DNA from: Symploca sp. SIO3C6 | Lineage (GTDB): Bacteria > Cyanobacteriota > Cyanobacteriia > Cyanobacteriales > Coleofasciculaceae | Direction of reading: 5' to 3' | Assembly (NCBI GenBank): GCA_010692425.1 | Contig: JAAHHJ010000005.1 | Coordinates: 62,001 to 126,000 of the forward strand | Length of the DNA: 64,000 bases | Shown here: positions 1 to 64,000 of the stretch, piece by piece | Numbering within the stretch: the stretch's first letter is position 1 | Layout: each line of letters opens with the position of its first letter | The notes under the pieces: generated by a model | The model's database searches: none | Told to the model about the DNA's origin: nothing | What the model saw: only the letters and a program-made list of their open reading frames with translations | Position numbers and translations under genes: made by a program

Positions 1-867
1 AAACCAGTATATGAGACAACCAACGGACTTGACGGCTACGTCAGCATTGAAGTGCCGCCGACTATAGCCAAGGATACAGAAACGACTATCACCGAAGCCA
101 TACGCTATTATCAGGCGATTGGTAGGGAGAACTTGATGATCAAGATTCCAGGAACGCCTCAGGGCTTACCTGCAGTAGAGCGAGTAATCAGTGAAGGCAT
201 CAACGTTAATGTAACCCTACTGTTCTCAGTGCAGAGTTACATTAACACGGCTTGGGCCTATATCCGAGGTTTAGAGGCACGGGTAGCTACAGGTAAAGAT
301 ATCAGTAAAATTGCTTCAGTTGCTAGCTTCTTCCTGAGCCGTATTGACACCAAAATTGATGGCATTTTTGAGAAAAAACTCCAACAAAGACTCGATGAGC
401 CAACTCGGACAGAACAACTGCAAAACCTCAAAGGTAAAATTGCGATCGCTAATGCCAAAATAGCTTACCAGGAGTACAAACAAATTATCCAGAGTGAACG
501 TTGGCAGGCTCTATCGGCAAAAGGAGCCAGTGCTCAGCGACTACTGTGGGCAAGCACTAGCACCAAAAACCCTGAATACAGCGATGTGATGTACGTGGAT
601 GAGCTAGTGGGGCCTGATACCGTCAATACCCTGCCACCTAATACCATTGAAGCTTGTGCAAATCATTGTTCTCCCGCGACGCGCATTGAAACTGAAGTGG
701 AAGTAGCCCGGCAATTGATCGCTAGTCTCAAGGATGACGATATCAACATCAATCTAGAGCAAGTTATGGATGAACTCCTGGAAGAAGGTATCGATAAATT
801 CGTTAAACCCTTTGAATCTTTAATATTGTCTTTAGAAGCCAAAGTTAAACAATTGGCAACCGTATAA
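1..867 (+). CDS. tal: Transaldolase, 5' end cut by window
   Basis: Transaldolase of the non-oxidative pentose phosphate pathway, moving a dihydroxyacetone unit from sedoheptulose 7-phosphate to glyceraldehyde 3-phosphate. The reading frame is open from base 1, so the true start lies upstream; 288 codons remain. DGYVSIEVPP near the left edge and the Schiff-base lysine in MIKIPGT are family signatures, and SPATRIETEVEVA near the C-terminus fits the longer cyanobacterial type. A GTG at 52 is internal, not the start. It precedes zwf and opcA on the same strand, the usual cyanobacterial arrangement for night-time carbohydrate oxidation. Identity is secure; only the N-terminus is missing. Confidence 0.95.
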   Translation, partial: KPVYETTNGLDGYVSIEVPPTIAKDTETTITEAIRYYQAIGRENLMIKIPGTPQGLPAVERVISEGINVNVTLLFSVQSYINTAWAYIRGLEARVATGKDISKIASVASFFLSRIDTKIDGIFEKKLQQRLDEPTRTEQLQNLKGKIAIANAKIAYQEYKQIIQSERWQALSAKGASAQRLLWASTSTKNPEYSDVMYVDELVGPDTVNTLPPNTIEACANHCSPATRIETEVEVARQLIASLKDDDININLEQVMDELLEEGIDKFVKPFESLILSLEAKVKQLATV

Positions 868-1199
868 TTAAAGTTTAGTGATTAGACTGGAGAAAGTGAA
901 CAACTTTTTCCTGTAATGATTTATAGCAGTTCAAGTATTAAGTGAGGTACATTTAATCTTCTTATCTATTCTCCTGTTACCTAAAAATATCCAGAATGTA
1001 GTACCTCATTTCTTTTCTTGGATCACTGCTATAGAACCAATGACTAACAACTATTGATAACTGGGCTGCCAGCATCAGCAAAGGCAAATTAGAGAATCAA
1101 AAAGCTATATAGCTTATTTTCTAAAAAGTCTTGACTTAGATTGATAGCCACTAACAACAAAGAACCCACAACTAACAACTAACAACAACTTGTAATTTT
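868..1199. other. tal-zwf spacer with short tandem repeats
   Basis: This 332-base spacer has no credible open reading frame. Its right end (about 1149-1190) carries AACTAACAACTAACAACAAC-type short tandem repeats, a common class of cyanobacterial intergenic repeat. No clear terminator is visible, so read-through from tal to zwf is possible. Confidence 0.5.
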
Positions 1200-2729
1200 A
1201 TGGTGACTCTACTCGAAAATCCCCTGCGCGTTGGTTTGCAACAGGAACGCACACCAGAACCACTAATACTGGTAATTTTTGGCGCTTCTGGGGATCTCAC
1301 CAAACGCAAACTGGTACCATCAATTTACCAGCTCAAACAGGAAAGACGCCTGCCATCGGAAATCACTATCGTCGGTGTAGCGCGTCGGGAATGGAGCCAT
1401 GACTACTTCCGTGAGCAGATGCGCGAAGGCATTGAGGAATTTTCTGATGGCATTGGCACTGAGGAATTGTGGGAAAACTTTGCCCAAGGACTGTATTACT
1501 GCTCGGGTAATATAGATCAACCAGAAAGTTACCAGAAGCTCAAAGCCTTCTTAGGAGAACTAGACGGCAAACGCGGAACCAGAGGCAACCGAGTATTTTA
1601 CCTCTCAGTTGCCCCCAGATTCTTCCCAGAAGCCATCAAACAGTTGGGAGGAGCAGGGATGATCACTGATCCCTTCAAACACCGTCTGGTGATTGAAAAA
1701 CCCTTCGGTAGAGATTTGACTTCAGCACAAACCCTTAACCGCGTCGTGCAAAAAGTTTGCAAAGAAGAGCAAATTTACCGCATTGACCACTATCTGGGCA
1801 AAGAAACCGTTCAAAATCTGTTAGTTTTCCGCTTTGCAAACGCCATTTTCGAGCCACTGTGGAATCGTCAATTTGTTGACCACGTCCAAATTACTGTGGC
1901 AGAAACAGTGGGTGTGGAGGATCGAGCTGGTTACTATGAAACCTCCGGTGCTCTGCGAGATATGGTACAAAACCACTTGATGCAGCTATTTTGCCTAACA
2001 GCAATGGAGACACCAAACGCTCTAGATGCTGACAGCATCCGTGCTGAGAAGGTGAAAGTTATTCAAGCTACTCATCTGGCAGATATCAATAACTTAGAAA
2101 ACTCAGCAATTAGAGGTCAATATGCTGCTGGTTGGATGAAGGGCAAGCCAGTGCCTGGATATCGCCAAGAGCAAGGGGTTGACCCCAATTCGATCACTCC
2201 TACCTATGTAGCAATGAAGCTGATGATCGATAACTGGCGCTGGCAGGGTGTTCCATTCTACCTGCGCACAGGCAAGCGCATGCCTAAGAAAGTAAGTGAA
2301 ATTGCGATTCAGTTTCGTGAAGTTCCCTTATTGATTTTCCAATCTGCTGCCCAGCAAACTAGCCCTAATGTGCTGACTATGCGTCTACAACCTAATGAGG
2401 GAATTTCTCTGCGTTTTGAAGCCAAAATGCCTGGAGCAGCTTTGCGCACTCGCACAGTGGATATGGACTTCAGCTATGGTTCTTCCTTTGGGGTGAAAAC
2501 TGGGGAAGCCTATAAGCGCTTGTTATTAGACTGCATGCTCGGAGACCAAACCTTATTTACCCGTGCTGATGAAGTGGAAGAAGCTTGGCGAGTTGTCACC
2601 CCAGCCCTAGCAGCTTGGGAGGCACCAGCTGATCCCAGTTCGATTCCCCAATACGAAGCTGGAACCTGGGAACCAGCCGAGGCCGAACTCTTAGTTAATC
2701 GTGATGGACGCCGTTGGCGCAGACCTTAA
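1200..2729 (+). CDS. zwf: Glucose-6-phosphate 1-dehydrogenase
   Basis: Oxidises glucose 6-phosphate to 6-phosphogluconolactone with NADP, the entry step of the oxidative pentose phosphate pathway. The 509-residue length is normal for the family. The N-terminal Rossmann motif [14 protein letters not shown] (near residue 26) binds the cofactor, and RIDHYLGKE (near residue 195) holds the catalytic histidine and substrate-binding lysine. The ATG at 1200 lies 26 residues before the Rossmann motif. The next gene is opcA, whose product activates this enzyme in cyanobacteria, 107 bases downstream on the same strand, so the two are probably co-transcribed. Confidence 0.98.
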
Positions 2730-2836
2730 GTAAAGTAGTCATTAGTGATGAGTTCTTGTTGGTTTGATAATTAAACCAACAGCCAATAACTAATGAACAA
2801 CCACCAATAACCAACCACTAACAAACCCTAACTGAT
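2730..2836. repeat. STRR-like spacer between zwf and opcA
   Basis: The 107-base spacer is built largely of AATAACTAATGAACAACCACC-like short repeats, close in style to the repeats before zwf. No gene or terminator is visible. Confidence 0.45.
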
Positions 2837-4192
2837 ATGACTACAAAATCACCTCCAGTTGTTTCCATACAATCGCCAAAAGATGTTTCATTAAGTGATA
2901 TTGAGGCAGAACTTCATCAAATCTGGCAGAGCTATGGTGCTGCTGGCGAAAACGGTGAGCCTCCCTACGCCATGCGGGCAACAACTTTTTCTCTGGTGAT
3001 TTATGAGCCAGATGAAACCCAGCAGTTGTTGGCAGCACTGGGATATTACACCGGCACTATTGACGGCATTGCTGGTCCGCGCACCTTCTCAGCCCTGAAA
3101 GCTGCACAGAAAACCTATGGACTACTGAGAACTGGTAAGGCAGACGATTGTACCAAACAAAGGCTACGGGATGAGTACAATACCAGACTCCAGAATGGAG
3201 AATTAAATAATACTGAACGGCTTAAGTATTCCCCAGATCGTCAAGGTTCCGGCATTGCCGATGCCATCGCTGCTGCCAACCCCTGTCGGATTATCTCCCT
3301 TTCTCCCCTCCTAGGAGAAGACCAAGGCGTTACTGCTCAAGTATCTGCCTCTTGTCCGATTCAGAAGCATAGTCAAAGTAGCCTCGTTTGCTGCGAATAT
3401 ATTTCTTTAAGGGGTACAGCTGCTGCCCTAGAGCGGATTGGCGGTTTAATTACCGAATTAATGATTGGCGAACTACCTAAGTTTGTCTGGTGGAAGGGTA
3501 CACCTGACCCTGAATACGGTTTGTTCAAGCGACTTTCAAGTTTGAGCAATAGTGTGATCATTGACTCAAGTTCCTTCAATGACGTCGAGTCAGATTTGTT
3601 GCAGATGCATAGCCTCATGGCTCAGGGAACTGCAATTGCTGACCTCAACTGGAGACGTTTAGCACCCTGGCAAGAGTTGACGGCTGAAGCATTTGATCCA
3701 CCGGAACGTCGTGCTGCCATAGTAGAGGTTGACCAAGTAACCATCGATTACGAAAAAGGTAATCCCGCCCAGGCACTAATGTTTTTAGGTTGGTTGGCTT
3801 CTCGGCTCCAGTGGCGTCCAATTTCCTGTCAAAAAGAGGGCGGTGATTACGACATTAGACGCGTAAAATTTGTAGCCGGTGACCAAAGAACTGTGGAAGC
3901 AGAGTTAGCAGGAATTCCTGTAGCGGATGTGGGAGATATTCCTGGCGACTTGATTAGCTTGCGCCTGGGTTCTACCAACACCGAAGCCGACTGCTGTACA
4001 GTATTGTGTTCAGAAACAACCGGTTGCATGCGCATGGAAGCAGGTGGCGGGGCTCAATCCTGTCGTATTCAGCAAGTTTCCCCCCTGTTTGACCAAAAGA
4101 CTGAGTTATTGCTATCCCAGCAACTACAGCGTTGGGGTCGTGAGATGCTCTATGAAGAAAGTCTGGCGGTAACTGATCAGATTCTTAAGTAA
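2837..4192 (+). CDS. opcA: OpcA, glucose-6-phosphate dehydrogenase assembly protein
   Basis: OpcA is the redox-sensitive activator and assembly factor of cyanobacterial glucose-6-phosphate dehydrogenase. The 451-residue protein has an N-terminal part with a peptidoglycan-binding-like repeat (LGYYTGTIDGIAGPRTFSAL, about residues 69-88) and a longer C-terminal OpcA domain with LPKFVWWKGTPDPE near residue 215. Position directly after zwf is the normal context. Cysteines such as those in DCCTVLC and GGAQSC are candidates for redox control, but which ones act here cannot be read from sequence. A strong terminator follows at 4209. Confidence 0.95.
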   Translation: MTTKSPPVVSIQSPKDVSLSDIEAELHQIWQSYGAAGENGEPPYAMRATTFSLVIYEPDETQQLLAALGYYTGTIDGIAGPRTFSALKAAQKTYGLLRTGKADDCTKQRLRDEYNTRLQNGELNNTERLKYSPDRQGSGIADAIAAANPCRIISLSPLLGEDQGVTAQVSASCPIQKHSQSSLVCCEYISLRGTAAALERIGGLITELMIGELPKFVWWKGTPDPEYGLFKRLSSLSNSVIIDSSSFNDVESDLLQMHSLMAQGTAIADLNWRRLAPWQELTAEAFDPPERRAAIVEVDQVTIDYEKGNPAQALMFLGWLASRLQWRPISCQKEGGDYDIRRVKFVAGDQRTVEAELAGIPVADVGDIPGDLISLRLGSTNTEADCCTVLCSETTGCMRMEAGGGAQSCRIQQVSPLFDQKTELLLSQQLQRWGREMLYEESLAVTDQILK

Positions 4193-4208
4193 GTTGGCAA
4201 ATATTTAT

Positions 4209-4248
4209 CCCCCGGTTGCTTATCGCTGAACCGGGGGAGTTTCTTTAA
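4209..4248 (+). terminator. Rho-independent terminator after opcA
   Basis: A perfect 9-bp stem (CCCCCGGTT at 4209-4217 with AACCGGGGG at 4229-4237) has an 11-base loop and is followed by AGTTTCTTTAAGTTTTT. It sits 17 bases after the opcA stop and should end the tal-zwf-opcA transcript. Confidence 0.8.
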
Positions 4249-4433
4249 GTTTTTAAATAACCCCGACGGAAATGTTCAAAGACACTGTAGTTATATCCAT
4301 AATCGACGTTGTCATCATTCAACAATCCCGGAAAATCACTGATGCCAAAATATTCACCAGCAACATCTTGACAATCGTCATGCAGGCTTAACTTGTCACC
4401 AGTATCTTGAATCAAGCTAGTTCTAGGAATTAA
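4245..4433 (-). pseudogene. Orphan reading frame, possible 3' gene remnant
   Basis: On the minus strand an open stretch of about 60 codons ends at a TAA at 4247-4245. It has protein-like composition, including the stretches HDDCQDVAGEYFGISDF and YGYNYSVFEHFRRGYLK. There is no ATG; a TTG at 4415 is the only plausible start and an in-frame stop lies at 4436-4434. It may be the last part of a decayed gene or a very small gene. The family is not recognised. Confidence 0.3.
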
Positions 4434-4437
4434 TTAT

Positions 4438-4842
4438 CCAGTAATGCTCCTTGCGTTATAGTGACAATGCATTTAGAAGTCAGAAGTCTTTAATTACAAC
4501 TCTCATTTTGTAAAAATAAATCTCTTTTGTAATTAAATTAATTTAAATTAATTGCCTAAAATTTTTCTGATTAAAATAACACAATGATCTTTATAAAAAT
4601 GGTATTTTATGACATAAAATATCGAGACGATCACTGCTACAAAAGATTTGTTGTTCAGTTTGTTTGAGTTACTTAAATACTTGAAACTGAACAATAATAA
4701 TGATTAATGGGAAGATTGATACTCAAAAATTTTCCGTAAATTTCCTTGCCTCTTCCAAGTTATCTATATACTACATACATTATTCATTTTGAAGTGGGAA
4801 ATTCGGGTAGTTTACAATATAAATAGAAAGGGGCAAAAAATT
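4438..4842. other. AT-rich spacer before the TPR gene
   Basis: About 400 bases of AT-rich sequence with no open frame of note. The final part carries the ribosome-binding region of the TPR gene (AAAGGGG at about 4828-4833). No other element was recognised. Confidence 0.4.
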
Positions 4843-5784
4843 ATGAGTAGAATGATGCTTGGATGGCAAACTTCATACTACGCAACTTACATTCCTATGG
4901 AGTGCCGACCAGATAGCTACCACGATTGGTACAATCAAGGTAATGCCTTACGGGATCAACAGCGCTATCAAGAAGCTCTCTACAGTTATGACCGAGCCTT
5001 AGATTACAATCCGTATGATTATTGGTCATGGTACTGGCGAGGTGATGTCCTAGATGCTTTAGGACACTTAGAAGAAGCGATCGCTAGCTATGAAAAAGCT
5101 TTAGAAGAGCAACCAACTGATTACTGGGCTTGGTGCCAAAAGGCTAGCCTGCTGAGACAACTAGGTCGTTACGAAGAGGCGATTAGCAGCTATGACCAAG
5201 CCCTACAAACACGACCGCAAGACTACTGGGCTTGGTATAACCGTGGACGTGTGGCATTAGAGGATCTCGACTGGTATGAAGAAGCGATCATCTGCTTCCA
5301 GAAAGCTTTACAAGCAAGACCAAGTGATTATTGGAGTTGGTATCGGCAGGGTGACGCTCTACGACATTTGCTGCGCTATAACGAAGCAATTAGCAGCTAT
5401 GACCAAGCTCTAGAAGCACGACCACAAGACTACTGGGCTTGGTACCGACGGGGAGATGCACTGCGCCGCTATGGACGAATTGAAGAAGCCTTAGTCAGTT
5501 ATGGGCAAGCTTTGGCAATCGAACCTCAAGACTACTGGAGTGCTTACAAGCGAAGCAAAATGCTACAACAACTTGGTCGGTATCAAGAAGCAATTGAAAG
5601 CTACGAGCAAGTCCTTGCCATTGAACCAGAAGACGAATATGCTTGGTATAATCAAGCCTGCTGCTATGCTTTACTCGGTAATAAAGAACTAGCACTTGCT
5701 AAACTACAACAAGCAATTCGCCTCAATATCGAAAATCTAGAGCTGGTAAAAAGTGACTCAGATTTTGACATCCTGCGGCATTAG
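4843..5784 (+). CDS. Tetratricopeptide-repeat protein with eight DYW-type repeats
   Basis: A 313-residue protein made almost entirely of eight consecutive 34-35-residue TPR units starting near residue 30. Most units begin DYW(A/S)WY and continue with a G-x-AL, RYEEAI and SYDQAL pattern, so the array is unusually regular. TPR arrays form superhelical surfaces for binding other proteins; no catalytic domain is present. I chose the ATG at 4843 because AAAGGGG lies about nine bases upstream; an in-frame TTG at 4789 would add 18 residues but has no such signal. No signal peptide is evident. The partner is unknown and the neighbours do not suggest one. Confidence 0.85.
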   Translation: MSRMMLGWQTSYYATYIPMECRPDSYHDWYNQGNALRDQQRYQEALYSYDRALDYNPYDYWSWYWRGDVLDALGHLEEAIASYEKALEEQPTDYWAWCQKASLLRQLGRYEEAISSYDQALQTRPQDYWAWYNRGRVALEDLDWYEEAIICFQKALQARPSDYWSWYRQGDALRHLLRYNEAISSYDQALEARPQDYWAWYRRGDALRRYGRIEEALVSYGQALAIEPQDYWSAYKRSKMLQQLGRYQEAIESYEQVLAIEPEDEYAWYNQACCYALLGNKELALAKLQQAIRLNIENLELVKSDSDFDILRH

Positions 5785-5790
5785 AAGAAT

Positions 5791-5811
5791 CCCCCGTCTT
5801 GGCACCGGGGG
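5791..5811. terminator. Hairpin after the TPR gene
   Basis: CCCCCG and CGGGGG form a 6-bp GC-only stem with a 9-base loop just after the TPR stop codon and between two convergent genes. There is no T-run on either side, so termination is likely but not certain. Confidence 0.45.
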
Positions 5812-5833
5812 AGCCTCAAAGGATTTGAGTTGT

Positions 5834-6382
5834 TTAGCAGCTGCCACTCCAACTTATCCAGTGCCGAGAAACACCATGGGCTGTAGTTTCAATTGTGAGT
5901 TGACACTCATTTATAGATGTTCCATTTAGCTCAGTCCCAGTCAAATCAGCACCACCAAACTCAGAACCGTTGATAATGGCTTTTTTCAGACAAGCTCCAC
6001 TTAAGTCAGCGCCACTGAGTTCAGCCTCAGTCAGATTAGTGCCACTGAGATTGGCTTGATGCAAGTTGGCACAGCGCATGTCAGCCCCCTTGAGGTTGGC
6101 ACCACTGAGATTTGCCCCAATCAAGTCAGTGCCAATTAGGTTAACTTCCATCAAATTTGCCCCAGTCAAGTCAGCCCCACTGAGATCAGCATTAGTTAGG
6201 TTAGCTTGATTTAAAGAGGTTCCACTTAAATCAGCTCCACTTAAATCAGCTCCACTCAAATCAGCCTGACTCAGATTAGCTCGACTTAAGTTGACCCCTC
6301 TTAGGGAAGCATGAGGTAGAGAAACTCCCTTAAATTCCCAATCTCTGGCTGAGTATCGATTCAAAAGCTCTTGCGTCTTCAT
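5834..6382 (-). CDS. Pentapeptide-repeat protein
   Basis: A 182-residue protein. After about 30 N-terminal residues it consists of repeated A(D/N)LSG-type pentapeptides (ADLSGADLSGADLSG and similar) to about residue 160. Such repeats fold into a right-handed quadrilateral beta helix. The family includes DNA-gyrase-protecting proteins and many cyanobacterial proteins of unknown role. No signal peptide or membrane segment is seen, so it is probably cytosolic. It faces the TPR gene tail to tail. Function cannot be assigned. Confidence 0.85.
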   Translation of the reverse strand: MKTQELLNRYSARDWEFKGVSLPHASLRGVNLSRANLSQADLSGADLSGADLSGTSLNQANLTNADLSGADLTGANLMEVNLIGTDLIGANLSGANLKGADMRCANLHQANLSGTNLTEAELSGADLSGACLKKAIINGSEFGGADLTGTELNGTSINECQLTIETTAHGVSRHWISWSGSC

Positions 6383-6900
6383 ATGCCTAATTATGGCGCG
6401 GAAAACCCTATGTTCTTGTAATTGGGTAATTGCACCATTCCTCCACGCTATAAAATTGCAAATCTGGCTATTTTAGGACTAACTAGCGATCGCCTCTGGC
6501 GCTAGCCCCTACAGCCCTCTGGGCATTATAAAAGCAGGGCAATCGCTTATCGTCTTTTGCATCACTCAACTAATAAGCTTAAAGCAATTACAATTTTGTG
6601 GTTATAACTTTTAACATAATTTCATTTGACGAATGACTATATTCCCTGCTAAACGATGCTAGAGTCTCAACAGAGTTCTGTTATCAAGGCACTTGCGCTA
6701 GTCGAGCTATTGATAAGAAATGATTCAAAAATTAGTAATTCATCATTAAAAATTAAGAATAATTAATACAATTTAAATACTAATGATGATACCTATGCAG
6801 AGTAAAAAATCTTCCCGCACCTCCTATCTTCCTCTTCTCCCCAGCCCAAGGCTATTGATGTGATGCAGGTAATCTGCTGATCGGTGATAATCATTCAGAG
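6383..6900. other. Spacer without recognised genes
   Basis: About 520 bases between two divergent genes. It contains a HIP1 octamer (around 6487-6494) and AT-rich stretches that could hold promoters for both. No RNA gene or repeat family was recognised. Confidence 0.4.
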
Positions 6901-7848
6901 ATGAACCTTAAACCCTGCAAAGCCAATCTTAATCCTATGGTTATCTCATCTGTGAAACTAAAATATGCTTACTTTCCCGGTTGCGTCGCCCAAGGGGCCT
7001 GCCGAGAACTATACCAATCTACTGCTGCTCTCACCCAAGCTTTAGGTATTGAACTAATTGAACTCAAAAAAGCTGCTTGTTGTGGTTCTGGCACTTTCAA
7101 AGAAGATTCCCAACTGCTGGAAGACAGTGTCAATGCTCGTAACCTTGCCCTAGCAGAGGAACTAAATTTACCATTATTGACCCATTGCAGTACTTGTCAA
7201 GGAGTCATTGGTCATGTTGACGAGCGATTAAAAGAATTCCAACAGACAGATACAGCTTATATTGAAAAAGTTAATGGGTTGTTAAAGAAAGAGAGTTGTT
7301 CACCTTACCAAGGCAGCACCGAAGTTAAACATTTGCTGTGGGCCTTGGTTGCCGATTACGGACTAGAAGCACTACAAGCCAAGGTCACTCGCCAACTGAG
7401 TGGACTCAAGTGCGCTGCTTTCTACGGTTGCTATTTGCTCAGAGCTCAGAAATCGATTCCTTACGACAACCCTTTTCAACCAGAATCGATGGAAAATGTG
7501 TTTCGGACTCTGGGGGCAACACCAGTATATTATCGAGGTCGCACTCAATGTTGCGGCTGGCCTATTTCTAGCTATGCCACTACCCAATCTTTCAAGATGG
7601 CAGGGGCGCACATACAAGAAGCCCTTGATGCTGGTGCCGATTGCATTGTTACCCCTTGCCCCCTATGCCACCTTAATCTTGACTCCCGTCAACCAGAAGT
7701 AGAAAAAGTGATTGAACGTCAGCTAGGTTTGCCAGTATTACACTTACCTCAGCTGGTTTCTCTGGCATTAGGAATTAGTCCGCAGCAGCTCGGTTTAAAC
7801 AGACATGTGGTTTCAACACGACCAGTGTTAGATAAACTGGGTCTCTAG
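6901..7848 (+). CDS. HdrB-like CCG-domain iron-sulfur protein
   Basis: A 315-residue member of the CoB-CoM heterodisulfide reductase subunit B / SdhC-like family, with two cysteine-rich CCG domains. The first has YFPGC (near residue 25), AACCGSG and HCSTC; the second has YGCY, TQCCGWP and TPCPLC. These cysteines typically bind a non-cubane 4Fe-4S cluster in electron-transfer partners. Cyanobacteria do not make coenzyme B, so the name describes the fold; a role beside succinate dehydrogenase or another redox enzyme is inference. The start is uncertain: ATG 6901 or ATG 6937, the latter giving a terminus closer to the conserved domain. The gene overlaps the convergent amidase gene by four bases. 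Confidence 0.85.
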   Translation: MNLKPCKANLNPMVISSVKLKYAYFPGCVAQGACRELYQSTAALTQALGIELIELKKAACCGSGTFKEDSQLLEDSVNARNLALAEELNLPLLTHCSTCQGVIGHVDERLKEFQQTDTAYIEKVNGLLKKESCSPYQGSTEVKHLLWALVADYGLEALQAKVTRQLSGLKCAAFYGCYLLRAQKSIPYDNPFQPESMENVFRTLGATPVYYRGRTQCCGWPISSYATTQSFKMAGAHIQEALDAGADCIVTPCPLCHLNLDSRQPEVEKVIERQLGLPVLHLPQLVSLALGISPQQLGLNRHVVSTRPVLDKLGL

Positions 7849-9710
7849 CGAGAACTCCTCACGTACTGTAAAATACCTTCAGCGATCGCCTCTGCCATTT
7901 GGTTTTGAAAAGCTGGGCTTGCCAATCTCGGAGCATCCTCTCGACCTGTAACAAAACCAACTTCTACTAAAGCAGCAGGCATGGAGGTACGCCTGAGTAC
8001 GTAAAATCTGGCTCGCCTTACCCCTCGGTTACGCATGTTAAATCTGCGCAAAACGCTATTGTGAATTGTTCGGGCTAAACTGCTACCAGTTTGGTAGTAA
8101 TAGGTCTCTAGTCCGTTAACATCAGGGCGACTCATGTTAATAGCATTAGCGTGAATGCTGACAAACAAATCAGCATTCGCCCTTTCTGCCATTTGTACTC
8201 TTCCGGAAAGACTGACAAAATAATCACTGGAACGAGTTAAAACTACCTGAACGCCATTTCGCTCTAGAATCTGTGCTACCCTCCGGGAAATAGGCAAAAT
8301 TACATTCTTTTCCTGTAACCCACCGATGCCAATAGCTCCAGGATCTTTACCACCGTGTCCCGGATCTAGCATAACCACAAGGCGGCTATTAGGAACACGA
8401 CTTCTGGAAGATGGTAATCTTGATCTAGTAGTTCTAGCAGGTGGTATCCGCCTTGCCGGTGGTGGTACTCGAATGGAACCAGTAGGGGGCACTGCTGAAC
8501 GTGTTTTTAGCAATTGCAAAGCTAAAAGTTGATCATTAAGCTGATTTAGGGCTCCAATCTGAATTCCATTACCTGGTTCTACCAGAATTACTACTGTACT
8601 TTCGTCTTGCTGCCGAAGCTTTACTTTTGAGACTGGGGAGCTAGCATCTAAGTTGGGTCCTTTGACCTGATCAGCTAGTTTAGCAGAGGGGATGGTGATT
8701 CGGAAGGCATTAGCTGAACGATCCCAGTTACTAATTGGTTTTACATTGCGGTCAGCACTAATCAATAACTGAGTGCCATTATTGGCAAGTTGCACTGACC
8801 CAATTGTTGCCAGTCTGCTGTTAGAATCACGGGAAGAATTCTGCCTGCTACTACTTCTGTTAGCAGCATTAGTGTTCTCAGGCAAAATTACTAAACCACC
8901 TACACTACTAAAACTTGCCCGCCAATTACCAGAGTCTTCCGTGACATTTAATCTGATCAGAGCTGCTGTTTTAGCATCAGTTTGTTCTTGTAAAAACTGA
9001 ATTTGGCTGACCCCATGGCTATTAACTGCAAACTCCCTATTTGCCAAACTTGAAGGTAGAATTAAATCTTCTACCTCTACATCAACAGTATAAGGTCGTC
9101 CTCGATCACGCCTCCTTTTAGAACGATTTTCTCTTACCTTGATAAATCCCGGTTCTGCGCCGGGAATACGAATAAAAAACCCATCTCGAGTTACACTTAG
9201 ATTCGACGGCAGATTTGCCCCTACGAGCTGAGTGTTGTTGGGCTGCGGTGGAGGAGAGGGAGAATTATTAGTCCCAATTTCCCTTTGACGGCGTTGAAGG
9301 CTTGGTGATGAAGCTATCGGCTCAGGCCTTGGTAATTGCACAGACCATTGGCTGGGAGAGAGACCTTGAAACTGTACCTTTTGTGGGTCTAGGAAATAAC
9401 CAGGTGCTAACTCCACAACAATGCGAGTTGTCCTGTTGTCAAACTGCCCTACTCTTACTTCCCGAATTGCCCCTCTACCTTGCTGATTTAATCTTGGACC
9501 TCCTAGGGTCGTACCTGGTAAATCAACTACCAAGCGGGTGGGGTTAGCAAGCAGCTGTGCTTTCGGTTGAATGCCACTGTCAGTTGTAAACACCAGTCGG
9601 TTTTGAGAAGCATCAAAACGCCAAGACAATAGTCTAGCTGCCTCTGCAACTCCTGAAAGGAAAAAAAAGCTCCAAAAGCTAGTAAGTAATAATAACCACT
9701 TCAATTTCAT
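7845..9710 (-). CDS. N-acetylmuramoyl-L-alanine amidase with AMIN domains (AmiC type)
   Basis: Periplasmic peptidoglycan amidase that removes the stem peptide from muramic acid. The 621-residue protein begins with a signal peptide (hydrophobic stretch to about residue 24, AEA cleavage site). AMIN-type domains lie at about 25-125 and 300-405, a proline/arginine-rich linker at about 410-440, and a C-terminal amidase_3 domain. Zinc ligands are visible in DPGHGG and SIHAN, with acidic residues in LQEKN and LVEVGF. In filamentous cyanobacteria such enzymes help separate cells or perforate septa; whether that holds here depends on the organism. No neighbour shares its strand nearby. Confidence 0.93.
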   Translation of the reverse strand: MKLKWLLLLTSFWSFFFLSGVAEAARLLSWRFDASQNRLVFTTDSGIQPKAQLLANPTRLVVDLPGTTLGGPRLNQQGRGAIREVRVGQFDNRTTRIVVELAPGYFLDPQKVQFQGLSPSQWSVQLPRPEPIASSPSLQRRQREIGTNNSPSPPPQPNNTQLVGANLPSNLSVTRDGFFIRIPGAEPGFIKVRENRSKRRRDRGRPYTVDVEVEDLILPSSLANREFAVNSHGVSQIQFLQEQTDAKTAALIRLNVTEDSGNWRASFSSVGGLVILPENTNAANRSSSRQNSSRDSNSRLATIGSVQLANNGTQLLISADRNVKPISNWDRSANAFRITIPSAKLADQVKGPNLDASSPVSKVKLRQQDESTVVILVEPGNGIQIGALNQLNDQLLALQLLKTRSAVPPTGSIRVPPPARRIPPARTTRSRLPSSRSRVPNSRLVVMLDPGHGGKDPGAIGIGGLQEKNVILPISRRVAQILERNGVQVVLTRSSDYFVSLSGRVQMAERANADLFVSIHANAINMSRPDVNGLETYYYQTGSSLARTIHNSVLRRFNMRNRGVRRARFYVLRRTSMPAALVEVGFVTGREDAPRLASPAFQNQMAEAIAEGILQYVRSSR

Positions 9711-10632
9711 AGTTGTTACTTTTATGGAAAACCTGGTGTAACTTCAACCGATTGACTTTTCCCCAGAATCAAACTTGGAGGTCGAGCATCTTCCACTCAA
9801 GCAAAGTTAAGAATGCTCTTGGGAACCGCAGGAGAATATAAAGTTATACTCTCTGTTTAGTTCTCTTGCTGATACTTTTTTTACAACAGTGGAGTCTACC
9901 CAATACTAGGGATTTGTTCAGGCGTTCAATTTTTTGTACTCTCAGCAATACCTTATCATCTCCTTGATCTATCCTTGCTTGATCATATAACTACCATCTA
10001 CGAGGTTCCCTTCAGGGTTTAAAAAACCTTTTGTTTTCAACTAACATTAATTTTTTGCACGTTAATTAAGAGTAAGAAAAAGTTTGGCAAGTCATTTAAA
10101 ACAACTGAAATATTTTAACAAGTTTAAAACCATAATCTTGTCCGTTTATAATTTACTAATACTCAATAAAAATGTATACATATCTAGTACATCTCTCGAA
10201 AAATACTATGCGAGGTTTCTGCAAATAAATCCGGGAAATTTGCTTTTTTTTTACACTGATTAACCATGAATTTTTCTTACAGCATCCATAGAGGAAAGTT
10301 GTACCACACCTAGTTTACAGTCTATGAGCAGCATTTGAGGTTTCGTGGCATATTGTACCCTTATTTCAGCTGTAGTGCTTAATCGCCTTTCTTAAGCATC
10401 TACCATTACCTCAGTACTTATACTAAAACCAAATGATAGATACTCTAGATACTAATGCGTTAGTCTACAAACGCTGAAAACCTTGCTAATTATACTTCTT
10501 AGCTCTTGTTCTTAGCTATTGGAGAGTAAGTAGCATTAGTTTTTTTTGTTTAATCTGTGATTTGGCAGATGCTATATTAACCAAATACAGGCATAACTCC
10601 TGTATTGATTAGATTCTGTTAACTTGATCTGG

Positions 10633-10669
10633 GAAACAACAAAAAAGTTCCCCCGAGAGGAGGAACTTT
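10633..10669 (-). terminator. Minus-strand terminator beyond cobW1
   Basis: AAAGTTCC and GGAACTTT form an 8-bp stem, extended by C/G pairs inside. On the minus strand it is followed by TTTGTTGTTT, a convincing U-rich tail. It lies about 340 bases beyond the cobW1 stop and could end the hupE-cobW1 transcript. Confidence 0.6.
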
Positions 10670-10688
10670 AGCTTGTCAAGCCAGAAGT

Positions 10689-10740
10689 AGAGGGGGAGAT
10701 GGGGAGAGGGGGGATGGGGAGACGGGGAGAGGGAGAGAAA
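10689..10740. repeat. G-rich GGGGAGA low-complexity tract
   Basis: About 50 bases made of GGGGAGA and GGGGAT units on the plus strand, with at least five runs of four or more G. Similar tracts recur between cyanobacterial genes. The spacing of G-runs would allow a G-quadruplex. Confidence 0.6.
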
Positions 10741-10878
10741 TTATCCTTTTGTTCTGTCCTGTGATCATTCCATTAACTATCAACCATGAACCCCAATTTT
10801 AGAACTCCTGTAACTCCTTAACTCCTATATTCTCAAATAGACATCTCCAGAAATTAAATATGCCTTATCCGCCAACCC

Positions 10879-10910
10879 ATGTAGAGACGCGATATATAGT
10901 GTCTCTACAT
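10879..10910. repeat. Palindromic repeat of the GTAGAGAC family
   Basis: ATGTAGAGAC (10879-10888) and GTCTCTACAT (10901-10910) form a perfect 10-bp stem around GCGATATATAGT. This matches the dispersed TGTAGAGACGCGA-type palindrome that I know from many cyanobacterial genomes. Confidence 0.65.
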
Positions 10911-11009
10911 TCTTTTTCAGCAGAGGTCTAATGGATCGACTGTTGAATTTAGATGCACAACAGCTTATAGTCTAGGATGGTAGTGTGATAGCATGTTACT
11001 AATTAACAG

Positions 11010-12044
11010 CTAATTGCAAATTTGTGCCTCAACTTGCTCCCGATTGAGTTCACGACCAATGATCACTAGGCGCGTCTGTCGGAGTTCTGTTGTTTGCCAA
11101 GGTCTGTCGTAGAAAGAATCAAAACGCTTACCAACTCCTTGGAGTACCATACGCATCGGTTTATTGGGGACATCTACAAAGCCCTTAATCCGGTAAATCT
11201 CCTGCTGTTGCACTAGTTGTTGTAACCTGTTAATGAGAGCTTTCGGTTCAAAAGCCTGATCACAGATAAATTGCACTGAGTTAATCTCCTCATCATGCTC
11301 ATGTTCTGCTTCATGGTCATGATGACTAGGGCGATTATCTAAATTATCTTCGACTGCTGCATTAAAACCCAACAAGATATAGGGTTCAATCTGCCCGTCA
11401 CGACAGGGAATTACCTTGACTCCCGGAGCTAGCTGCTTTTGTAGCCAGGTTTCTACCCTAATTCTGGTAGCATCATCTACGACATCTACTTTAGTCAGCA
11501 ATACTAAATCAGCACAAGCTAGTTGGTCTTCAAAGAGTTCCTCAATAGGAGTCTCATGTTCCAAATTGGGATCAGCTTGGCGCTGCTTCTCTAGGGCGTC
11601 AATATCTCCAACTAGGGTACCAGCAGCTATCGCTTGACAATCAACTACGCACACAACACCATCAACAGTTGTGCTATTGCGAATTTCTGGCCAGCGGAAG
11701 GCTTGCACTAGAGGTTTAGGCAAAGCCAATCCTGAAGTTTCAACCAACATACAATCTATTTGCTCTCGACGCTGGAGCAGTTTTTGCATCGTTGGGAAAA
11801 ATTCCTCTTGAACAGTGCAGCAGAGACAACCATTGTTTAATTCAACGATGTTATCTGCTGCGTCTTCTTCTTCGTCGCAAATTTGGCATGAGCGCAACAG
11901 CTCACCATCAATTCCTACTTCACCAAATTCATTAACGAGAACAGCAATTCGTCGTCCCTGGTTGTTTTGAAGTAAGTGACGCACTAGGGTAGTTTTGCCA
12001 GCACCTAGAAAGCCAGTAACAATGGTAACGGGTATTTTATGCAT
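11010..12044 (-). CDS. cobW: CobW-type COG0523 GTPase (cobW1), cobalt/B12 context
   Basis: G3E-family P-loop GTPase acting as a metal chaperone. The 344-residue protein has Walker A GFLGAGKTT (residues 11-19), VNEFGEVGID (38-47), the metal-binding GCLCC (72-76) and a guanine-specificity LLTKVD. A histidine-rich segment (HHDHEAEHEHDEE, about 238-250) and the CobW C-terminal domain follow. An extra CQIC pair at 53-56 is a further possible metal site. It lies 170 bases downstream of hupE on the same strand, behind a cobalamin riboswitch, which points to cobalt supply for B12 rather than zinc. A second paralogue (41125-42093) sits in the zinc island. Confidence 0.9.
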   Translation of the reverse strand: MHKIPVTIVTGFLGAGKTTLVRHLLQNNQGRRIAVLVNEFGEVGIDGELLRSCQICDEEEDAADNIVELNNGCLCCTVQEEFFPTMQKLLQRREQIDCMLVETSGLALPKPLVQAFRWPEIRNSTTVDGVVCVVDCQAIAAGTLVGDIDALEKQRQADPNLEHETPIEELFEDQLACADLVLLTKVDVVDDATRIRVETWLQKQLAPGVKVIPCRDGQIEPYILLGFNAAVEDNLDNRPSHHDHEAEHEHDEEINSVQFICDQAFEPKALINRLQQLVQQQEIYRIKGFVDVPNKPMRMVLQGVGKRFDSFYDRPWQTTELRQTRLVIIGRELNREQVEAQICN

Positions 12045-12122
12045 TGAAGAACTTAGTTGAAGTGTTGATTTTTGAAGGTTAATTGCTTATTTGGAAAGAA
12101 TGTTCATAGTTCATTGTTGATT

Positions 12123-12170
12123 GTTCATTGGGTTTGTATTCGACATTTGTGGTATACAAACCCAATGAAC
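12123..12170. repeat. 17-bp inverted repeat inside ATGAACC-type repeats
   Basis: GTTCATTGGGTTTGTAT (12123-12139) and its exact complement (12154-12170) flank a 14-base loop. Around it (12100-12214) runs a series of CATGAAC/CTATGAA short repeats. It sits between hupE and cobW1 and could form a strong hairpin in their mRNA, affecting processing or partial termination. No U-tail follows. Confidence 0.7.
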
Positions 12171-12214
12171 TATGAACCATGAACCATGAACTATGAATCA
12201 TGAGCCATGAACCT

Positions 12215-12895
12215 TCAACCCACAATCACCGAAGAGAGGAAAGCCGCACCTGCACCACAGATAGTAAAGCCAGCAAATCGCAGCAGTAAGGCTGGTTCAT
12301 TAGTAACTTTCTTAATCGCAAATCTCCCAACCTGGCAAGCCACCAGAGCAATGGCTAGTTGAATTAGGGCAAAGCCTAGTAAATAAGCTACCAGTGGTGT
12401 CATTTCGGCTCCGACAATTGCCTCACCATAAGCGTAACCGTGAAACAAACCTGCGATCGCTGCTAGGGTTGCGATCGCAATTGAGTTGGGACTATCCTTC
12501 ATTGCCAAGATAATCCCGGATATTAGCACAGAAGCAGAGATAAATAACTCAGCAGCTGGCAAATCAAGGCTGAGCAGATGAATTCCGGTTCCTGCCAGAG
12601 TTGCTAAGACAAACGCTACTGGAATTAAAATCGCTCTTGGTTTGATTGCTAAGAGTAAGCCAATAGCAACCACGAATACAAAATGGTCAATACCAATTAT
12701 GGGGTGCCCAATACCAGAGAGAAAGCCTTCAAAAAAGTTGGAGGGCGTTTTGCCTCCAAAGGGATGGTGAGCTAATGCCCGATTAGCCAGGAGTAAGAGG
12801 CTAATTGCTGCCAAAAAGGCGATCGCTGTGCTTAGTAATTTTTGAGGCGAATATTTACAATTTAATAGGTACTGACTAGCTAATTTGACTATCAT
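12215..12895 (-). CDS. hupE: HupE/UreJ-family metal permease, probably cobalt
   Basis: Small membrane permease of the HupE/UreJ family, which carries nickel or cobalt. The 226-residue product has an N-terminal hydrophobic/signal segment ending near ALAHHPFGG. The signature GHPIIGIDHFVFVVAIG follows, then further membrane helices, with the conserved HGYAYGE in the middle. I chose the ATG at 12895: GAGG lies about seven bases upstream and the longer frame to 12964 would run into the riboswitch. The cobalamin riboswitch directly upstream makes cobalt the likely substrate, repressed when B12 is plentiful. cobW1 follows on the same strand. Confidence 0.88.
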   Translation of the reverse strand: MIVKLASQYLLNCKYSPQKLLSTAIAFLAAISLLLLANRALAHHPFGGKTPSNFFEGFLSGIGHPIIGIDHFVFVVAIGLLLAIKPRAILIPVAFVLATLAGTGIHLLSLDLPAAELFISASVLISGIILAMKDSPNSIAIATLAAIAGLFHGYAYGEAIVGAEMTPLVAYLLGFALIQLAIALVACQVGRFAIKKVTNEPALLLRFAGFTICGAGAAFLSSVIVG

Positions 12896-12925
12896 CCGTA
12901 ACCTCGCAGATGTAGAACAGGGAAA

Positions 12926-13068
12926 TTTGCTAGTCGGCGGGTATTCTGACTTAGAGACAACCAAGCAGTCTCATTACAGCTGCGGGACAGTGCCGGATTT
13001 GCACCGAACTTTCCCCATTACCTCTGATGGCTGTTCCCCACCAGAACCGACTATCCTGACCAGATTAT
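12926..13068 (-). promoter_or_regulatory. Cobalamin (B12) riboswitch upstream of hupE
   Basis: Read on the minus strand, the leader contains GGTGCAAATCCGGCACTGTC followed by CCGCAGCTGTAATG, the conserved core (B12 box) of cobalamin riboswitches. Flanking pairings include AGTCGG near the 5' end with CCGACT near the 3' end. It ends about 30 bases before the hupE start, so B12 binding could sequester the ribosome site. Exact ends were judged by eye. Confidence 0.92.
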
Positions 13069-13088
13069 CATACTAAGAAAGCAAAACT

Positions 13089-13769
13089 ATGTTTGAGCAA
13101 CAACCAGAAACAGCGCCAAACAAGGTCAAGTCTTTGGTGGAACAATCACTAAGGCAATCAGATCCAACTGGATGGTTTGAGGTTTTATATTCTGAGGCAA
13201 ATGGTGATTATTCCCAAGTGCCGTGGGCTCGTTTGAAAACAAACCCCTACCTACTCGATTGGCTCAATCTTCGTCAACCCCAAGGTAATGGTAAGCGTGC
13301 CCTAGTTATTGGTTGTGGGCTGGGAGATGATGCCGAAGCGCTGGCACAGCAAGGCTTCAAGGTAACAGCATTTGATATTTCAACTACAGCAATTGCTTGG
13401 TGTCAACAGCGATTCCCTAATTCATCAGTAACTTATCTTGTTACTGATTTGTTTGCGTTGGATCCTTCATGGCATCAAGCCTTCGACTTGGTTTTTGAAA
13501 CGTACACTATCCAGGCATTGCCCCTGAGTGTACGACCAAAAGTGATCCAATTAATTGCACCTTTGGTGGCTCCAGAAGGAACACTATTAGTAATTACTCT
13601 TTTTCGTCATACTGATGCAGAACCTGATGGTCCTCCTTGGCCGCTCTCAGACAAAGAACTTAACTATTTTCAGGAATTAGGATTACTCGAAACCTACCGC
13701 GATAGCTTTGTTAAAGATGATAACAAGGCGATTACAGCGTTGCGGATTGAATATAGTTGGGGGAAGTAA
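13089..13769 (+). CDS. Class I SAM-dependent methyltransferase
   Basis: A 226-residue methyltransferase. The SAM-binding motif I is ALVIGCGLGDDAEALA (about residues 76-91) with an acidic residue in VTAFDIS (motif II). The overall pattern, including WFEVLYSEANGD and an N-terminal tryptophan region, resembles thiopurine methyltransferase-like and TehB-like enzymes that act on small or metalloid substrates. The substrate cannot be read from sequence. It starts 20 bases beyond the riboswitch of the divergent hupE, so the two promoters lie in very little space. No signal peptide. Confidence 0.8.
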   Translation: MFEQQPETAPNKVKSLVEQSLRQSDPTGWFEVLYSEANGDYSQVPWARLKTNPYLLDWLNLRQPQGNGKRALVIGCGLGDDAEALAQQGFKVTAFDISTTAIAWCQQRFPNSSVTYLVTDLFALDPSWHQAFDLVFETYTIQALPLSVRPKVIQLIAPLVAPEGTLLVITLFRHTDAEPDGPPWPLSDKELNYFQELGLLETYRDSFVKDDNKAITALRIEYSWGK

Positions 13770-14142
13770 TGAAAAATGGTTTATGGTTAATTGCTCATTA
13801 CAATTAACAGTTGTTTCAAGGCAGATAGTTAATTCTTGATAGCCAAGCTTTCTTATAATTAACAATTTACTATAGCTGACTATTAAGTGGTTGCTAGGGC
13901 AGGTTTTGATGAGAATTAAATATTTTAATCTCTAATTGCTTTGTTAACCTGCTAATACTTGACAGTACTACCCGTTAACTACTAACCCAAGTTGCTAGTT
14001 ATATAGCAGTACGTATTAAGGTTAGGACAAGCTAAATCGCTAAAACTTTGTCAAATTCTGCCTTGGAGCCTTCTGCCCTGGAGCCTTGCGCGTAGCGCTA
14101 TAAAATCCGAGTGGCGCACTTGTCTCAAAAAGGAAATAAAAT
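13770..14142. other. Spacer with no recognised gene
   Basis: About 370 bases between convergent genes. It holds AT-rich sequence and a CTGCCTTGGAGCCTTCTGCC low-complexity repeat near 14058-14090 of the kind scattered in cyanobacterial spacers. No coding or RNA gene was seen. Confidence 0.4.
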
Positions 14143-14168
14143 CCCCTTCAGGTCTAAAAACGGAGGGG
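14131..14168 (-). terminator. Probable terminator after htrA
   Basis: On the minus strand CCCCTCC and the near-complement GAAGGGG (14168-14143) form an imperfect hairpin followed by ATTTTATTTCCTTTTT. It lies about 55 bases after the stop of the htrA-type gene. Confidence 0.55.
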
Positions 14169-14221
14169 AACATGTTAAAGAAATAATTACTGCCTATGCT
14201 ATCATCGATGACATCTCTTCA

Positions 14222-15454
14222 CTATTTAGGACTGGGAAAAGCACCAGGTTGCACCTCTAGAGTGATGTTTTGTTGATTACGCCGTAATTCCAGTCTCAAT
14301 GTGCTACCCACTTTGGTTTTTTGCACAGACTTTTGAACATCATTAGCTGCCTTCACAGATTGAGTGTCGATTTTGAGGATAATATCACCAGCTCGTAATC
14401 CAGCCCTTGCTGCTGGAGAATTAGGCATCACTCTGGCAATTAGTACCCCTTGCTCATCCTCTATTCTGATGCCGAAATTAGGATTGCTGTTAATATTGTC
14501 TTTTAACTCTGGCGTTAAGGTAACCATCTGGATACCTAGGTAAGGATGTTCTACTTTACCCTGTGTAATTAACTGCTTTGCTACCTCCACCACAGTATTG
14601 ATCGGAACGGCAAAACCTAGACCTTGAGCTCCTTGAATAATTGCTGTATTCATACCAACCACTTCACCGGAAGCATTAAGAAGTGGGCCTCCAGAGTTAC
14701 CAGGGTTAATGGCGGCGTCAGTTTGAATAAATTCGACTCGCTTATCTGGGACGCCTACTTGAGAGCTAGAACGACCAGTAGCACTAATGATACCCGTAGT
14801 TACAGTATTATCCAAACCAAGGGGATTACCAATAGCAATTGCCCATTCTCCTGATCTAAGCTGATCTGAGTCACCAAGGCTAACAGTAGGGAGATTTTCA
14901 GCTTCAATTTTAATCACAGCGACATCTGTAAGAGAATCGCTTCCTAAGACTTTACCCTTAAAGGAGCGACCATCCTTAAGAATTACCTCAACTGTATCGG
15001 CACCATCAATTACGTGAGCATTGCTAAGAATTCGTCCTTCTTCACCGATAATGAACCCTGAGCCTGTACCCCTTTCTACTCGCTCTCTCGGTTGATTTCT
15101 AAAACCGAAAAAATCTCTAAACATTGGGTTATCAAAAGCATCAGGGATTTGAGTAGTTACGGTTCTCGAGGCGTTAATCCGTACTACTGCTGGTCCTACT
15201 GTTTCTACAACTGTAGTGACAAAATTGGGGTCTTGAGTCAACAAAGGCTTAGCAGCCCGAACAATATTGGTTTGATCATTAGATTCACTTTGCAGGGGAG
15301 ATGCATTAGTCTGGGATGGATCGCCTGATGTTAGATTACTGCAAGCAGAGGTTATACTAGCTCCCAACAATACTAGCAATAAATAGGTGAGTGTTTTTTG
15401 GACAGGGGAGGAGGTGGTTTGATGAGATTTAGGAGTTTGAGTTTCTAATACCAT
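14222..15454 (-). CDS. HtrA/DegP-type trypsin-like serine protease
   Basis: Envelope quality-control protease of the cyanobacterial HtrA/HhoA/HhoB group. The 410-residue protein has a hydrophobic N-terminal segment (about 22-36) ending in a lipobox-like TSAC with Cys38, a low-complexity linker, a trypsin-like domain and one C-terminal PDZ domain (about 305-400). The catalytic triad is His147 (SNAHVID), Asp177 (LTDVAVI) and Ser254 (PGNSGGP). It should act in the periplasm or thylakoid lumen on misfolded proteins. It follows tyrA by 35 bases on the same strand, suggesting co-transcription. Which of the three cyanobacterial paralogues it matches was not settled. Confidence 0.93.
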   Translation of the reverse strand: MVLETQTPKSHQTTSSPVQKTLTYLLLVLLGASITSACSNLTSGDPSQTNASPLQSESNDQTNIVRAAKPLLTQDPNFVTTVVETVGPAVVRINASRTVTTQIPDAFDNPMFRDFFGFRNQPRERVERGTGSGFIIGEEGRILSNAHVIDGADTVEVILKDGRSFKGKVLGSDSLTDVAVIKIEAENLPTVSLGDSDQLRSGEWAIAIGNPLGLDNTVTTGIISATGRSSSQVGVPDKRVEFIQTDAAINPGNSGGPLLNASGEVVGMNTAIIQGAQGLGFAVPINTVVEVAKQLITQGKVEHPYLGIQMVTLTPELKDNINSNPNFGIRIEDEQGVLIARVMPNSPAARAGLRAGDIILKIDTQSVKAANDVQKSVQKTKVGSTLRLELRRNQQNITLEVQPGAFPSPK

Positions 15455-15489
15455 GTTTTTTCTTCTGAATAATTAGCAACTTAAGGCTG

Positions 15490-16347
15490 TTAAACATATT
15501 TCTTTTTAGAATCAAGGAATTCAGCACGCTGACACTTACCATGCTGAAGTTTTGCTGTTAAAGCTTGCCAATCTTCTTGTTCAACTAACTCAATTATTTG
15601 GTCTAGACTTTGACGATATGCTCCTAGCGATCGCAACAAAGAGTGCTTGTTGTAACGTGCCATCATCATCCCTAACTCAGGGTTACCGCCACCAACCCTA
15701 GTTGTATCGCGAAAACCAGAACTTGCCATCGCTTGTGCTAACTGCAAAACCATGGGATTAGTCTCCCTTGTACAGGCATCAATCAGACTATGACTAACCA
15801 TCACGGGCAGATGAGAAATCCAAGCCACTGCTCGATCATGGTCTTCAGGACTACAGATATAGACCTTAGTTGTAAGCGATCGCACCAGCTTCTCCACCAT
15901 CTTGACAGCATCTGGTGGTGTTGTCTCAATTGGAGTCAACAGATAGGGCTTATTGGCAAAGAGGTTAGACAACGCTGCATCAATACCGCTTTCTTCTGTT
16001 CCTGCCATGGGGTGTCCTCCCACGAAATTGGACCACAGAGGTGTAATTGCTTCCACCACAGCCTTTTTAGTTGAACCAACATCAGTAATTACTGTTTGAT
16101 CACCAAGATGGGGAATTAGCTGCTGCACAATGATCGTGATTGCTGCAATTGGGGTACAAACAAATACGACATCTGCTGTTGCTAGGAGTTTGAGGTCGAT
16201 ACTAGCATCATCAACTATGCCGCGCTCAATTGCCCTCTGACAAGTTAGTTGTTGTCGAGAAACTCCTAAAACTCGATACCCACAAGCTCTCAAATCCAAC
16301 CCCAGAGAGCCTCCAATTAGCCCCAATCCTACTATGCCAATGTTCAT
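15490..16347 (-). CDS. tyrA: Prephenate/arogenate dehydrogenase
   Basis: TyrA-type dehydrogenase of tyrosine synthesis. The 285-residue protein starts with the nucleotide-binding motif GIVGLGLIGGSLG (residues 3-15). The family's VGGHPMAGTEESG (about 110-122) contains the substrate-site histidine, and DHDRAVAWISHLPV (about 168-181) the second conserved histidine. Cyanobacterial members usually use arogenate with NADP; that preference is knowledge of the group, not visible here. The htrA-type gene lies just downstream on the same strand. Confidence 0.93.
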   Translation of the reverse strand: MNIGIVGLGLIGGSLGLDLRACGYRVLGVSRQQLTCQRAIERGIVDDASIDLKLLATADVVFVCTPIAAITIIVQQLIPHLGDQTVITDVGSTKKAVVEAITPLWSNFVGGHPMAGTEESGIDAALSNLFANKPYLLTPIETTPPDAVKMVEKLVRSLTTKVYICSPEDHDRAVAWISHLPVMVSHSLIDACTRETNPMVLQLAQAMASSGFRDTTRVGGGNPELGMMMARYNKHSLLRSLGAYRQSLDQIIELVEQEDWQALTAKLQHGKCQRAEFLDSKKKYV

Positions 16348-16590
16348 TTACCAGTGAATTATAAGTGAGTTGAGGGAAAGATGAATTTCTCGTCAGCTAC
16401 AATTGATTCCTTAACCTTTCAATTTTTAGCTAAGACCTAGTACCTGCTAGTAGATTTGGAATTTCGCAGCTACAGCCAGTAACTAATTCGCTTTGTGACA
16501 GCAGCGAATGCCATTCTAGCAACTTAGCGAAGAACCCCAAAGACTAACGGGTAGTAGTTGCCCTAAAACTCATCTATTCAAAATCAATAC

Positions 16591-18153
16591 ATGGTAGCAT
16601 CAATGAAAGTCACGGAATTTATCAGACAATATTCAAAAGGAGTTAGAGATTTTTCTGCGGCTAACCTCACTGGAGTGAACCTAAGTGACGCTTATTTGAG
16701 CGGCGCTAACTTTAGTGATGCTGACTTGAGTAAGGCTAACCTCAAGGGTGCTAATCTAAGGGGCGCTAACTTGAGCCGAGCTAAGCTCAATCACACCCAG
16801 ATAAGCGGTGCTAATCTCTCTCGAGCTAACTTAACACATGCTCAATTAAACTGCGCCAATTTGGTTCAAGCAGACTTGAGGGAAGCTATACTAACTAAAA
16901 TTTCAGCAGTTCGTGCTAGATTGGTTTATGCTGACCTCGCTGGCGCTAATCTCAGAGAAGCCAACTTGAGTGGTGTGGATTTGCGAGGAGCTATCCTCAG
17001 GGGAGCATTGCTCAGTGGTTCAAACTTATGCGAAGCTAAACTTAGGAGTGCATTTTTAAGTTTAGCAAATTTGGAAAGTGCCTCTTTGAACGGAGCTGAT
17101 CTGAGCCGAAGTGATCTCAGAGCGAGCAATCTGGCAAACTCTGAATTAAGAAAAGTCAATCTTAGTTGTGCCAACCTCAGTTGTGCCAACCTGAGTACAA
17201 CCAATTTGCGCTGGGCTGACTTGAGTGGGGCAACCCTTAGCTGGGCAGATTTAAGCGGTGCAAAATTAAGCGGAGCTAATCTCATGGGTGCTAACTTGAG
17301 CAATGCTCACCTACTCAATGCTAGTTTGGTTCACGCTGATCTCACCCAAGCGAGGCTGATTCAAGCTAATTGGATTGGAGCAGACTTAAGCGTTGCCACT
17401 CTTACCGGAGCTAAACTCTATGCAGTTTCCCGGTGTGGTTTGAAAGCAGAAGGGATAACTTGTGAGTGGGTTGACCTAAGTCCTGATGGGGATCACTCTC
17501 AGATATTAAGCCTTTCGAGGGAAGAGGCAAAAAATTTCTTCAATGAAACCTTACCCATAGTCAAAATTGTCGTGGATGCACCTTTAAACATCAACGCTAA
17601 TTTGACTTTGGTCTCAATGTATGATCAAATTGCCCATGTTTATCCAGAGCTTCATCAACCTCCCAGCATTGAAGTTGGTGCCAACAGAACCACTCTGATC
17701 TTTAACAGTAACAATGCTCAATTGTTGTTCCTCGCTTACCTAGCAATCATTCCTTTTCAAGATAAGTTAGCGACTCATCGCCAGATTATAGCTTTTTTAA
17801 AGATACTCCAATCAAAAGAGTTAGAGAACTCAGCAAGCCAGAATAATATGCAAATTAGAAAATTAATTGCCCAAATTAATCAAGCTATTAGTCAGATCAA
17901 TGGTATGGATTTGATCAAGGTGGCACTGGAACTGAGATCTGAAGATGACTTCTTCAATGCTCCCACTCATACCGTGATTACCAATTCCAAAAACCAAAGC
18001 TTGAGTGTTTATCATCACCCAGCTTTTGGCAAACATTGGAGGAAGCAATCTTTACTATTTAATTTTGACCAACAAACTTTTATACCAACTACAGAATCAA
18101 TCCTGCCACCTGTAGATGAGATAGTTGATTTTTTGACACTCCCACAGCTATAA
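16591..18153 (+). CDS. Large pentapeptide-repeat protein with a distinct C-terminal domain
   Basis: A 520-residue protein. Residues about 20-285 are continuous A(N/D)LSG-type pentapeptide repeats (roughly fifty), forming a long right-handed beta helix. The remaining 230 residues are not repeats. They begin GLKAEGITCEWVDLSPDGD and contain alpha/beta sequence with SREEAKNFFNETLPIVKIVV. I recognise this tail only as a region sometimes attached to cyanobacterial pentapeptide proteins and cannot name it. ATG 16591 is used; ATG 16603 is an alternative. No signal peptide or membrane helix is visible. It is unlinked to its neighbours. Confidence 0.85.
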   Translation: MVASMKVTEFIRQYSKGVRDFSAANLTGVNLSDAYLSGANFSDADLSKANLKGANLRGANLSRAKLNHTQISGANLSRANLTHAQLNCANLVQADLREAILTKISAVRARLVYADLAGANLREANLSGVDLRGAILRGALLSGSNLCEAKLRSAFLSLANLESASLNGADLSRSDLRASNLANSELRKVNLSCANLSCANLSTTNLRWADLSGATLSWADLSGAKLSGANLMGANLSNAHLLNASLVHADLTQARLIQANWIGADLSVATLTGAKLYAVSRCGLKAEGITCEWVDLSPDGDHSQILSLSREEAKNFFNETLPIVKIVVDAPLNINANLTLVSMYDQIAHVYPELHQPPSIEVGANRTTLIFNSNNAQLLFLAYLAIIPFQDKLATHRQIIAFLKILQSKELENSASQNNMQIRKLIAQINQAISQINGMDLIKVALELRSEDDFFNAPTHTVITNSKNQSLSVYHHPAFGKHWRKQSLLFNFDQQTFIPTTESILPPVDEIVDFLTLPQL

Positions 18154-18484
18154 GCAAGTGAGATTCTTAGTTCGCTAAGAAAATTTAATTTATCTCCCTT
18201 AAACGAGAATTGCTATAGTACTAACGGAAAGTGAAAAAGTGAGCTTGTTTTGCCATCAGTGAATCACAAGCATGTTACGCCCCTTAGAGGGAGTCACCCT
18301 TTGATTGTTTACGATCCTATTAAACTGATATGACTACTTAGGGCTGGCTGAATAAATGTAGAAGGTATACCAGACAAGGATTTTGAACCTTTTTTTACTA
18401 AACAAGTGCAAGAAGATAATTAGCAATTGTATTGTATTGTTTATTAAGATAACTATCTTGAATATTTTTCAGTGTTAGAAAACT
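18154..18484. other. Spacer before queE
   Basis: About 330 bases, AT-rich. It contains a GGCTGGCTGAATAAATG stretch near 18343-18359 that resembles the GACTTGCTGAATAAGT sequence beside the insertion-sequence remnants at 20619-20634. I looked for a preQ1 riboswitch and saw no convincing match. Confidence 0.35.
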
Positions 18485-19105
18485 GTGTATTCCCTAAAAA
18501 TACCGATCCACGAAACTTTTCAGAATACTGTTCAAGGAGAAGGATACTGGACAGGCGTCTTAGTAGACTTTATCAGATTAGCCGGTTGTCCTGTTCGTTG
18601 TCCGTGGTGTGATACTGGTTACGCTGATGGTGGTCTGGGCTTACCCCACGTCTTACGGTCTATTGCTGAACTGTTGACAGAGTTGAAGTCTCCCAGAGTT
18701 GTGATCAGCGGTGGAGAGCCATTCATCCACAAGAATTTGCCCGAATTGGTTCAAGCTTTATTAGAAGCCGGTAAACAGGTCAGCATTGAAACATCTGGAT
18801 CTTATTGGCAGGATGTTTCACAACAAGCTTGGATCACTTTATCCCCTAAGCAGCACGTTAGCCCTAACTATCCAGTGAAAAAATTGTTTTGGTCTAGAGC
18901 AAATGAAATTAAGTTTGTGATTAGTACGGGCCAAGAACTGGATTTCTATAGAGAACACTTGGTATCTAACCTCAGTAGACCTATTTATTTACAGCCTGAA
19001 TGGAACCAGCGCTCTAGGGCTATTCCCATCATCTTGGAATTATTCAAAGAGAACCCATCCTACAGATTATCTTTGCAAACTCATAAGTTGATTGGAATGC
19101 AATGA
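18485..19105 (+). CDS. queE: 7-carboxy-7-deazaguanine synthase (radical SAM)
   Basis: QueE converts 6-carboxytetrahydropterin to 7-carboxy-7-deazaguanine in queuosine synthesis, using a radical SAM 4Fe-4S cluster. The cluster motif C-x3-C-x2-C is CPVRCPWC near residues 34-41, with the substrate-binding NTVQGEG in front and VISGGEPF further on. The 206-residue length is normal. The start is a GTG at 18485, since an in-frame TAG lies three codons upstream. queC and queF follow on the same strand; queD is not in the window and must be elsewhere. Confidence 0.93.
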
Positions 19106-19177
19106 CTGAACAAATGATAAGGAATATACGATACCTCTGTCAGTTCTGAAGCACTTTCATTGATTAGGAGCAAATTT

Positions 19178-19888
19178 ATGACTGTATCTAAATCTAAAGC
19201 GTTATGCGTGCTCAGTGGAGGACAGGATTCTACCACCTGTGCGGCTTTAGCCTGTCAACAGTTTGATGAAGTTCATGCGATTACATTTGACTATGGGCAG
19301 CGGCATTTGGTTGAACTAGAAAGTGCGATTACTATTGCTAAGAAACTCAAGCTGACCAGTCACGAAATAGTAAAGTTAGGTCCAATTTTGAAGGGAACCT
19401 CACCCTTGGTGTCTGACAATCCGCTTGGTCAATATAAATCAGCTGAAGAATTGCCAGGTGGGGTAGAACCTACCTTTGTTCCAGCTCGTAATATCCTTTT
19501 CCTAACTCTTGCAGCCAACCGAGCTGCTGTAAGAGGAATCAAAGATATCTTTATCGGTGTTTGCGAAGCTGATTTTGCTGGTTATTACGACTGCCGCCAA
19601 GTGTTTGTTGATGCGATGGCAAAGGCTCTGGGGGAAGGTATTTGGGGAAATCCAACGTCTTTTGTAATTCATACTCCGTTGATGCAATTAACTAAAGCTG
19701 AGAGTGTAAAATTAGCAGTCGATGTGCTAGGTGACAGGTTCCAGGAAGTCCTTGAGTTGACTCATACCTGTTACGCTGGAGTAAAAGGTGGTTGTGGTAA
19801 ATGCCATGCTTGTCTAATCCGTGACCGTGGATTTCTTGAGGCTGGTATCGAAGACCCAATTTGGAAGTTTAGGAAGGTGGTATTATGA
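19178..19888 (+). CDS. queC: 7-cyano-7-deazaguanine synthase
   Basis: QueC turns 7-carboxy-7-deazaguanine into preQ0 with ATP and ammonia. The 236-residue protein carries the PP-loop SGGQDSTTC (about residues 13-21) and the C-terminal zinc site C-x8-C-x2-C-x2-C (CYAGVKGGCGKCHAC). I start it at ATG 19178, where AGGAGC lies about seven bases upstream; an in-frame ATG at 19160 would add six residues. Its last four bases overlap the queF start, indicating translational coupling. Part of the queE-queC-queF cluster. Confidence 0.95.
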   Translation: MTVSKSKALCVLSGGQDSTTCAALACQQFDEVHAITFDYGQRHLVELESAITIAKKLKLTSHEIVKLGPILKGTSPLVSDNPLGQYKSAEELPGGVEPTFVPARNILFLTLAANRAAVRGIKDIFIGVCEADFAGYYDCRQVFVDAMAKALGEGIWGNPTSFVIHTPLMQLTKAESVKLAVDVLGDRFQEVLELTHTCYAGVKGGCGKCHACLIRDRGFLEAGIEDPIWKFRKVVL

Positions 19889-20310
19889 GTCAGACAGTAC
19901 TACAGTATGGTGATGAAGCTATTCATATGGCTGCAAGTCAACCTTTAGAGGTGTGGCCTAATCCATCACTAGAACACGACTACCTGATCCACATTGAGCA
20001 TCCTGAGTTCACTGCCCTTTGCCCACGCTCTGGCTACCCTGACTTCGGGATAATAGTATTGGATTATTATCCAGGTGAATGGGTAGTAGAACTGAAGGCG
20101 TTTAAGCTCTACATCAATTCCTTCAGGCAGGAGCGAATTAGTCATGAGGCAGTGATCAATAAAATTGCTGACCGACTGTTTGCAGACATACAGCCAAAAG
20201 CAATTAGGGTTATAGGTGATTTCATGCGGCGTGGTAACGTGAAGACTGTTATTACAGTTTGTCGCGGTCAGTTAATGAATTTCCCTGAGTATCAGGCAAG
20301 AATTTTGTGA
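19885..20310 (+). CDS. queF: NADPH-dependent 7-cyano-7-deazaguanine reductase
   Basis: QueF reduces the nitrile of preQ0 to the amine of preQ1, the base inserted into tRNA for queuosine. At 141 residues this is the short, single-domain type. The nucleophilic cysteine is in FTALCPRSGYPD and the NADPH-binding QueF motif is around VELKAFKLYINSF. It overlaps queC by four bases (ATGA), so the two are translated together. Downstream lies insertion-sequence debris. Confidence 0.95.
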   Translation: MSQTVLQYGDEAIHMAASQPLEVWPNPSLEHDYLIHIEHPEFTALCPRSGYPDFGIIVLDYYPGEWVVELKAFKLYINSFRQERISHEAVINKIADRLFADIQPKAIRVIGDFMRRGNVKTVITVCRGQLMNFPEYQARIL

Positions 20311-20398
20311 CTAAGGAAATCCCAAGAAACAAATTATCCAGGGTACTTAGTTTTAGTGAGTGCTAGGAGTATCCAAATTTGAACAAAATGAGTGAGGC

Positions 20399-20433
20399 AC
20401 TCCCCCACCTGCCGTTGGCGAGGTGGGAGTCAA
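20399..20433. repeat. Hairpin at an IS200/IS605-type end
   Basis: ACTCCCACCT-type arms flank GCCGTTGGCG (about 20400-20431). Such subterminal hairpins are what single-strand transposases of IS200/IS605 recognise. The TnpA remnant follows immediately. Confidence 0.5.
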
Positions 20434-20446
20434 CGAACGGCAGCAA

Positions 20447-20614
20447 CTAATCATCGTAGCCCTGATTCTCCATGTACTGTTTGAGAACAGACAACGGTAC
20501 ACCACCACAGGAAATAGCGCTAAACCCTTGTTTCCAAAAAACTGGTTTCCAGTATTAGGATTTTAGCTCATTTTCGTGTCGTTTCCTGATTTCTTGACTG
20601 GAAAGAGTCTTAAT
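20447..20614 (-). pseudogene. IS200/IS605-family TnpA (Y1 transposase) remnant
   Basis: The minus strand encodes the C-terminal part of a Y1 transposase: IRKRHENELKS, then an in-frame TAA (20557-20555) where YY is expected, then YWKPVFWKQGF and GGVPLSVLKQYMENQ. The N-terminal half with the HUH motif is absent and the stop is internal, so this copy is dead. It may be all that remains of an element that entered downstream of queF. Confidence 0.75.
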
Positions 20615-20666
20615 TGGGACTTGCTGAATAAGTAAGAGAAAAACAACCGATGGATTAATTAGTTAT

Positions 20667-21090
20667 TTAAGCCTCAAGAAATAATGAGCTTTTGTTGTTG
20701 ATAATTATTTCATTCACTTGGTTTACTAGATTCGCTGTTATTCTTTCCCTAAATCTTACCAAAAGTGATGGGTCAAATGGGTCTTCACTGCTGTAATTTA
20801 CTCGACCTATAAAGTCTTGTAAATATGGATTATCTTGAATCTGTTCTACTGTTTCTCGAGCAGTTATTCCCAATTTTTCTTTTATTATTAATGCCCCCAA
20901 GGCTGTCCGAAATGGCAGGGCGGGTGCCTCCATCTGCTCAGCCAAATTTTTAGCGTATTCCTCTTCAAATTCATCCGGTGGGTATCAAGTTCGCCATGAT
21001 TACCCAACGGTTGTTTTGTGATAATTTTCCCTCAAATGGCAGTTCAAAATCTTCCGGTTGGCTGGGGGCTGAGTTAACTTGGTGGCACAT
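20667..21090 (-). pseudogene. IS1182-like transposase N-terminal remnant, frameshifted
   Basis: From an ATG at 21090 one frame reads FELPFEGKLS and NNRWVIMANLIP. After an apparent one-base insertion near 20980 another frame continues PDEFEEEYAKNL, then PALPFRTALGALIIKEKLG and PYLQDFIG. This is the N-terminal, DUF772-like part of IS1182/IS5-group transposases. It stops after about 140 residues, so the catalytic DDE region is missing. GACTTGCTGAATAAGT at 20619-20634 may be an element end. Non-functional. Confidence 0.75.
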
Positions 21091-21608
21091 CGTCCCTGAT
21101 CACGGTGCAGGGATTTTGAGCGATTTTACCAGATTTCCTTGAACCACGGCAACTTTCTATACGGCTCAAAGCATTAAAAGTAGCATTCTTTCACATCCCT
21201 ATTTTTAAAGATGAAGGTCGTTATTTTAATCAACATAATTCAATCATTAACAGTGACATTAAAAATTCTGAGTGGAGTTTATTACTTCTGCAAAGCTTGT
21301 ATAAAATCTAGGTAAATTTTGGAACAAACCACAATTATTATGTGGTTAATTTTTCCTGACAGTGCTATGTTTTGACTTATAACAATTAAACTAAATTAGA
21401 CCATGAAGCTACAGAATTAAAAAAGTTATTTTCTGGCAATTTAATTTTCTGCGTTTAGATTTTTTTACAATTTTAACAAGGGAAGTTAGGCACTGCATAA
21501 ATGCTGGAGTTGAGACCAATAGATATATGGGAACTCAAAACTAAAGATTTTGTAGTTGGCTTAATTTAATTGAGCAAAAGTCACAGTTTTTTAAATTATA
21601 GGAGTTGA
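21091..21608. other. AT-rich spacer before the PEP-CTERM gene
   Basis: About 520 AT-rich bases after the insertion-sequence debris. No open frame, repeat or RNA gene was recognised. The end carries GGAG eight bases before the next start codon. Confidence 0.4.
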
Positions 21609-22400
21609 ATGAATATGAAGATAATGAAACTAATGATGGCTACAGCTTTGGCGACAGCAACCATTATTGGAGTTTTTACAGATCCAGCAGATGCTCTAGT
21701 AAGAAGAAGGGGGCGTCGTTACTCCAGAGCGTCTGATGTTCCAGATCTTAGATTTAGTCTGGTCAGGAATCAGATTGGTGATGACTTCATAAATGATAGT
21801 GACACAGCAGATAATTTTGGAGTTTTCAATGGCGCTATTGAAAATTTTTTTTATTTTCAAGGCCGTGGGGATCTGGATGGTGATGATGTATTTGATTTAA
21901 CCATTAACCTGCTGGAATTTGATCGGGGTAACCTGAGTGCGATGTGGAACAGAAGCAGAGATATTATTGAATACACAATAAGCTCTCCCGACCCAGTCAT
22001 GGCAACGGTTACTAATGATAATTCAGGTGTAATAAGTAATCCTAATTATCAAGGAGATATTCTGCGTTTTGAGTTTGATGTGAGTGGTTTTAGTGAACAA
22101 AAACAATTTAGTTTAGTTAATGATCTAGCTTTTATAGAAGAGGAAAACATGTTTGTTTCTTCTCGGCTGCAAAATGTAGAATTTGTAAGAGATACATTTG
22201 GGTTTGATTTGGAACTACCAACTTTTATCTTCCCGGACGGAGTAACTTTTCTTTTCCCGAACGAGGAATTTCCAGAAGAGGATCTCTCGGTCGGATTCTC
22301 TAATCTTACCGAAAGTGTCCCCGAACCAAGCACTACAGCTGCTCTGTTGACATTAGGTACTTTGGGTGGAGGATTGCTACGGAAGCGCAAAATGATATAA
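21609..22400 (+). CDS. PEP-CTERM sorted exported protein
   Basis: A 263-residue secreted protein. It has an N-terminal signal peptide (hydrophobic to about residue 25, ADA cleavage site). The C-terminal PEP-CTERM sorting signal has VPEPS, a hydrophobic helix and the basic tail RKRK. That tail is cut by an exosortase, and such proteins are usually displayed on the cell surface or in extracellular polymer. The middle is acidic and rich in D, N and F with no domain I recognise. GGAG precedes the ATG at 21609. The next gene also encodes a surface exoprotein, but the exosortase is not here. Confidence 0.85.
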   Translation: MNMKIMKLMMATALATATIIGVFTDPADALVRRRGRRYSRASDVPDLRFSLVRNQIGDDFINDSDTADNFGVFNGAIENFFYFQGRGDLDGDDVFDLTINLLEFDRGNLSAMWNRSRDIIEYTISSPDPVMATVTNDNSGVISNPNYQGDILRFEFDVSGFSEQKQFSLVNDLAFIEEENMFVSSRLQNVEFVRDTFGFDLELPTFIFPDGVTFLFPNEEFPEEDLSVGFSNLTESVPEPSTTAALLTLGTLGGGLLRKRKMI

Positions 22401-22555
22401 ATGTTCTATCTAAAATAATAAGTTCTATCTAGAATAATAAAGTGTTTCTAGGTGGTGGATAGGTGGTGGAGAAGTGTAAAGATACGAACAAAATCTTTTT
22501 TCAACTCTACTCCACCTCATCACCTTATCACTTTTACCTTCTGCCACTTCCAGCT

Positions 22556-25378
22556 ATGAAACTATCTCCGATTCAATTCTGGCTCTTTAGTGGGAGTATT
22601 TCGTTTAGCTTATTATTCTCCCCACCCACTAGAGCACAAATAGTCCCTGATACTACCTTGGGCAATGAAAATTCCGTTGTTACTCCCAATGTAGATGTCC
22701 AAGGCGCTATTGCTGACCTCATTGAGGGTGGAGCTATCCGAGATGCTAATCTATTTCACAGTTTCCTCGAATTTAATATTGGAGAAGCGCAAAGAGTTTA
22801 CTTCTCCAATCCACAAGGAATTGCAAATATTCTCACCCGTGTCACTGGAAGTAACATCTCAGAAATTCTAGGAACTTTGGGAGTTAACGGTAACGCCAAT
22901 CTATTTCTCATCAACCCCAATGGAATCATATTTGGTGAAGACGCTTCACTCGATATTGGAGGCTCCTTTCTAGCGAGTACAGCAAATAGCATCAACTTGG
23001 CAGATGGGTTTCAATTCAGTGCCACAGCTTCCCAGACTCAACCCTTACTAACTGTTAGTGCACCCGTGGGTCTAGGTTTTGGGGAAGTGCCAGGAAGCAT
23101 TGTTAATCAATCCCTTGTAACTAATAGCGATGGTGAACTAACCGGACTCCAGGTACAGCCTGGGGAAACCTTAGCACTTATAGGTGGCGATCTTTTCCTA
23201 GAGGGGGGTATCCTTTCAACAGAAGGAGGACAAATTGAGTTAGGGAGTGTTGCAGACAACAATCTAGTCAGCCTAACCTCAACTAATCAAGGCTGGAGGT
23301 TGGGTTATGAGGATATCGAGCACTTCCAGGACATTACCCTATTCCAGGGAGCTTTAGTCGGCACTAGTGGTGATAGTGGCGGTGATATCGAGATCCAGGG
23401 AAGGCGCGTGAAACTTACTGAAGGTAGTCAGGTTATTTCTCTCACTCTGGCTGAAGGTCAAGCAGGAAATTTGAGGGTAAGTGCTTCAGAGTCTTTAGAA
23501 CTAGTGGGAGGGATTACCTTCGAAGATGAGGAAGGTTCTTTTTTTTCGCCCACTGGCTTGTTAGCTGAAGTCGAAGAGGAAGCTACGGGGGAAGGAGCAA
23601 CATTAACAATTGAAACTGGACAACTGATTGTCAAGGATGGAGCAACTGTATCAACTACTACTTTTGGTGAGGGTCAAGGAGTAGATTTGACGGTAAGTGC
23701 CTCGGAGTCTGTCGAACTTCTGGGAAGCTCTCCAGAGGGTGAGTTTCCTAGCGGTCTGTTTGCTCAAGTTGAGACAACAGCTACAGGCGATGGTGGAACA
23801 CTAACGATTGAAACCCGACAGCTGATTGTCAAGGATGGGGCACAGGTATCAGCCGCTACTTTTGGCGCGGGTCGCGCAGGGGATTTGACCGTAAGTGCCT
23901 CAGAATTAGTAAAACTTGAGGGCACAGCACCAGATGACTTTACTCCTAGTGGCTTGTTTGCTCAAGTTGAGGGTAATGATACAGGTAATGCTGGAAATTT
24001 GACTGTAGAAACTCAACAGTTCATTGTCAAGGATGGGGCACAGATCTCAAGTGCTGCTCGAAATGGGGGTCAGGGAGGCATTATCACCGTCAACGCTTCA
24101 GATTTTATCCAACTGAGTGGAACTTCACCCAATGCAGATCTAGAAGAGGGTAGCAGTGGTATTTTTGTTTCAGCCGAGAAAGCATTTATCGATGATCAAT
24201 CAGGAGATATTATTATTACTACTGCTAACTCAGGAGACCTGAAAATTGAAACTGGAGAGTTGATAGTCGAGGATGGAGCAAGAATATCAGCTGATACCTT
24301 TGGTACTGGTGACGGTGGTACTTTAACTTTAGATGTCAAAGAATTAATAATTAGGGACGGGGGACAAATAGGAGCTGGTTCTAGGGTAGAAGAAAACCCT
24401 GTTAATCCTCTTAATAGAGAACGAGGTGTAGGGGGAACCGTAACCGTCAACGCCTCTGAGTCTGTAGAAGTAACTGGTAGTGGCACCATTGGAGCTACCC
24501 CGGTAAAAAGCAGCTTATTTGCTAGAGCCGAAGGCACAGGAAATGCTGGCAATTTAAATATTTTCACTCCTAATTTGACAGTCCGAGATGGAGCCGAAGT
24601 CACTGTCAGTGCTACAGGAGAAGGAGAAGCAGGCAGTTTAAAAGTTGAGGCTGAGTCTATTCGTCTCGATGATGGCAGCCTTAGCGCACAAACCAGAGCC
24701 GGAGATCAAGGCAATATTACCCTCAAAGTTCAAGACGTCATACTGCGTCGTGGCTCTGAGATTATCACCAACGCCATTTTAGATGCCACTGGCGGTAATA
24801 TCACCATCAACACAGATATCTTAGCCGCTCTGGAAGATAGTGATATCACTGCCAGAGCGATCAGAGGTCGAGGAGGTAATATCACAATTACCACCCAAGG
24901 CATCTTTCTCTCCCCCGATAGTGATGTTAATGCTAGTTCCCAATTAGGTATTAGTGGTACAGTAACTATTACTACCCCAGAAGTTGACCCCACTTCCGGA
25001 ATACTAGAGTTGCCCTCAAACCCAATAGACGCAGAATCAATAGTGGCTAAAAATCCCTGCGCTATTAAAGAGGGAAAAATTGCTGGAGGCAGTTCCTTTG
25101 TGATTACTGGACGCGGTGGTTTACCTCCTAGTTCTGATGACCCCCTACCTCATGTTACCAGGGTAGTTGAGTGGGTAAGTCGTTCTCCCGAGCCAGTAAG
25201 GACTCCTGTGGTGCTGCGTAAGCGAGTACAAACAAATGCTCAAGGAGAAAGAACCTATCCAGTAATTGAGCAAGCCCAAGGCTGGATGGTAGCTTCTGAC
25301 GACACGATTATGCTGACGGCTACACCACCAAATGTTATGCCTCAAACTCCTCGATTGACCCATCCTCTCTGTCGCTAA
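22556..25378 (+). CDS. Filamentous haemagglutinin-type exoprotein (TpsA-like)
   Basis: A 940-residue secreted protein with a signal peptide (to about residue 27, THRAQ-like TRAQ site) and the TPS/haemagglutinin N-terminal domain. Motifs include VQGAIADLIEGGAIR, FLINPNGIIFGEDASLDIGGSFLAST and NQSLVTN. A long beta-helical region follows, with repeats of IETGQLIVKDGA and SASESVELLG. Such proteins cross the outer membrane through a TpsB partner; none is in the window. I start at ATG 22556, where the signal peptide begins; an upstream in-frame start at 22463 would precede it with an unlikely 31 residues. A terminator follows at 25493. Confidence 0.88.
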   Translation: MKLSPIQFWLFSGSISFSLLFSPPTRAQIVPDTTLGNENSVVTPNVDVQGAIADLIEGGAIRDANLFHSFLEFNIGEAQRVYFSNPQGIANILTRVTGSNISEILGTLGVNGNANLFLINPNGIIFGEDASLDIGGSFLASTANSINLADGFQFSATASQTQPLLTVSAPVGLGFGEVPGSIVNQSLVTNSDGELTGLQVQPGETLALIGGDLFLEGGILSTEGGQIELGSVADNNLVSLTSTNQGWRLGYEDIEHFQDITLFQGALVGTSGDSGGDIEIQGRRVKLTEGSQVISLTLAEGQAGNLRVSASESLELVGGITFEDEEGSFFSPTGLLAEVEEEATGEGATLTIETGQLIVKDGATVSTTTFGEGQGVDLTVSASESVELLGSSPEGEFPSGLFAQVETTATGDGGTLTIETRQLIVKDGAQVSAATFGAGRAGDLTVSASELVKLEGTAPDDFTPSGLFAQVEGNDTGNAGNLTVETQQFIVKDGAQISSAARNGGQGGIITVNASDFIQLSGTSPNADLEEGSSGIFVSAEKAFIDDQSGDIIITTANSGDLKIETGELIVEDGARISADTFGTGDGGTLTLDVKELIIRDGGQIGAGSRVEENPVNPLNRERGVGGTVTVNASESVEVTGSGTIGATPVKSSLFARAEGTGNAGNLNIFTPNLTVRDGAEVTVSATGEGEAGSLKVEAESIRLDDGSLSAQTRAGDQGNITLKVQDVILRRGSEIITNAILDATGGNITINTDILAALEDSDITARAIRGRGGNITITTQGIFLSPDSDVNASSQLGISGTVTITTPEVDPTSGILELPSNPIDAESIVAKNPCAIKEGKIAGGSSFVITGRGGLPPSSDDPLPHVTRVVEWVSRSPEPVRTPVVLRKRVQTNAQGERTYPVIEQAQGWMVASDDTIMLTATPPNVMPQTPRLTHPLCR

Positions 25379-25492
25379 TCTTCACATTTTGAATAAGGGA
25401 ATAGAGAATTGTGAAGTTTGGGAAATCAGTGCGTAAGTCCTAATTCATGAGGATTTCGGAAAATGTCAATATTTTACATATGTTATTACAAG

Positions 25493-25531
25493 GACAAAAG
25501 AATGCTAACCATTCTTTTGTCACTTTTTTAG
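25493..25531 (+). terminator. Rho-independent terminator after the exoprotein gene
   Basis: GACAAAAGAATG (25493-25504) and CATTCTTTTGTC (25510-25521) form a perfect 12-bp stem with a 5-base loop, followed by ACTTTTTTAG. It lies about 115 bases after the stop codon. Confidence 0.8.
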
Positions 25532-25765
25532 TACAAATTACTACAAAATTAAAATAGTATTAGTATTTTTTGTCACAAAAGCAGCAATAACAAGGTAAAA
25601 GTATTGTTATTACTGTTTTCATCGCGTTTTTCAACTTGATGAGGTATATTTACCTGGACTTTAAGGAACAGGGAATGGGTGAAAATACTAAGTTTATCTC
25701 ACTAATTCGAGAATGAATATATCATTATTAAAAAGTTTTACGTACAAAAAGGTAGCAAACTAACA

Positions 25766-28027
25766 ATGTTATTTAAAGTCAGTGGACGTGTTTATGAAAC
25801 CGAAAGTGGCTCAGGAATTCCTGACTTATTTGTCAAAGCTTTTGACAAAGATTTAATCAAAGATGATTACTTGGGAGAAACTTGCACTGATAGGCAAGGC
25901 AACTTTGAAATTATTTACAACGAAAAAGATTTCGGAGGAAAATTTGAAGGCAATCCTGATTTGTATATCGTGGTCAAGACTCCTGACCATCACCACGTTT
26001 TATACACTAGCAAAAAGAATATTCGTCTTGAAGCCAATGCTAGTGAACATTTTGAAATAGCAATTACTCAAGCTAACTTACAGCAAACACCTTCATTTGA
26101 AGATGACAAAAAATTACTCAAAATTCTTATTGGCATCGCCTGGATAGATGGTGTTCTCGAACCTGGTGAACAGAAATATATTAACCAAATTGCCACCAAG
26201 AAAAAACTCACAGAAGATCCTGAGATTAAAACTCTCTTAAACCAACCTGTGCCCCTTGATGAGTGTTATCAGTGGTTACAAAATTATTTAGGCAACAATC
26301 CCACTGATGAAAAGTATCAAGAGCTGTATGAAAATATCAGCACCTTGATTTCTAGTGATACTGAAGTCGATATCAAAGAAGCAGAATTACTACAGTTTTT
26401 GTCAGATAAGAAGACTCGTAACCAAAAGCTTCAGGAACGCTTGATGAAGATTTTTCTTGATTCAAAATTCCTAAAGAAAGTCATCAGCGATACAACAGAA
26501 GAGGCAAAAATTGCCAATCAAGGCATCAAAATTTCTGGTTATTATGCTCGTATCCCAAACCTGATTCTAAGTCAACTCCACAGTACTAAGAGCGATCATC
26601 TGCTCAAAGACGACATGTCTAAAATTTATCTAGACGATAATTTTGCCCCTGTTGAACAAGAAACTAGTGTTGAGGAACTTAAAGTAATTGGAGAACTTCC
26701 TCAACAACTCTCAGGGATGTTTCTACGCAACGGTCCTAACCCCCAATTTCGACCCCTTGGGCTCTACCACTGGTTTGATGGGGATGGCATGATACACAGA
26801 GTAAACCTCAGCAATGGCAAAGCTAGCTATGACAATCGTTATGTTCATACTGAAGCATTTGAGATTGAAAAACGAGAAGGTAAAACTATCTGGCCTGGCT
26901 TAATGAACCTGCCTAGGTTTGATGGACCCCACGGCATCATGATGAAGAATGTTGCCAACACTTCCTTAGTTTGGCATAATAGCAAGCTGCTAGCACTCTG
27001 GGAAGCAGGTGAACCCTATATCATTGACGCTTCTAGCTTAGAAACCCTGGGTTCTCACAACTTTGGTGACAAACTTAAAAGCACTTTCACGGCACATCCG
27101 AAAATTGACCCAGTCACGGGTGAAATGATTTTCTTTGGCTGTTCATTTATCATGCCCCCTTATTTAGAATATGGCGTGGTTTCGGCAGAAGGAGAAATTT
27201 TGCACACTGTCCCCATCGATTTGCCTACTCCCGTGATGATGCACGATTTTGCAATCACTCAAGACTACACGATCTTTTTAGATCTGCCCCTTGCTTTTGA
27301 GCCCATGCGGATGCTCGAAGGCAAACTACCCATTGCCTTTGAATGGAAACGTCCCAGTCGAATTGGCGTCGTACCTCGTCACGGAGACAATAGTAATATC
27401 CGCTGGTTCTCCATTCCCCCTTGTATGGTAATTCACACTGCTAATGCCTACCAAGAAGGGGATGAAGTGATACTGGTTGCTTGCCGCATGAAATACTGCA
27501 ACCTCTTAATGCCCTTCTACGACAAAAACAACAAACTCGGAGAAATTGATCTTGAGACTCTCAAGCTCTACCGTTGGCACTTGAATCTGAAGACAGGTGC
27601 CGTCAAAGAAGAGGTTATTGATGATGTTGCTAGTGAGTTTCCTCGGATCAATGAGCGATTGATGGGCAGAAAAATCCGTTATGCTTATGCTTCGCGAGTG
27701 GCAGGATACATGAAGCCAAAACCACTCTTCGATGGTCTCATCAAGTATGACTTACAACAGGCTAGCACTCAAACCCATGAACTGGGCAGAGGAAGGTTTT
27801 GTGGAGAGAGTGCCTTTGCCCCTCGCCCTGGTTCAACGACTGAGGACGATGGCTGGTTGCTAACCTTTGTATGGGATGCAGTAGCCAAGCAAGCTGAACT
27901 ACTCGTCATTGATGCTCAAGATGTAACGGCTAAACCGATCGCACGGGTATTGATACCTGAGCGTGTTCCCTATGGCTTCCACGCTACTTGGCTCTCGTCC
28001 GAACAAATAACAACTCAACAGAGTTAA
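25766..28027 (+). CDS. Carotenoid oxygenase fused to transthyretin-like and TerB-like domains
   Basis: A 753-residue protein whose C-terminal 460 residues form a carotenoid cleavage dioxygenase of the RPE65 family. That part starts at LPQQLSGMFLRNGPNPQF. The four iron-binding histidines are at about 444 (TAHPK), 493 (MMHDFA), 557 (VIHTANA) and 739 (YGFHATW). The usual enzyme is 450-500 residues. Here about 290 residues precede it: residues 1-105 look like a transthyretin/carboxypeptidase-regulatory beta-sandwich, and about 108-210 like a TerB-type helical domain (GIAWIDGVLEPGE). Substrate and the role of the extra domains are unknown. No signal peptide is seen, so it is likely cytosolic. No partner gene is adjacent. 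Confidence 0.85.
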   Translation: MLFKVSGRVYETESGSGIPDLFVKAFDKDLIKDDYLGETCTDRQGNFEIIYNEKDFGGKFEGNPDLYIVVKTPDHHHVLYTSKKNIRLEANASEHFEIAITQANLQQTPSFEDDKKLLKILIGIAWIDGVLEPGEQKYINQIATKKKLTEDPEIKTLLNQPVPLDECYQWLQNYLGNNPTDEKYQELYENISTLISSDTEVDIKEAELLQFLSDKKTRNQKLQERLMKIFLDSKFLKKVISDTTEEAKIANQGIKISGYYARIPNLILSQLHSTKSDHLLKDDMSKIYLDDNFAPVEQETSVEELKVIGELPQQLSGMFLRNGPNPQFRPLGLYHWFDGDGMIHRVNLSNGKASYDNRYVHTEAFEIEKREGKTIWPGLMNLPRFDGPHGIMMKNVANTSLVWHNSKLLALWEAGEPYIIDASSLETLGSHNFGDKLKSTFTAHPKIDPVTGEMIFFGCSFIMPPYLEYGVVSAEGEILHTVPIDLPTPVMMHDFAITQDYTIFLDLPLAFEPMRMLEGKLPIAFEWKRPSRIGVVPRHGDNSNIRWFSIPPCMVIHTANAYQEGDEVILVACRMKYCNLLMPFYDKNNKLGEIDLETLKLYRWHLNLKTGAVKEEVIDDVASEFPRINERLMGRKIRYAYASRVAGYMKPKPLFDGLIKYDLQQASTQTHELGRGRFCGESAFAPRPGSTTEDDGWLLTFVWDAVAKQAELLVIDAQDVTAKPIARVLIPERVPYGFHATWLSSEQITTQQS

Positions 28028-28102
28028 GCTCTCTTAACTATTGAGACTTCTTCACATCCTTTGAAAAGTCAGATTAAAATATAGCTTGCCAACAAACAAA
28101 AC

Positions 28103-28134
28103 CCTACCCGGATGATATCTGGGTAGGTCTTAAA
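28103..28134 (+). terminator. Hairpin after the carotenoid oxygenase gene
   Basis: CCTACCC (28103-28109) and GGGTAGG (28121-28127) form a 7-bp stem followed by TCTTAAAG. The U-tail is short, so this is a moderate candidate. Confidence 0.5.
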
Positions 28135-28855
28135 GAATTATAAAATTGCCTAAAGTCAGTCTACACCCCACACCCTACACCCTGCCTTAACCAGCAACCT
28201 TTATTCTTGTCCAGGTACTTATTCGGGTTAGGTGTTATTTGAGTCCCTTTGTCGTGTCTGTTCCCGTTTTAGCCTCAGAGGTATTTGCGCAACGAGAAAA
28301 TCAAGAGAAAGCAAAAGCTGATAGATGACTTCAATCGGGGTTGAAAAAAATTCATTAATACCGCTGTCAGGATTGACAGTTCTAAGACCAAAAACTACAG
28401 TTTTAGTTATATCGAACTCAGGTTATCAGAAGGCTCTAAACTTCTTCCATAGCTTTTCTTATCTTCACTGGCGTAACTTTGACATATATCGCACAATATA
28501 AGTGTTTGATGAAAGCCAATACCATTAAATCCACACTCAAACGTTTATCTTTCCTGACGAAGCTAACCACGGATGAATTCCTTGACAACACTAGATACTC
28601 AAGGTAGAGTCGGACGATTAGTTAACTTACCTAATTGGTTTATAATTGCAGTCTTACTTAGTTTTGAGGCTGTCCTAACTTAGGGTAAAGTTTAATGTAA
28701 TCTTTGATTAACACAGGACTTACGCAACTGGCACAGTGCAATTGCCAGTTGCATCAGTCCTGTAACAAATACAACCCAAATAGAATAGCCTTTAGTTTCA
28801 TTTGATTGGGAAACACGTTTTTTTACGTTGAACTTGTCGACAGGATTTTTACTCA
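28135..28855. other. Gene-poor spacer with repeats
   Basis: About 700 bases without a convincing gene. It contains an ACACCCTACACCCTG repeat (near 28164-28185) of the kind also seen in the 152-bp repeat elements, several short interrupted frames, and the palindrome at 28713-28763. Some of it may be decayed mobile DNA. Confidence 0.4.
28713..28763. repeat. Imperfect 51-bp palindrome (GGACTTACGCA type)
   Basis: ACAGGACT (28713-28720) pairs with AGTCCTGT (28756-28763), and inside GCAACTGGCA pairs with TGCCAGTTGC. GGACTTACGCA-type sequences recur in cyanobacterial spacers. It could be a miniature element or an insertion-sequence scar. Confidence 0.55.
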
Positions 28856-29461
28856 ATGAATACTTTAGAAGCAATTTATCAACGTCGCTCTGTTAAAGGT
28901 TATGATCCTAATCATAAAATAACACCTGAAGAGGAACAGAAACTCCTCGAAGCAACAATTCAAGCTCCCACAAGTTTTAATATTCAACATTGGCGTTTTG
29001 TTGTCCTTCGAGATCCAGAATTACGACAAAAGATCCGCAAAGAATATGGCAATGATCAAGCGCAAATGACTGATGCTTCTTTGCTAATTCTCTTTACAGC
29101 AGATATGAAAGCGTGGCAAAAAGAACCCTATCGCTATTGGCAAAATGCTCCCCAAGAAGTTGCCGATCTAATTGTAAATTGGATGGGGCCTTTTCATGAA
29201 GGGCGTGAATGGCTTCAGCGAGATGAAGCTCAACGTTCAATTGGGATGGCAATGCAGACTTTAATGTTAACAGCAAAAGCTCTGGGTTATGATTCTTGCC
29301 CAATGATTGGTTTTGATATTGATAAAGTAGCAGAATTGATTAATTTACCGGAGGATTGTGTTATTGGGCCAATGGTAGCAATTGGAAAAAAAGTCAAAGA
29401 GCCTTGGCCAAAACCTGGACAATTACCTTTGAGTGAGTTGGTTATTGAAAATAGGTTCTAA
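28856..29461 (+). CDS. Nitroreductase-family flavoprotein
   Basis: A 201-residue FMN-dependent NAD(P)H oxidoreductase of the nitroreductase family. The N-terminal RRSVKGYDP and the phosphate-contacting QAPTSFNIQHWRF are typical, as is the C-terminal GYDSCPMIGF and the length. It should reduce quinones or nitro compounds in the cytosol; the natural substrate is unknown. ATG 28856 follows an AT-rich leader without a clear Shine-Dalgarno. It is flanked by repeats and transposase debris on both sides and has no operon partner. Confidence 0.85.
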   Translation: MNTLEAIYQRRSVKGYDPNHKITPEEEQKLLEATIQAPTSFNIQHWRFVVLRDPELRQKIRKEYGNDQAQMTDASLLILFTADMKAWQKEPYRYWQNAPQEVADLIVNWMGPFHEGREWLQRDEAQRSIGMAMQTLMLTAKALGYDSCPMIGFDIDKVAELINLPEDCVIGPMVAIGKKVKEPWPKPGQLPLSELVIENRF

Positions 29462-29539
29462 AAAGTTAAATTTGAATAATTTAGGGGATTTTTAGGAATA
29501 AAAACCTGAGTTTCGATATAACCGAAACTGCTGAAATAT

Positions 29540-29911
29540 CTACCTGACAATGGCTACAGCATATATTTAGCCTCTACAAATAGCTGCATTACTGAAAAAA
29601 ACTCTCATAGAAGAAATCTACAGGGATGATTTCCGAGAGCTTCATTCCATCCATTGGGGTATGGAATGTTACCACCGAGCAATCAAACAGCTTTGTGGCA
29701 TCAAAAAGTTTGTAGTGAGAGCCACTCTCAGCGATTGTTACTCATTTTTGGTGTTCTTTGAAAGCTTTTATTCAATTAGAATTACCGGAGAGCCAATCAA
29801 TTAATTGAAAATTGCTATCAACCACAAAGAGAACTATCCCTGAAAGCGGCTCGTGATTTCATCTTATGTCATCTTGAACAAAAATTAGGATTAGCTGCTA
29901 ATAGGGTCTAA
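29540..29911 (+). pseudogene. IS701/IS4-type transposase C-terminal remnant
   Basis: Three reading frames carry pieces of one DDE transposase. One reads FRELHSIHWGMECYHRAIKQ then LCGIKKFVVR, which holds the conserved YHR and catalytic-glutamate region. The frame then shifts to CSLKAFIQLEL and shifts again to ENCYQPQRELSLKAARDFI, ending at a TAA near 29912. The N-terminal two thirds is missing. It is clearly non-functional. Confidence 0.7.
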
Positions 29912-30240
29912 ACTAGCGAAGATACTTGTGACAAGATGATTACTTTTGCCAACAGTATCTGCGAAGCTGTCACCAGGAACAATCTAGGCTGAAACACTTG
30001 CTTTGTCAGGATTTCAGAAACTGAAAATTTAGCGATCGCCAGCTCAAAAATATTGCAGCATAAAGCTAGTTACTGCAAAAGTAGTAAAAATCATCTTGGC
30101 TATATCAAGCCTAAGATTTCTACATAGTAAGGAGTTGAGCCATTTTAGCTCAATGGGTATCCAATCCCTACCAAACACGCTCAAGCTGCTAAATTATCTA
30201 GATTGCCCTTGGTGTCAGCTTCGCTAGTTTAGACCCTATT
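29901..30240. mobile_element. 340-bp segment bounded by 22-bp perfect inverted repeats
   Basis: AATAGGGTCTAAACTAGCGA plus AG (29901-29922) recurs exactly inverted at 30219-30240. The left copy overlaps the end of the transposase remnant. The inside has no open frame of note and one GCGATCGC. It could be a miniature inverted-repeat element or two ends left by a deletion. Confidence 0.5.
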
Positions 30241-30423
30241 TAAGTTTAAGTCTACCTACTTACTCCATAAAATCTGCTCAGACAAAGTACTTATCCCAAA
30301 CCAGAGCAGATGTGATCCAAGCAAGCTCCTAACAATTAAGAATCTGCTAATTTATACATGACTGAAAGAAGTAAAGAATTAAAATTATTTTTAGGCTGGA
30401 GAAAACTTTTAACTCTGGTAGTT
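30241..30423. other. Spacer between mobile debris and thiC
   Basis: About 180 AT-rich bases with no recognised element apart from the terminator hairpin that follows. Confidence 0.35.
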
Positions 30424-30455
30424 CTGGCGCTATAGTCCCTAGGGTTTAGCGCCAG
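30424..30455 (-). terminator. Hairpin terminator after thiC
   Basis: CTGGCGCTA (30424-30432) and TAGCGCCAG (30447-30455) form a perfect 9-bp stem just beyond the thiC stop. The minus-strand tail (AACTACCAGAGTTAAAAGTTTT) is only moderately U-rich. Confidence 0.55.
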
Positions 30456-30468
30456 GAGTATGTCACCT

Positions 30469-31940
<1,472 letters not shown>

Positions 31941-32078
31941 ATGCAATTTTACCATTAAAGAGGTAAGTGATCGTTTAGTTATTGTTGGAACGGTTGCACT
32001 ATGAGGCTTGGAGTTGGCTTTCTCCTCATCCAACTTGGCTTACAACCCTCTTGCTGTGGAATAAATCAAAAAGCAGAA

Positions 32079-32174
32079 AGACCCGGAGTCCACGCCTACC
32101 ACAAGCATCTCGTATTGCTGCTACCTTCCGGTCCTGACAAGGTTTGAGCGTTGAGATCGCATGAATCCGAGTCT
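32079..32174 (-). ncRNA. ffs: Signal recognition particle RNA, small bacterial type
   Basis: On the minus strand the apical loop region reads GTCAGGACCGGAAGGTAGCA, the nearly invariant Ffh-binding hairpin of SRP RNA. Ends were set by the terminal pairing AGACTCGGA with TCCGGGTCT, giving 96 nt. TATGAT just upstream is a candidate -10 box. The RNA works with Ffh and FtsY in co-translational membrane targeting. Confidence 0.95.
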
Positions 32175-32225
32175 ATATAATCATAGCATCATTAGTTATG
32201 ATTGGGCTAATTTGAGATCAGATAT

Positions 32226-32492
32226 TTACTCGACAACTACGCGCCATTCGTGGAGTCGGTACTTAACGCAGTTGTTGATCACAAGAGGATCTCGAGCAAC
32301 AATTATCTTCGCTTCATCCATTGAATCGGCTTCAAATAGCAACATGCCCCCCTTTTGTTTTGCCCAGTAGCCAGTTTTTGCCCGGTGCCCCTTGGCAATC
32401 AAGTCTTGAACGTAGGCTTTATGAGCCTGCACATGCTTGTCAAATTCGACTTTATCGACGATTCCTTCCTCAATCTTTACAAATAGAGGCAT
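32226..32492 (-). CDS. YciI-family small protein
   Basis: An 88-residue protein of the YciI/YCII group, a ferredoxin-like alpha+beta fold with a conserved His-Asp pair proposed to be catalytic. It starts MPLFVKIEEG, has HVQAHKAYVQDLIAKG in the centre, and GGMLLFEADSMDEAKIIVARDP near the end. I chose the internal ATG at 32492, which matches the family's N-terminus; the frame continues to 32534 but those residues are not conserved in type. Function is unknown. It lies upstream of the SRP RNA on the same strand. Confidence 0.8.
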   Translation of the reverse strand: MPLFVKIEEGIVDKVEFDKHVQAHKAYVQDLIAKGHRAKTGYWAKQKGGMLLFEADSMDEAKIIVARDPLVINNCVKYRLHEWRVVVE

Positions 32493-32740
32493 TTTGCTCA
32501 ATCTACTCCTCAAGCCGATTATTTGTGGTGCCAATCCTGGAATTTATAATTTTAACTGAAGAGCTAAGAACCTTGTCAAAGTAAGCTCCAAGATTTTTTT
32601 CATGAGTTCAGTTTCTAAACGATTGTGCATTTAATTTGCACAATCGATTGTTTCTATAAAGGCTCCGAATCAGAAGACAGAAGCTTAAGAGGTGAATAAT
32701 TAATCATCCACCATCTTCCCATCTCCCTATCCATCTAAGA

Positions 32741-35386
32741 TTAATCCTTTGAAATATAGAAATCTGATTGAGATGGGAAAAACTCTGGACAATAACCGCT
32801 TGGATCTACTTGCAGACTGCACATCGGGCTATCCTCACATTGGCAACATCTGCCTTGAAAATAAACGCATCGGGCACAGCAATTTTCTCCTCTCTTTTTT
32901 GCCTCATCTATAATCAAATCATGTTGAGTGAAGCTAGTAAGCTTCAAACTATTCCTATCCCACCTAGCTTTAAGTATCCCAGTATCTGCTAAAATTTGCC
33001 ATCGTGGGTCTCCTTCAACTATTTCCTCAGGAATACGCAACCAAGCCCCTTCTACTTCTGCAATTACTTCCACTTCAAACCCCTCTGATACTTCTGAGTT
33101 AGTTTGATACTCAATCAATTGCTCTTGCCGCCTAGAGCTCACATGTTCCGGAATCTGCCCATATTCAATAGCTTCTCCCACAGCAGGGATGTGAACAACG
33201 TGCCTCTTTTGCAAATCACCAGAACGTGCTAATTCGTGCAATGCATCTAAGGAACCGTGAATCAGAATTAGGTGCTGGGGATCGACTTTATGAATTACTT
33301 GAGTTAGTCCGACTTTATCAGCGTGAGCACTTAGATTAAACCTTTGAATTTGTGCCCTAACTGTAATCTCTTTGCCCTCTAATTCGATAGTATCGCCAGT
33401 TTCAAGGTTTTGGAGTAGACGACCAGGACTTTCTTCGTCAGTATAGCCGCTAATGAAAACCGCAGCATTTTCCCGCTCTAGTAAAGTTTGGGCATAATAC
33501 ACAGAAGCTCCACCACTAAGCATACCTGAGGAAGCAACAATAACACTAGGTTTTGCCATTGCCAAAGGACGTTCCTCTTTGCGGGCAATGGGAATAATTG
33601 GTGGTATCCCTTCTGAATCAAAAAAGGGTTCAATTCCAGTTTGTGCAACCAGATTTTGTACTGATTGAGGCAACAGGGTAAGATGATCTCGAAAAGTATT
33701 GGTAACTGCCCTGACTAAACCATCTACGTAGACAGGAATCTTCATTTGCCGGAATTCATGAGAGGTACGAATTGCCAGTAGGATTTCTTGGGCGCGCCCC
33801 AAGGCAAAAGCTGGTATTAAGACATTACCGCCAGCCTGTACAACCGAGGCAACTGCTTTAATCAGAGCTGTCTCTTGGGCTTTGCGGGCTGGATGAGCAT
33901 CAGCCCCGTAAGTAGACTCAGTAATCAGAAGATCAGCTTCCGGGAGGTCACAAATCTGCAATCCTGTAGTTGTGCGAGAGGAAGTAGTGTTGTAATCTCC
34001 CGTGTAAAGTAGCGATCGCTTGCCATAGCTCATATATACACAAGCTGCTCCTAAAATATGACCAGCATTAATAAATCTGACTGTCAATCCTGGTAGGGGT
34101 TCAAAGTCTTCACCTATGTCTTGGGTTTCCAGCCGAAAGAGGGTACGTTCAAGATCTACTGAATCAAATAGCTCTGGGGAGTCTTCATTCAGCTGCTGCA
34201 CCTTTAAGCCATCTTGCAACATTACCTGGGCAATTTCTCTGGTTCCAGGAGTGCAAATCATCCGTGCCTCGGGCCAACGGTTGTGAAATACTGGTACAGC
34301 ACCGATATGGTCTTGGTGAGCATGAGTGATTATTAGTAGATTGGGGCGTGACAAATGCTCAAGTGCTGGTAAGGGTTCATAACCTTTAGGTCGAGTTCCG
34401 CAATCGAGTACGATTTCGTAGGGACCAATTTCTACCTTGAAGCAGGAAGCACCGATACTGCGGGCAGCTCCTAAGGGGGTAACCACCAAGTTTTCTGTTT
34501 CTTCAAGACTAGTTGCCGACGCCTTAGGAGCTAAATCACTAGCAACCTCTGGGTAAAGGTAAACTTGACTCTTAGTACCCCTTGCCATAATTTGTACTCT
34601 AGCCTGTTGACCTGTTGCCGGGTTAATGGCTTCCCATTCCCAGGCATAGCGACGCCAGACACCGGGAAATAATTGCCAATTAGTTTCATCTCCTGTGTGA
34701 GCACAGAGTGCTGCCAGGGCTTTGTGGTCAGGAGCAGAGGGGTTCTCTAGTACACGAGTACCAGGCAAATTGTTGCTAGAGTTTAGTGATTCGAGAGATT
34801 CCTCTTTAGTGGTAGAAGTTTTCTTTTCAATTGCTGTGGGTGGGCTTGAGACTGAGGCTACAGTTTGGGTGTTTAAGGAGGCAAGAGCATTCCCAGAAAT
34901 GGGTGCTGCATATTCAATGCGTAAGCTTCTGCCTTGGAGTCGAGCTGAAATTTGCCAAATTTGCCCCTCTTTCATGCGGGGGTCAGGATTAAGTAAAGTA
35001 GGTTTTAGAGTTTTCTCTCCAGGTCTTTGCACTTTGAAGCGCACGAACTGACCCTTTTTTCCCAGTTGCACAACTCGCCCGACTAAATCGCATTTATCCT
35101 CAGAAGCTTTCTTGGTTTGCTGTGGGGATAGTTGTTCTGAACTGACAATCTTTACACTGGAGATTTCCCCTGTAGAGTCAGTACTGGGAATTACCTGCCA
35201 TCGTCGAAAATCTGTAGGGACGTCGAGGGGCTCTTGAGACAGACGTAGAAGTGTTGAATCTCTCAATTTTAGGTGTAGTAGACCATCAACTTGCTCAATT
35301 GTTCCACTTAAAGTAAGGTTAATCCCGGTTTTTGCCTCCAGCTTAGATGCTAATATGTTGACTTGCCCTTCAGAGGTTGTTTTCAT
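32741..35386 (-). CDS. Large beta-CASP metallo-beta-lactamase-fold hydrolase
   Basis: An 881-residue protein. The MBL core begins near residue 320 with HAHQDHIG (zinc-binding HxHxDH), TGDYNTT and the beta-CASP elements TESTYGADAH, PAFALGRAQEILLAI and VASSGMLSGG, then SAHAD. This is the fold of CPSF73 and RNase J, so it is probably an RNA-processing nuclease. About 310 residues precede the core, with OB-like beta segments and a low-complexity linker. The C-terminus holds a cysteine cluster (CCARCVYFQGRCCQCEDSP then more Cys) that could bind zinc or iron-sulfur. It is much longer than bacterial RNase J (about 550). Substrate unknown. Confidence 0.88.
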   Translation of the reverse strand: MKTTSEGQVNILASKLEAKTGINLTLSGTIEQVDGLLHLKLRDSTLLRLSQEPLDVPTDFRRWQVIPSTDSTGEISSVKIVSSEQLSPQQTKKASEDKCDLVGRVVQLGKKGQFVRFKVQRPGEKTLKPTLLNPDPRMKEGQIWQISARLQGRSLRIEYAAPISGNALASLNTQTVASVSSPPTAIEKKTSTTKEESLESLNSSNNLPGTRVLENPSAPDHKALAALCAHTGDETNWQLFPGVWRRYAWEWEAINPATGQQARVQIMARGTKSQVYLYPEVASDLAPKASATSLEETENLVVTPLGAARSIGASCFKVEIGPYEIVLDCGTRPKGYEPLPALEHLSRPNLLIITHAHQDHIGAVPVFHNRWPEARMICTPGTREIAQVMLQDGLKVQQLNEDSPELFDSVDLERTLFRLETQDIGEDFEPLPGLTVRFINAGHILGAACVYMSYGKRSLLYTGDYNTTSSRTTTGLQICDLPEADLLITESTYGADAHPARKAQETALIKAVASVVQAGGNVLIPAFALGRAQEILLAIRTSHEFRQMKIPVYVDGLVRAVTNTFRDHLTLLPQSVQNLVAQTGIEPFFDSEGIPPIIPIARKEERPLAMAKPSVIVASSGMLSGGASVYYAQTLLERENAAVFISGYTDEESPGRLLQNLETGDTIELEGKEITVRAQIQRFNLSAHADKVGLTQVIHKVDPQHLILIHGSLDALHELARSGDLQKRHVVHIPAVGEAIEYGQIPEHVSSRRQEQLIEYQTNSEVSEGFEVEVIAEVEGAWLRIPEEIVEGDPRWQILADTGILKARWDRNSLKLTSFTQHDLIIDEAKKRGENCCARCVYFQGRCCQCEDSPMCSLQVDPSGYCPEFFPSQSDFYISKD

Positions 35387-35615
35387 TTTCCAAGATATTA
35401 ATTTATAATTAATTGAGTGATCATCTCTGGAAAAATAGCTGTAGGGTGTTAGACCCTATCTGCCTAGCAATATTATTGGTTTTTAGAATATACTAGGGGA
35501 TTGCCTATCTTGTTTTGATATCTTACCTAGATTTTTGGGCAGTTAGCTTAAGCCCGTGAAATTTGGGACATAGTCAATAGGAAGTTGGGAGTATTTTATT
35601 TAGAGTGGGTTGGGA

Positions 35616-36095
35616 ATGATTGATGAAAGTTGGTATCAAAAACCCCTTGCAGTTCCAGAGGAAACTTCTGCTGGCGGAGTGGTAGCACGCCTAGAGAATA
35701 AACAGATTTACATCGCATTAGTTAGAGAAAACAGAGGAGTCGAATACGTCTTGCCTAAAGGGCATGTAGAAGCAAACGAAAGCCTTGAACAAGCAGCACA
35801 CCGGGAAATCGAGGAAGAAGCTGGTCTTGCTAACTTGCAACTGATTGCTGCACTGGGAGTTAGAGAAAGATTAAATTTTTCCAAGCGGCGTTGGAAAAAA
35901 ACCCACTATTTCTTGTTTACAACTAACCAAATAGAAGGAAGCCCTACCGATCCTTATATAGAATACGAGCTACATTGGTTTCCCTTGGAGCAACTACCTT
36001 TATTATTCTGGCCAGAGCAACAGGAACTTATCGAGACAAACTGTACTCTAATTGTTGAACTTGTGGACAATTATTTTAGAAACCTAAGCAAGTGA
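35616..36095 (+). CDS. NUDIX hydrolase
   Basis: A 159-residue pyrophosphohydrolase of the NUDIX superfamily. The NUDIX box G-x5-E-x7-REUxEExGU is present as GHVEANESLEQAAHREIEEE followed by AGL (about residues 48-70). A conserved EFTSAGGVV-like start (EETSAGGVVARLE) precedes it. Substrates range over nucleoside diphosphate derivatives and cannot be inferred. I use ATG 35616 with GGTTGGG just upstream; TTG 35610 is a less likely alternative. No operon partner. Confidence 0.9.
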   Translation: MIDESWYQKPLAVPEETSAGGVVARLENKQIYIALVRENRGVEYVLPKGHVEANESLEQAAHREIEEEAGLANLQLIAALGVRERLNFSKRRWKKTHYFLFTTNQIEGSPTDPYIEYELHWFPLEQLPLLFWPEQQELIETNCTLIVELVDNYFRNLSK

Positions 36096-36151
36096 GTTAA
36101 AATCAGCGACAATAAAGCTTTCTGCTTTATAGGTTACTGAGGAGTTGGGAA

Positions 36152-36670
36152 ATGCAGCGTCTGATCAGTTGGTGCCCAGCGCTAGGAACTTTAGTGCTAG
36201 GAAGTATTGCCAGTCTTAACTTTGCCACAGAGCCAGCATCGGCTCAGGCAGCCTATGGTAGTTATGTCGGTGTTGGTCTTACCTTTGGTATTACTGAAGA
36301 TGATGGGGGAGATGGTCAGCAATTTGGTGGAGTGGTTGCTGTACGCTACAAACTCTTAGAACTTCCGGTTTCTCTGAGGACACAAGCTTTCATTGGCGCT
36401 GGTACAGCTGTAGTGCCAACTATTTCCTATGATTTTCCGATTAACTGGCAAACTGATGCTTACTTGGGAGTAGGTGTTGCCTTCGGTAGTGGTGATACAC
36501 CTTCGCCAGTTGGAAATAAAACTAGCTTTGCAGTGCAACCAGGAGTTGATTATGTCCTTCCCAATAGTAATACTGTTGTTTTTGGTAATGCTATCTTTGC
36601 TTTTGATGCCTATCGGGATGGGGGAGGAACCGCTATTTCTGTGCAAGGGGGCATTGGTTTAAGATTCTAG
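36152..36670 (+). CDS. Exported protein, probable small outer-membrane beta-barrel
   Basis: A 172-residue protein with a signal peptide (hydrophobic about 10-25, cleavage near ASAQA). After it, amphipathic strands rich in G, V, Y and F alternate (GSYVGVGLTFGI, DAYLGVGVAFG), and the chain ends in GIGLRF with a terminal phenylalanine, the classical outer-membrane insertion signal. No named family was recognised. GAGGAGTTGGG precedes the ATG. It lies 460 bases before the zinc genes, but no Zur-like site was seen before it. Confidence 0.7.
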   Translation: MQRLISWCPALGTLVLGSIASLNFATEPASAQAAYGSYVGVGLTFGITEDDGGDGQQFGGVVAVRYKLLELPVSLRTQAFIGAGTAVVPTISYDFPINWQTDAYLGVGVAFGSGDTPSPVGNKTSFAVQPGVDYVLPNSNTVVFGNAIFAFDAYRDGGGTAISVQGGIGLRF

Positions 36671-37099
36671 GGATATGTGCGATTTGTTGCGTCGAAACCA
36701 AGATGGGGGAAGACGCGCCAGTAACATTAGGACCTGGACAAATCGATAACTATGCTGGTGAAAATCCAGTTATCTAACTTGTCAATGCGTAAGTCCTAAA
36801 CTCGAGTACCAAAGTCGAGCGCCACGCTTCTGAGCAAGAGTGCGATCACTACAAAAAGCGCTCGTCCCTGCTACAGAGAATAACCAGGCTAAGCTAGAGG
36901 CAATGCACCAACTCTGAGAGATTGCCATCCTCAAATCGCCCTGTATAGGATATAGAGCATGAGTTTTAGCTGTGCAACACTACTAAGTACTCCGCCATAA
37001 GATGCTCCCAACTGGGCTTCTAACTCTGCCCTCGAGCGGGTGTCGCCAGCACGAAACAGGCAGAAATTTGCCAGGTGTAAATTTTCGGTTTTTGGTTTA
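36671..37099. other. Spacer before znuA with an orphan open stretch
   Basis: This spacer holds no complete gene. On the minus strand, 37083-36931 is open for about 50 codons and reads like protein (FRAGDTRSRAELEAQLGA, then SYGGVLSSVAQLKLM) ending at TGA 36933-36931, with no start codon. It may be a gene fragment; the family is not recognised. Confidence 0.35.
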
Positions 37100-37114
37100 T
37101 GATAATCATTATCA
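37100..37114. promoter_or_regulatory. Zur box before znuA
   Basis: TGATAATCATTATCA is a perfect 7-1-7 palindrome matching the cyanobacterial Zur operator pattern. It ends 18 bases before the znuA ATG, where a zinc-loaded repressor would block transcription or initiation. Confidence 0.85.
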
Positions 37115-37132
37115 TTATTTTAAATCCATAAG

Positions 37133-38113
37133 ATGTTCTTTCATCTATTCAAAACGTTTAAAATCAATTTCTTAAACCGCGCTCTAATTACTACCTTCAC
37201 TTGTTTAGGAGCGATCGCTTGTAATACAGCAACTACCCCCCCAACGAATTCCAGCCCCAAGATTGTCACTACTTTTCTGCCAATTCATTTATTTACCAAA
37301 GCTGTGGTGGGAGATACGGGACAAGTAGATATTTTGATTTCCCCTGGAACGGAAGTTCACGACTATCAAGCCACCCCAGACGATGCCAAACTGTTAGCCC
37401 AAGCAGATGTGTTAGTCGAAAATGGTTTGGGTATGGAAGAGTTTTTATCGGCTTTAGTAGCCAATGCTGGTAATTCCGAACTTCAGCAAATTGATTCCAG
37501 TGAAGGGATAGAGGCCATAGAAGAGGAACATGAGGAACATGAAGAGGGAGAACATGGAGATGATGAACACGAACATGAAGAGGGAAAACACGGACATCAC
37601 CATGAAGAAGGAAATCCTCACGTTTGGTTAGATCCTGTTTTGGCACAACAACAAGTAGCTAATATCAGAGATAGGTTAATCGAGAGCGACCCCAGTAATG
37701 CAGATAGCTATCGTAGCAATGCTGAGGCTTATATTCAGCAACTACAACAACTAGACAGTGAATTTCAACAAAGATTAGCACCAGTCAAAGGTTGTAATTT
37801 TATTACTTTTCACGATGCTTTCCCTTATTTAGCCCAACGCTACGGACTGCAACAGGAAGCTATTGTAGAAATTCCTGAAGATAGCATTACTCCCCAAGAT
37901 ATCCAACGAGTGCAACAAGCAGCCGATCAATATGGAGTTAAAGCCTTATTCACCGAACCTGGAATTGAAGACAAACGCATTCAACAGATATCCAGTGACT
38001 TAAATCTACCCTTAGAAGTGATCGACCCTCTAGAGTCGGGAGAAACTGATCCGCAATATTATTTTCAAGCTATGCGGGGGAATCTGGAAGCATTGTTAAG
38101 AGCTTGCCAATAA
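37133..38113 (+). CDS. znuA: Zinc ABC transporter substrate-binding protein
   Basis: Periplasmic zinc-binding protein of the ZnuA/cluster A-I family. The 326-residue protein has a lipoprotein-type signal (hydrophobic then AIACN, cysteine near residue 30). Metal-site histidines are in SPGTEVHDYQ, GNPHVWLDP and ITFHDAFPY, with the final acidic ligand in FTEPGIED. Between about residues 130 and 160 lies a long His/Glu loop (EEHEEHEEGEHGDDEHEHEEG in part), the feature that separates zinc from manganese binders. A perfect Zur box precedes it. znuC and znuB follow after a 311-base gap that holds a repeat element. Confidence 0.95.
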   Translation: MFFHLFKTFKINFLNRALITTFTCLGAIACNTATTPPTNSSPKIVTTFLPIHLFTKAVVGDTGQVDILISPGTEVHDYQATPDDAKLLAQADVLVENGLGMEEFLSALVANAGNSELQQIDSSEGIEAIEEEHEEHEEGEHGDDEHEHEEGKHGHHHEEGNPHVWLDPVLAQQQVANIRDRLIESDPSNADSYRSNAEAYIQQLQQLDSEFQQRLAPVKGCNFITFHDAFPYLAQRYGLQQEAIVEIPEDSITPQDIQRVQQAADQYGVKALFTEPGIEDKRIQQISSDLNLPLEVIDPLESGETDPQYYFQAMRGNLEALLRACQ

Positions 38114-38138
38114 TCAGTTATCAGCGCCCGGAAGAGCA

Positions 38139-38270
38139 AGGCAGGAGGCTCCAGGGCAGGAGGCAGTCCCGATGAAAAAACTTTTTCATCATCAAGCATT
38201 AAAGAGGGTTATTTCCCCTACACCCTACACCCTACACACTATTTCAAGTCAGGAGGGGAAATTTCTGCCC
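38139..38270. mobile_element. Dispersed repeat, first copy (between znuA and znuC)
   Basis: AGGCAGTCCCGATGAAAAAA through CATCATCAAGCATTAAAGAG and GGTTATTTCCCCTACACCCT to TTTCAAGTCAGGAGG also occurs, slightly changed, at 45100-45251 inside hemB. The core contains an A-run/T-run palindrome. It is a non-coding miniature element. The rest of the znuA-znuC gap (38114-38424) shows nothing else recognised. Confidence 0.65.
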
Positions 38271-38424
38271 GAAAAAGAAAGTCAGAAACTTTACCTGAAG
38301 ATATAGTAAATACGAACTACAAAAATTTAGTCTCTAGAGAGTCAACAGTTATCCTCCTTCGAGGACGTAGTCAATTTTTTGTTCTTGACTATTTTCCTTT
38401 GTTTAAATCAATTTAATAAATTCA

Positions 38425-39213
38425 ATGCACCAAAGTTTATCTGTTACCAAACCCATTGTTACAGTTATAAATCTATCGGTGATGCGTGGGGAATATTTAG
38501 CGGTAGATAATGTTTCTTTTGAATTATTGCCAGGTACTCATACAGCAATTATTGGGCCAAATGGTGCAGGAAAAACTACCTTAATTAAATCTATTTTAGG
38601 CTTGATAACCCCACATTCGGGTGAAATTAGATTGTTTGATGGTACTGGTAAACAGTCAAAGCGATTTAAACAGAAAATTGGCTATATTCCGCAAAATTTT
38701 CCCTTTGAACGTACTTTTCCTTTAACAGTATCGGAGTTAGTGGGTTTGGGCTTAAATAGAAAACAGTGGTGGTATTATAGTAAACGGAAACGAGAGAGAA
38801 TTTACCAAGCTCTAGAACAGGTTCATCTGATTAAACAATCCCAACAAAAAATTGGGACTCTTAGCGGAGGAGAATTAAAACGAGTCTTACTGGCTTATTG
38901 TTTAGTCGTTCCCCGTCGTTTTTTAGTCCTCGATGAAGCTTTAGCAGGGGTTGATGCCACGGGAGAAATGGAGTTTGCTACTTTACTCAATAATCTGAAA
39001 CAAGAACACAACTGGACAATTTTGGAAGTTTCCCACGATTTAGATTTAGTTAGTAAATATTGTGACTCAGTTATCTGTTTAAACCGTCGCTTACTGAATC
39101 AAGGTTCGCCGAACACTACTCTCACCCCAGAAAATCTCTTACAAATATACGGTTCTTTAGTTAGTCCTACCTGTCATCATCATGAACCTAGCCGACTTCC
39201 TGAGTCTTTTTAG
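38425..39213 (+). CDS. znuC: Zinc ABC transporter ATPase
   Basis: ATPase subunit of the ZnuABC importer. In 262 residues it has Walker A GPNGAGKTT (about 42-50), the ABC signature TLSGGELKR (about 145-153), Walker B FLVLDEAL and the switch histidine in EVSHDLD. The C-terminus is histidine-bearing (CHHHEPSRL). It overlaps znuB by 32 bases, so the two are translationally linked. Expression probably follows the Zur box before znuA unless the repeat in the gap interrupts it. Confidence 0.95.
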   Translation: MHQSLSVTKPIVTVINLSVMRGEYLAVDNVSFELLPGTHTAIIGPNGAGKTTLIKSILGLITPHSGEIRLFDGTGKQSKRFKQKIGYIPQNFPFERTFPLTVSELVGLGLNRKQWWYYSKRKRERIYQALEQVHLIKQSQQKIGTLSGGELKRVLLAYCLVVPRRFLVLDEALAGVDATGEMEFATLLNNLKQEHNWTILEVSHDLDLVSKYCDSVICLNRRLLNQGSPNTTLTPENLLQIYGSLVSPTCHHHEPSRLPESF

Positions 39214-39997
39214 TTTACCCTTTATGCAACGGGCGGTACTAGGCGGGGTGATGTTGGGAATATTAGGGGGAATTTTAGGCAGCTTTTTAATCCTGCGTCG
39301 TCTCTCTTTATTTGGGGATACAGTAGGGCATTCAGCAATGTTGGGAGTAGTATTAGCTGCGTTATTAGAACTCCCTGCTACTTGGTCATTAATTGGTTTT
39401 ACCGTTGCTTTTGGTTTAGGAGTAATTTATTTAATCGACAGAACCGATCTAGGTAGCGATACGGTTTTATGTATCGCCCTATCAGGTTCGGTCGCTTTAG
39501 GTACTATTGGTTTTAGTTATTTAAAAGGATATCGGGGTAATTTATTATCAATTTTGTTTGGTGATATTTTAGCGATTAGTAATACCGATTTAATTTTATT
39601 ATTCTTACTCTTAGCTGTAACTTTAGTTTGGTTATTTATCAGTTTGCCAGAGCAAATTTTACTTACTCTTAACAACGATTTAGCCCTAGTTAAAGGTGTA
39701 TCCGTTCAAAGTCATCGCTATTTTTTTATCGTTCTTTTAGCAATTACTATTGCCCTGACTATTCGTGCAGTTGGTATTCTACTTCTTAATGGTTTTCTCG
39801 TTATTCCTGCTGCTAGTGCCAGATTAATTTGCCAGCAGTTTGTCCCTTTTTTAGTCACTGCTGCGGGGATAGGTGCGCTGAGTGGAGTAATGGGAATGGT
39901 CATTTCTGGCGCGATCGATCTACCTAGTGGTCCTAGTATTGTTTTAGTTCAGTTATTTGGGTTTTTGGCAGTAGTTTTATGGTGTCGGCAGGGTTGA
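39182..39997 (+). CDS. znuB: Zinc ABC transporter permease
   Basis: Inner-membrane permease of the ABC-3 family. The 271-residue protein has about eight hydrophobic helices and the family sequence ILRRLSLFGDTVGHSAMLGV near residues 37-56, which faces the ATPase. It begins inside the 3' end of znuC. An internal ATG at 39224 is a possible alternative start, but the first ATG retains the conserved N-terminal length. It is the last plus-strand gene of the importer; cobW2/WD40 converge on it. Confidence 0.93.
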   Translation: MNLADFLSLFSLPFMQRAVLGGVMLGILGGILGSFLILRRLSLFGDTVGHSAMLGVVLAALLELPATWSLIGFTVAFGLGVIYLIDRTDLGSDTVLCIALSGSVALGTIGFSYLKGYRGNLLSILFGDILAISNTDLILLFLLLAVTLVWLFISLPEQILLTLNNDLALVKGVSVQSHRYFFIVLLAITIALTIRAVGILLLNGFLVIPAASARLICQQFVPFLVTAAGIGALSGVMGMVISGAIDLPSGPSIVLVQLFGFLAVVLWCRQG

Positions 39998-40045
39998 ATC
40001 ATTCCATATTGCCCATAAATAATTAGAGATGTCATTCTCCGTCAA

Positions 40046-41137
40046 TCAACCAAAACCTTTACCGCGTTTAGACTCCGACCAAATAATCAACTCTCCGTTT
40101 TGACCCCCCGCAGCTAAGTGTTGACCATCTTTACTCCAAGCTAAACAGGAAAAACCACACCTAGCACCCTCTAATATTTGTCTTACTTGTTTGGCTTTTG
40201 TCCACAAACCCAACCAGCCATCATCGGCAGCAGAAGCCAATAATAAACTATGGGGATGAAACTCTAAACCTTGAATCTTACTGTCGTGTAAAGTTAAAAC
40301 GTTTGCATTCCAACTATCTTTATCATCAGCTTCTTTTTTCCAAACGGCAATGCCTTCTACACTCGATGCTGCCAGCAAAGGTGCATTACTCGATCCTCGT
40401 TGCGACCAAGTTAGATTGGAAATCTTACCAGGAAAACCTCGCATTATCCAAGGATGGGGACTACCGTATTCCAAAACCGTGATGGTATTGTCTAAATTAC
40501 CAGAAGCAATATATTTACTGTCCCCAGACCAAGCCGTAACAATACTAGCTGAGGGCATATCGATGAGATAGGGTTTATAATCCCAATCTATAGTAGACCA
40601 TACTTTGACTCCTCCATTACCCGATATAGCTATACTCTCTCCATTCGGTCGCCAAGCTAAATCTAAAACAGAAGAGTTAGCAAAGGGTAGAGTAGTTATA
40701 ACTGTTTGACTATCGGCATCCCAGATTTGTACGTAACGCCCCAAACTAAATGCTAAGTGGTTACAAGTAGGACTCCAAGCCAGTTTATCGACCCATGAGG
40801 GCGTATTATCTAAACTAGCGATTAGTTTTACTTCCTGTTCTTGTTTTCTCCCCCTTTTTAAAGTAGGGATAGTTGACCAAATTCTAACCTTGCCATCTTG
40901 TCCGCCAGCAGCTAAAAACTTGCCATCAGAAGAAAAAGCCAAACAGTCAATAGATGCTACACCTGCAGGTAATAAACTAACCAGGTTGCCATCTTGCCAT
41001 ACAACCACTTCCCCTGCAGCCGAACTAGCAGCTAATAGACCATCAGGCGACCAGGCTACTGCGGTAACGTATTCTGAGAGACTATCCTGCCATTGTTGCT
41101 GAAATAAGACTTTCCCCTTTGTGCCTACACCAAACAT
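40046..41137 (-). CDS. WD40-repeat protein coupled to cobW2
   Basis: A 363-residue WD40 beta-propeller. About seven blades are visible, for example VTAVAWSPDGLLAASSAAGE, LAFSSDGKFLAAGGQDGKVRIW and CLAWSKDGQHLAAGGQNGE. There is no signal peptide or catalytic domain, so it is probably a cytosolic scaffold. Its start overlaps the 3' end of cobW2 by 13 bases, so the two are made together. That coupling suggests it works with the COG0523 metal chaperone, for instance in delivering metal to a client; this is inference. Confidence 0.88.
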   Translation of the reverse strand: MFGVGTKGKVLFQQQWQDSLSEYVTAVAWSPDGLLAASSAAGEVVVWQDGNLVSLLPAGVASIDCLAFSSDGKFLAAGGQDGKVRIWSTIPTLKRGRKQEQEVKLIASLDNTPSWVDKLAWSPTCNHLAFSLGRYVQIWDADSQTVITTLPFANSSVLDLAWRPNGESIAISGNGGVKVWSTIDWDYKPYLIDMPSASIVTAWSGDSKYIASGNLDNTITVLEYGSPHPWIMRGFPGKISNLTWSQRGSSNAPLLAASSVEGIAVWKKEADDKDSWNANVLTLHDSKIQGLEFHPHSLLLASAADDGWLGLWTKAKQVRQILEGARCGFSCLAWSKDGQHLAAGGQNGELIIWSESKRGKGFG

Positions 41138-42093
41138 TGTTTAAAGTCCTCTCTCAGTTGTGCTTCATCCAGATTGCGACCGATAAACACCAATTCATTC
41201 TTACGGGTTTCTCCTTCCTTCCAAGGGCGGTCTGGCTTCCCATCAAACAGCATATGTACTCCTTGAAAGACAAAGCGATCGCTTTCCCCTGCAATATTTA
41301 AAATACCTTTCATGCGGAAGATATCTACCCCTTTGGTTTGTAGTAGGTTACTCAACCAGTTATTTAGTTTCTGTTCGTCTAATGCCCCAAATTCTACTAT
41401 GGCAAAAGATTTTACTGTCTCGTCGTGTTCGTGGGCAGTTTCGTTTAAAAATTCGGGGTCAATTTCTAAAGCACGGTCTAGATCGAATGCCTGTACTCCT
41501 AATAACGCATCCATTCCTAGTTCAGAATTTTTGGTACGATAGATTTTTGCCATCCCGTTCATGGCTTTAATTTTGCTTTCCAATTCATCTAATTCTTCGG
41601 GAGTCACGAGATCGGTTTTATTGAGGAGAATCACATCGGCAAAAGCAATTTGTTCCTGTGCTTCATCTGCTTCCCAATGTTGCTGAATATGTTTGGCATC
41701 GACTACCGTAACCACTGCATCTAAAGCAATCTTGTCTTTCATATCTTCATCGACAAAAAAGGTTTGAATTACAGGGGCGGGATCGGCTAAACCAGTAGTT
41801 TCAATGACCAAATGGTCGAATTTGTTGCGACGCTTCATTAAATTGCCGATAATGCGAATCAAGTCACCCCGCACCGTACAGCAGATACAGCCGTTATTCA
41901 TCTCAAAGATTTCTTCATCGGCATCAATTACCAGTTGATTATCAATCCCCACTTCTCCAAACTCGTTAACGATGACTGCTACTTTTTTGCCGTGTTCGTA
42001 GGTGAGGATGCGATTGAGGAGGGTAGTTTTTCCCGCGCCTAGATAACCAGTTAGTACGGTGACGGGAACGGTGTTGGTGGTTATCGCTACCAT
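41125..42093 (-). CDS. COG0523 GTPase, zinc-linked (cobW2)
   Basis: G3E-family GTPase and probable zinc chaperone (ZNG1/YeiR-type role). The 322-residue protein has Walker A GYLGAGKTT (16-24), VNEFGEVGID (42-51), the metal-binding GCICC (68-72), ETTGLADP, NKTDL for guanine specificity, and the CobW C-terminal domain with EFLNETAHEHDE. A Zur-like inverted repeat lies 30-50 bases upstream, and paralogues of hemB, thrS and hisI are nearby, the context that marks the zinc subgroup. It differs from cobW1 by lacking the long histidine-rich insert and the CQIC pair. Confidence 0.9.
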   Translation of the reverse strand: MVAITTNTVPVTVLTGYLGAGKTTLLNRILTYEHGKKVAVIVNEFGEVGIDNQLVIDADEEIFEMNNGCICCTVRGDLIRIIGNLMKRRNKFDHLVIETTGLADPAPVIQTFFVDEDMKDKIALDAVVTVVDAKHIQQHWEADEAQEQIAFADVILLNKTDLVTPEELDELESKIKAMNGMAKIYRTKNSELGMDALLGVQAFDLDRALEIDPEFLNETAHEHDETVKSFAIVEFGALDEQKLNNWLSNLLQTKGVDIFRMKGILNIAGESDRFVFQGVHMLFDGKPDRPWKEGETRKNELVFIGRNLDEAQLREDFKQCLV

Positions 42094-42121
42094 AAATCTA
42101 ATTCCTAAGCTCTTTTAAATA

Positions 42122-42142
42122 ATGATAATCGATCTCATTATC
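42122..42142. promoter_or_regulatory. Degenerate Zur-like inverted repeat before cobW2
   Basis: TGATAAT and ATTATC half-sites flank CGATCTC. The spacing is longer than the single central base of the znuA site, so binding is less certain. It lies about 30 bases before the cobW2 start. Confidence 0.45.
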
Positions 42143-42196
42143 TAAAAAAGCGTTTTTAGTCTAAAATTAGCCTGGAAAAATTATTAAACATTGATG

Positions 42197-43096
42197 CTAA
42201 AGAAAATTCAGAATCGCTTCTGTCACCGCTTCGGGAGACTCTTCATAAATTCCTAAAGTTCCTGTTAATTTGACTGTTTGCACCTTTCCTAACTCTGCCA
42301 TGGCTGACATTTCTGCTTTTGATTTTGGGGGTGCATTTTCTGCCAGAATTATCAACACGGGTATTGATACAGAATCCAAAAGTTGCAAAAATTCTTCTCT
42401 ATCTGCTACAGGATCGATCGCGCCAGTAACAAAAGCAGCAGGGGCATATCTCGCACCAGGTTTTGAGGTGATTTGGTGTTTTCGGGCGATAAATTCAGGG
42501 GTTAGTTTGGTTTCATCCACATAGACGTGACGTTTATACATCAAGTGGAGAAAGGAAGGGGTAGTGTTGAGATAGTATAACCCTTGTCCGATAACAGGCG
42601 ATCGCACTAAGTTTTTTACACTATTTCTTACAACCGTCGGTAAACCCATAACTCGTAAAGGTCCTTGCCAAGTGGGAGCAATTAAGATTGATTGATAAAT
42701 TATATCTGGGTTATCCTGGGCAAATTTTAAAGCGTATCCAGCAGCATGACCTGCAGCGATTAAGATAATTGGGCTTTTAAAAACGGATTTAATAAAATTT
42801 CCCAATAAATGCTGAAATAATACGGGACTATAATCCACAGGGGGGCATTGAGACTCGCCAAATCCTAACCAATCTACAACCGTAACTCGATAGTTTGTCG
42901 CAAGTAGATTGGCAATACCTTTCATCTCCGTGCGACTGGAAACCGTACTAAAAGCAGGAAGTAACAGTATGGGGTTTCCTGTGCCGACAGTTTCGTAAAC
43001 GACTCGATATTGTTTGTCTAAAAAATTCCAGTTGTAAAAATTCTTTGTCCCGCCAATACTAGAGTTGAGTTGAGTCGGTAAGGTTGCTTCAATCAT
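42197..43096 (-). CDS. Alpha/beta-hydrolase-fold protein lacking the catalytic serine
   Basis: A 299-residue protein with the alpha/beta-hydrolase outline: ILLLPAFSTVS oxyanion strand, VVDWLGFGES, then the nucleophile-elbow region IAAGHAAGY. The elbow should read G-x-S-x-G, but residue 118 is alanine. The C-terminal catalytic histidine position (usually GHxP-like) reads TGTLGIYEESP, also without histidine. It is therefore probably not a hydrolase, and may bind a ligand or partner. It lies about 100 bases upstream of cobW2 on the same strand, inside the zinc region. I do not recognise the specific subfamily. Confidence 0.8.
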   Translation of the reverse strand: MIEATLPTQLNSSIGGTKNFYNWNFLDKQYRVVYETVGTGNPILLLPAFSTVSSRTEMKGIANLLATNYRVTVVDWLGFGESQCPPVDYSPVLFQHLLGNFIKSVFKSPIILIAAGHAAGYALKFAQDNPDIIYQSILIAPTWQGPLRVMGLPTVVRNSVKNLVRSPVIGQGLYYLNTTPSFLHLMYKRHVYVDETKLTPEFIARKHQITSKPGARYAPAAFVTGAIDPVADREEFLQLLDSVSIPVLIILAENAPPKSKAEMSAMAELGKVQTVKLTGTLGIYEESPEAVTEAILNFL

Positions 43097-43195
43097 AGCT
43101 ATTAGTTAAGGGAAATCTATCTATAATGGGATCTTAGTCAGATCTTTAATTAACTTTGCAGTCGTCTTAAGGCATTGATATACACAGGACAATGT

Positions 43196-43624
43196 TCAAA
43201 TTAACTCCGCTCTTGCTTGAGTAAGAACTTTTCCCGCAGATTGGGCAAAAACCACAGTGAGTAATAGCCCTAAAATGAAATCTGGCAAAAATGAGTTAGT
43301 TAGAAATACCAATCCAGCAGTTAGTAACACTGAAGTATTGGCAATAATGTCATTACGAGAACACAGCCAAACCGAAGACATATTAATATTGTCGTTACGG
43401 TGACGAATCAACAGTAAAAAGCAGATTAGGTTAGCAAGCAGAGCCAAAATACCAATCTCGCTCATCAAACCAACTGTGGGGACTGTTTGAGCAAATAGTT
43501 GATAGGTAGCTCTGGCAAATACAGCGATCGCCGATAGAAACATAATACTACCTTTGAGCATTGCCGATCGCGCCTGGGCTTTTTTGCCTTTTTGAATAAC
43601 GTAAAGGCTACAGCCATAGTACAA
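43196..43624 (-). pseudogene. 5'-truncated cation-efflux (CDF-like) transporter
   Basis: The 142-codon frame has GCSLYVIQKGKKAQARSAML, HRNDNINMSSVWLCSRNDI and SFLPDFILGLLLTVVF. These match the part after helix 2 of CzcD-like cation transporters. The first two helices, including the first metal-site motif, are missing, and an in-frame TAA lies a few codons before the only possible (TTG) start. It was probably a zinc or cobalt exporter and is probably dead. Loss of an exporter inside an uptake island is plausible but unproven. Confidence 0.6.
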
Positions 43625-43701
43625 GATAGTTTAATTCCTAGTGGGTTAAACGAGCGATCATGGCAGTGCCAGCGAAGCTGATCGCTTCTTCAACTAAAAA
43701 A

Positions 43702-44913
43702 TCACCCAATCGCCAAACTGGGTTTTACAATTGCTGGCACGATACATTGACACGCCATTTTGCCACCGCCAATATTTCTGGCAACAGGACCAATTTGCAA
43801 AGCACCCAAACCACCCATGATAAACAAGTTGGACTTGGACAGACGTAAATGTTTGTCTAGTATGGGTAAACCGTTAACTATTTCTGTGGGATAAGCCTCA
43901 AGTACGTCTTGTAACAAAGGATGCTCTTTGGCATTAAATTTCGTACCAGTAGCCAACCAAATACAGTTAAATTGATGTTTGCTTCCATTGTGACAATGAA
44001 CCTGCCAGAGATTTTCTTGCCACTGTGCGTCGCTGACTTGACAGCATTCATCGATCCTCACCTTACCTTGATGAGATGCTTTTCTTAATTGCAGCATCAT
44101 TTCGGGAGTTATCGAACCACCATTACGGGCTTGCTGTATTTGCTGGTAACGGGCAGACCAATCGGTTTCGGCGTGAAAGTCTTTGAGATATTTTGGCCCT
44201 AACCAACCAGGATCGGCATCAAAGATTTTTGACTGTAACTGTTTTCTAGTCATTAGGGTTACAGTTGCACCCAAATTTATTGCACCTTTGGCTAAATGTG
44301 CGCTAGTTAAACCACCACCAACGATTAAAATCTTTTCTCCTGTTAACTTAAGTTGGTTTAAATTTACCTGTTGAGAATGACATAATCTATCTGAGGGGTA
44401 ATTTGAGGTAATTTTTTCTACCCAATTGGGAAGCTGCACTTTACCACTTCCTGTAGCTAGTACCACTCTACGTGCAATAATAGTTTCTTCCGTATTTAAA
44501 ACTAATTGAAATCGAGAGCGAGAAACATGTTCAATCGGTAAAATCTGAATTACTTTAGCTGGATAAACCTTATCTGTTAACTTCCAGCGATGAATTACTT
44601 GATCACAGAAATCATTAAATAGCTTTGTTCCTGGTCTGTCATAAGGAGGAAATAACTCGTTATATCTATGTTCGGCAAAGGTTCTTAATTGATGGGGGTT
44701 GGGATCGGGATGATGAACAGCAGGCGATCGCAAATAGGGAATTTGTTGTGCTGCAAATTGTTGCTGCCATTGACTCAGCCAAGTCCGACTGGGATCGAAG
44801 ACTAGAAATTTATGATAGTGCTTCGCGCTTTTTTGTAACAGATGGGTGGTTAAAGTAAGAGCCTGAACTCCTGCACCAACAATCGCTAGGTCTATATAGT
44901 TAGGTAGCTTCAC
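43702..44913 (-). CDS. FAD/NAD(P)-binding oxidoreductase, Zur-box promoter
   Basis: A 403-residue flavoprotein. The N-terminal FAD motif is AIVGAGVQALTLT (about 11-23) and the second dinucleotide motif is ILIVGGGLTSAHLA (about 195-208). ATGSGKVQLP and LATGTKF are typical of two-dinucleotide-binding flavoproteins, in the broad style of N-hydroxylating or lysine-monooxygenase-like enzymes. The substrate is unknown. Zur-like palindromes lie 15-55 bases upstream, shared with the divergent hemB copy, so zinc starvation should induce it. A link to a metal-binding metabolite is speculation. Confidence 0.8.
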   Translation of the reverse strand: MKLPNYIDLAIVGAGVQALTLTTHLLQKSAKHYHKFLVFDPSRTWLSQWQQQFAAQQIPYLRSPAVHHPDPNPHQLRTFAEHRYNELFPPYDRPGTKLFNDFCDQVIHRWKLTDKVYPAKVIQILPIEHVSRSRFQLVLNTEETIIARRVVLATGSGKVQLPNWVEKITSNYPSDRLCHSQQVNLNQLKLTGEKILIVGGGLTSAHLAKGAINLGATVTLMTRKQLQSKIFDADPGWLGPKYLKDFHAETDWSARYQQIQQARNGGSITPEMMLQLRKASHQGKVRIDECCQVSDAQWQENLWQVHCHNGSKHQFNCIWLATGTKFNAKEHPLLQDVLEAYPTEIVNGLPILDKHLRLSKSNLFIMGGLGALQIGPVARNIGGGKMACQCIVPAIVKPSLAIG

Positions 44914-44927
44914 TCGCCAAAAATAAT

Positions 44928-44940
44928 AATAATGATTATC
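44928..44940. promoter_or_regulatory. Zur-like site A between FAD gene and hemB
   Basis: ATAATGATTAT is a palindrome around one central base, five bases per arm, resembling the core of the znuA Zur box. It is 15 bases from the FAD-gene start and may work with the stronger site next to it. Confidence 0.55.
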
Positions 44941-44951
44941 TTTATTACTAT

Positions 44952-44968
44952 ATAATAATGATTATTAT
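44952..44968. promoter_or_regulatory. Zur-like site B between FAD gene and hemB
   Basis: ATAATAATGATTATTAT is a perfect eight-base-arm palindrome around one central base. It sits in the 84-base divergent spacer, 30 bases before the hemB start, and could control both directions. Confidence 0.7.
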
Positions 44969-44997
44969 TTTAATTGACGAGCTTCTAACTAGGCTTT

Positions 44998-45509
44998 ATG
45001 ACTTCTCCTAATCAACATCTATCGTTATTCCATCGTCCTCGTCGCCTCCGTCGCACCGCATCCTTACGCCTTATGGTGCAGGAAAACCAATTGACAGTTG
45101 AAGGAGGCTCCAAGGCAGTCCCGATGAAAAATTTTTTTCATCATCAAGCATTAAAGAGGGTTATTTCCCCTACACCCTACACCCCACACCCTACACCCTC
45201 TTTCAAGTCAGGAGGCAGGAGGAATCTGCCTTCTTGCCTCCTGCCTTCGTTAACGATTTGATTTATCCCGTGTTTGTTATGGAAGGGAAAGATATACAAC
45301 AAGAGATTCCTTCGAGACCAGAAATTTATCGTTATTCTCTTGCTGCTTATAACGTCAGTGGCGAATATGCGATGGTTAAAGCTGCTGCCCAACAAGGATG
45401 GATTGATGAAAAGAAAGTAGTTTTGGAAACTCTTACCAGTATGAAATAGGCGGGGGCAGATTTAACTTTGACTTATTTTGCCAAACAAGTCGCTTTAATG
45501 TTGCGGTAA
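44998..45509 (+). pseudogene. hemB: hemB paralogue (5-aminolevulinate dehydratase), broken
   Basis: HemB joins two 5-aminolevulinates to porphobilinogen. The frame starts MTSPNQHLSLFHRPRRLRR and TASLRLMVQENQLTV, normal for HemB, then is cut by a 152-bp insertion (45100-45251). It resumes [14 protein letters not shown], jumps from IYRYSL straight to [20 protein letters not shown] (some 200 central residues lost), meets an in-frame TAG at 45447 and ends AGADLTLTYFAKQVA. The deleted part contained the active site. A Zur-like box precedes it, so it was probably a zinc-sparing copy. Confidence 0.85.
45100..45251. mobile_element. 152-bp miniature element inserted in hemB
   Basis: The HemB reading LTV|NDLIYP is interrupted exactly between GTT and AAC, and GTT appears at both edges, suggesting a 3-bp target duplication. 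The ends are partly inverted (GAAGGAGGC against GCCTCCTGCCTTC). Inside are the GATGAAAAATTTTTTTCATC palindrome and ACACCCTACACCCC repeats. Its length is not a multiple of three, so it also shifts the frame. A relative lies at 38139-38270. Confidence 0.75.
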
Positions 45510-45550
45510 ATAAAAATTTCTCAAGCACATTTAGAAGTTATAAAGATACA

Positions 45551-46303
45551 ATGATTATTGCCGTATTCAGTCCTCCAGGCGCGGGGAAAACCCACTGGAT
45601 TAGCCAACAAATAGCCCAAACCAATAAACCTGTAGGTTATTTCAGTCCCCAAACCGATTCTCTACCCATTGATGCCATATATCTGCAAAGTGAATACCCT
45701 CAACTAAAGCTTTATTGGACGGGGGAAGAAGCTCAATTAAACAAAACCATTACTTATCTGGAGATTCCTTGGTATTTGGATTTAGCAGGAATTGAACCTT
45801 TACTGCAAACTTTTAACTCCCATCGAGTAGCCATAATTCCAGAGGATACAGATAGTACACAATTAAAGACTTGGGCGGATGAAATTATTCCAGGAGATGG
45901 CCTCACTAAACCAACTACAGCTTTACAGATTCATCGGGGAGTTTTGACGGGGGAAATCTTAGATTTTGACAGTCTGGCTACTTTTTGGCTGGAACTTACC
46001 CAAGGTGCTTATGGTGAAGTGATTCGGGCAAAGGGAATCTTCGATTTAGTGGATGGACAAATTTATTATGGTGACTTTAGATCTGGGGAGTTAGAATTAA
46101 AATTTAAACCCTTAAATTTGCCTCGTTGGTTAAATGGTAAACCCAATCGCAAGAGTGGTTTTGAAATAGTGGGTAGTAACTTAGACAAAACTGAAATTGC
46201 CCAAACCGTCCGAGATTGTTGTGTTCCCGAATCGGCAATTAATTATTACCAACAACAAGTAAAAGAGACTTTAGCAACCGAACCAGAGGTGGAGGTAGTA
46301 TGA
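45551..46303 (+). CDS. CobW-like P-loop protein without the CxCC motif
   Basis: A 250-residue protein. It starts with a P-loop-like SPPGAGKTHW (residues 7-16). Its C-terminal half (GAYGEVIRAKGIFDLVDG, then WLNGKPNRKSGFEIVGSNLD) resembles the CobW C-terminal domain. It lacks the GCxCC metal motif, the VNEFG loop and a clear NKxD, so it is not a standard COG0523 GTPase. Its stop overlaps the start of the next gene by four bases, so the two are coupled. The context suggests a metal-handling role; the reaction is unknown. Confidence 0.75.
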   Translation: MIIAVFSPPGAGKTHWISQQIAQTNKPVGYFSPQTDSLPIDAIYLQSEYPQLKLYWTGEEAQLNKTITYLEIPWYLDLAGIEPLLQTFNSHRVAIIPEDTDSTQLKTWADEIIPGDGLTKPTTALQIHRGVLTGEILDFDSLATFWLELTQGAYGEVIRAKGIFDLVDGQIYYGDFRSGELELKFKPLNLPRWLNGKPNRKSGFEIVGSNLDKTEIAQTVRDCCVPESAINYYQQQVKETLATEPEVEVV

Positions 46304-47115
46304 AAATAGCAGTAATGTCCTGTATCCATGGTAATTATGCAGCTTTAGATGCAGTTTTACTGGATATTGATCTACAAAAAGCCGAAAAGATTTATTGTCT
46401 TGGCGATCTAGTGGGTTATGGCCCCTATCCCAATGCGGTAGTCGAACAAATTCGTTCTTTAGATATTCCCACTGTACAGGGTTGTTGGGATGAAGATATT
46501 GTAGAAGGATTGAACGCCTGTGAATGTAGTTATCCGTCCCTGTTAGCGGAAAAAAGAGGTAAAATCGCCCACGAATGGACAAATAAACAGGTACACCCCG
46601 AAGTTCGGGAATATTTGGCACAACTACCCCATACCTATAAAGAAGATAATTTCTGTTTCGTACATGGTAGTCCTAATAGCAACCACGAATATTTGTTACC
46701 CGAAATGGATGCTTTTACTGCTTTAGAAAGAGTTCTCTCCAGCGATGCAGATATATTATTTTGCGGACATACCCACGTTCCCTATGTCCGCACCCTAGAT
46801 TCTGGACAATTACAGGTTAAAGTCTGTCAACCCAGTAGAAACGAACAACCTACTATTAGTTTTAATACTCCTGTAAAGCGAATTATCAATGTCGGTTCGG
46901 TAGGTGAACCCCGTCATGGTCGTCCAAATGCTACCTATGTTATCTATGACACGGAGACACAAGCAGTAACCTTGCGAGAAGTAGAGTATGACTATCAAAC
47001 AACCTGCGCTGCTATTTTAGATGCTGGTTTACCGCCGATTTTTGCTTGGCGTTTGGCTAGGGGTTTAGAATTTGCCGAAAAAGCCGACGATCCGACTCAT
47101 GTGTGTGAGAGGTAA
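46300..47115 (+). CDS. Metallophosphoesterase-like protein with altered ligands
   Basis: A 271-residue calcineurin-like phosphoesterase fold. Metal motif 1, normally SDIHGN, is SCIHGN (Cys8 for Asp). Motif 2 LGDLVGYG (Asp36) is intact. Motif 3, normally GNHD, is GCWDED (Cys62, Trp63). FVHGSP and CGHTHVP are normal. Thus two metal ligands are replaced by cysteine and tryptophan, which should change metal preference or activity. It overlaps the CobW-like gene upstream by four bases and is followed 33 bases later by a second, more degenerate relative. Substrate unknown. Confidence 0.85.
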   Translation: MKIAVMSCIHGNYAALDAVLLDIDLQKAEKIYCLGDLVGYGPYPNAVVEQIRSLDIPTVQGCWDEDIVEGLNACECSYPSLLAEKRGKIAHEWTNKQVHPEVREYLAQLPHTYKEDNFCFVHGSPNSNHEYLLPEMDAFTALERVLSSDADILFCGHTHVPYVRTLDSGQLQVKVCQPSRNEQPTISFNTPVKRIINVGSVGEPRHGRPNATYVIYDTETQAVTLREVEYDYQTTCAAILDAGLPPIFAWRLARGLEFAEKADDPTHVCER

Positions 47116-47148
47116 ATTAAATTACTTAAATATTTAGATTGAAAATCA

Positions 47149-47871
47149 ATGTGGGCAATTTTAAGCGGAATTGAAGGAAATATCGCAGCTTACGAAGCAG
47201 TATTGGCAGATATCAACCGCCAGCGCGTTAAGGCAGAAGAATTGTATATTTTGGGCGATATCGTAGCAGCTAACCTAGATAGCGAAAAAGTAATTAAACG
47301 AATTCAGAATCCTTTACCTGGAGAATTAGAACCCCAAGTATGCTTTGGCTGGTGGGAAGAACAATGCTTTGCTTTACACGGTGTGGGTTCCACAGCACAA
47401 CCCACAGAATTGATAGATCGCTTTGGTAAAAAAACCGCTAAACTACTTTGGGATTCTGTATCTCGTGAAACGGTACATTGGTTACGCAACTGTCATTTTG
47501 GCTTCTTTGAATTAGATTGTTTGTTAATTCACGGTAGCACTGTTAGTGTCAGTGATGAGTTAACCCCCGAAAAACCACCCTGGCAAATGCTAGACCGTTT
47601 GCAGAGAGTACAGGCAAATCATCTCTTTTGTGGTCGTTCAGGTCAAGTATTTGAATATCAACTACAAGGGGGTTCAGTAAATAGTTCTGTGGTGACTTTA
47701 GATCGCCAGCAACCTGTGCAAACTATTACTGCACCCAAAAGAAGAGTTGTTGGTGTAGGCAATGTAGGCAGGGAACCTGGAAAGGCTACTTATACTATTT
47801 ATAATCCATATAGTGATCGCCTAGAGTTTAAGACAGTTTACTATGGCAGCAAAAAAGGATTCGGTAATTAA
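47149..47871 (+). CDS. Degenerate metallophosphoesterase-like protein
   Basis: A 240-residue relative of the preceding gene. Motif 1 is SGIEGN (Asp and His both lost), motif 2 LGDIVAA keeps its Asp37, motif 3 is GWWEEQ, the HGS is kept (LIHGST), and the last motif is CGRSGQ instead of CGHTH. Metal binding and catalysis are therefore unlikely. It may be a regulatory partner that pairs with the upstream protein. ATG 47149 is used. The frame is intact over its whole length, so it is not a fresh pseudogene. Confidence 0.8.
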   Translation: MWAILSGIEGNIAAYEAVLADINRQRVKAEELYILGDIVAANLDSEKVIKRIQNPLPGELEPQVCFGWWEEQCFALHGVGSTAQPTELIDRFGKKTAKLLWDSVSRETVHWLRNCHFGFFELDCLLIHGSTVSVSDELTPEKPPWQMLDRLQRVQANHLFCGRSGQVFEYQLQGGSVNSSVVTLDRQQPVQTITAPKRRVVGVGNVGREPGKATYTIYNPYSDRLEFKTVYYGSKKGFGN

Positions 47872-47936
47872 AAAGCAAAGAGTATTTCTACTACTTTAAG
47901 GCGATCGCTCGACATTAATTAATTGAAAAGTCTGTC

Positions 47937-48506
47937 TTAGCTATGTTGAATTTTTCTTTTACTAATGCGTCGCCAAAATCCTTTAACTACTTTGAACTGA
48001 TCGATACCGTGTAAGATAATAAATGCTAAAAAAGTATAAGCTAGCCAAAAATGAATGTTTCGACCTAAGTCTACTAAGTCACTATTCTGGGGAAATAAAT
48101 CAGGTAAGGTTACACCAAAAAAGCGAACATTATTGTTTTTAAAAGAGTTAGAGAAAAAGAAGCCACTAATGGGAACAGCCCACATAAATATATAAAGAGA
48201 AGTATGCAGGGCTACTTTTTTCATCCATTGAGAACTATACTTGGGCAATCGCTTAGTATATTTTTTCCACCAGACTCGTAATAGGGTTAAAATTCGCCAG
48301 GTTAATAAAGCCATTGTTAACACTCCTACAGATTTATGGAAATCATAAAGAAGGTTTCGTCCGAAGACTTCTCTAGGCAAACGCGACATAAAAGCACCGC
48401 CCATAAAGAGGATGATGTAACAATTAAACATCCACCAATGGATAGACATTAAATTTTTGTAAGCAGAATTTTTTCTCAATTTGCTTGTTTGTGAAGCTTG
48501 AGCCAT
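47937..48506 (-). CDS. Cytochrome b561-like membrane protein
   Basis: A 189-residue membrane protein with four predicted helices. Histidines in the right places for b-type haems are in SIHWWMFN, YDFHKSVG, ALHTSLY, NIHFWLAY and ILHGIDQF. It resembles the prokaryotic cytochrome b561 group, which passes electrons between quinol and an outside acceptor. It has a basic C-terminus and no attached redox domain. It is transcribed towards the metallophosphoesterase genes from the other strand. A zinc link is not apparent. Confidence 0.8.
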   Translation of the reverse strand: MAQASQTSKLRKNSAYKNLMSIHWWMFNCYIILFMGGAFMSRLPREVFGRNLLYDFHKSVGVLTMALLTWRILTLLRVWWKKYTKRLPKYSSQWMKKVALHTSLYIFMWAVPISGFFFSNSFKNNNVRFFGVTLPDLFPQNSDLVDLGRNIHFWLAYTFLAFIILHGIDQFKVVKGFWRRISKRKIQHS

Positions 48507-48708
48507 GATCTTCCCTCAAGTTATTTTGCAGTGATACTATTTCACGTTGAATTTTGAGACTTAATATCAATTATAAAGTTTTTATAAAAACTTTGTAGTC
48601 ATTATTACTTGAGAAGTTCTTATGGCAGCGATAAGTTTATACGAAAATCAATTCTGATAGTAAAAAAATGGTCGTTTTTAAGTTTTTCAAGCGATCCCCT
48701 GACCATTT

Positions 48709-49228
48709 CTAAGTCTCGGTCAATCTGGGAATCAACTGGGCTAAATTACAAAGACGATGGCGGGAATCAAGTTGATCTTTAATAACACTCCATCCTGTTT
48801 GACAAGCACCACTAGAACCAGGCAAACAAAAGATATAAGTACCTTTAGCCACACCAGCCAAAGTCCGAGATTGAATAGTAGAGGTTTTAATTTCTTGATA
48901 GGAAATCATCCGAAATATTTCGCCAAAACCTTCGATTTTATTGTCCAATAGTGGCTTAATAGCTTCTGGAGTGCCATCTCGTCCTGTAACTCCCGTACCG
49001 CCAGTGGTTATAATTACTTGGACAGATTCATCTGCCACCCATCTGGATATTACGGCACGAATTTGGTAAATATTATCGGGAACAATGTTTTTTTTCTGCT
49101 AGGGAATGTCCTGTTGAGGTTAAGTTATCCACCAATATTTTGCCCGATTTATCATCAGCTTCGGTTCGCGTGTCGGAAACTGTCAGCACGGCAATTTTTA
49201 GAGGTAGTAAAGATTCATTTTGGTTCAT
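48709..49228 (-). CDS. moaB: MoaB molybdenum-cofactor protein, interrupted by a frameshift in an A8 run
   Basis: MoaB/MogA-family protein of molybdopterin synthesis. From ATG 49228 one frame reads [20 protein letters not shown] to SLAEKK. At an A8 run (T8 at 49088-49095 on the plus strand) it leaves frame, and the -1-corrected frame continues [20 protein letters not shown], then [20 protein letters not shown] to the stop at 48709. Removing one A gives a normal 172-residue protein. The shift could be a sequencing error, a recent mutation or transcriptional slippage. Confidence 0.8.
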
Positions 49229-49393
49229 ATTTAGATTAATGAACAGCGAGTAATTATAAGTAAAGCGATCACAAGTCAATTACTATTTTTATCAAAAATT
49301 AGGATGTTAGACTAAAAAATCTAGATACTAGCCTAAATAGCGATCGCTTTACTACTTATCAAATAATGTATTTCAATTTATTTTAGACAGTAA

Positions 49394-49999
49394 TTATCTT
49401 TCTACCAATAACCCGTTTTCACAAGTGTCTTGCTTTGCACCGACTGTCTCCAGTGTTTCAGGAGCTTCAGGCAAAGCAGAGGAGTGATGTTCGATAATCT
49501 CCCATTGATTGTTGTCGTCTTTATGATAAGTGAAGCTATAGCGTGCAGGTATTTCTTGGATTTGACCATCTTTATTATAGGTGAAAGTATAGTAGCCACT
49601 GTTAATGGCAAGATTTTCATCGTACATTCTTACGCAACCTTTATATGAACTAACGCTCAATTCAGGAAGCTTGGCAAAATATTCAAAATAATCGCGAATT
49701 TCTGCGGGGGTATCCCTTACTTGCTCGGAGACAGTACCCCACAAAAGTCCATCTTCGGCATATAGAGCTACTACCTCATCTACTACTTCTTCAGAACCAG
49801 AAGTAACCGTATCCAGCCAAGTATAAGTAGTTTCTGCTACCTCTTTTTCTGCTTTTTCCGTTTGAGCAAAACTAGATATAGGAGTAATAGCAACTAACAA
49901 GGCTGTGACAGAAACAAAATAAATTAATTTCTTTCTGTTCAAAATTAAATTAAAAAAATTCAAGCTGCCTGAGGTAACTGAATCTTTTGATAAGGACAT
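49394..49999 (-). CDS. Iota-class carbonic anhydrase (SgcJ/EcaC, CaMKII-AD fold), exported
   Basis: A 201-residue protein with a signal peptide (hydrophobic about 28-43, FAQ site) and one CaMKII-association/SnoaL-like domain. The C-terminal HHSSALPE motif (HHSS at 171-174), with GYYTFTYN and ARYSFTYHKD before it, matches iota-class carbonic anhydrases, some of which act without any metal. It should hydrate carbon dioxide outside the inner membrane. It lies 133 bases downstream of thrS on the same strand, behind a Zur-like box, so a zinc-free carbonic anhydrase made in zinc starvation is a strong inference. Otherwise it would be an uncharacterised SgcJ/EcaC protein. Confidence 0.7.
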   Translation of the reverse strand: MSLSKDSVTSGSLNFFNLILNRKKLIYFVSVTALLVAITPISSFAQTEKAEKEVAETTYTWLDTVTSGSEEVVDEVVALYAEDGLLWGTVSEQVRDTPAEIRDYFEYFAKLPELSVSSYKGCVRMYDENLAINSGYYTFTYNKDGQIQEIPARYSFTYHKDDNNQWEIIEHHSSALPEAPETLETVGAKQDTCENGLLVER

Positions 50000-50132
50000 A
50001 TTTTTTACCTAAATCTAACCAAAAACAACAATATCATTTTTTTGCAACAAACGGATTATTATTGCAAATTCAGAAATGAAAATCTAATAAATTCCCGATG
50101 AAGGCGATAAAATATCTCGCTTTGGACACCCT

Positions 50133-52007
50133 CTAAATCTTAGTTTTATTAGCTATAACCTCTTCCAAACTCTCTTTCAACTCTGTTATATTCATCGTCC
50201 CAATATCTCCTTGTTGGCGAGTACGAATACTCAAAGTCTGGGTTTCAACTTCCCGCTTACCAACTACTGCTACTACGGGAATCTTTTCTAACTCGGCATT
50301 ACGTATTTGTTTGCCCAAACGTTCCTCTGTACAGTCTATTTCTACCCGATAACCAGCTTGTTTGAGCGTCGCAGCAACAGCTTCTCCATATTCTCTTTGT
50401 GCTTCACTCACGGGTAGCAAGCGTACCTGTATCGGTGCTAGCCACAAGGGAAAATCTCCTGCATAGTTTTCGATTAAAATTCCGTAAAAACGCTCTAAAG
50501 AGCCAAAAATTGCCCGATGAACCATAATCGGACGTTGACGAAAACCATCGGCTGCGACATATTCCATGTCAAAGCGTTCTGGTAAGTTAAAATCTACCTG
50601 GATAGTGGAACATTGCCAAGTACGTCCAATGGCATCCTTAATTTTGATATCGATCTTTGGACCATAGAAAGCACCACCACCCTTATCTTCGATGTAATCC
50701 CAACCTTTGGTATTTAAAGCTTCTACTAAAGCCTGAGTTGCCAACTCCCAACCTTCATCCGTACCGACTGACTTATCTGGGCGAGTAGAAAGATTGACCT
50801 CGTAGTCTTTAAAACCAAAATCAGAAAGAATCTTTTCCGTTAAATTCAGTACACCGAGAATTTCCCCTGCAATTTGGGTGGGCAAACAGAAAATATGAGC
50901 ATCATCTTGAGTAAAACCCCGCACCCGCATCAAACCATGTAGAGCGCCAGAACGTTCGTAGCGATATACTGTACCTAATTCCGCCCAACGCAAAGGTAAT
51001 TCTCGATAGGAATGGAGGTCATTTTTATAAGTTAAGACGTGAAAGGGACAGTTCATCGGCTTGATTTGATAAGCCTGTTGCTCGATATCCATCGAATCGA
51101 ACATATTTTCGCGATAAAAGTCAAAATGACCCGATGTTTTCCACAATTCTAAGTTGGCAACGTGGGGAGTATAGAGGAGTTCGTAACCTGCTTCTATATG
51201 TGCCTTACGCCAATAATCTTCGATGATGTAGCGCATAGTTGCACCGCGAGGATGCCAGAATACTAAACCACCACCTGCATCTTCTTGAATGCTAAACAGT
51301 TTTAACTCTTTCCCCAGTTTGCGATGATCTCTACGCTTGGCTTCTTCCTGTTGTTGTAAATAAGCTTCTAACTGTTCGGGAGTTTCCCAAGCTGTACCAT
51401 AGATGCGTTGTAGTTGGGCTTTAGTTTCATCTCCCCGCCAATATGCCCCAGCTACGCTTTCTAAGGCAAAAGCATTAGGGTTAATCTCTCCTGTATAGTT
51501 AACATGAGGTCCGGCACACAAATCCCACCAAGATACAGTAGCAGGAATTTTCATTGGTTTAATCAAAGAAGGTTCTGGTAAAGCAGCTTTTAGTTTTTCT
51601 CCTACATCGGACAATCTACCGCCGTCGGGACTCCCAATGTAGTAACGGGTAATGGTTTCTCCTTCGGGAATGCTATCTAAAATTTCTAGTTTGTAAGGTT
51701 CGCCTAGCTGTTCGATTTCCGCTTTAATTTCTTCCCTAGTTACCTCTTCTCGAATAATCGGCAAGTTATCCTTAATAATAGAGCGTATTTGCTTGGTTAT
51801 TTTGCTTAAGTCTTCAGGAGTAAAAGGTTGCGCGCGATCGAAATCGTAATAAAAACCCGTATCTGTAGTCGGTCCAATGGTAACTTTTGTCTCTGGAAAT
51901 AACATTTGTACTGCCATCGCCATGATATGGGCGCAAGTATGGCGAATACGCTCTAATCTTTCTGGATTGGCAATTTGTGAGGGAGACTGGGTTAACTGAC
52001 TGACCAT
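50133..52007 (-). CDS. thrS: Threonyl-tRNA synthetase, Zur-linked copy
   Basis: Charges tRNA-Thr with threonine. The 624-residue protein lacks the N-terminal TGS domain. It keeps the editing domain with HTCAH (HxxxH) and CAGPH, then the class II core. The three zinc ligands are all present (MNCPFH, QDDAHIFC, IMVHRAIFG), followed by the anticodon-binding domain. Paralogous ThrRS genes belong to zinc-starvation regulons in some cyanobacteria. Because the zinc site is intact, this copy would help by abundance or affinity, not by zinc independence. Whether it is the only thrS in the genome cannot be seen here. A Zur-like box lies 15 bases upstream. Confidence 0.95.
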   Translation of the reverse strand: MVSQLTQSPSQIANPERLERIRHTCAHIMAMAVQMLFPETKVTIGPTTDTGFYYDFDRAQPFTPEDLSKITKQIRSIIKDNLPIIREEVTREEIKAEIEQLGEPYKLEILDSIPEGETITRYYIGSPDGGRLSDVGEKLKAALPEPSLIKPMKIPATVSWWDLCAGPHVNYTGEINPNAFALESVAGAYWRGDETKAQLQRIYGTAWETPEQLEAYLQQQEEAKRRDHRKLGKELKLFSIQEDAGGGLVFWHPRGATMRYIIEDYWRKAHIEAGYELLYTPHVANLELWKTSGHFDFYRENMFDSMDIEQQAYQIKPMNCPFHVLTYKNDLHSYRELPLRWAELGTVYRYERSGALHGLMRVRGFTQDDAHIFCLPTQIAGEILGVLNLTEKILSDFGFKDYEVNLSTRPDKSVGTDEGWELATQALVEALNTKGWDYIEDKGGGAFYGPKIDIKIKDAIGRTWQCSTIQVDFNLPERFDMEYVAADGFRQRPIMVHRAIFGSLERFYGILIENYAGDFPLWLAPIQVRLLPVSEAQREYGEAVAATLKQAGYRVEIDCTEERLGKQIRNAELEKIPVVAVVGKREVETQTLSIRTRQQGDIGTMNITELKESLEEVIANKTKI

Positions 52008-52021
52008 TGATGAATTATTCT

Positions 52022-52041
52022 AATGATAATCGTTATTATGA
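52022..52041. promoter_or_regulatory. Zur box in the thrS-hisI divergent spacer
   Basis: ATGATAA (52023-52029) and TTATTAT (52033-52039) are near-perfect inverted half-sites. They lie in the 77-base spacer between thrS and the divergent hisI, close to both starts. Confidence 0.7.
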
Positions 52042-52084
52042 TAGCGTAAATAAATTGTGTAAGCAGTTTTATAAGAGTTGAAAG

Positions 52085-52570
52085 ATGAATCCCCTATTTA
52101 CCGCCCGCACTTCCGTAGAACAGGTTGAGGAAGGCTTGTTACTTGCTCCCAAATTCGATGCTAATGGTTTGATTCCAGTAGTTACCACCGATATCAACAC
52201 AGGTGAAGTGCTAATGCACGCTTATATGAACGAAGAGGCGCTAGTTAAAACCATTGAAACGGGAGAAGCTCATTATTACAGTCGTAGTCGTCAGCAGCTA
52301 TGGCATAAAGGTCAATCTAGTGGATTGGTGCAAAAAGTACAGCAGTTAGCTATTGATGACGACCAAGATTGTCTTTGGATGCAGGTCAAAGTAGCTGGTT
52401 CGGGAGCAAGTTGTCACGTGGGTTATCGTTCTTGTTTTTATCGTCGTATTCCCACAGGGAAAAGTGCTATTGATTCCCAGCAACCAATTCAGTTAGTGTT
52501 TACTGAAACGGAAAAAACCTTTGACCCTCAAGCAGTTTATGGTGATGCGCCAAACCCAACACAATTATAA
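52085..52570 (+). CDS. hisI: Phosphoribosyl-AMP cyclohydrolase paralogue with altered zinc site
   Basis: HisI opens the purine ring of phosphoribosyl-AMP in histidine synthesis. The 161-residue protein has the family's [14 protein letters not shown]. In the metal region it reads IDDDQDC where the zinc enzyme has DCDxD: the first zinc cysteine is Asp92. The other two, Cys110 (SCHVG) and Cys117 (SCFYR), are kept, as are the magnesium aspartates 91, 93 and 95. It is a single domain without HisE. HisI copies without the full zinc site have been proposed as zinc-sparing substitutes. It is divergent from thrS across a Zur-like box. Confidence 0.85.
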
Positions 52571-52820
52571 ATTTTGTAAGTCGCTTTAATTCAGGCAATT
52601 GATTACAAAGACGACGCAAACAATTAATTGATGCAATACAATCACAGCCGAATATTTCCACAGCAGTATCACTTTCTTGATCCGTAACGTTTAATAAAGC
52701 ATCTTCTGGGCGAGCTACTGGATCTATTTCTGGGATATTTTTCCGAACATTCTGTAACCGTTGATCTTCAGCCCCAAAGTGTCGAGCTAACTTGGGATGA
52801 CGGACACAGGCTTTGAGCGA
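52545..52820 (-). pseudogene. Unrecognised coding fragment joined to TnpB remnant
   Basis: The minus-strand frame that carries the TnpB piece continues through SLKACVRHPKLARHFGAED and ESDTAVEIFGCDCIASINCL to beyond 52570, where it overlaps the hisI end. It looks like real protein sequence but not like TnpB. It may be part of another gene joined by deletion. I do not recognise it. Confidence 0.35.
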
Positions 52821-53148
52821 TTCTTTTGACATAGAAATACAACAATACCATCCATCAGCTTGGCGAACTACAGTACAGGTTTTTAAGGTAAAACTATCAG
52901 GTATTGAACGATGCCCAATAACTGGAATACTGCCAATTTTTGAAAGTCTTAGAACTCTATTTTTCAGAAAAGCTCCTGCCTTGGGGCAATTAGTTTTTGG
53001 GAAAGTGAAAGAGCGCAGCTCACCAGATTTCTTAAACTTAGGGCGTCCTCCACACTTGCCAGTTTTATCGGGTTTTATCCACCCAATTGAGCATGATTGC
53101 TTCAAGGTCAGCGTTTGGCTTGAGCTTGTACTGGTAAGTGAGCATCAT
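52820..53148 (-). pseudogene. TnpB (IS200/IS605 OrfB) remnant
   Basis: From ATG 53148 the minus strand reads MMLTYQYKLKPNADLEAIML, the normal TnpB start. It then jumps in another frame to GRPKFKKSGELRSFTFPKT and SFTLKTCTVVRQADGWYCCI, the middle of TnpB. The RuvC catalytic part and the zinc ribbon are missing. It is an inactive fragment of an IS200/IS605-group nuclease gene at the right side of the zinc island. Confidence 0.75.
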
Positions 53149-53381
53149 AATCTTTAGTATACCGCCAGATCCTGCCCGCGATTCCCCTACGACAAACCCT
53201 ACGGGTTATGGTAGCACCTGCCCTCGCACCAAATCTCGATGGAGCATGTTCTACACCTGGCGTCCTAACCGCCTTGGCGGTTGCTATAACCCTCTTTTGT
53301 CATTCTGGGAAAACTTTTGTCGTCGCGATCGCTCAAATGTCTTTTTCCATAAGCGTTTTAGCGATTAATTCTAATGATTTA
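53149..53381. other. Spacer between TnpB remnant and inverted repeat
   Basis: About 230 bases, probably the end region of the decayed TnpB element (TGGCGTCCTAACCGCCTTGG near 53261-53280 can form a small hairpin). No intact gene is seen. Confidence 0.4.
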
Positions 53382-53645
53382 ACCCACATTGCGCACCCTC
53401 AACTGTCACATGGACTGAGGGAGTTCAAGGCGAGCGCTAAATCGAGGCAGTTGCTGAGTAAAAATACTTAGGTAAATTTAAAGTTTTTCTCTGCCCATTC
53501 CTCGACTTTCATTAAACTAAGTCGAGGAATGGGCAGAGAAAAACTTTAAATTTACCTAAGTATTTTTACTCAGCAACTGCCTCGATTTAGCGCTCGCCTT
53601 GAACTCCCTCAGTCCATGTGACAGTTGAGGGTGCGGAATGTGGGT
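53382..53645. repeat. Near-perfect 127-bp inverted repeat
   Basis: The left arm 53382-53508 is repeated inverted at 53519-53645 with one mismatch, separated by 10 bases (TCATTAAACT). Outer ends are ACCCACATT/AATGTGGGT. A related GTGCGGAATGTGGGTTAGCAA lies at 53733-53753. The arms carry no convincing gene. It may be two element ends placed head to head. Confidence 0.9.
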
Positions 53646-53988
53646 ACAAAAACTCAACGCTAAGTATAAGGCATTGAGATTTTTCTATGACTGGGTAAAT
53701 ATGACCGCGCGTTTCACGCATACTACAAATTGAAGTGCGGAATGTGGGTTAGCAATCAAACAGTTAAACGCTATATTGAGAATCAAAAAAACTGACTGCG
53801 AATTAATTCGCCGTGTCGGATAACATCGCCGATTTAAAAATGCGGGGCTTCCATCCTCCCGTACCCCTCTTGTGATTATAGTACTCATCACTTTGTGCTA
53901 CAAAAAACTTAAACAAACCTGCACATTGCAGTAAATGGGAGTTTTTACGTTATCTATTAGTTCCTCTTGGACTATTTATGAAAGCAGT
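53646..53988. other. Spacer after the inverted repeat
   Basis: About 340 bases holding a further partial copy of the repeat end (53733-53753) and GGGGCTTCCATCCTCCCGTA-like sequence near 53845, which resembles an IS605-type end. No gene was recognised. Confidence 0.35.
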
Positions 53989-54870
53989 CTAATTTTTACC
54001 AGCAACTAAAGACCACCCCAAACGGGTTGGTTGTTCATATACCCTTTTAAGAGTATTAATATCCCTAACAGAAATCTGGGGCGGATTGCCTACTTGAGAA
54101 AAATAAAGTGCGTCTGTTTCTATAGGAGAGTGACCCCAAATACCTAAAGCGTGACCGATTTCGTGACGGGCAGTTGCCAGGGTGTACTCAGCTGTTTGGT
54201 CTGGAGTGAGTTCAATCGTAAATCTATGTGATATAATACTGCCTTGGGGTGTACCTACCCCTCGACGTAAGTAGAACTCATAGCGAGTTTCAGCAGAACG
54301 AGCGCGAGGTAGATTAATTTCTCCAGTTTCAGGATTGATTGAGGCTTGGAAAGGAGGGTGCGATCGCAGTATGGAAATATCAGCTCCAGACCTTTCCCTA
54401 ACTAACTCCAAGGGTAAATAAGCACTCCATTCCTCTACTGCTTTAGTAACCGCATCAACCCACTCTTGGAAACGTCTCAGACTGCTAGGGGAGAGAATTG
54501 CCTCGTTTGGTCGTTCCCAATAAATTTTCACAGGAAACTCCGACCAAATTAGATAACCCAGTGGGGTTGTTTCTACTTCTGAGAAATAATCACCACTAAC
54601 ACTCAAATCTTGCCACTGTGCTAGTGTTTCCGGTAAAGGATGAGTTTTAGGTACTGGTAAAGAAGACTCTGATAAATCAGTCTTTGTCAAGAGGGATTCT
54701 TTAACAATGATATTGCGCCAGTAAGGTAATCCAACTTGAGCTTTTAGGGGCTGTAAATGAACAAAAATTGCAATCTGGCTGGTAGCAATCGCCATTCCCA
54801 GCCAGATCAGAAGTTGCTTTAGCTTACCTTGAGCAATTGTTCTGATCAAATTAAGTAGAATCCGAAACAA
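53989..54870 (-). CDS. Matrixin-like (M10-type) zinc metalloprotease, exported
   Basis: A 293-residue protein. An N-terminal hydrophobic segment (about 20-38) suggests export or membrane anchoring. The zinc-protease motif HExxHxxGxxH is HEIGHALGIWGH near residue 235, followed by a turn region with TDALYFSQVG where the Met-turn would be. This is the M10/matrixin type, found in cyanobacteria as small secreted peptidases. The region before it (FPVKIYWERPNEA and ISILRSHPPF) fits the catalytic domain. It lies 20 bases downstream of secG on the same strand. Its substrate is unknown. Confidence 0.85.
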   Translation of the reverse strand: MFRILLNLIRTIAQGKLKQLLIWLGMAIATSQIAIFVHLQPLKAQVGLPYWRNIIVKESLLTKTDLSESSLPVPKTHPLPETLAQWQDLSVSGDYFSEVETTPLGYLIWSEFPVKIYWERPNEAILSPSSLRRFQEWVDAVTKAVEEWSAYLPLELVRERSGADISILRSHPPFQASINPETGEINLPRARSAETRYEFYLRRGVGTPQGSIISHRFTIELTPDQTAEYTLATARHEIGHALGIWGHSPIETDALYFSQVGNPPQISVRDINTLKRVYEQPTRLGWSLVAGKN

Positions 54871-54891
54871 CAGATTCTAACTCTACTGCAT

Positions 54892-55122
54892 CTAAGTTAA
54901 CCAACCAGCACTCAAGACAATAGTTAAGCCGATAAATAAAATTGCCAGAGTCCAAGTAACTCTGTTAAGTGCAGTTTCTGCACTTTTAGCACTTGTGAAC
55001 AGCTGGGCTTGCCCACCGATACCCCCAATACCATCACCCTTGGGACTGTGCAACAATACCAAAATGACTAGACCGAGTGCAGATAATGCCCAGATAATTT
55101 GTATGACTTGATCAATCGTCAT
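54892..55122 (-). CDS. secG: Protein-export membrane subunit SecG
   Basis: Small subunit of the SecYEG translocon. The 76-residue protein has two hydrophobic helices (about 5-24 and 53-72) separated by the conserved loop LLHSPKGDGIGGIGG-like sequence followed by FTSAKSAE. The length is normal for cyanobacteria. It follows gpmI by 31 bases on the same strand, a pairing common in cyanobacteria, and is probably co-transcribed with it and perhaps with the protease downstream. Confidence 0.95.
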   Translation of the reverse strand: MTIDQVIQIIWALSALGLVILVLLHSPKGDGIGGIGGQAQLFTSAKSAETALNRVTWTLAILFIGLTIVLSAGWLT

Positions 55123-55153
55123 TGTTATAACTTCTACATAAAATTGAGAGTCG

Positions 55154-56752
55154 TTACAAGGAAACCTTTATCGGTGTCCGGCTAGCCTTGACTTCAAAAC
55201 CAACAGCTTTGAGCAGGGATTTACCAGTCATTTCCGGAGGTTGGGGTAATTTTAAGATTTCCAGAATTGTGGGTGCAATATCCGCTAGACGACCATCGTT
55301 GCGCAAAGCAACTTCTGTGCCATGTCCAGGAATTTTTAACCCTTCCCCTTCTACTAGGATAAAGGGTACAGGGTTAGTTGTGTGAGCTGTCCAAGGTTTG
55401 TCCAACTCATCTCGCATCGTTTCCGCGTTACCATGATCGGCAATAATAATGCCAGTACCACCAACTTTATTAATACTCTCTACTAGCCGTCCTAGATATT
55501 TATCTACTGTTTCGGCTGCTTGCACACAGGCTTCGATGTTACCTGTATGTCCCACCATATCGGTGTTAGCGTAATTGACTACAATTAGGGAGTAAATGCG
55601 CCTTTCCACGGCTGCTATTACTACATCTGTTACTTCCGCCGCTGACATGGCTGGGGCTTGGTCATAGGTTGCTACCATGGGACTCGGCACCATAACCCGC
55701 TCTTCACCCTCAAAGGGCATTTCTATACCCCCATTGAAAAAGTAGGTGACGTGGGCATACTTCTCAGTTTCAGCTGTGCGGAATTGGCGTAAACCTTGCT
55801 GGGCAATTACTTCCCCTAGAATGTTATTGAGGTTCTGAGGCTCAAATGCCACTAAGACTGGCAAGGTTGGTTCGTACTGAGTGAAGGTCGCAAAAGTCAG
55901 AGGCTTGATCTGTTCCCGCTCAAAACCTTCAAAACTAGAGTCTACAAAGGCATGAGTAAGCTGCCGCGCACGATCTGGGCGGAAGTTGAAGAAAATTACC
56001 CCATCTCCTGCTTCCACAGCACCGGGAGCGATCCTTGTTGGCACTACAAACTCATCTGTCACCTCTGATTTATAGGAAGCCTTCAAGACTTCTAGGGCAC
56101 AACGACCATCCCCAGAGCCATCTTCAGTCATTACTTGATAGGCTTGTTGGATGCGATCCCAGCGTCGGTCTCGATCCATCGAGTAGTAACGACCACTGAG
56201 GGTGACAATGCGTCCTAACCCGATTTTTTCGATGTAGTCTTGAATCTTTTGAATTGATTCAACGCCCTCAGTGGGCTTGGTATCGCGACCATCTGTAATC
56301 GCATGGATACAAACATCAGCTATTGCTTGTGACTTGGCAAAGTCAAGTAATCCGAGCAAATGGTTGAGATGAGAATGGACTCCACCTTCTGAACACAAAC
56401 CGACGAGGTGAAGTTTACTGCCCTGGGTTTTGACTTCCTGGCATAATTTGAGCAGCGCTTGATTGCGGTTGATGGTGCCATCTTCTACTGCATCAGAGAT
56501 CCTAACTAGTTCTTGAGGCACTACCCGCCCAGCACCAATATTAAGGTGCCCCACTTCCGAGTTACCCATTTGATCTTCCGGCAATCCTACATCCTTGCCA
56601 GAAGCCCTAATTAATGTACTCGGATAAACTGCCCTCAGGCTATCTATTACAGGTGTCTTGGCAATGGCAATCGCATTACCATCAGTTGCTTCGCGGTAGC
56701 CCCAGCCGTCGAGGATGACTAGCACCAGGGGAGATACAGGTGCTGGCGTCAT
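55154..56752 (-). CDS. gpmI: 2,3-bisphosphoglycerate-independent phosphoglycerate mutase
   Basis: Interconverts 3- and 2-phosphoglycerate in glycolysis through a phosphoserine. The 532-residue length is normal. VILDGWGYRE at the N-terminus holds a metal aspartate and MGNSEVGHLNIGAG (about 63-76) the phosphorylated serine. The C-terminal ANTDMVGHTG and IADHGNAE complete the two-manganese site. It is the first gene of the gpmI-secG pair. The enzyme uses manganese, and it lies outside the zinc island. Confidence 0.97.
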   Translation of the reverse strand: MTPAPVSPLVLVILDGWGYREATDGNAIAIAKTPVIDSLRAVYPSTLIRASGKDVGLPEDQMGNSEVGHLNIGAGRVVPQELVRISDAVEDGTINRNQALLKLCQEVKTQGSKLHLVGLCSEGGVHSHLNHLLGLLDFAKSQAIADVCIHAITDGRDTKPTEGVESIQKIQDYIEKIGLGRIVTLSGRYYSMDRDRRWDRIQQAYQVMTEDGSGDGRCALEVLKASYKSEVTDEFVVPTRIAPGAVEAGDGVIFFNFRPDRARQLTHAFVDSSFEGFEREQIKPLTFATFTQYEPTLPVLVAFEPQNLNNILGEVIAQQGLRQFRTAETEKYAHVTYFFNGGIEMPFEGEERVMVPSPMVATYDQAPAMSAAEVTDVVIAAVERRIYSLIVVNYANTDMVGHTGNIEACVQAAETVDKYLGRLVESINKVGGTGIIIADHGNAETMRDELDKPWTAHTTNPVPFILVEGEGLKIPGHGTEVALRNDGRLADIAPTILEILKLPQPPEMTGKSLLKAVGFEVKASRTPIKVSL

Positions 56753-57170
56753 AAGTATCGCTCTTTATTTACTAAGTGTGGTCAATATTCACCGCAATCA
56801 TATCATTGGCACTAACAACCGCCACTAATTTTTGCTTTTGCTTCAGTTTGTTAGCTGCTCTCTTGTACAGAAAGCTAAAAGCCCCATAGTGTAAAGCTTT
56901 TAAGTGTTAGTTTTTGTTAAATATTTAACCTTCTACGTTGGTTATGAATTCCATGAATTTATCAATTCTTTGATTATTTTTGTTGTTTTTATACAGAGCT
57001 TTATACATCTTATGAAAGAATTTACATTCTGATACAGGATTTCAGAAGGAGTCTCCGAGCTTGGAGTTCTCCTTCTTCTGCGTAGTTGTTAAAGTTGATG
57101 AATTTGGCGATCACAACAGGAAAACTTGGACAAGCTAAAGACCTCTGCTGCTTACGTAGTGCCGATTAAA
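56753..57170. other. Spacer with a hairpin at 57044-57076
   Basis: About 420 bases, AT-rich. AGAAGGAG (57044-57051) and CTCCTTCT (57069-57076) pair, with TCTCC/GGAG pairing inside, giving a long hairpin about 95 bases beyond the crtB stop. It lacks a U-tail on the minus strand. The left part should hold the gpmI promoter. Nothing else was recognised. Confidence 0.5.
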
Positions 57171-58100
57171 TCAAAGAGCTTGGGCTCTAAGCCACGCTAC
57201 GGGCAAATACAGCAACTGCTGTGTTCTAGGAACATAAGCTCTCTGAGTGAAGACATCGTACTGATTGCGCTCAATTACATTGAGAATAGCTTTGTAGAGC
57301 ATCAATGCCGCCCATACAGGCCAACGGGAGTCGCGACTTAGGGCACTAATACTCCTTTCTGCTTGAGCATAATACTTTCGCGCCCGGTGAATTTGAAAGC
57401 GCATTAATTCACGCCAACGCAGATCAACAACACCATTAAATAGGTCTTTCTCTGTGTAGTCAAACAGGGCTAACTCTGACAAGGGCAGGTAAATTCTTCC
57501 TCTTCTGGCATCTTCACCGACATCTCGAAGGATATTAGTTAACTGTTTAGCTATTCCTAAGGAGATTGCTTCTTCAAGGGGATCTTTACGCTCTTGCTGA
57601 GCACTCCAGGGAGTTGGACGGCGAGATTCATCAAAACCTAGCACCGCGCTAGACATTAAACCCACTGTACCTGCTACCCGATAGCAGTAAAGATTAAGTT
57701 CATCAAAGGTCTCATAGCGGCTACGGTATAAATCCATGCGCTGACCAGCAATCATATCCCGAAACGGTTTAATATCAATGGGGAAGTGCCCTATAGTGTC
57801 TACTAAAGCGACATCAGTGTCGTCTACGGGTTGCCCCGCAAAGACTGATTCAAGCTGTTGTTCCCATTTATCAAGAGTCTCAGGAGTAGTTAAGCCAGAT
57901 TGGGGACCATCTACTAGTTCGTCGGTTCGCCGACACCAATCGTATATCGCCCAAATAGCTCGACGTTTGTCTTCTGGCATCAGTAAGCTGCCGAGATAAA
58001 ACGTCTTAGAGTGTTTTTCCGTAATCTGACGGCATAATTCGTAAGCCTCAGACAGGGAGACCAGCGTTCTCATGCGTGGGGGTTTAGACAGTTGGAGCAT
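57171..58100 (-). CDS. crtB: Phytoene synthase
   Basis: Joins two geranylgeranyl diphosphates into phytoene, the first carotenoid step. The 309-residue protein has both aspartate-rich motifs: RRTDELVDG (about 56-64) and LRDVGEDARRGR (about 190-201), plus KTFYLGSLLMP near residue 35. It lies 35 bases downstream of the phytoene desaturase gene on the same strand, the usual cyanobacterial pds-crtB operon. Confidence 0.97.
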   Translation of the reverse strand: MLQLSKPPRMRTLVSLSEAYELCRQITEKHSKTFYLGSLLMPEDKRRAIWAIYDWCRRTDELVDGPQSGLTTPETLDKWEQQLESVFAGQPVDDTDVALVDTIGHFPIDIKPFRDMIAGQRMDLYRSRYETFDELNLYCYRVAGTVGLMSSAVLGFDESRRPTPWSAQQERKDPLEEAISLGIAKQLTNILRDVGEDARRGRIYLPLSELALFDYTEKDLFNGVVDLRWRELMRFQIHRARKYYAQAERSISALSRDSRWPVWAALMLYKAILNVIERNQYDVFTQRAYVPRTQQLLYLPVAWLRAQAL

Positions 58101-58135
58101 TCTTCGCAGGCTGAGATAGTTACCGCAATTAGCTA

Positions 58136-59638
<1,503 letters not shown>

Positions 59639-59737
59639 TTATTTGCTCATAAATTTACGATTATTCTGATTATAGTTTACATTTTGTTACATTTAAAGCT
59701 CGATCAGAGGATTTGTCCAGAGTTGGTATTAGCAGTA

Positions 59738-59832
59738 TTGAGTGTTCATTTTTCATGTTTGATTGTTCATTTTTCATAGTTGATTGTTCATTAGTCTATG
59801 AGCAATGAGCAATGAGCAATCAACCATGAACC
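59738..59832. repeat. GTTCATTTTTCAT / GAGCAATGAGCAAT short tandem repeats
   Basis: The stretch contains three GTTGATTGTTCATT-like units, then GAGCAATGAGCAATGAGCAA, then CAACCATGAACC. The two halves are partly inverted, so a hairpin is possible. It resembles the repeats at 12100-12214. Confidence 0.6.
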
Positions 59833-59849
59833 AATCTAGTTACACTTAG

Positions 59850-60221
59850 TCACAGCAGGTGAAAAATAAACGGGTAACGGTAAGACTGATTAGGTTCACT
59901 CAGAGATTTAATGATTGCCAAGATTGGCGGTATCCAATTGAAAAGAAAGAATAGTGGCAGTAAGATTAATCCCAACAAACCAAAAGTCAAGAAGCTCAAA
60001 GCGGCAATAATCCCTCCGTAGAGCCAAACATTAAGGTGGAAGTTAATCGCTTCTTTGGCGTTTTCTTTAACTACTGAGTCCTCTGATACTAGCAAAATGG
60101 CAATGGGAATGCCGATCGAGACAACTAAAGTACTGATAAAAATTGAGCCATGACAAAGGGCTGATAAAAGTTTGCGTTTGTCTTGGTCTGTCTCTAGAGA
60201 TTTATTTTGGTCATACACCAT
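59850..60221 (-). CDS. DUF4870-type small membrane protein
   Basis: A 123-residue protein with three hydrophobic segments. Features are LSALCHGSIFISTLVVSIGI at the first helix, VVKENAKEAINFHLNVWLYG in the middle (the most recognisable DUF4870/Tic20-like stretch), and a C-terminal pair around LLPLFFLFNWIPPILAI. Proteins of this group are of unknown function, and some relatives are import-related. It stands alone on the minus strand, with repeats downstream. Confidence 0.8.
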   Translation of the reverse strand: MVYDQNKSLETDQDKRKLLSALCHGSIFISTLVVSIGIPIAILLVSEDSVVKENAKEAINFHLNVWLYGGIIAALSFLTFGLLGLILLPLFFLFNWIPPILAIIKSLSEPNQSYRYPFIFHLL

Positions 60222-60535
60222 AAAACGTACCTCCTAATTCCATCGAGGTTGACTTTCTTATGTTGATGAATCTAGCACGAACCTTGGTAGCAAGGCTTCG
60301 TAAATCCCGTCTAGAGTTGGTGTCGATTCTAGTTGAAATAGTTCGGTACACTTCACCACCTCCTTAAAACCTCTAAACATGCTGTCTATTATAATTTTCC
60401 TGACAGGCAGGATAAATCCTGCTCGTCTGAACGAGTCGCGTGCTTTCATCCCCCACTTGAAAGATGGAGGCTAAGAGCTACGCTTTCTGTAAATTCTATA
60501 ATGTATCTTGAGAGTCCCCTAATTAGGCTGTTTGG
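60222..60535. other. Spacer before prfC
   Basis: About 310 bases between divergent genes. Several short frames exist on the minus strand but none has convincing composition. It must hold the prfC promoter; no specific site was identified. Confidence 0.35.
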
Positions 60536-62161
60536 ATGTCCACTGAAATTCAGGCTGAATTGCAAACTGCTGTTGAACACCGCCGTAACTTCGCGATTAT
60601 TTCCCACCCTGATGCTGGTAAAACAACTCTGACTGAAAAACTGTTGCTTTATGGAGGTGCAATTCACGAAGCTGGCGCAGTCAAAGCACGCCGCGCCCAA
60701 CGTAAGGCGACTTCTGACTGGATGGCAATGGAGCAACAACGGGGAATTTCCATTACCTCGACAGTTTTGCAGTTTATCTACAACGATTGTCAGATTAATT
60801 TGCTTGATACCCCTGGACACCAAGACTTCAGTGAGGACACCTATCGCACTCTGGCGGCAGCTGATAACGCCGTGATGCTGATTGATGTAGCTAAAGGTTT
60901 AGAACCGCAAACTAGGAAATTGTTTGAAGTTTGTCGGATGCGATCGCTACCGATTTTTACCTTTGTTAACAAACTGGATCGTCCGGGCAGGGAACCGCTG
61001 GAATTACTCGACGAAATTGAGCAAGAATTAGGTTTGCAGACCTATGCAGTAAACTGGCCTATTGGGATGGGCGATCGCTTTAAGGGTGTTTTTGACCGTT
61101 GTCAGGGGCAGATTCACCTGTTTGAACGTAGTGCCCATGGCAGTCGTGAAGCGAAAGACACAGTAGTAAATTTAGGGGATCCTCGGATAGAGGAACTTCT
61201 CGAACAAGAACTATATTATCAACTCAAGGAAGATTTAGAACTGCTCGAAGGTATTGGACCTGAACTGGATTTAGAGAAGATTCATGCTGGTCAAATGACC
61301 CCTGTGTTCTTTGGATCTGCGATGACTAATTTTGGCGTTGAGCTGTTTCTTCATTCTTTCATGGATTATGCCCTCAAACCGGAGGCACGTAATTCTACAG
61401 TGGGTGCCATTGATCCTACTTATCCAGAATTTACTGGTTTTGTTTTTAAGCTACAAGCCAATATGGATCCTAAGCACAGGGATAGAGTAGCTTTTGTCCG
61501 CGTTTGTACTGGTAAGTTTGAAAAGGATATGACTGTTAGTCATGCCCGTACTGGTAAAACGATACGTTTGTCAAGACCTCAGAAATTATTTGCCCAAGAC
61601 AGGGAATCAATTGATGTTGCCTATGCTGGGGATGTGATTGGTTTGAATAATCCTGGGGTTTTTGCCATTGGTGACACTATTTACAATGGCAAGAAGTTAG
61701 AGTATGAAGGTATTCCCTGTTTTTCTCCAGAAATATTTGCCTATTTAAGAAATCCTAACCCTTCTAAGTTTAAGCAATTCCAAAAGGGGGTTAAGGAGTT
61801 ACGAGAGGAAGGGGCAGTACAAATTATGTACTCAGTGGATGAGTCGAAGCGTGACCCTATTTTGGCGGCTGTGGGGCAGTTGCAATTTGAGGTGGTGCAG
61901 TTTCGCTTACAAAATGAGTATGGCGCGGAAACGAGGCTGGAGATGTTGCCCTATAGTGTTGCCCGTTGGGTTACTGGTGGTTGGGAGGCTCTTAAGAAGG
62001 CAGGGCGTCTGTTTAATACGGTGACGGTTAAGGATAATTGGGGACGTCCTGTACTTCTATTTAAGAATGAGTGGAATTTACAGCAGATCTTAGGGGATCA
62101 TCCGGAGTTGCAGTTGAAGGCGAGTGCGCCGGTGATTTCTGGGCAAGAACCAGAATCTTAG
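60536..62161 (+). CDS. prfC: Peptide chain release factor 3
   Basis: Translational GTPase RF3 that removes RF1 or RF2 from the ribosome after release. The 541-residue length is normal. Its G-domain motifs are [11 protein letters not shown] (G1, about 22-32), [11 protein letters not shown] (G3) and [10 protein letters not shown] (G4), with RGISITS as the switch I region. Domains II and III follow, with FKFQ-like and [13 protein letters not shown] sequences. A GC-rich hairpin follows the stop. It stands alone. Confidence 0.97.
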
Positions 62162-62178
62162 ATTGGTCTCTTCCCCAA

Positions 62179-62201
62179 CCCCTCTCCTGCAAGGAGAGGG
62201 G
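62179..62201 (+). terminator. Hairpin after prfC
   Basis: CCCCTCTCCT and AGGAGAGGGG form a perfect 10-bp stem with a 3-base loop 18 bases after the stop. The following AGCAAGATTAGA is not U-rich. The CCCCTCTCC...GGAGAGGGG pattern is also a common cyanobacterial dispersed repeat. Confidence 0.55.
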
Positions 62202-62541
62202 AGCAAGATTAGACGATTTCACATTAGTTGTATTTCTTCACATAATCTCTCTAACTCCTGCTATTAAATACTTTCCCGAAAGACGATTGTCCTGCCGAAG
62301 AATGCCCGGAGGGCTGTAGGGGCAATGGCAAAGCTAATTACTTTTCTCCGGTAGTGGTTGCATGCGATCGCTGTATTTGAATTTATACTAGACAGCTATT
62401 TGCCCTTAGAACTTGGGGATAAACGACAAATTTATTCTTTGTTGGCATCTGGCAAATCTAGATGCTAGTTTTGGTGATGTATGTGGACTCCATAGAGAAG
62501 AAAGCATTCACTCTAGATTGGGAGAGAGTAGGACAGACCAG
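62202..62541. other. Spacer before the NACHT gene
   Basis: About 340 bases with one GCGATCGC and a GAATGCCCGGAGGGCTGTAG stretch near 62300 resembling scattered cyanobacterial spacer sequence. No gene or defined site was recognised. Confidence 0.35.
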
Positions 62542-64000
62542 ATGCCATTACCAGTTCAGAGATTTAAAAGTCAGTTACTAGTTAGCCTGTTTTCTCTAGC
62601 TCTAATGATATCGGTGTTTCTAGGAAAGTTAGACCCGATTTCCCCTCAAACAACTGCACCATCTCCGAAAGAAGCCTTGCGTCAAGAAATCCGGGACAAG
62701 GCAGCGAGTGATGTAGAGGATGATATTGCCAGGCGTACTAAAGATATAGTTGATATCTACAAAAATAACTCTGTGGGACTTGAGGCTCCAGAAATTGCTG
62801 ATATCTATGATGATGAATATACCGAAAAGGATAAAGCGAAGAAGAAAGATCCAAGAGAACTATTAAATCCTGACAGAGGTTTCCTCATACTGTTGATATT
62901 GGCTGTCGGTGGTGTTATCGGCACTGTAGTGGGAAACACTCTTGCACAGAAAGTCATGAACTTTGTTAAGGCAATAAAAGATTGGATTTATGGAAAATTT
63001 GCAGGGAACTCGATTTTGAGAAGGGTTGCACTGCGACGTTATCGAAAGGGGCTGTTAAACAAATATAAGGATTTATCGATTCCCTTCAGAACTAATCGAC
63101 CACCGTTAGATATGGGGGAAGTTTTCGTTCCTCTCAAGGTTGCAGGTTCAGTGGTTGAAGAGCAAATTGATGCAGATGAGGTGATCAGACAACATCGCCG
63201 ACTAATGGTCAAAGGAGTACCTGGCTCAGGGAAATCAATGCTGCTCAAACATATTGCTCTCTCCTACGGAACACAAGGTTTGACAGGTTTGCAAGATTTG
63301 CCCATACCAGTTTTTCTAGAACTCCATCGACTCAGTGATCCAGAACTAGATCAAAACAAGCTGATCCAACAATTAGTAGATGCTTTCGACCGAGGTAATT
63401 TTCCCAAGGCTGGACGCTTTGTTAAACAAAGTCTAGAGCAAGGTACTCTCATGTTAATGCTAGATGGTCTCGATGAGGTCAAAACTGAAGTTAGACCAAA
63501 TGTTGTAATGCAGATTAGAGATTTGCTCGATAAGTACGATAAGTGTCGAGCTATCATTACCTGCCGCACGGCTGTTTACGCCAATGAGTTCAATGATGTG
63601 ACAGAGCAAACCTTGGAAGTGGTGGAGTTTAGTGACCAACAAATCCGCCGCTTTTTGATGGCTTGGGAAAGAGAAATGCCCCAAGATAAGTCAATTAACC
63701 AACTCATGCAGACTCTACGGGAACGCCCCCGGATCATGACTCTAGCACGTAACCCCTTGCTGCTGACTATTATTGCCTATCTCTACTGTGATACTCCCTT
63801 TGTCTTGCCTCATTCTAGGGCTGAGTTCTATCAAAAATCTACCGATATTATGCTGGAACAGTGGCAGAAAGACTTCAATCATTATCGAGCTAATGATAAG
63901 AAACAAATACTCCAACACCTAGCTCTCTATAACCAAGAGGAAAAAAGAACACAATGGCAAGAACGCCGAAGTATTGAGTATACAGTAGTCCTAGAGCAAA
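62542..64000 (+). CDS. Membrane-anchored NACHT-domain NTPase, 3' end beyond window
   Basis: The frame from ATG 62542 is open to the window end (486 codons seen). The N-terminus has a hydrophobic segment (about 12-28), an acidic/helical stretch, and a second transmembrane helix (GFLILLILAVGGVIGTVVG, about 113-131). A NACHT module follows: Walker A KGVPGSGKSM near residue 226, Walker B LMLMLDGLDEV near 310, RAIITCRTAVY and the winged-helix region RPRIMTLARNPLLLT. NACHT proteins are STAND switches, many acting in bacterial antiphage defence. The sensor C-terminus is not visible, so the role is open. Confidence 0.85.
   Translation, partial: MPLPVQRFKSQLLVSLFSLALMISVFLGKLDPISPQTTAPSPKEALRQEIRDKAASDVEDDIARRTKDIVDIYKNNSVGLEAPEIADIYDDEYTEKDKAKKKDPRELLNPDRGFLILLILAVGGVIGTVVGNTLAQKVMNFVKAIKDWIYGKFAGNSILRRVALRRYRKGLLNKYKDLSIPFRTNRPPLDMGEVFVPLKVAGSVVEEQIDADEVIRQHRRLMVKGVPGSGKSMLLKHIALSYGTQGLTGLQDLPIPVFLELHRLSDPELDQNKLIQQLVDAFDRGNFPKAGRFVKQSLEQGTLMLMLDGLDEVKTEVRPNVVMQIRDLLDKYDKCRAIITCRTAVYANEFNDVTEQTLEVVEFSDQQIRRFLMAWEREMPQDKSINQLMQTLRERPRIMTLARNPLLLTIIAYLYCDTPFVLPHSRAEFYQKSTDIMLEQWQKDFNHYRANDKKQILQHLALYNQEEKRTQWQERRSIEYTVVLEQ

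Follow-up and report, generated by a model that had tools for sequence, protein, structure and literature searches.

Why should a gene for a small CobW-like protein be followed by genes for two metallophosphoesterase (MPE) homologues whose metal ligands have been replaced? The question is raised by three genes of Symploca sp. SIO3C6, hereafter the trio, located within a 64,000-nucleotide stretch of contig JAAHHJ010000005.1 (the window). As originally predicted, the genes run in the same direction, the first two overlap by four bases, and all frames are intact (Table 1). The frames are under purifying selection, with dN/dS values of 0.06–0.23 in 15 pairwise comparisons involving five relatives, in agreement with the proposal that the changes look selected. 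These values, together with conservation in 135 orthologues, rule out chance or sequencing error as the source of the odd motifs.

Table 1. Features of the window bearing on the trio; mismatches of boxes are counted against the consensus TGATAATNATTATCA.
Feature	Position	Strand	Remarks
Zur-type box TGATAATCATTATCA	37100–37114	+	Perfect match; upstream of znuA, in the same zinc gene cluster
FAD/NAD(P)-binding oxidoreductase	43702–44913	−	Divergent from the boxes shared with the trio side
Zur-type box TAATAATGATTATCT	44927–44941	+	2 mismatches; between the divergent oxidoreductase and the hemB remnant
Second Zur-type box TAATAATGATTATTA	44953–44967	+	2 mismatches
Broken hemB (ALAD) remnant	44998–45506	+	Pieces 44998–45099, 45249–45341 and 45339–45506
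Gene 1	45551–46303	+	250 aa; minimal P-loop NTPase-like domain and CobW/YjiA-type C-terminal domain
Gene 2	46300–47115	+	271 aa; MPE with C8, C62 and W63 at active-site positions, and C74-x-C76
Gene 3	47149–47871	+	240 aa; gene 2 paralogue, most metal ligands gone (pseudo-MPE)
Zur-type box	52024–52038	+	2 mismatches; just upstream of the start of thrS (50133–52007, −)

The trio is kept together in many cyanobacteria, in large and small genomes alike. Presence and absence are joint: among 57 related genomes, 32 carry all three genes, 24 have no orthologue of gene 1, gene 2 or gene 3, and one holds a remnant only, derived from gene 1. The three genes lie on the same strand at 111 of 124 distinct loci, and genes 1 and 2 overlap by 4 bases at 88 of the 121 loci where gene 1 shares that strand. 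An intact trio is carried by a plasmid in Picosynechococcus PCC 7117 and PCC 73109, and the trio also occurs in Trichormus variabilis ATCC 29413. Our sets of 118, 124 and 135 share members, combine public genomes with MAGs and are not phylogenetically independent; duplicates of gene 2 were collapsed in the first two sets only, and 125 of the 135 are distinct. Small genomes of one family (f41; 1.6–2.9 Mb), which we infer from size and class to be picocyanobacteria, contributed 11 loci with the trio, gene 2 being present in 25 such genomes. The spacing within these trios was −7 to 10 bases, save for one gene 3 at 7.4 kb, and no other family was found beside more than four of the 11 loci. Two loci count against the explanation that we favor below: one (L122, genome G040) has an apparently broken gene 1 and a changed gene order, with genes 2 and 3 still present, and the other (L234) has genes 2 and 3 with no gene 1.

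Gene 1 encodes a P-loop NTPase-like domain (residues ~1–117) and a CobW/YjiA-type C-terminal domain (~120–225), as had been proposed. The P-loop of the window copy reads FSPPGAGKTH, and among the 120 distinct sequences counted (PCC 7002 and the frames below 200 aa of later loci being set aside) 118 fit a loose P-loop pattern and 103 a strict one. The CobW_C family (PF07683) was matched at E ≤ 0.01 by 24 of 27 family members; the window copy itself scored 19.1 bits, below the Pfam cut-off of 22, and a comparison with hhalign gave an E value of 1.3e-6. In the predicted model the C-terminal half superposes on residues 219–318 of YjiA (Z 10.2, 3.9 Å, 99 residues), and YjiA was ranked first by Foldseek, the only three chains below E 0.001 all being YjiA. 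In both the domain order and the zinc-regulon context, gene 1 resembles the COG0523/CobW proteins YjiA and YciC/ZagA. It differs from them by the absence of CxCC from all 120 sequences, also as predicted, and by the lack of a guanine-specificity motif, an NKxD-like string being found in one of the 120 and there within the C-terminal domain. In addition, its NTPase domain is just ~117 aa long; PF02492 was matched by one of the 27 members, and this part of the model is predicted to adopt an SRP/FtsY-like fold (Z 11). The modeled protein superposes poorly on whole YjiA (TM 0.34), which counts against a COG0523-like role.

Gene 2 has the MPE fold, as evidenced by a score of 76.2 bits against PF12850. 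Its predicted model is close to the calcineurin-like MPEs 3rqz (Z 25.4, 210 residues, 3.0 Å), SapH (3qfm), PH1004 (2gju) and 1nnw, with Z scores of 24.1–25.4, and is set apart from them by replaced ligands, a CxC loop and a Cys-containing C-terminal tail; the loop with C74 and C76 (residues 67–80) has pLDDT below 50 and is unreliable, so that a position of this pair near the metal site is conjectural. Where SDIHGN and GNHD are usual, gene 2 reads SCIHGN and GCWDED. Compared with the full MPE ligand set (D-x-H, GD, GNH[DE], H, GHxH), Asp8 is replaced by Cys in 132 of 135 orthologues, the other three, from Crocosphaera MAGs, having D8, while Asn62 is Cys and the motif III His at position 63 is Trp in all 135. 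The remaining ligands, H10, D36, H122, H157 and H159, are retained in every orthologue, and C74 and C76 are likewise invariant. The replacement of two metal ligands by Cys8 and Cys62 therefore holds well beyond the window, and the opposite outcome, namely homologues with ordinary motifs and no linkage between the genes, is excluded by this conservation and by the persistent linkage of the trio.

Gene 3 forms one clade in the MPE tree with support of 100/100. In 114 distinct sequences, selected as for gene 1, there was no DxH motif I, no GN[HYWT]D-type motif III and no GHxH, in keeping with the predicted loss of most ligands; GD was retained in 112, and the motif IV His was mostly retained, with [IVAL]HG in 113. 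No Pfam family was matched at E ≤ 0.01 by any of 27 members.

To place the trio in its regulatory setting we used the consensus TGATAATNATTATCA, which is close to the general Fur-family box and alone does not separate Zur from Fur. A scan of the whole window yielded 16 matches at ≤ 3 mismatches against 4.67 expected, several of them overlapping around the box at 44927. The original prediction placed the trio behind a Zur-boxed hemB. Two boxes are indeed there, but hemB is a pseudogene remnant, with an internal TAG in its last piece and the middle of the protein missing, and a functional hemB operon is therefore ruled out for the window. Intact HemB occupies the equivalent place at two other loci (L102 and L106); a further hemB fragment shares the contig with the remnant, and a single full-length copy is found on C168.

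The window has two boxes of this type with 2 mismatches, at 44927 and 44953. A box with ≤ 2 mismatches no more than 200 bp from gene 1 was present at 58 of 118 loci (a set confined to loci with a gene 1 frame of at least 200 aa), and boxes were present at 183 of 1428 control ORFs, a rate that overstates the background because spurious ORFs, neighbours regulated by Zur and gene 1 itself are among the controls. Variant boxes are few in the small genomes as a whole, and in nine of ten such genomes one of them sits upstream of gene 1; three others fall between znuA and znuC, 21 of 37 distinct box places (37 being a hand count) having been examined. The same pattern reversed, used as a control, matched nowhere in nine of the ten genomes and three times in the other (G299). 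Gene 3 had a box of its own at six of the 22 loci where it is separated and at none of the 93 where it is internal to the operon; four of the six share one box and probably represent one event.

FolE, HemB, ZnuA/B, ThrS or CobW was encoded near the trio at 76 of 124 loci, a raw count based on bit-score thresholds of our choice; at the other 48, which count against the explanation favored below, no zinc-regulon gene occurred in the stretch examined, many of these stretches being short. By the same thresholds, a FAD/NAD(P)-binding oxidoreductase was found near the trio at 48 of the 124. The boxes and gene neighbourhoods are the same as those of the cyanobacterial Zur regulon (znuABC, hemB2, folE2, thrS2, cobW), whereas the portions of the literature available do not list gene 2 or gene 3 among the targets. 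The Zur regulon of WH8102 comprises eight genes, three of them uncharacterised, with no phosphoesterase named in the accessible part of that account (PMC9337993), a further point against the favored explanation. In Synechococcus PCC 7002 a truncated gene 1 is separated from the FAD gene by a perfect box, TGATAATAATTATCA, and this gene 1, mapped by gene order, corresponds to a Zur target in the available text of a published zur-mutant transcriptome (PMC4628125). Boxes, neighbours and transcriptome agree with the suggestion that the module is metal-responsive, and the trio seems to be under the zinc-shortage switch Zur.

The explanation that we favor, to which we would give somewhat less than an even chance, is that the trio is a conserved, Zur-controlled split metallochaperone for zinc starvation. 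Zur would repress the intact trio at plentiful zinc and release it at zinc shortage. Gene 1 would be a COG0523-like NTPase in reduced form, deprived of its family's CxCC metal switch, and the thiolates missing from the NTPase would sit on the MPE. The Cys residues gained in the dinuclear site of gene 2 (C8, C62), the Trp where a catalytic His is usual and the CxC pair after motif III suggest that the protein probably binds a metal, most likely Zn, through a mixture of Cys, His and Asp and is not a standard phosphatase. Gene 3 is probably a structural partner of gene 2. Binding or hydrolysis of NTP by gene 1 would then power the loading of metal, or its release to client proteins, when zinc runs short. 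The more ambitious form of this proposal, that of a new metal-trafficking machine in which a switchless CobW-like NTPase, a phosphoesterase fold with a thiolate site and a pseudo-phosphoesterase scaffold form a three-part Zur-controlled complex kept even in streamlined small-genome cyanobacteria, is possible but doubtful. How Zur-regulated COG0523 proteins help cells in zinc starvation is still unclear, according to the available part of one report (PMC6103462). In the trio, a CobW-like NTPase is tied to two constant partners with Cys residues conserved across distant cyanobacteria, so that partner, metal and client become testable. In the open-licence literature we found no work on cyanobacterial Zur or COG0523 jointly with an MPE, which fits the view that the module is undescribed.

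A close rival, though on balance rather unlikely, is a redox role, in which gene 2 would be a Car1-like MPE oxidoreductase whose C74-x-C76, together with C62 and C8, reduces an oxyanion or a disulfide. A thiol system or the divergent FAD/NAD(P) oxidoreductase would supply the electrons, and the module would be needed in zinc limitation because thiol and metal chemistry change. The C-x-C after motif III, present in 135 of 135 orthologues, aligns with the CxC of MPEs from ars operons, and in Car1 of Rufibacter tibetensis, reported to be an arsenate reductase, Cys74 and Cys76 are essential, as retold in the available text of PMC12124457. This shared pair favors redox or metalloid chemistry over the metallochaperone, and the motif III His is aromatic in both groups (GNYD in six ars MPEs, GCWD in gene 2). 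Moreover, the oxidoreductase gene at the equivalent position in PCC 7002 is listed as a Zur target in the accessible portion of PMC4628125. On the other hand, gene 2 has Cys where the ars MPEs compared retain the metal-site Asp8 and Asn62; the context is of Zur type, and no ars gene is annotated in three complete annotated trio contexts (L219, L220 and L243). A redox role also leaves gene 1, the CobW-like partner, and the zinc neighbours unexplained. In the MPE tree the ars sequences stand apart from gene 2, which requires two changes and is not supported as a clade, the placement of several long sequences being unsure. A single duplication giving rise to genes 2 and 3 and to the Bacteroidota ars MPE pair was not supported, as the second ars MPEs group with that of Flammeovirga among the Bacteroidota ars sequences (95/83 and 85/84). 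If the zinc-handling explanation is true, zinc would be added to arsenic as a second setting for MPE folds with a CxC pair.

An ordinary phosphoesterase with shifted metal preference, acting for instance on a dinucleotide when zinc is scarce, is improbable. The retained His and Asp ligands and the predicted likeness of gene 2 to the Ap4A hydrolase SapH (Z 24.2) speak for it, whereas the invariant Trp at motif III speaks against it. Zn-sparing paralogues usually lose Cys ligands; gene 2 has gained them, which is a further point against this reading and rules out a Zn-sparing paralogue like hemB2.

Control by iron, with boxes bound by Fur and Cys residues holding iron or an Fe-S cluster, would account for the nearness of TGATAATNATTATCA to the general Fur-family box but is highly improbable beside zinc-regulon neighbours. 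The genes at the trio position in PCC 7002 also argue for zinc, being listed as up in the zur mutant and with TPEN in the available part of PMC4628125. The same strain has lost gene 2 and keeps a fragment of gene 3, and that it lives without the trio counts against the metallochaperone. Two genes of its Zur-controlled pAQ7 cluster, G0129 and G0130, showed no Zur response in the accessible text of that report (PMC4628125); an explanation may be offered by the deletion, which seems to have left only fragments there.

The three open reading frames were confirmed as predicted on the forward strand, with genes 1 and 2 sharing four bases, and selection on their intact frames was borne out by dN/dS values of 0.06–0.23 across all three genes in five relatives. 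A Pfam search placed gene 2 in Metallophos_2 (76.2 bits) and scored gene 1 against CobW_C at 19.1 bits, beneath the cut-off of 22; no metallophosphoesterase (MPE) match in Pfam was obtained for gene 3, which hhalign between both family alignments identified as a paralogue of gene 2 (E 1.1e-32).

Coordinates of the trio and of other features described (window positions unless prefixed)
Feature	Location	Strand	Remark
Gene 1	45551-46303	+	P-loop and CobW C-terminal protein
Gene 2	46300-47115	+	MPE with C8 and C62
Gene 3	47149-47871	+	Ligand-poor paralogue of gene 2
hemB remnant	44998-45506		
Cation efflux (CDF) ORF	43196-43624	-	142 aa; covers positions 70-197 of 198-position profile; looks like a truncated transporter
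Molybdopterin-binding MoCF_biosynth ORF	48709-49038	-	109 aa; covers positions 55-140 of 144-position profile; possibly a fragment
Second hemB fragment on the window's contig	G000:C235:179492-179671 (L260)		Near another CobW gene (C235:179800)
OrfB/IS605-type transposase gene	L098 (nearest relative) 9923-11143		Separates genes 2 and 3

There is strong evidence that the trio constitutes one co-inherited module. The synteny check covered 124 distinct gene 2 loci, and linkage was kept, with all three genes on one strand in 111. Gene 1 shared the strand of gene 2 in 121 loci, was adjacent to it in 117 and overlapped it by exactly four bases in 88; it was absent at three loci, two truncated by a contig end and one (L234) not. 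Gene 3 was on the same strand in 114 loci, lay within 400 bases in 94 and was absent from the DNA examined at 10. Among 57 related genomes, gene 2 orthologues (450–635 bits) occurred in 32, gene 3 in those same 32 (256–554 bits), and gene 1 in the 32 plus G035; twelve other genomes, including G035, gave weak gene 2 matches only. The gene 1-derived frame of G035 (L132) continues into a gene 2-like stretch and is the fused remnant left by a trio that has decayed, and the partial gene 1 of G040 looks broken. Since congeneric genomes differ for all three genes at once (G006 has all, G014 none; likewise G020/G051 and G054/G026), the trio is gained or lost jointly.

A gene 2 profile search of 386 genomes phylum-wide returned matches of at least 421 bits in 90 genomes by hand count, one of which (G240) has a match spanning residues 41–271 with an internal stop. 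Small genomes (1.6–2.9 Mb) of family f41, which we take for picocyanobacteria, account for 25 of the 90. The trio was complete in all 11 of the 25 f41 loci sampled, at spacings of -7 to 10 bases except in L229, where gene 3 lies 7,372 bases off; beyond the trio, the commonest neighbour family occurred in 4 of the 11. In a scan of named genomes, the best 80 of 589 gene 2 matches were all cyanobacterial.

The replacement of metal ligands by Cys8 and Cys62 in gene 2 proved to be a family trait in 135 sequences (125 distinct). C62 is invariant, together with H10, D36, W63, D64, C74, C76, H122, C155, H157, H159, H267 and C269, and position 8 is Cys in 132; the three exceptions, all Crocosphaera MAGs (L141, L142, L205), carry Asp and still possess C62, C74 and C76. 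Because Asp is the normal residue at this site, the sequences suggest that C8 occupies a working metal position. Positions 62/63 align with Asn/His of the GNHD motif of other MPEs, whose His is catalytic in ordinary members. The absence of CxCC from gene 1 extended to all 120 distinct sequences, and the ligand loss of gene 3 to all 114, with DxH, GN[HYWT]D and GHxH each found in none, GD retained in 112 and [IVAL]HG in 113.

The predicted model of gene 1 (pLDDT 91.1) had three Foldseek chains below E 0.001, all YjiA, with poor overall superposition (TM 0.34). A second structure comparison related residues 1–117 to SRP/FtsY-type NTPases (Z 11.1) and residues 120–225 to the YjiA C-terminal domain (Z 10.2, 99 residues, 3.9 A), in agreement with the predicted CobW-type C-terminal half. 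The gene 2 model (pLDDT 77.7, loop 67–80 unreliable) matched 3rqz (Z 25.4) and SapH (Z 24.2).

The trio is probably co-regulated. The window cluster also carries znuA (PF01297), an ABC ATPase, an ABC-3 permease, a canonical CobW and thrS, with a perfect Zur-type box ahead of znuA and 2-mismatch boxes ahead of thrS and the hemB remnant. The Zur-boxed hemB of the original prediction stood as to its box; the gene is a remnant only, and the sole full-length hemB found sits on contig C168. The top neighbour clusters in 34 contexts were CobW (15), FAD/NAD(P) oxidoreductase (15), GTP cyclohydrolase I FolE (14), HemB (12) and ZnuA (11), the identity of the FolE and HemB representatives being confirmed; over the 124 loci the counts were CobW 48, oxidoreductase 48, HemB 42 and FolE 34, and at least one of FolE, HemB, ZnuA, ZnuB, ThrS and CobW lay near 76. 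The box TGATAATNATTATCA (up to 2 mismatches) occurred within 200 bp of gene 1 at 58 of 118 loci, compared with 183 of 1428 ORFs of the same loci. The variant TGAGAATNATTCTCR (up to 1 mismatch) was found at 2 to 8 distinct places in each of 10 f41 genomes, and in nine of them one of these places is 27 to 147 bases upstream of gene 1. Twenty-one such places were examined as loci: nine are situated ahead of gene 1, one ahead of the separated gene 3 of L229 and one ahead of a CobW gene, three fall in the interval from znuA to znuC, and the remaining seven are at other sites. Gene 3 has its own box (up to 2 mismatches) at 6 of 22 loci when separated and 0 of 93 when adjacent.

According to the available text of PMC4628125, hemB-II, folE-II, G0131 (similar to GTPases) and G0132 (FAD-dependent oxidoreductase) of Synechococcus PCC 7002 go up in a zur mutant and with TPEN, and the mutant shows no increase of G0129 ('phosphoesterase') or G0130. 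On pAQ7, hemB and folE are followed by three short hypothetical genes and then by the gene for an FAD/NAD(P)-binding protein. Of the three, the one adjoining the FAD gene is gene 1 in truncated form (165 aa; 99% identity over residues 1–147 of 269), with a perfect box between the two; no gene 2 match was found at this locus, and a 133-aa frame corresponds to the C-terminal part of gene 3. Going by gene order, we take G0131 to be the truncated gene 1 and G0129 to be the gene 3 fragment. The locus seems to have undergone a deletion that took the end of gene 1, the whole of gene 2 and the beginning of gene 3, which may explain a puzzling remark in that paper. The accessible parts of PMC6103462, PMC10957091, PMC2770081 and PMC9337993 link no such phosphoesterase to Zur, and those of PMC3610870 give two Nodularia MPEs with neighbouring tags, candidates for genes 2 and 3, solely as phosphatases.

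The metal switch of gene 1 is lost, gene 2 has acquired thiolates while its catalytic His is gone, and gene 3 is a pseudo-enzyme. As to function, we infer that the trio may form a split zinc chaperone, a reading that fits both these changes and the zinc setting. A serious rival is a redox system like Car1. Among plasmid records, the top non-cyanobacterial gene 2 matches were Bacteroidota MPEs (about 33–36% identity); the three examined with annotation all lie in ars operons, and the same holds for relatives from Paraclostridium, Rubrobacter (two) and Flammeovirga. GNYD and C-x-C occur in six of these seven, the Flammeovirga exception having GNHD without C-x-C, as do two second MPEs of Bacteroidota pairs. 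C-x-C was absent from four Halobacteria/Proteobacteria rows and three rows of same-phylum genomes outside the class. The available text of PMC12124457 describes Car1 of Rufibacter tibetensis as an MPE arsenate reductase dependent on Cys74 and Cys76. Because the C-x-C of the ars MPEs aligns with C74/C76 of gene 2, a redox role must be weighed seriously; it would account for the CxC of gene 2 and for the oxidoreductase neighbour.

It is also worth recording that L221 and L248, in Bacteroidota ars operons, hold tandem MPE pairs in which one member has CxC and the other lacks it; a comparable pair in Mucilaginibacter gossypii P3 is termed uncharacterised in the accessible part of PMC10652896.
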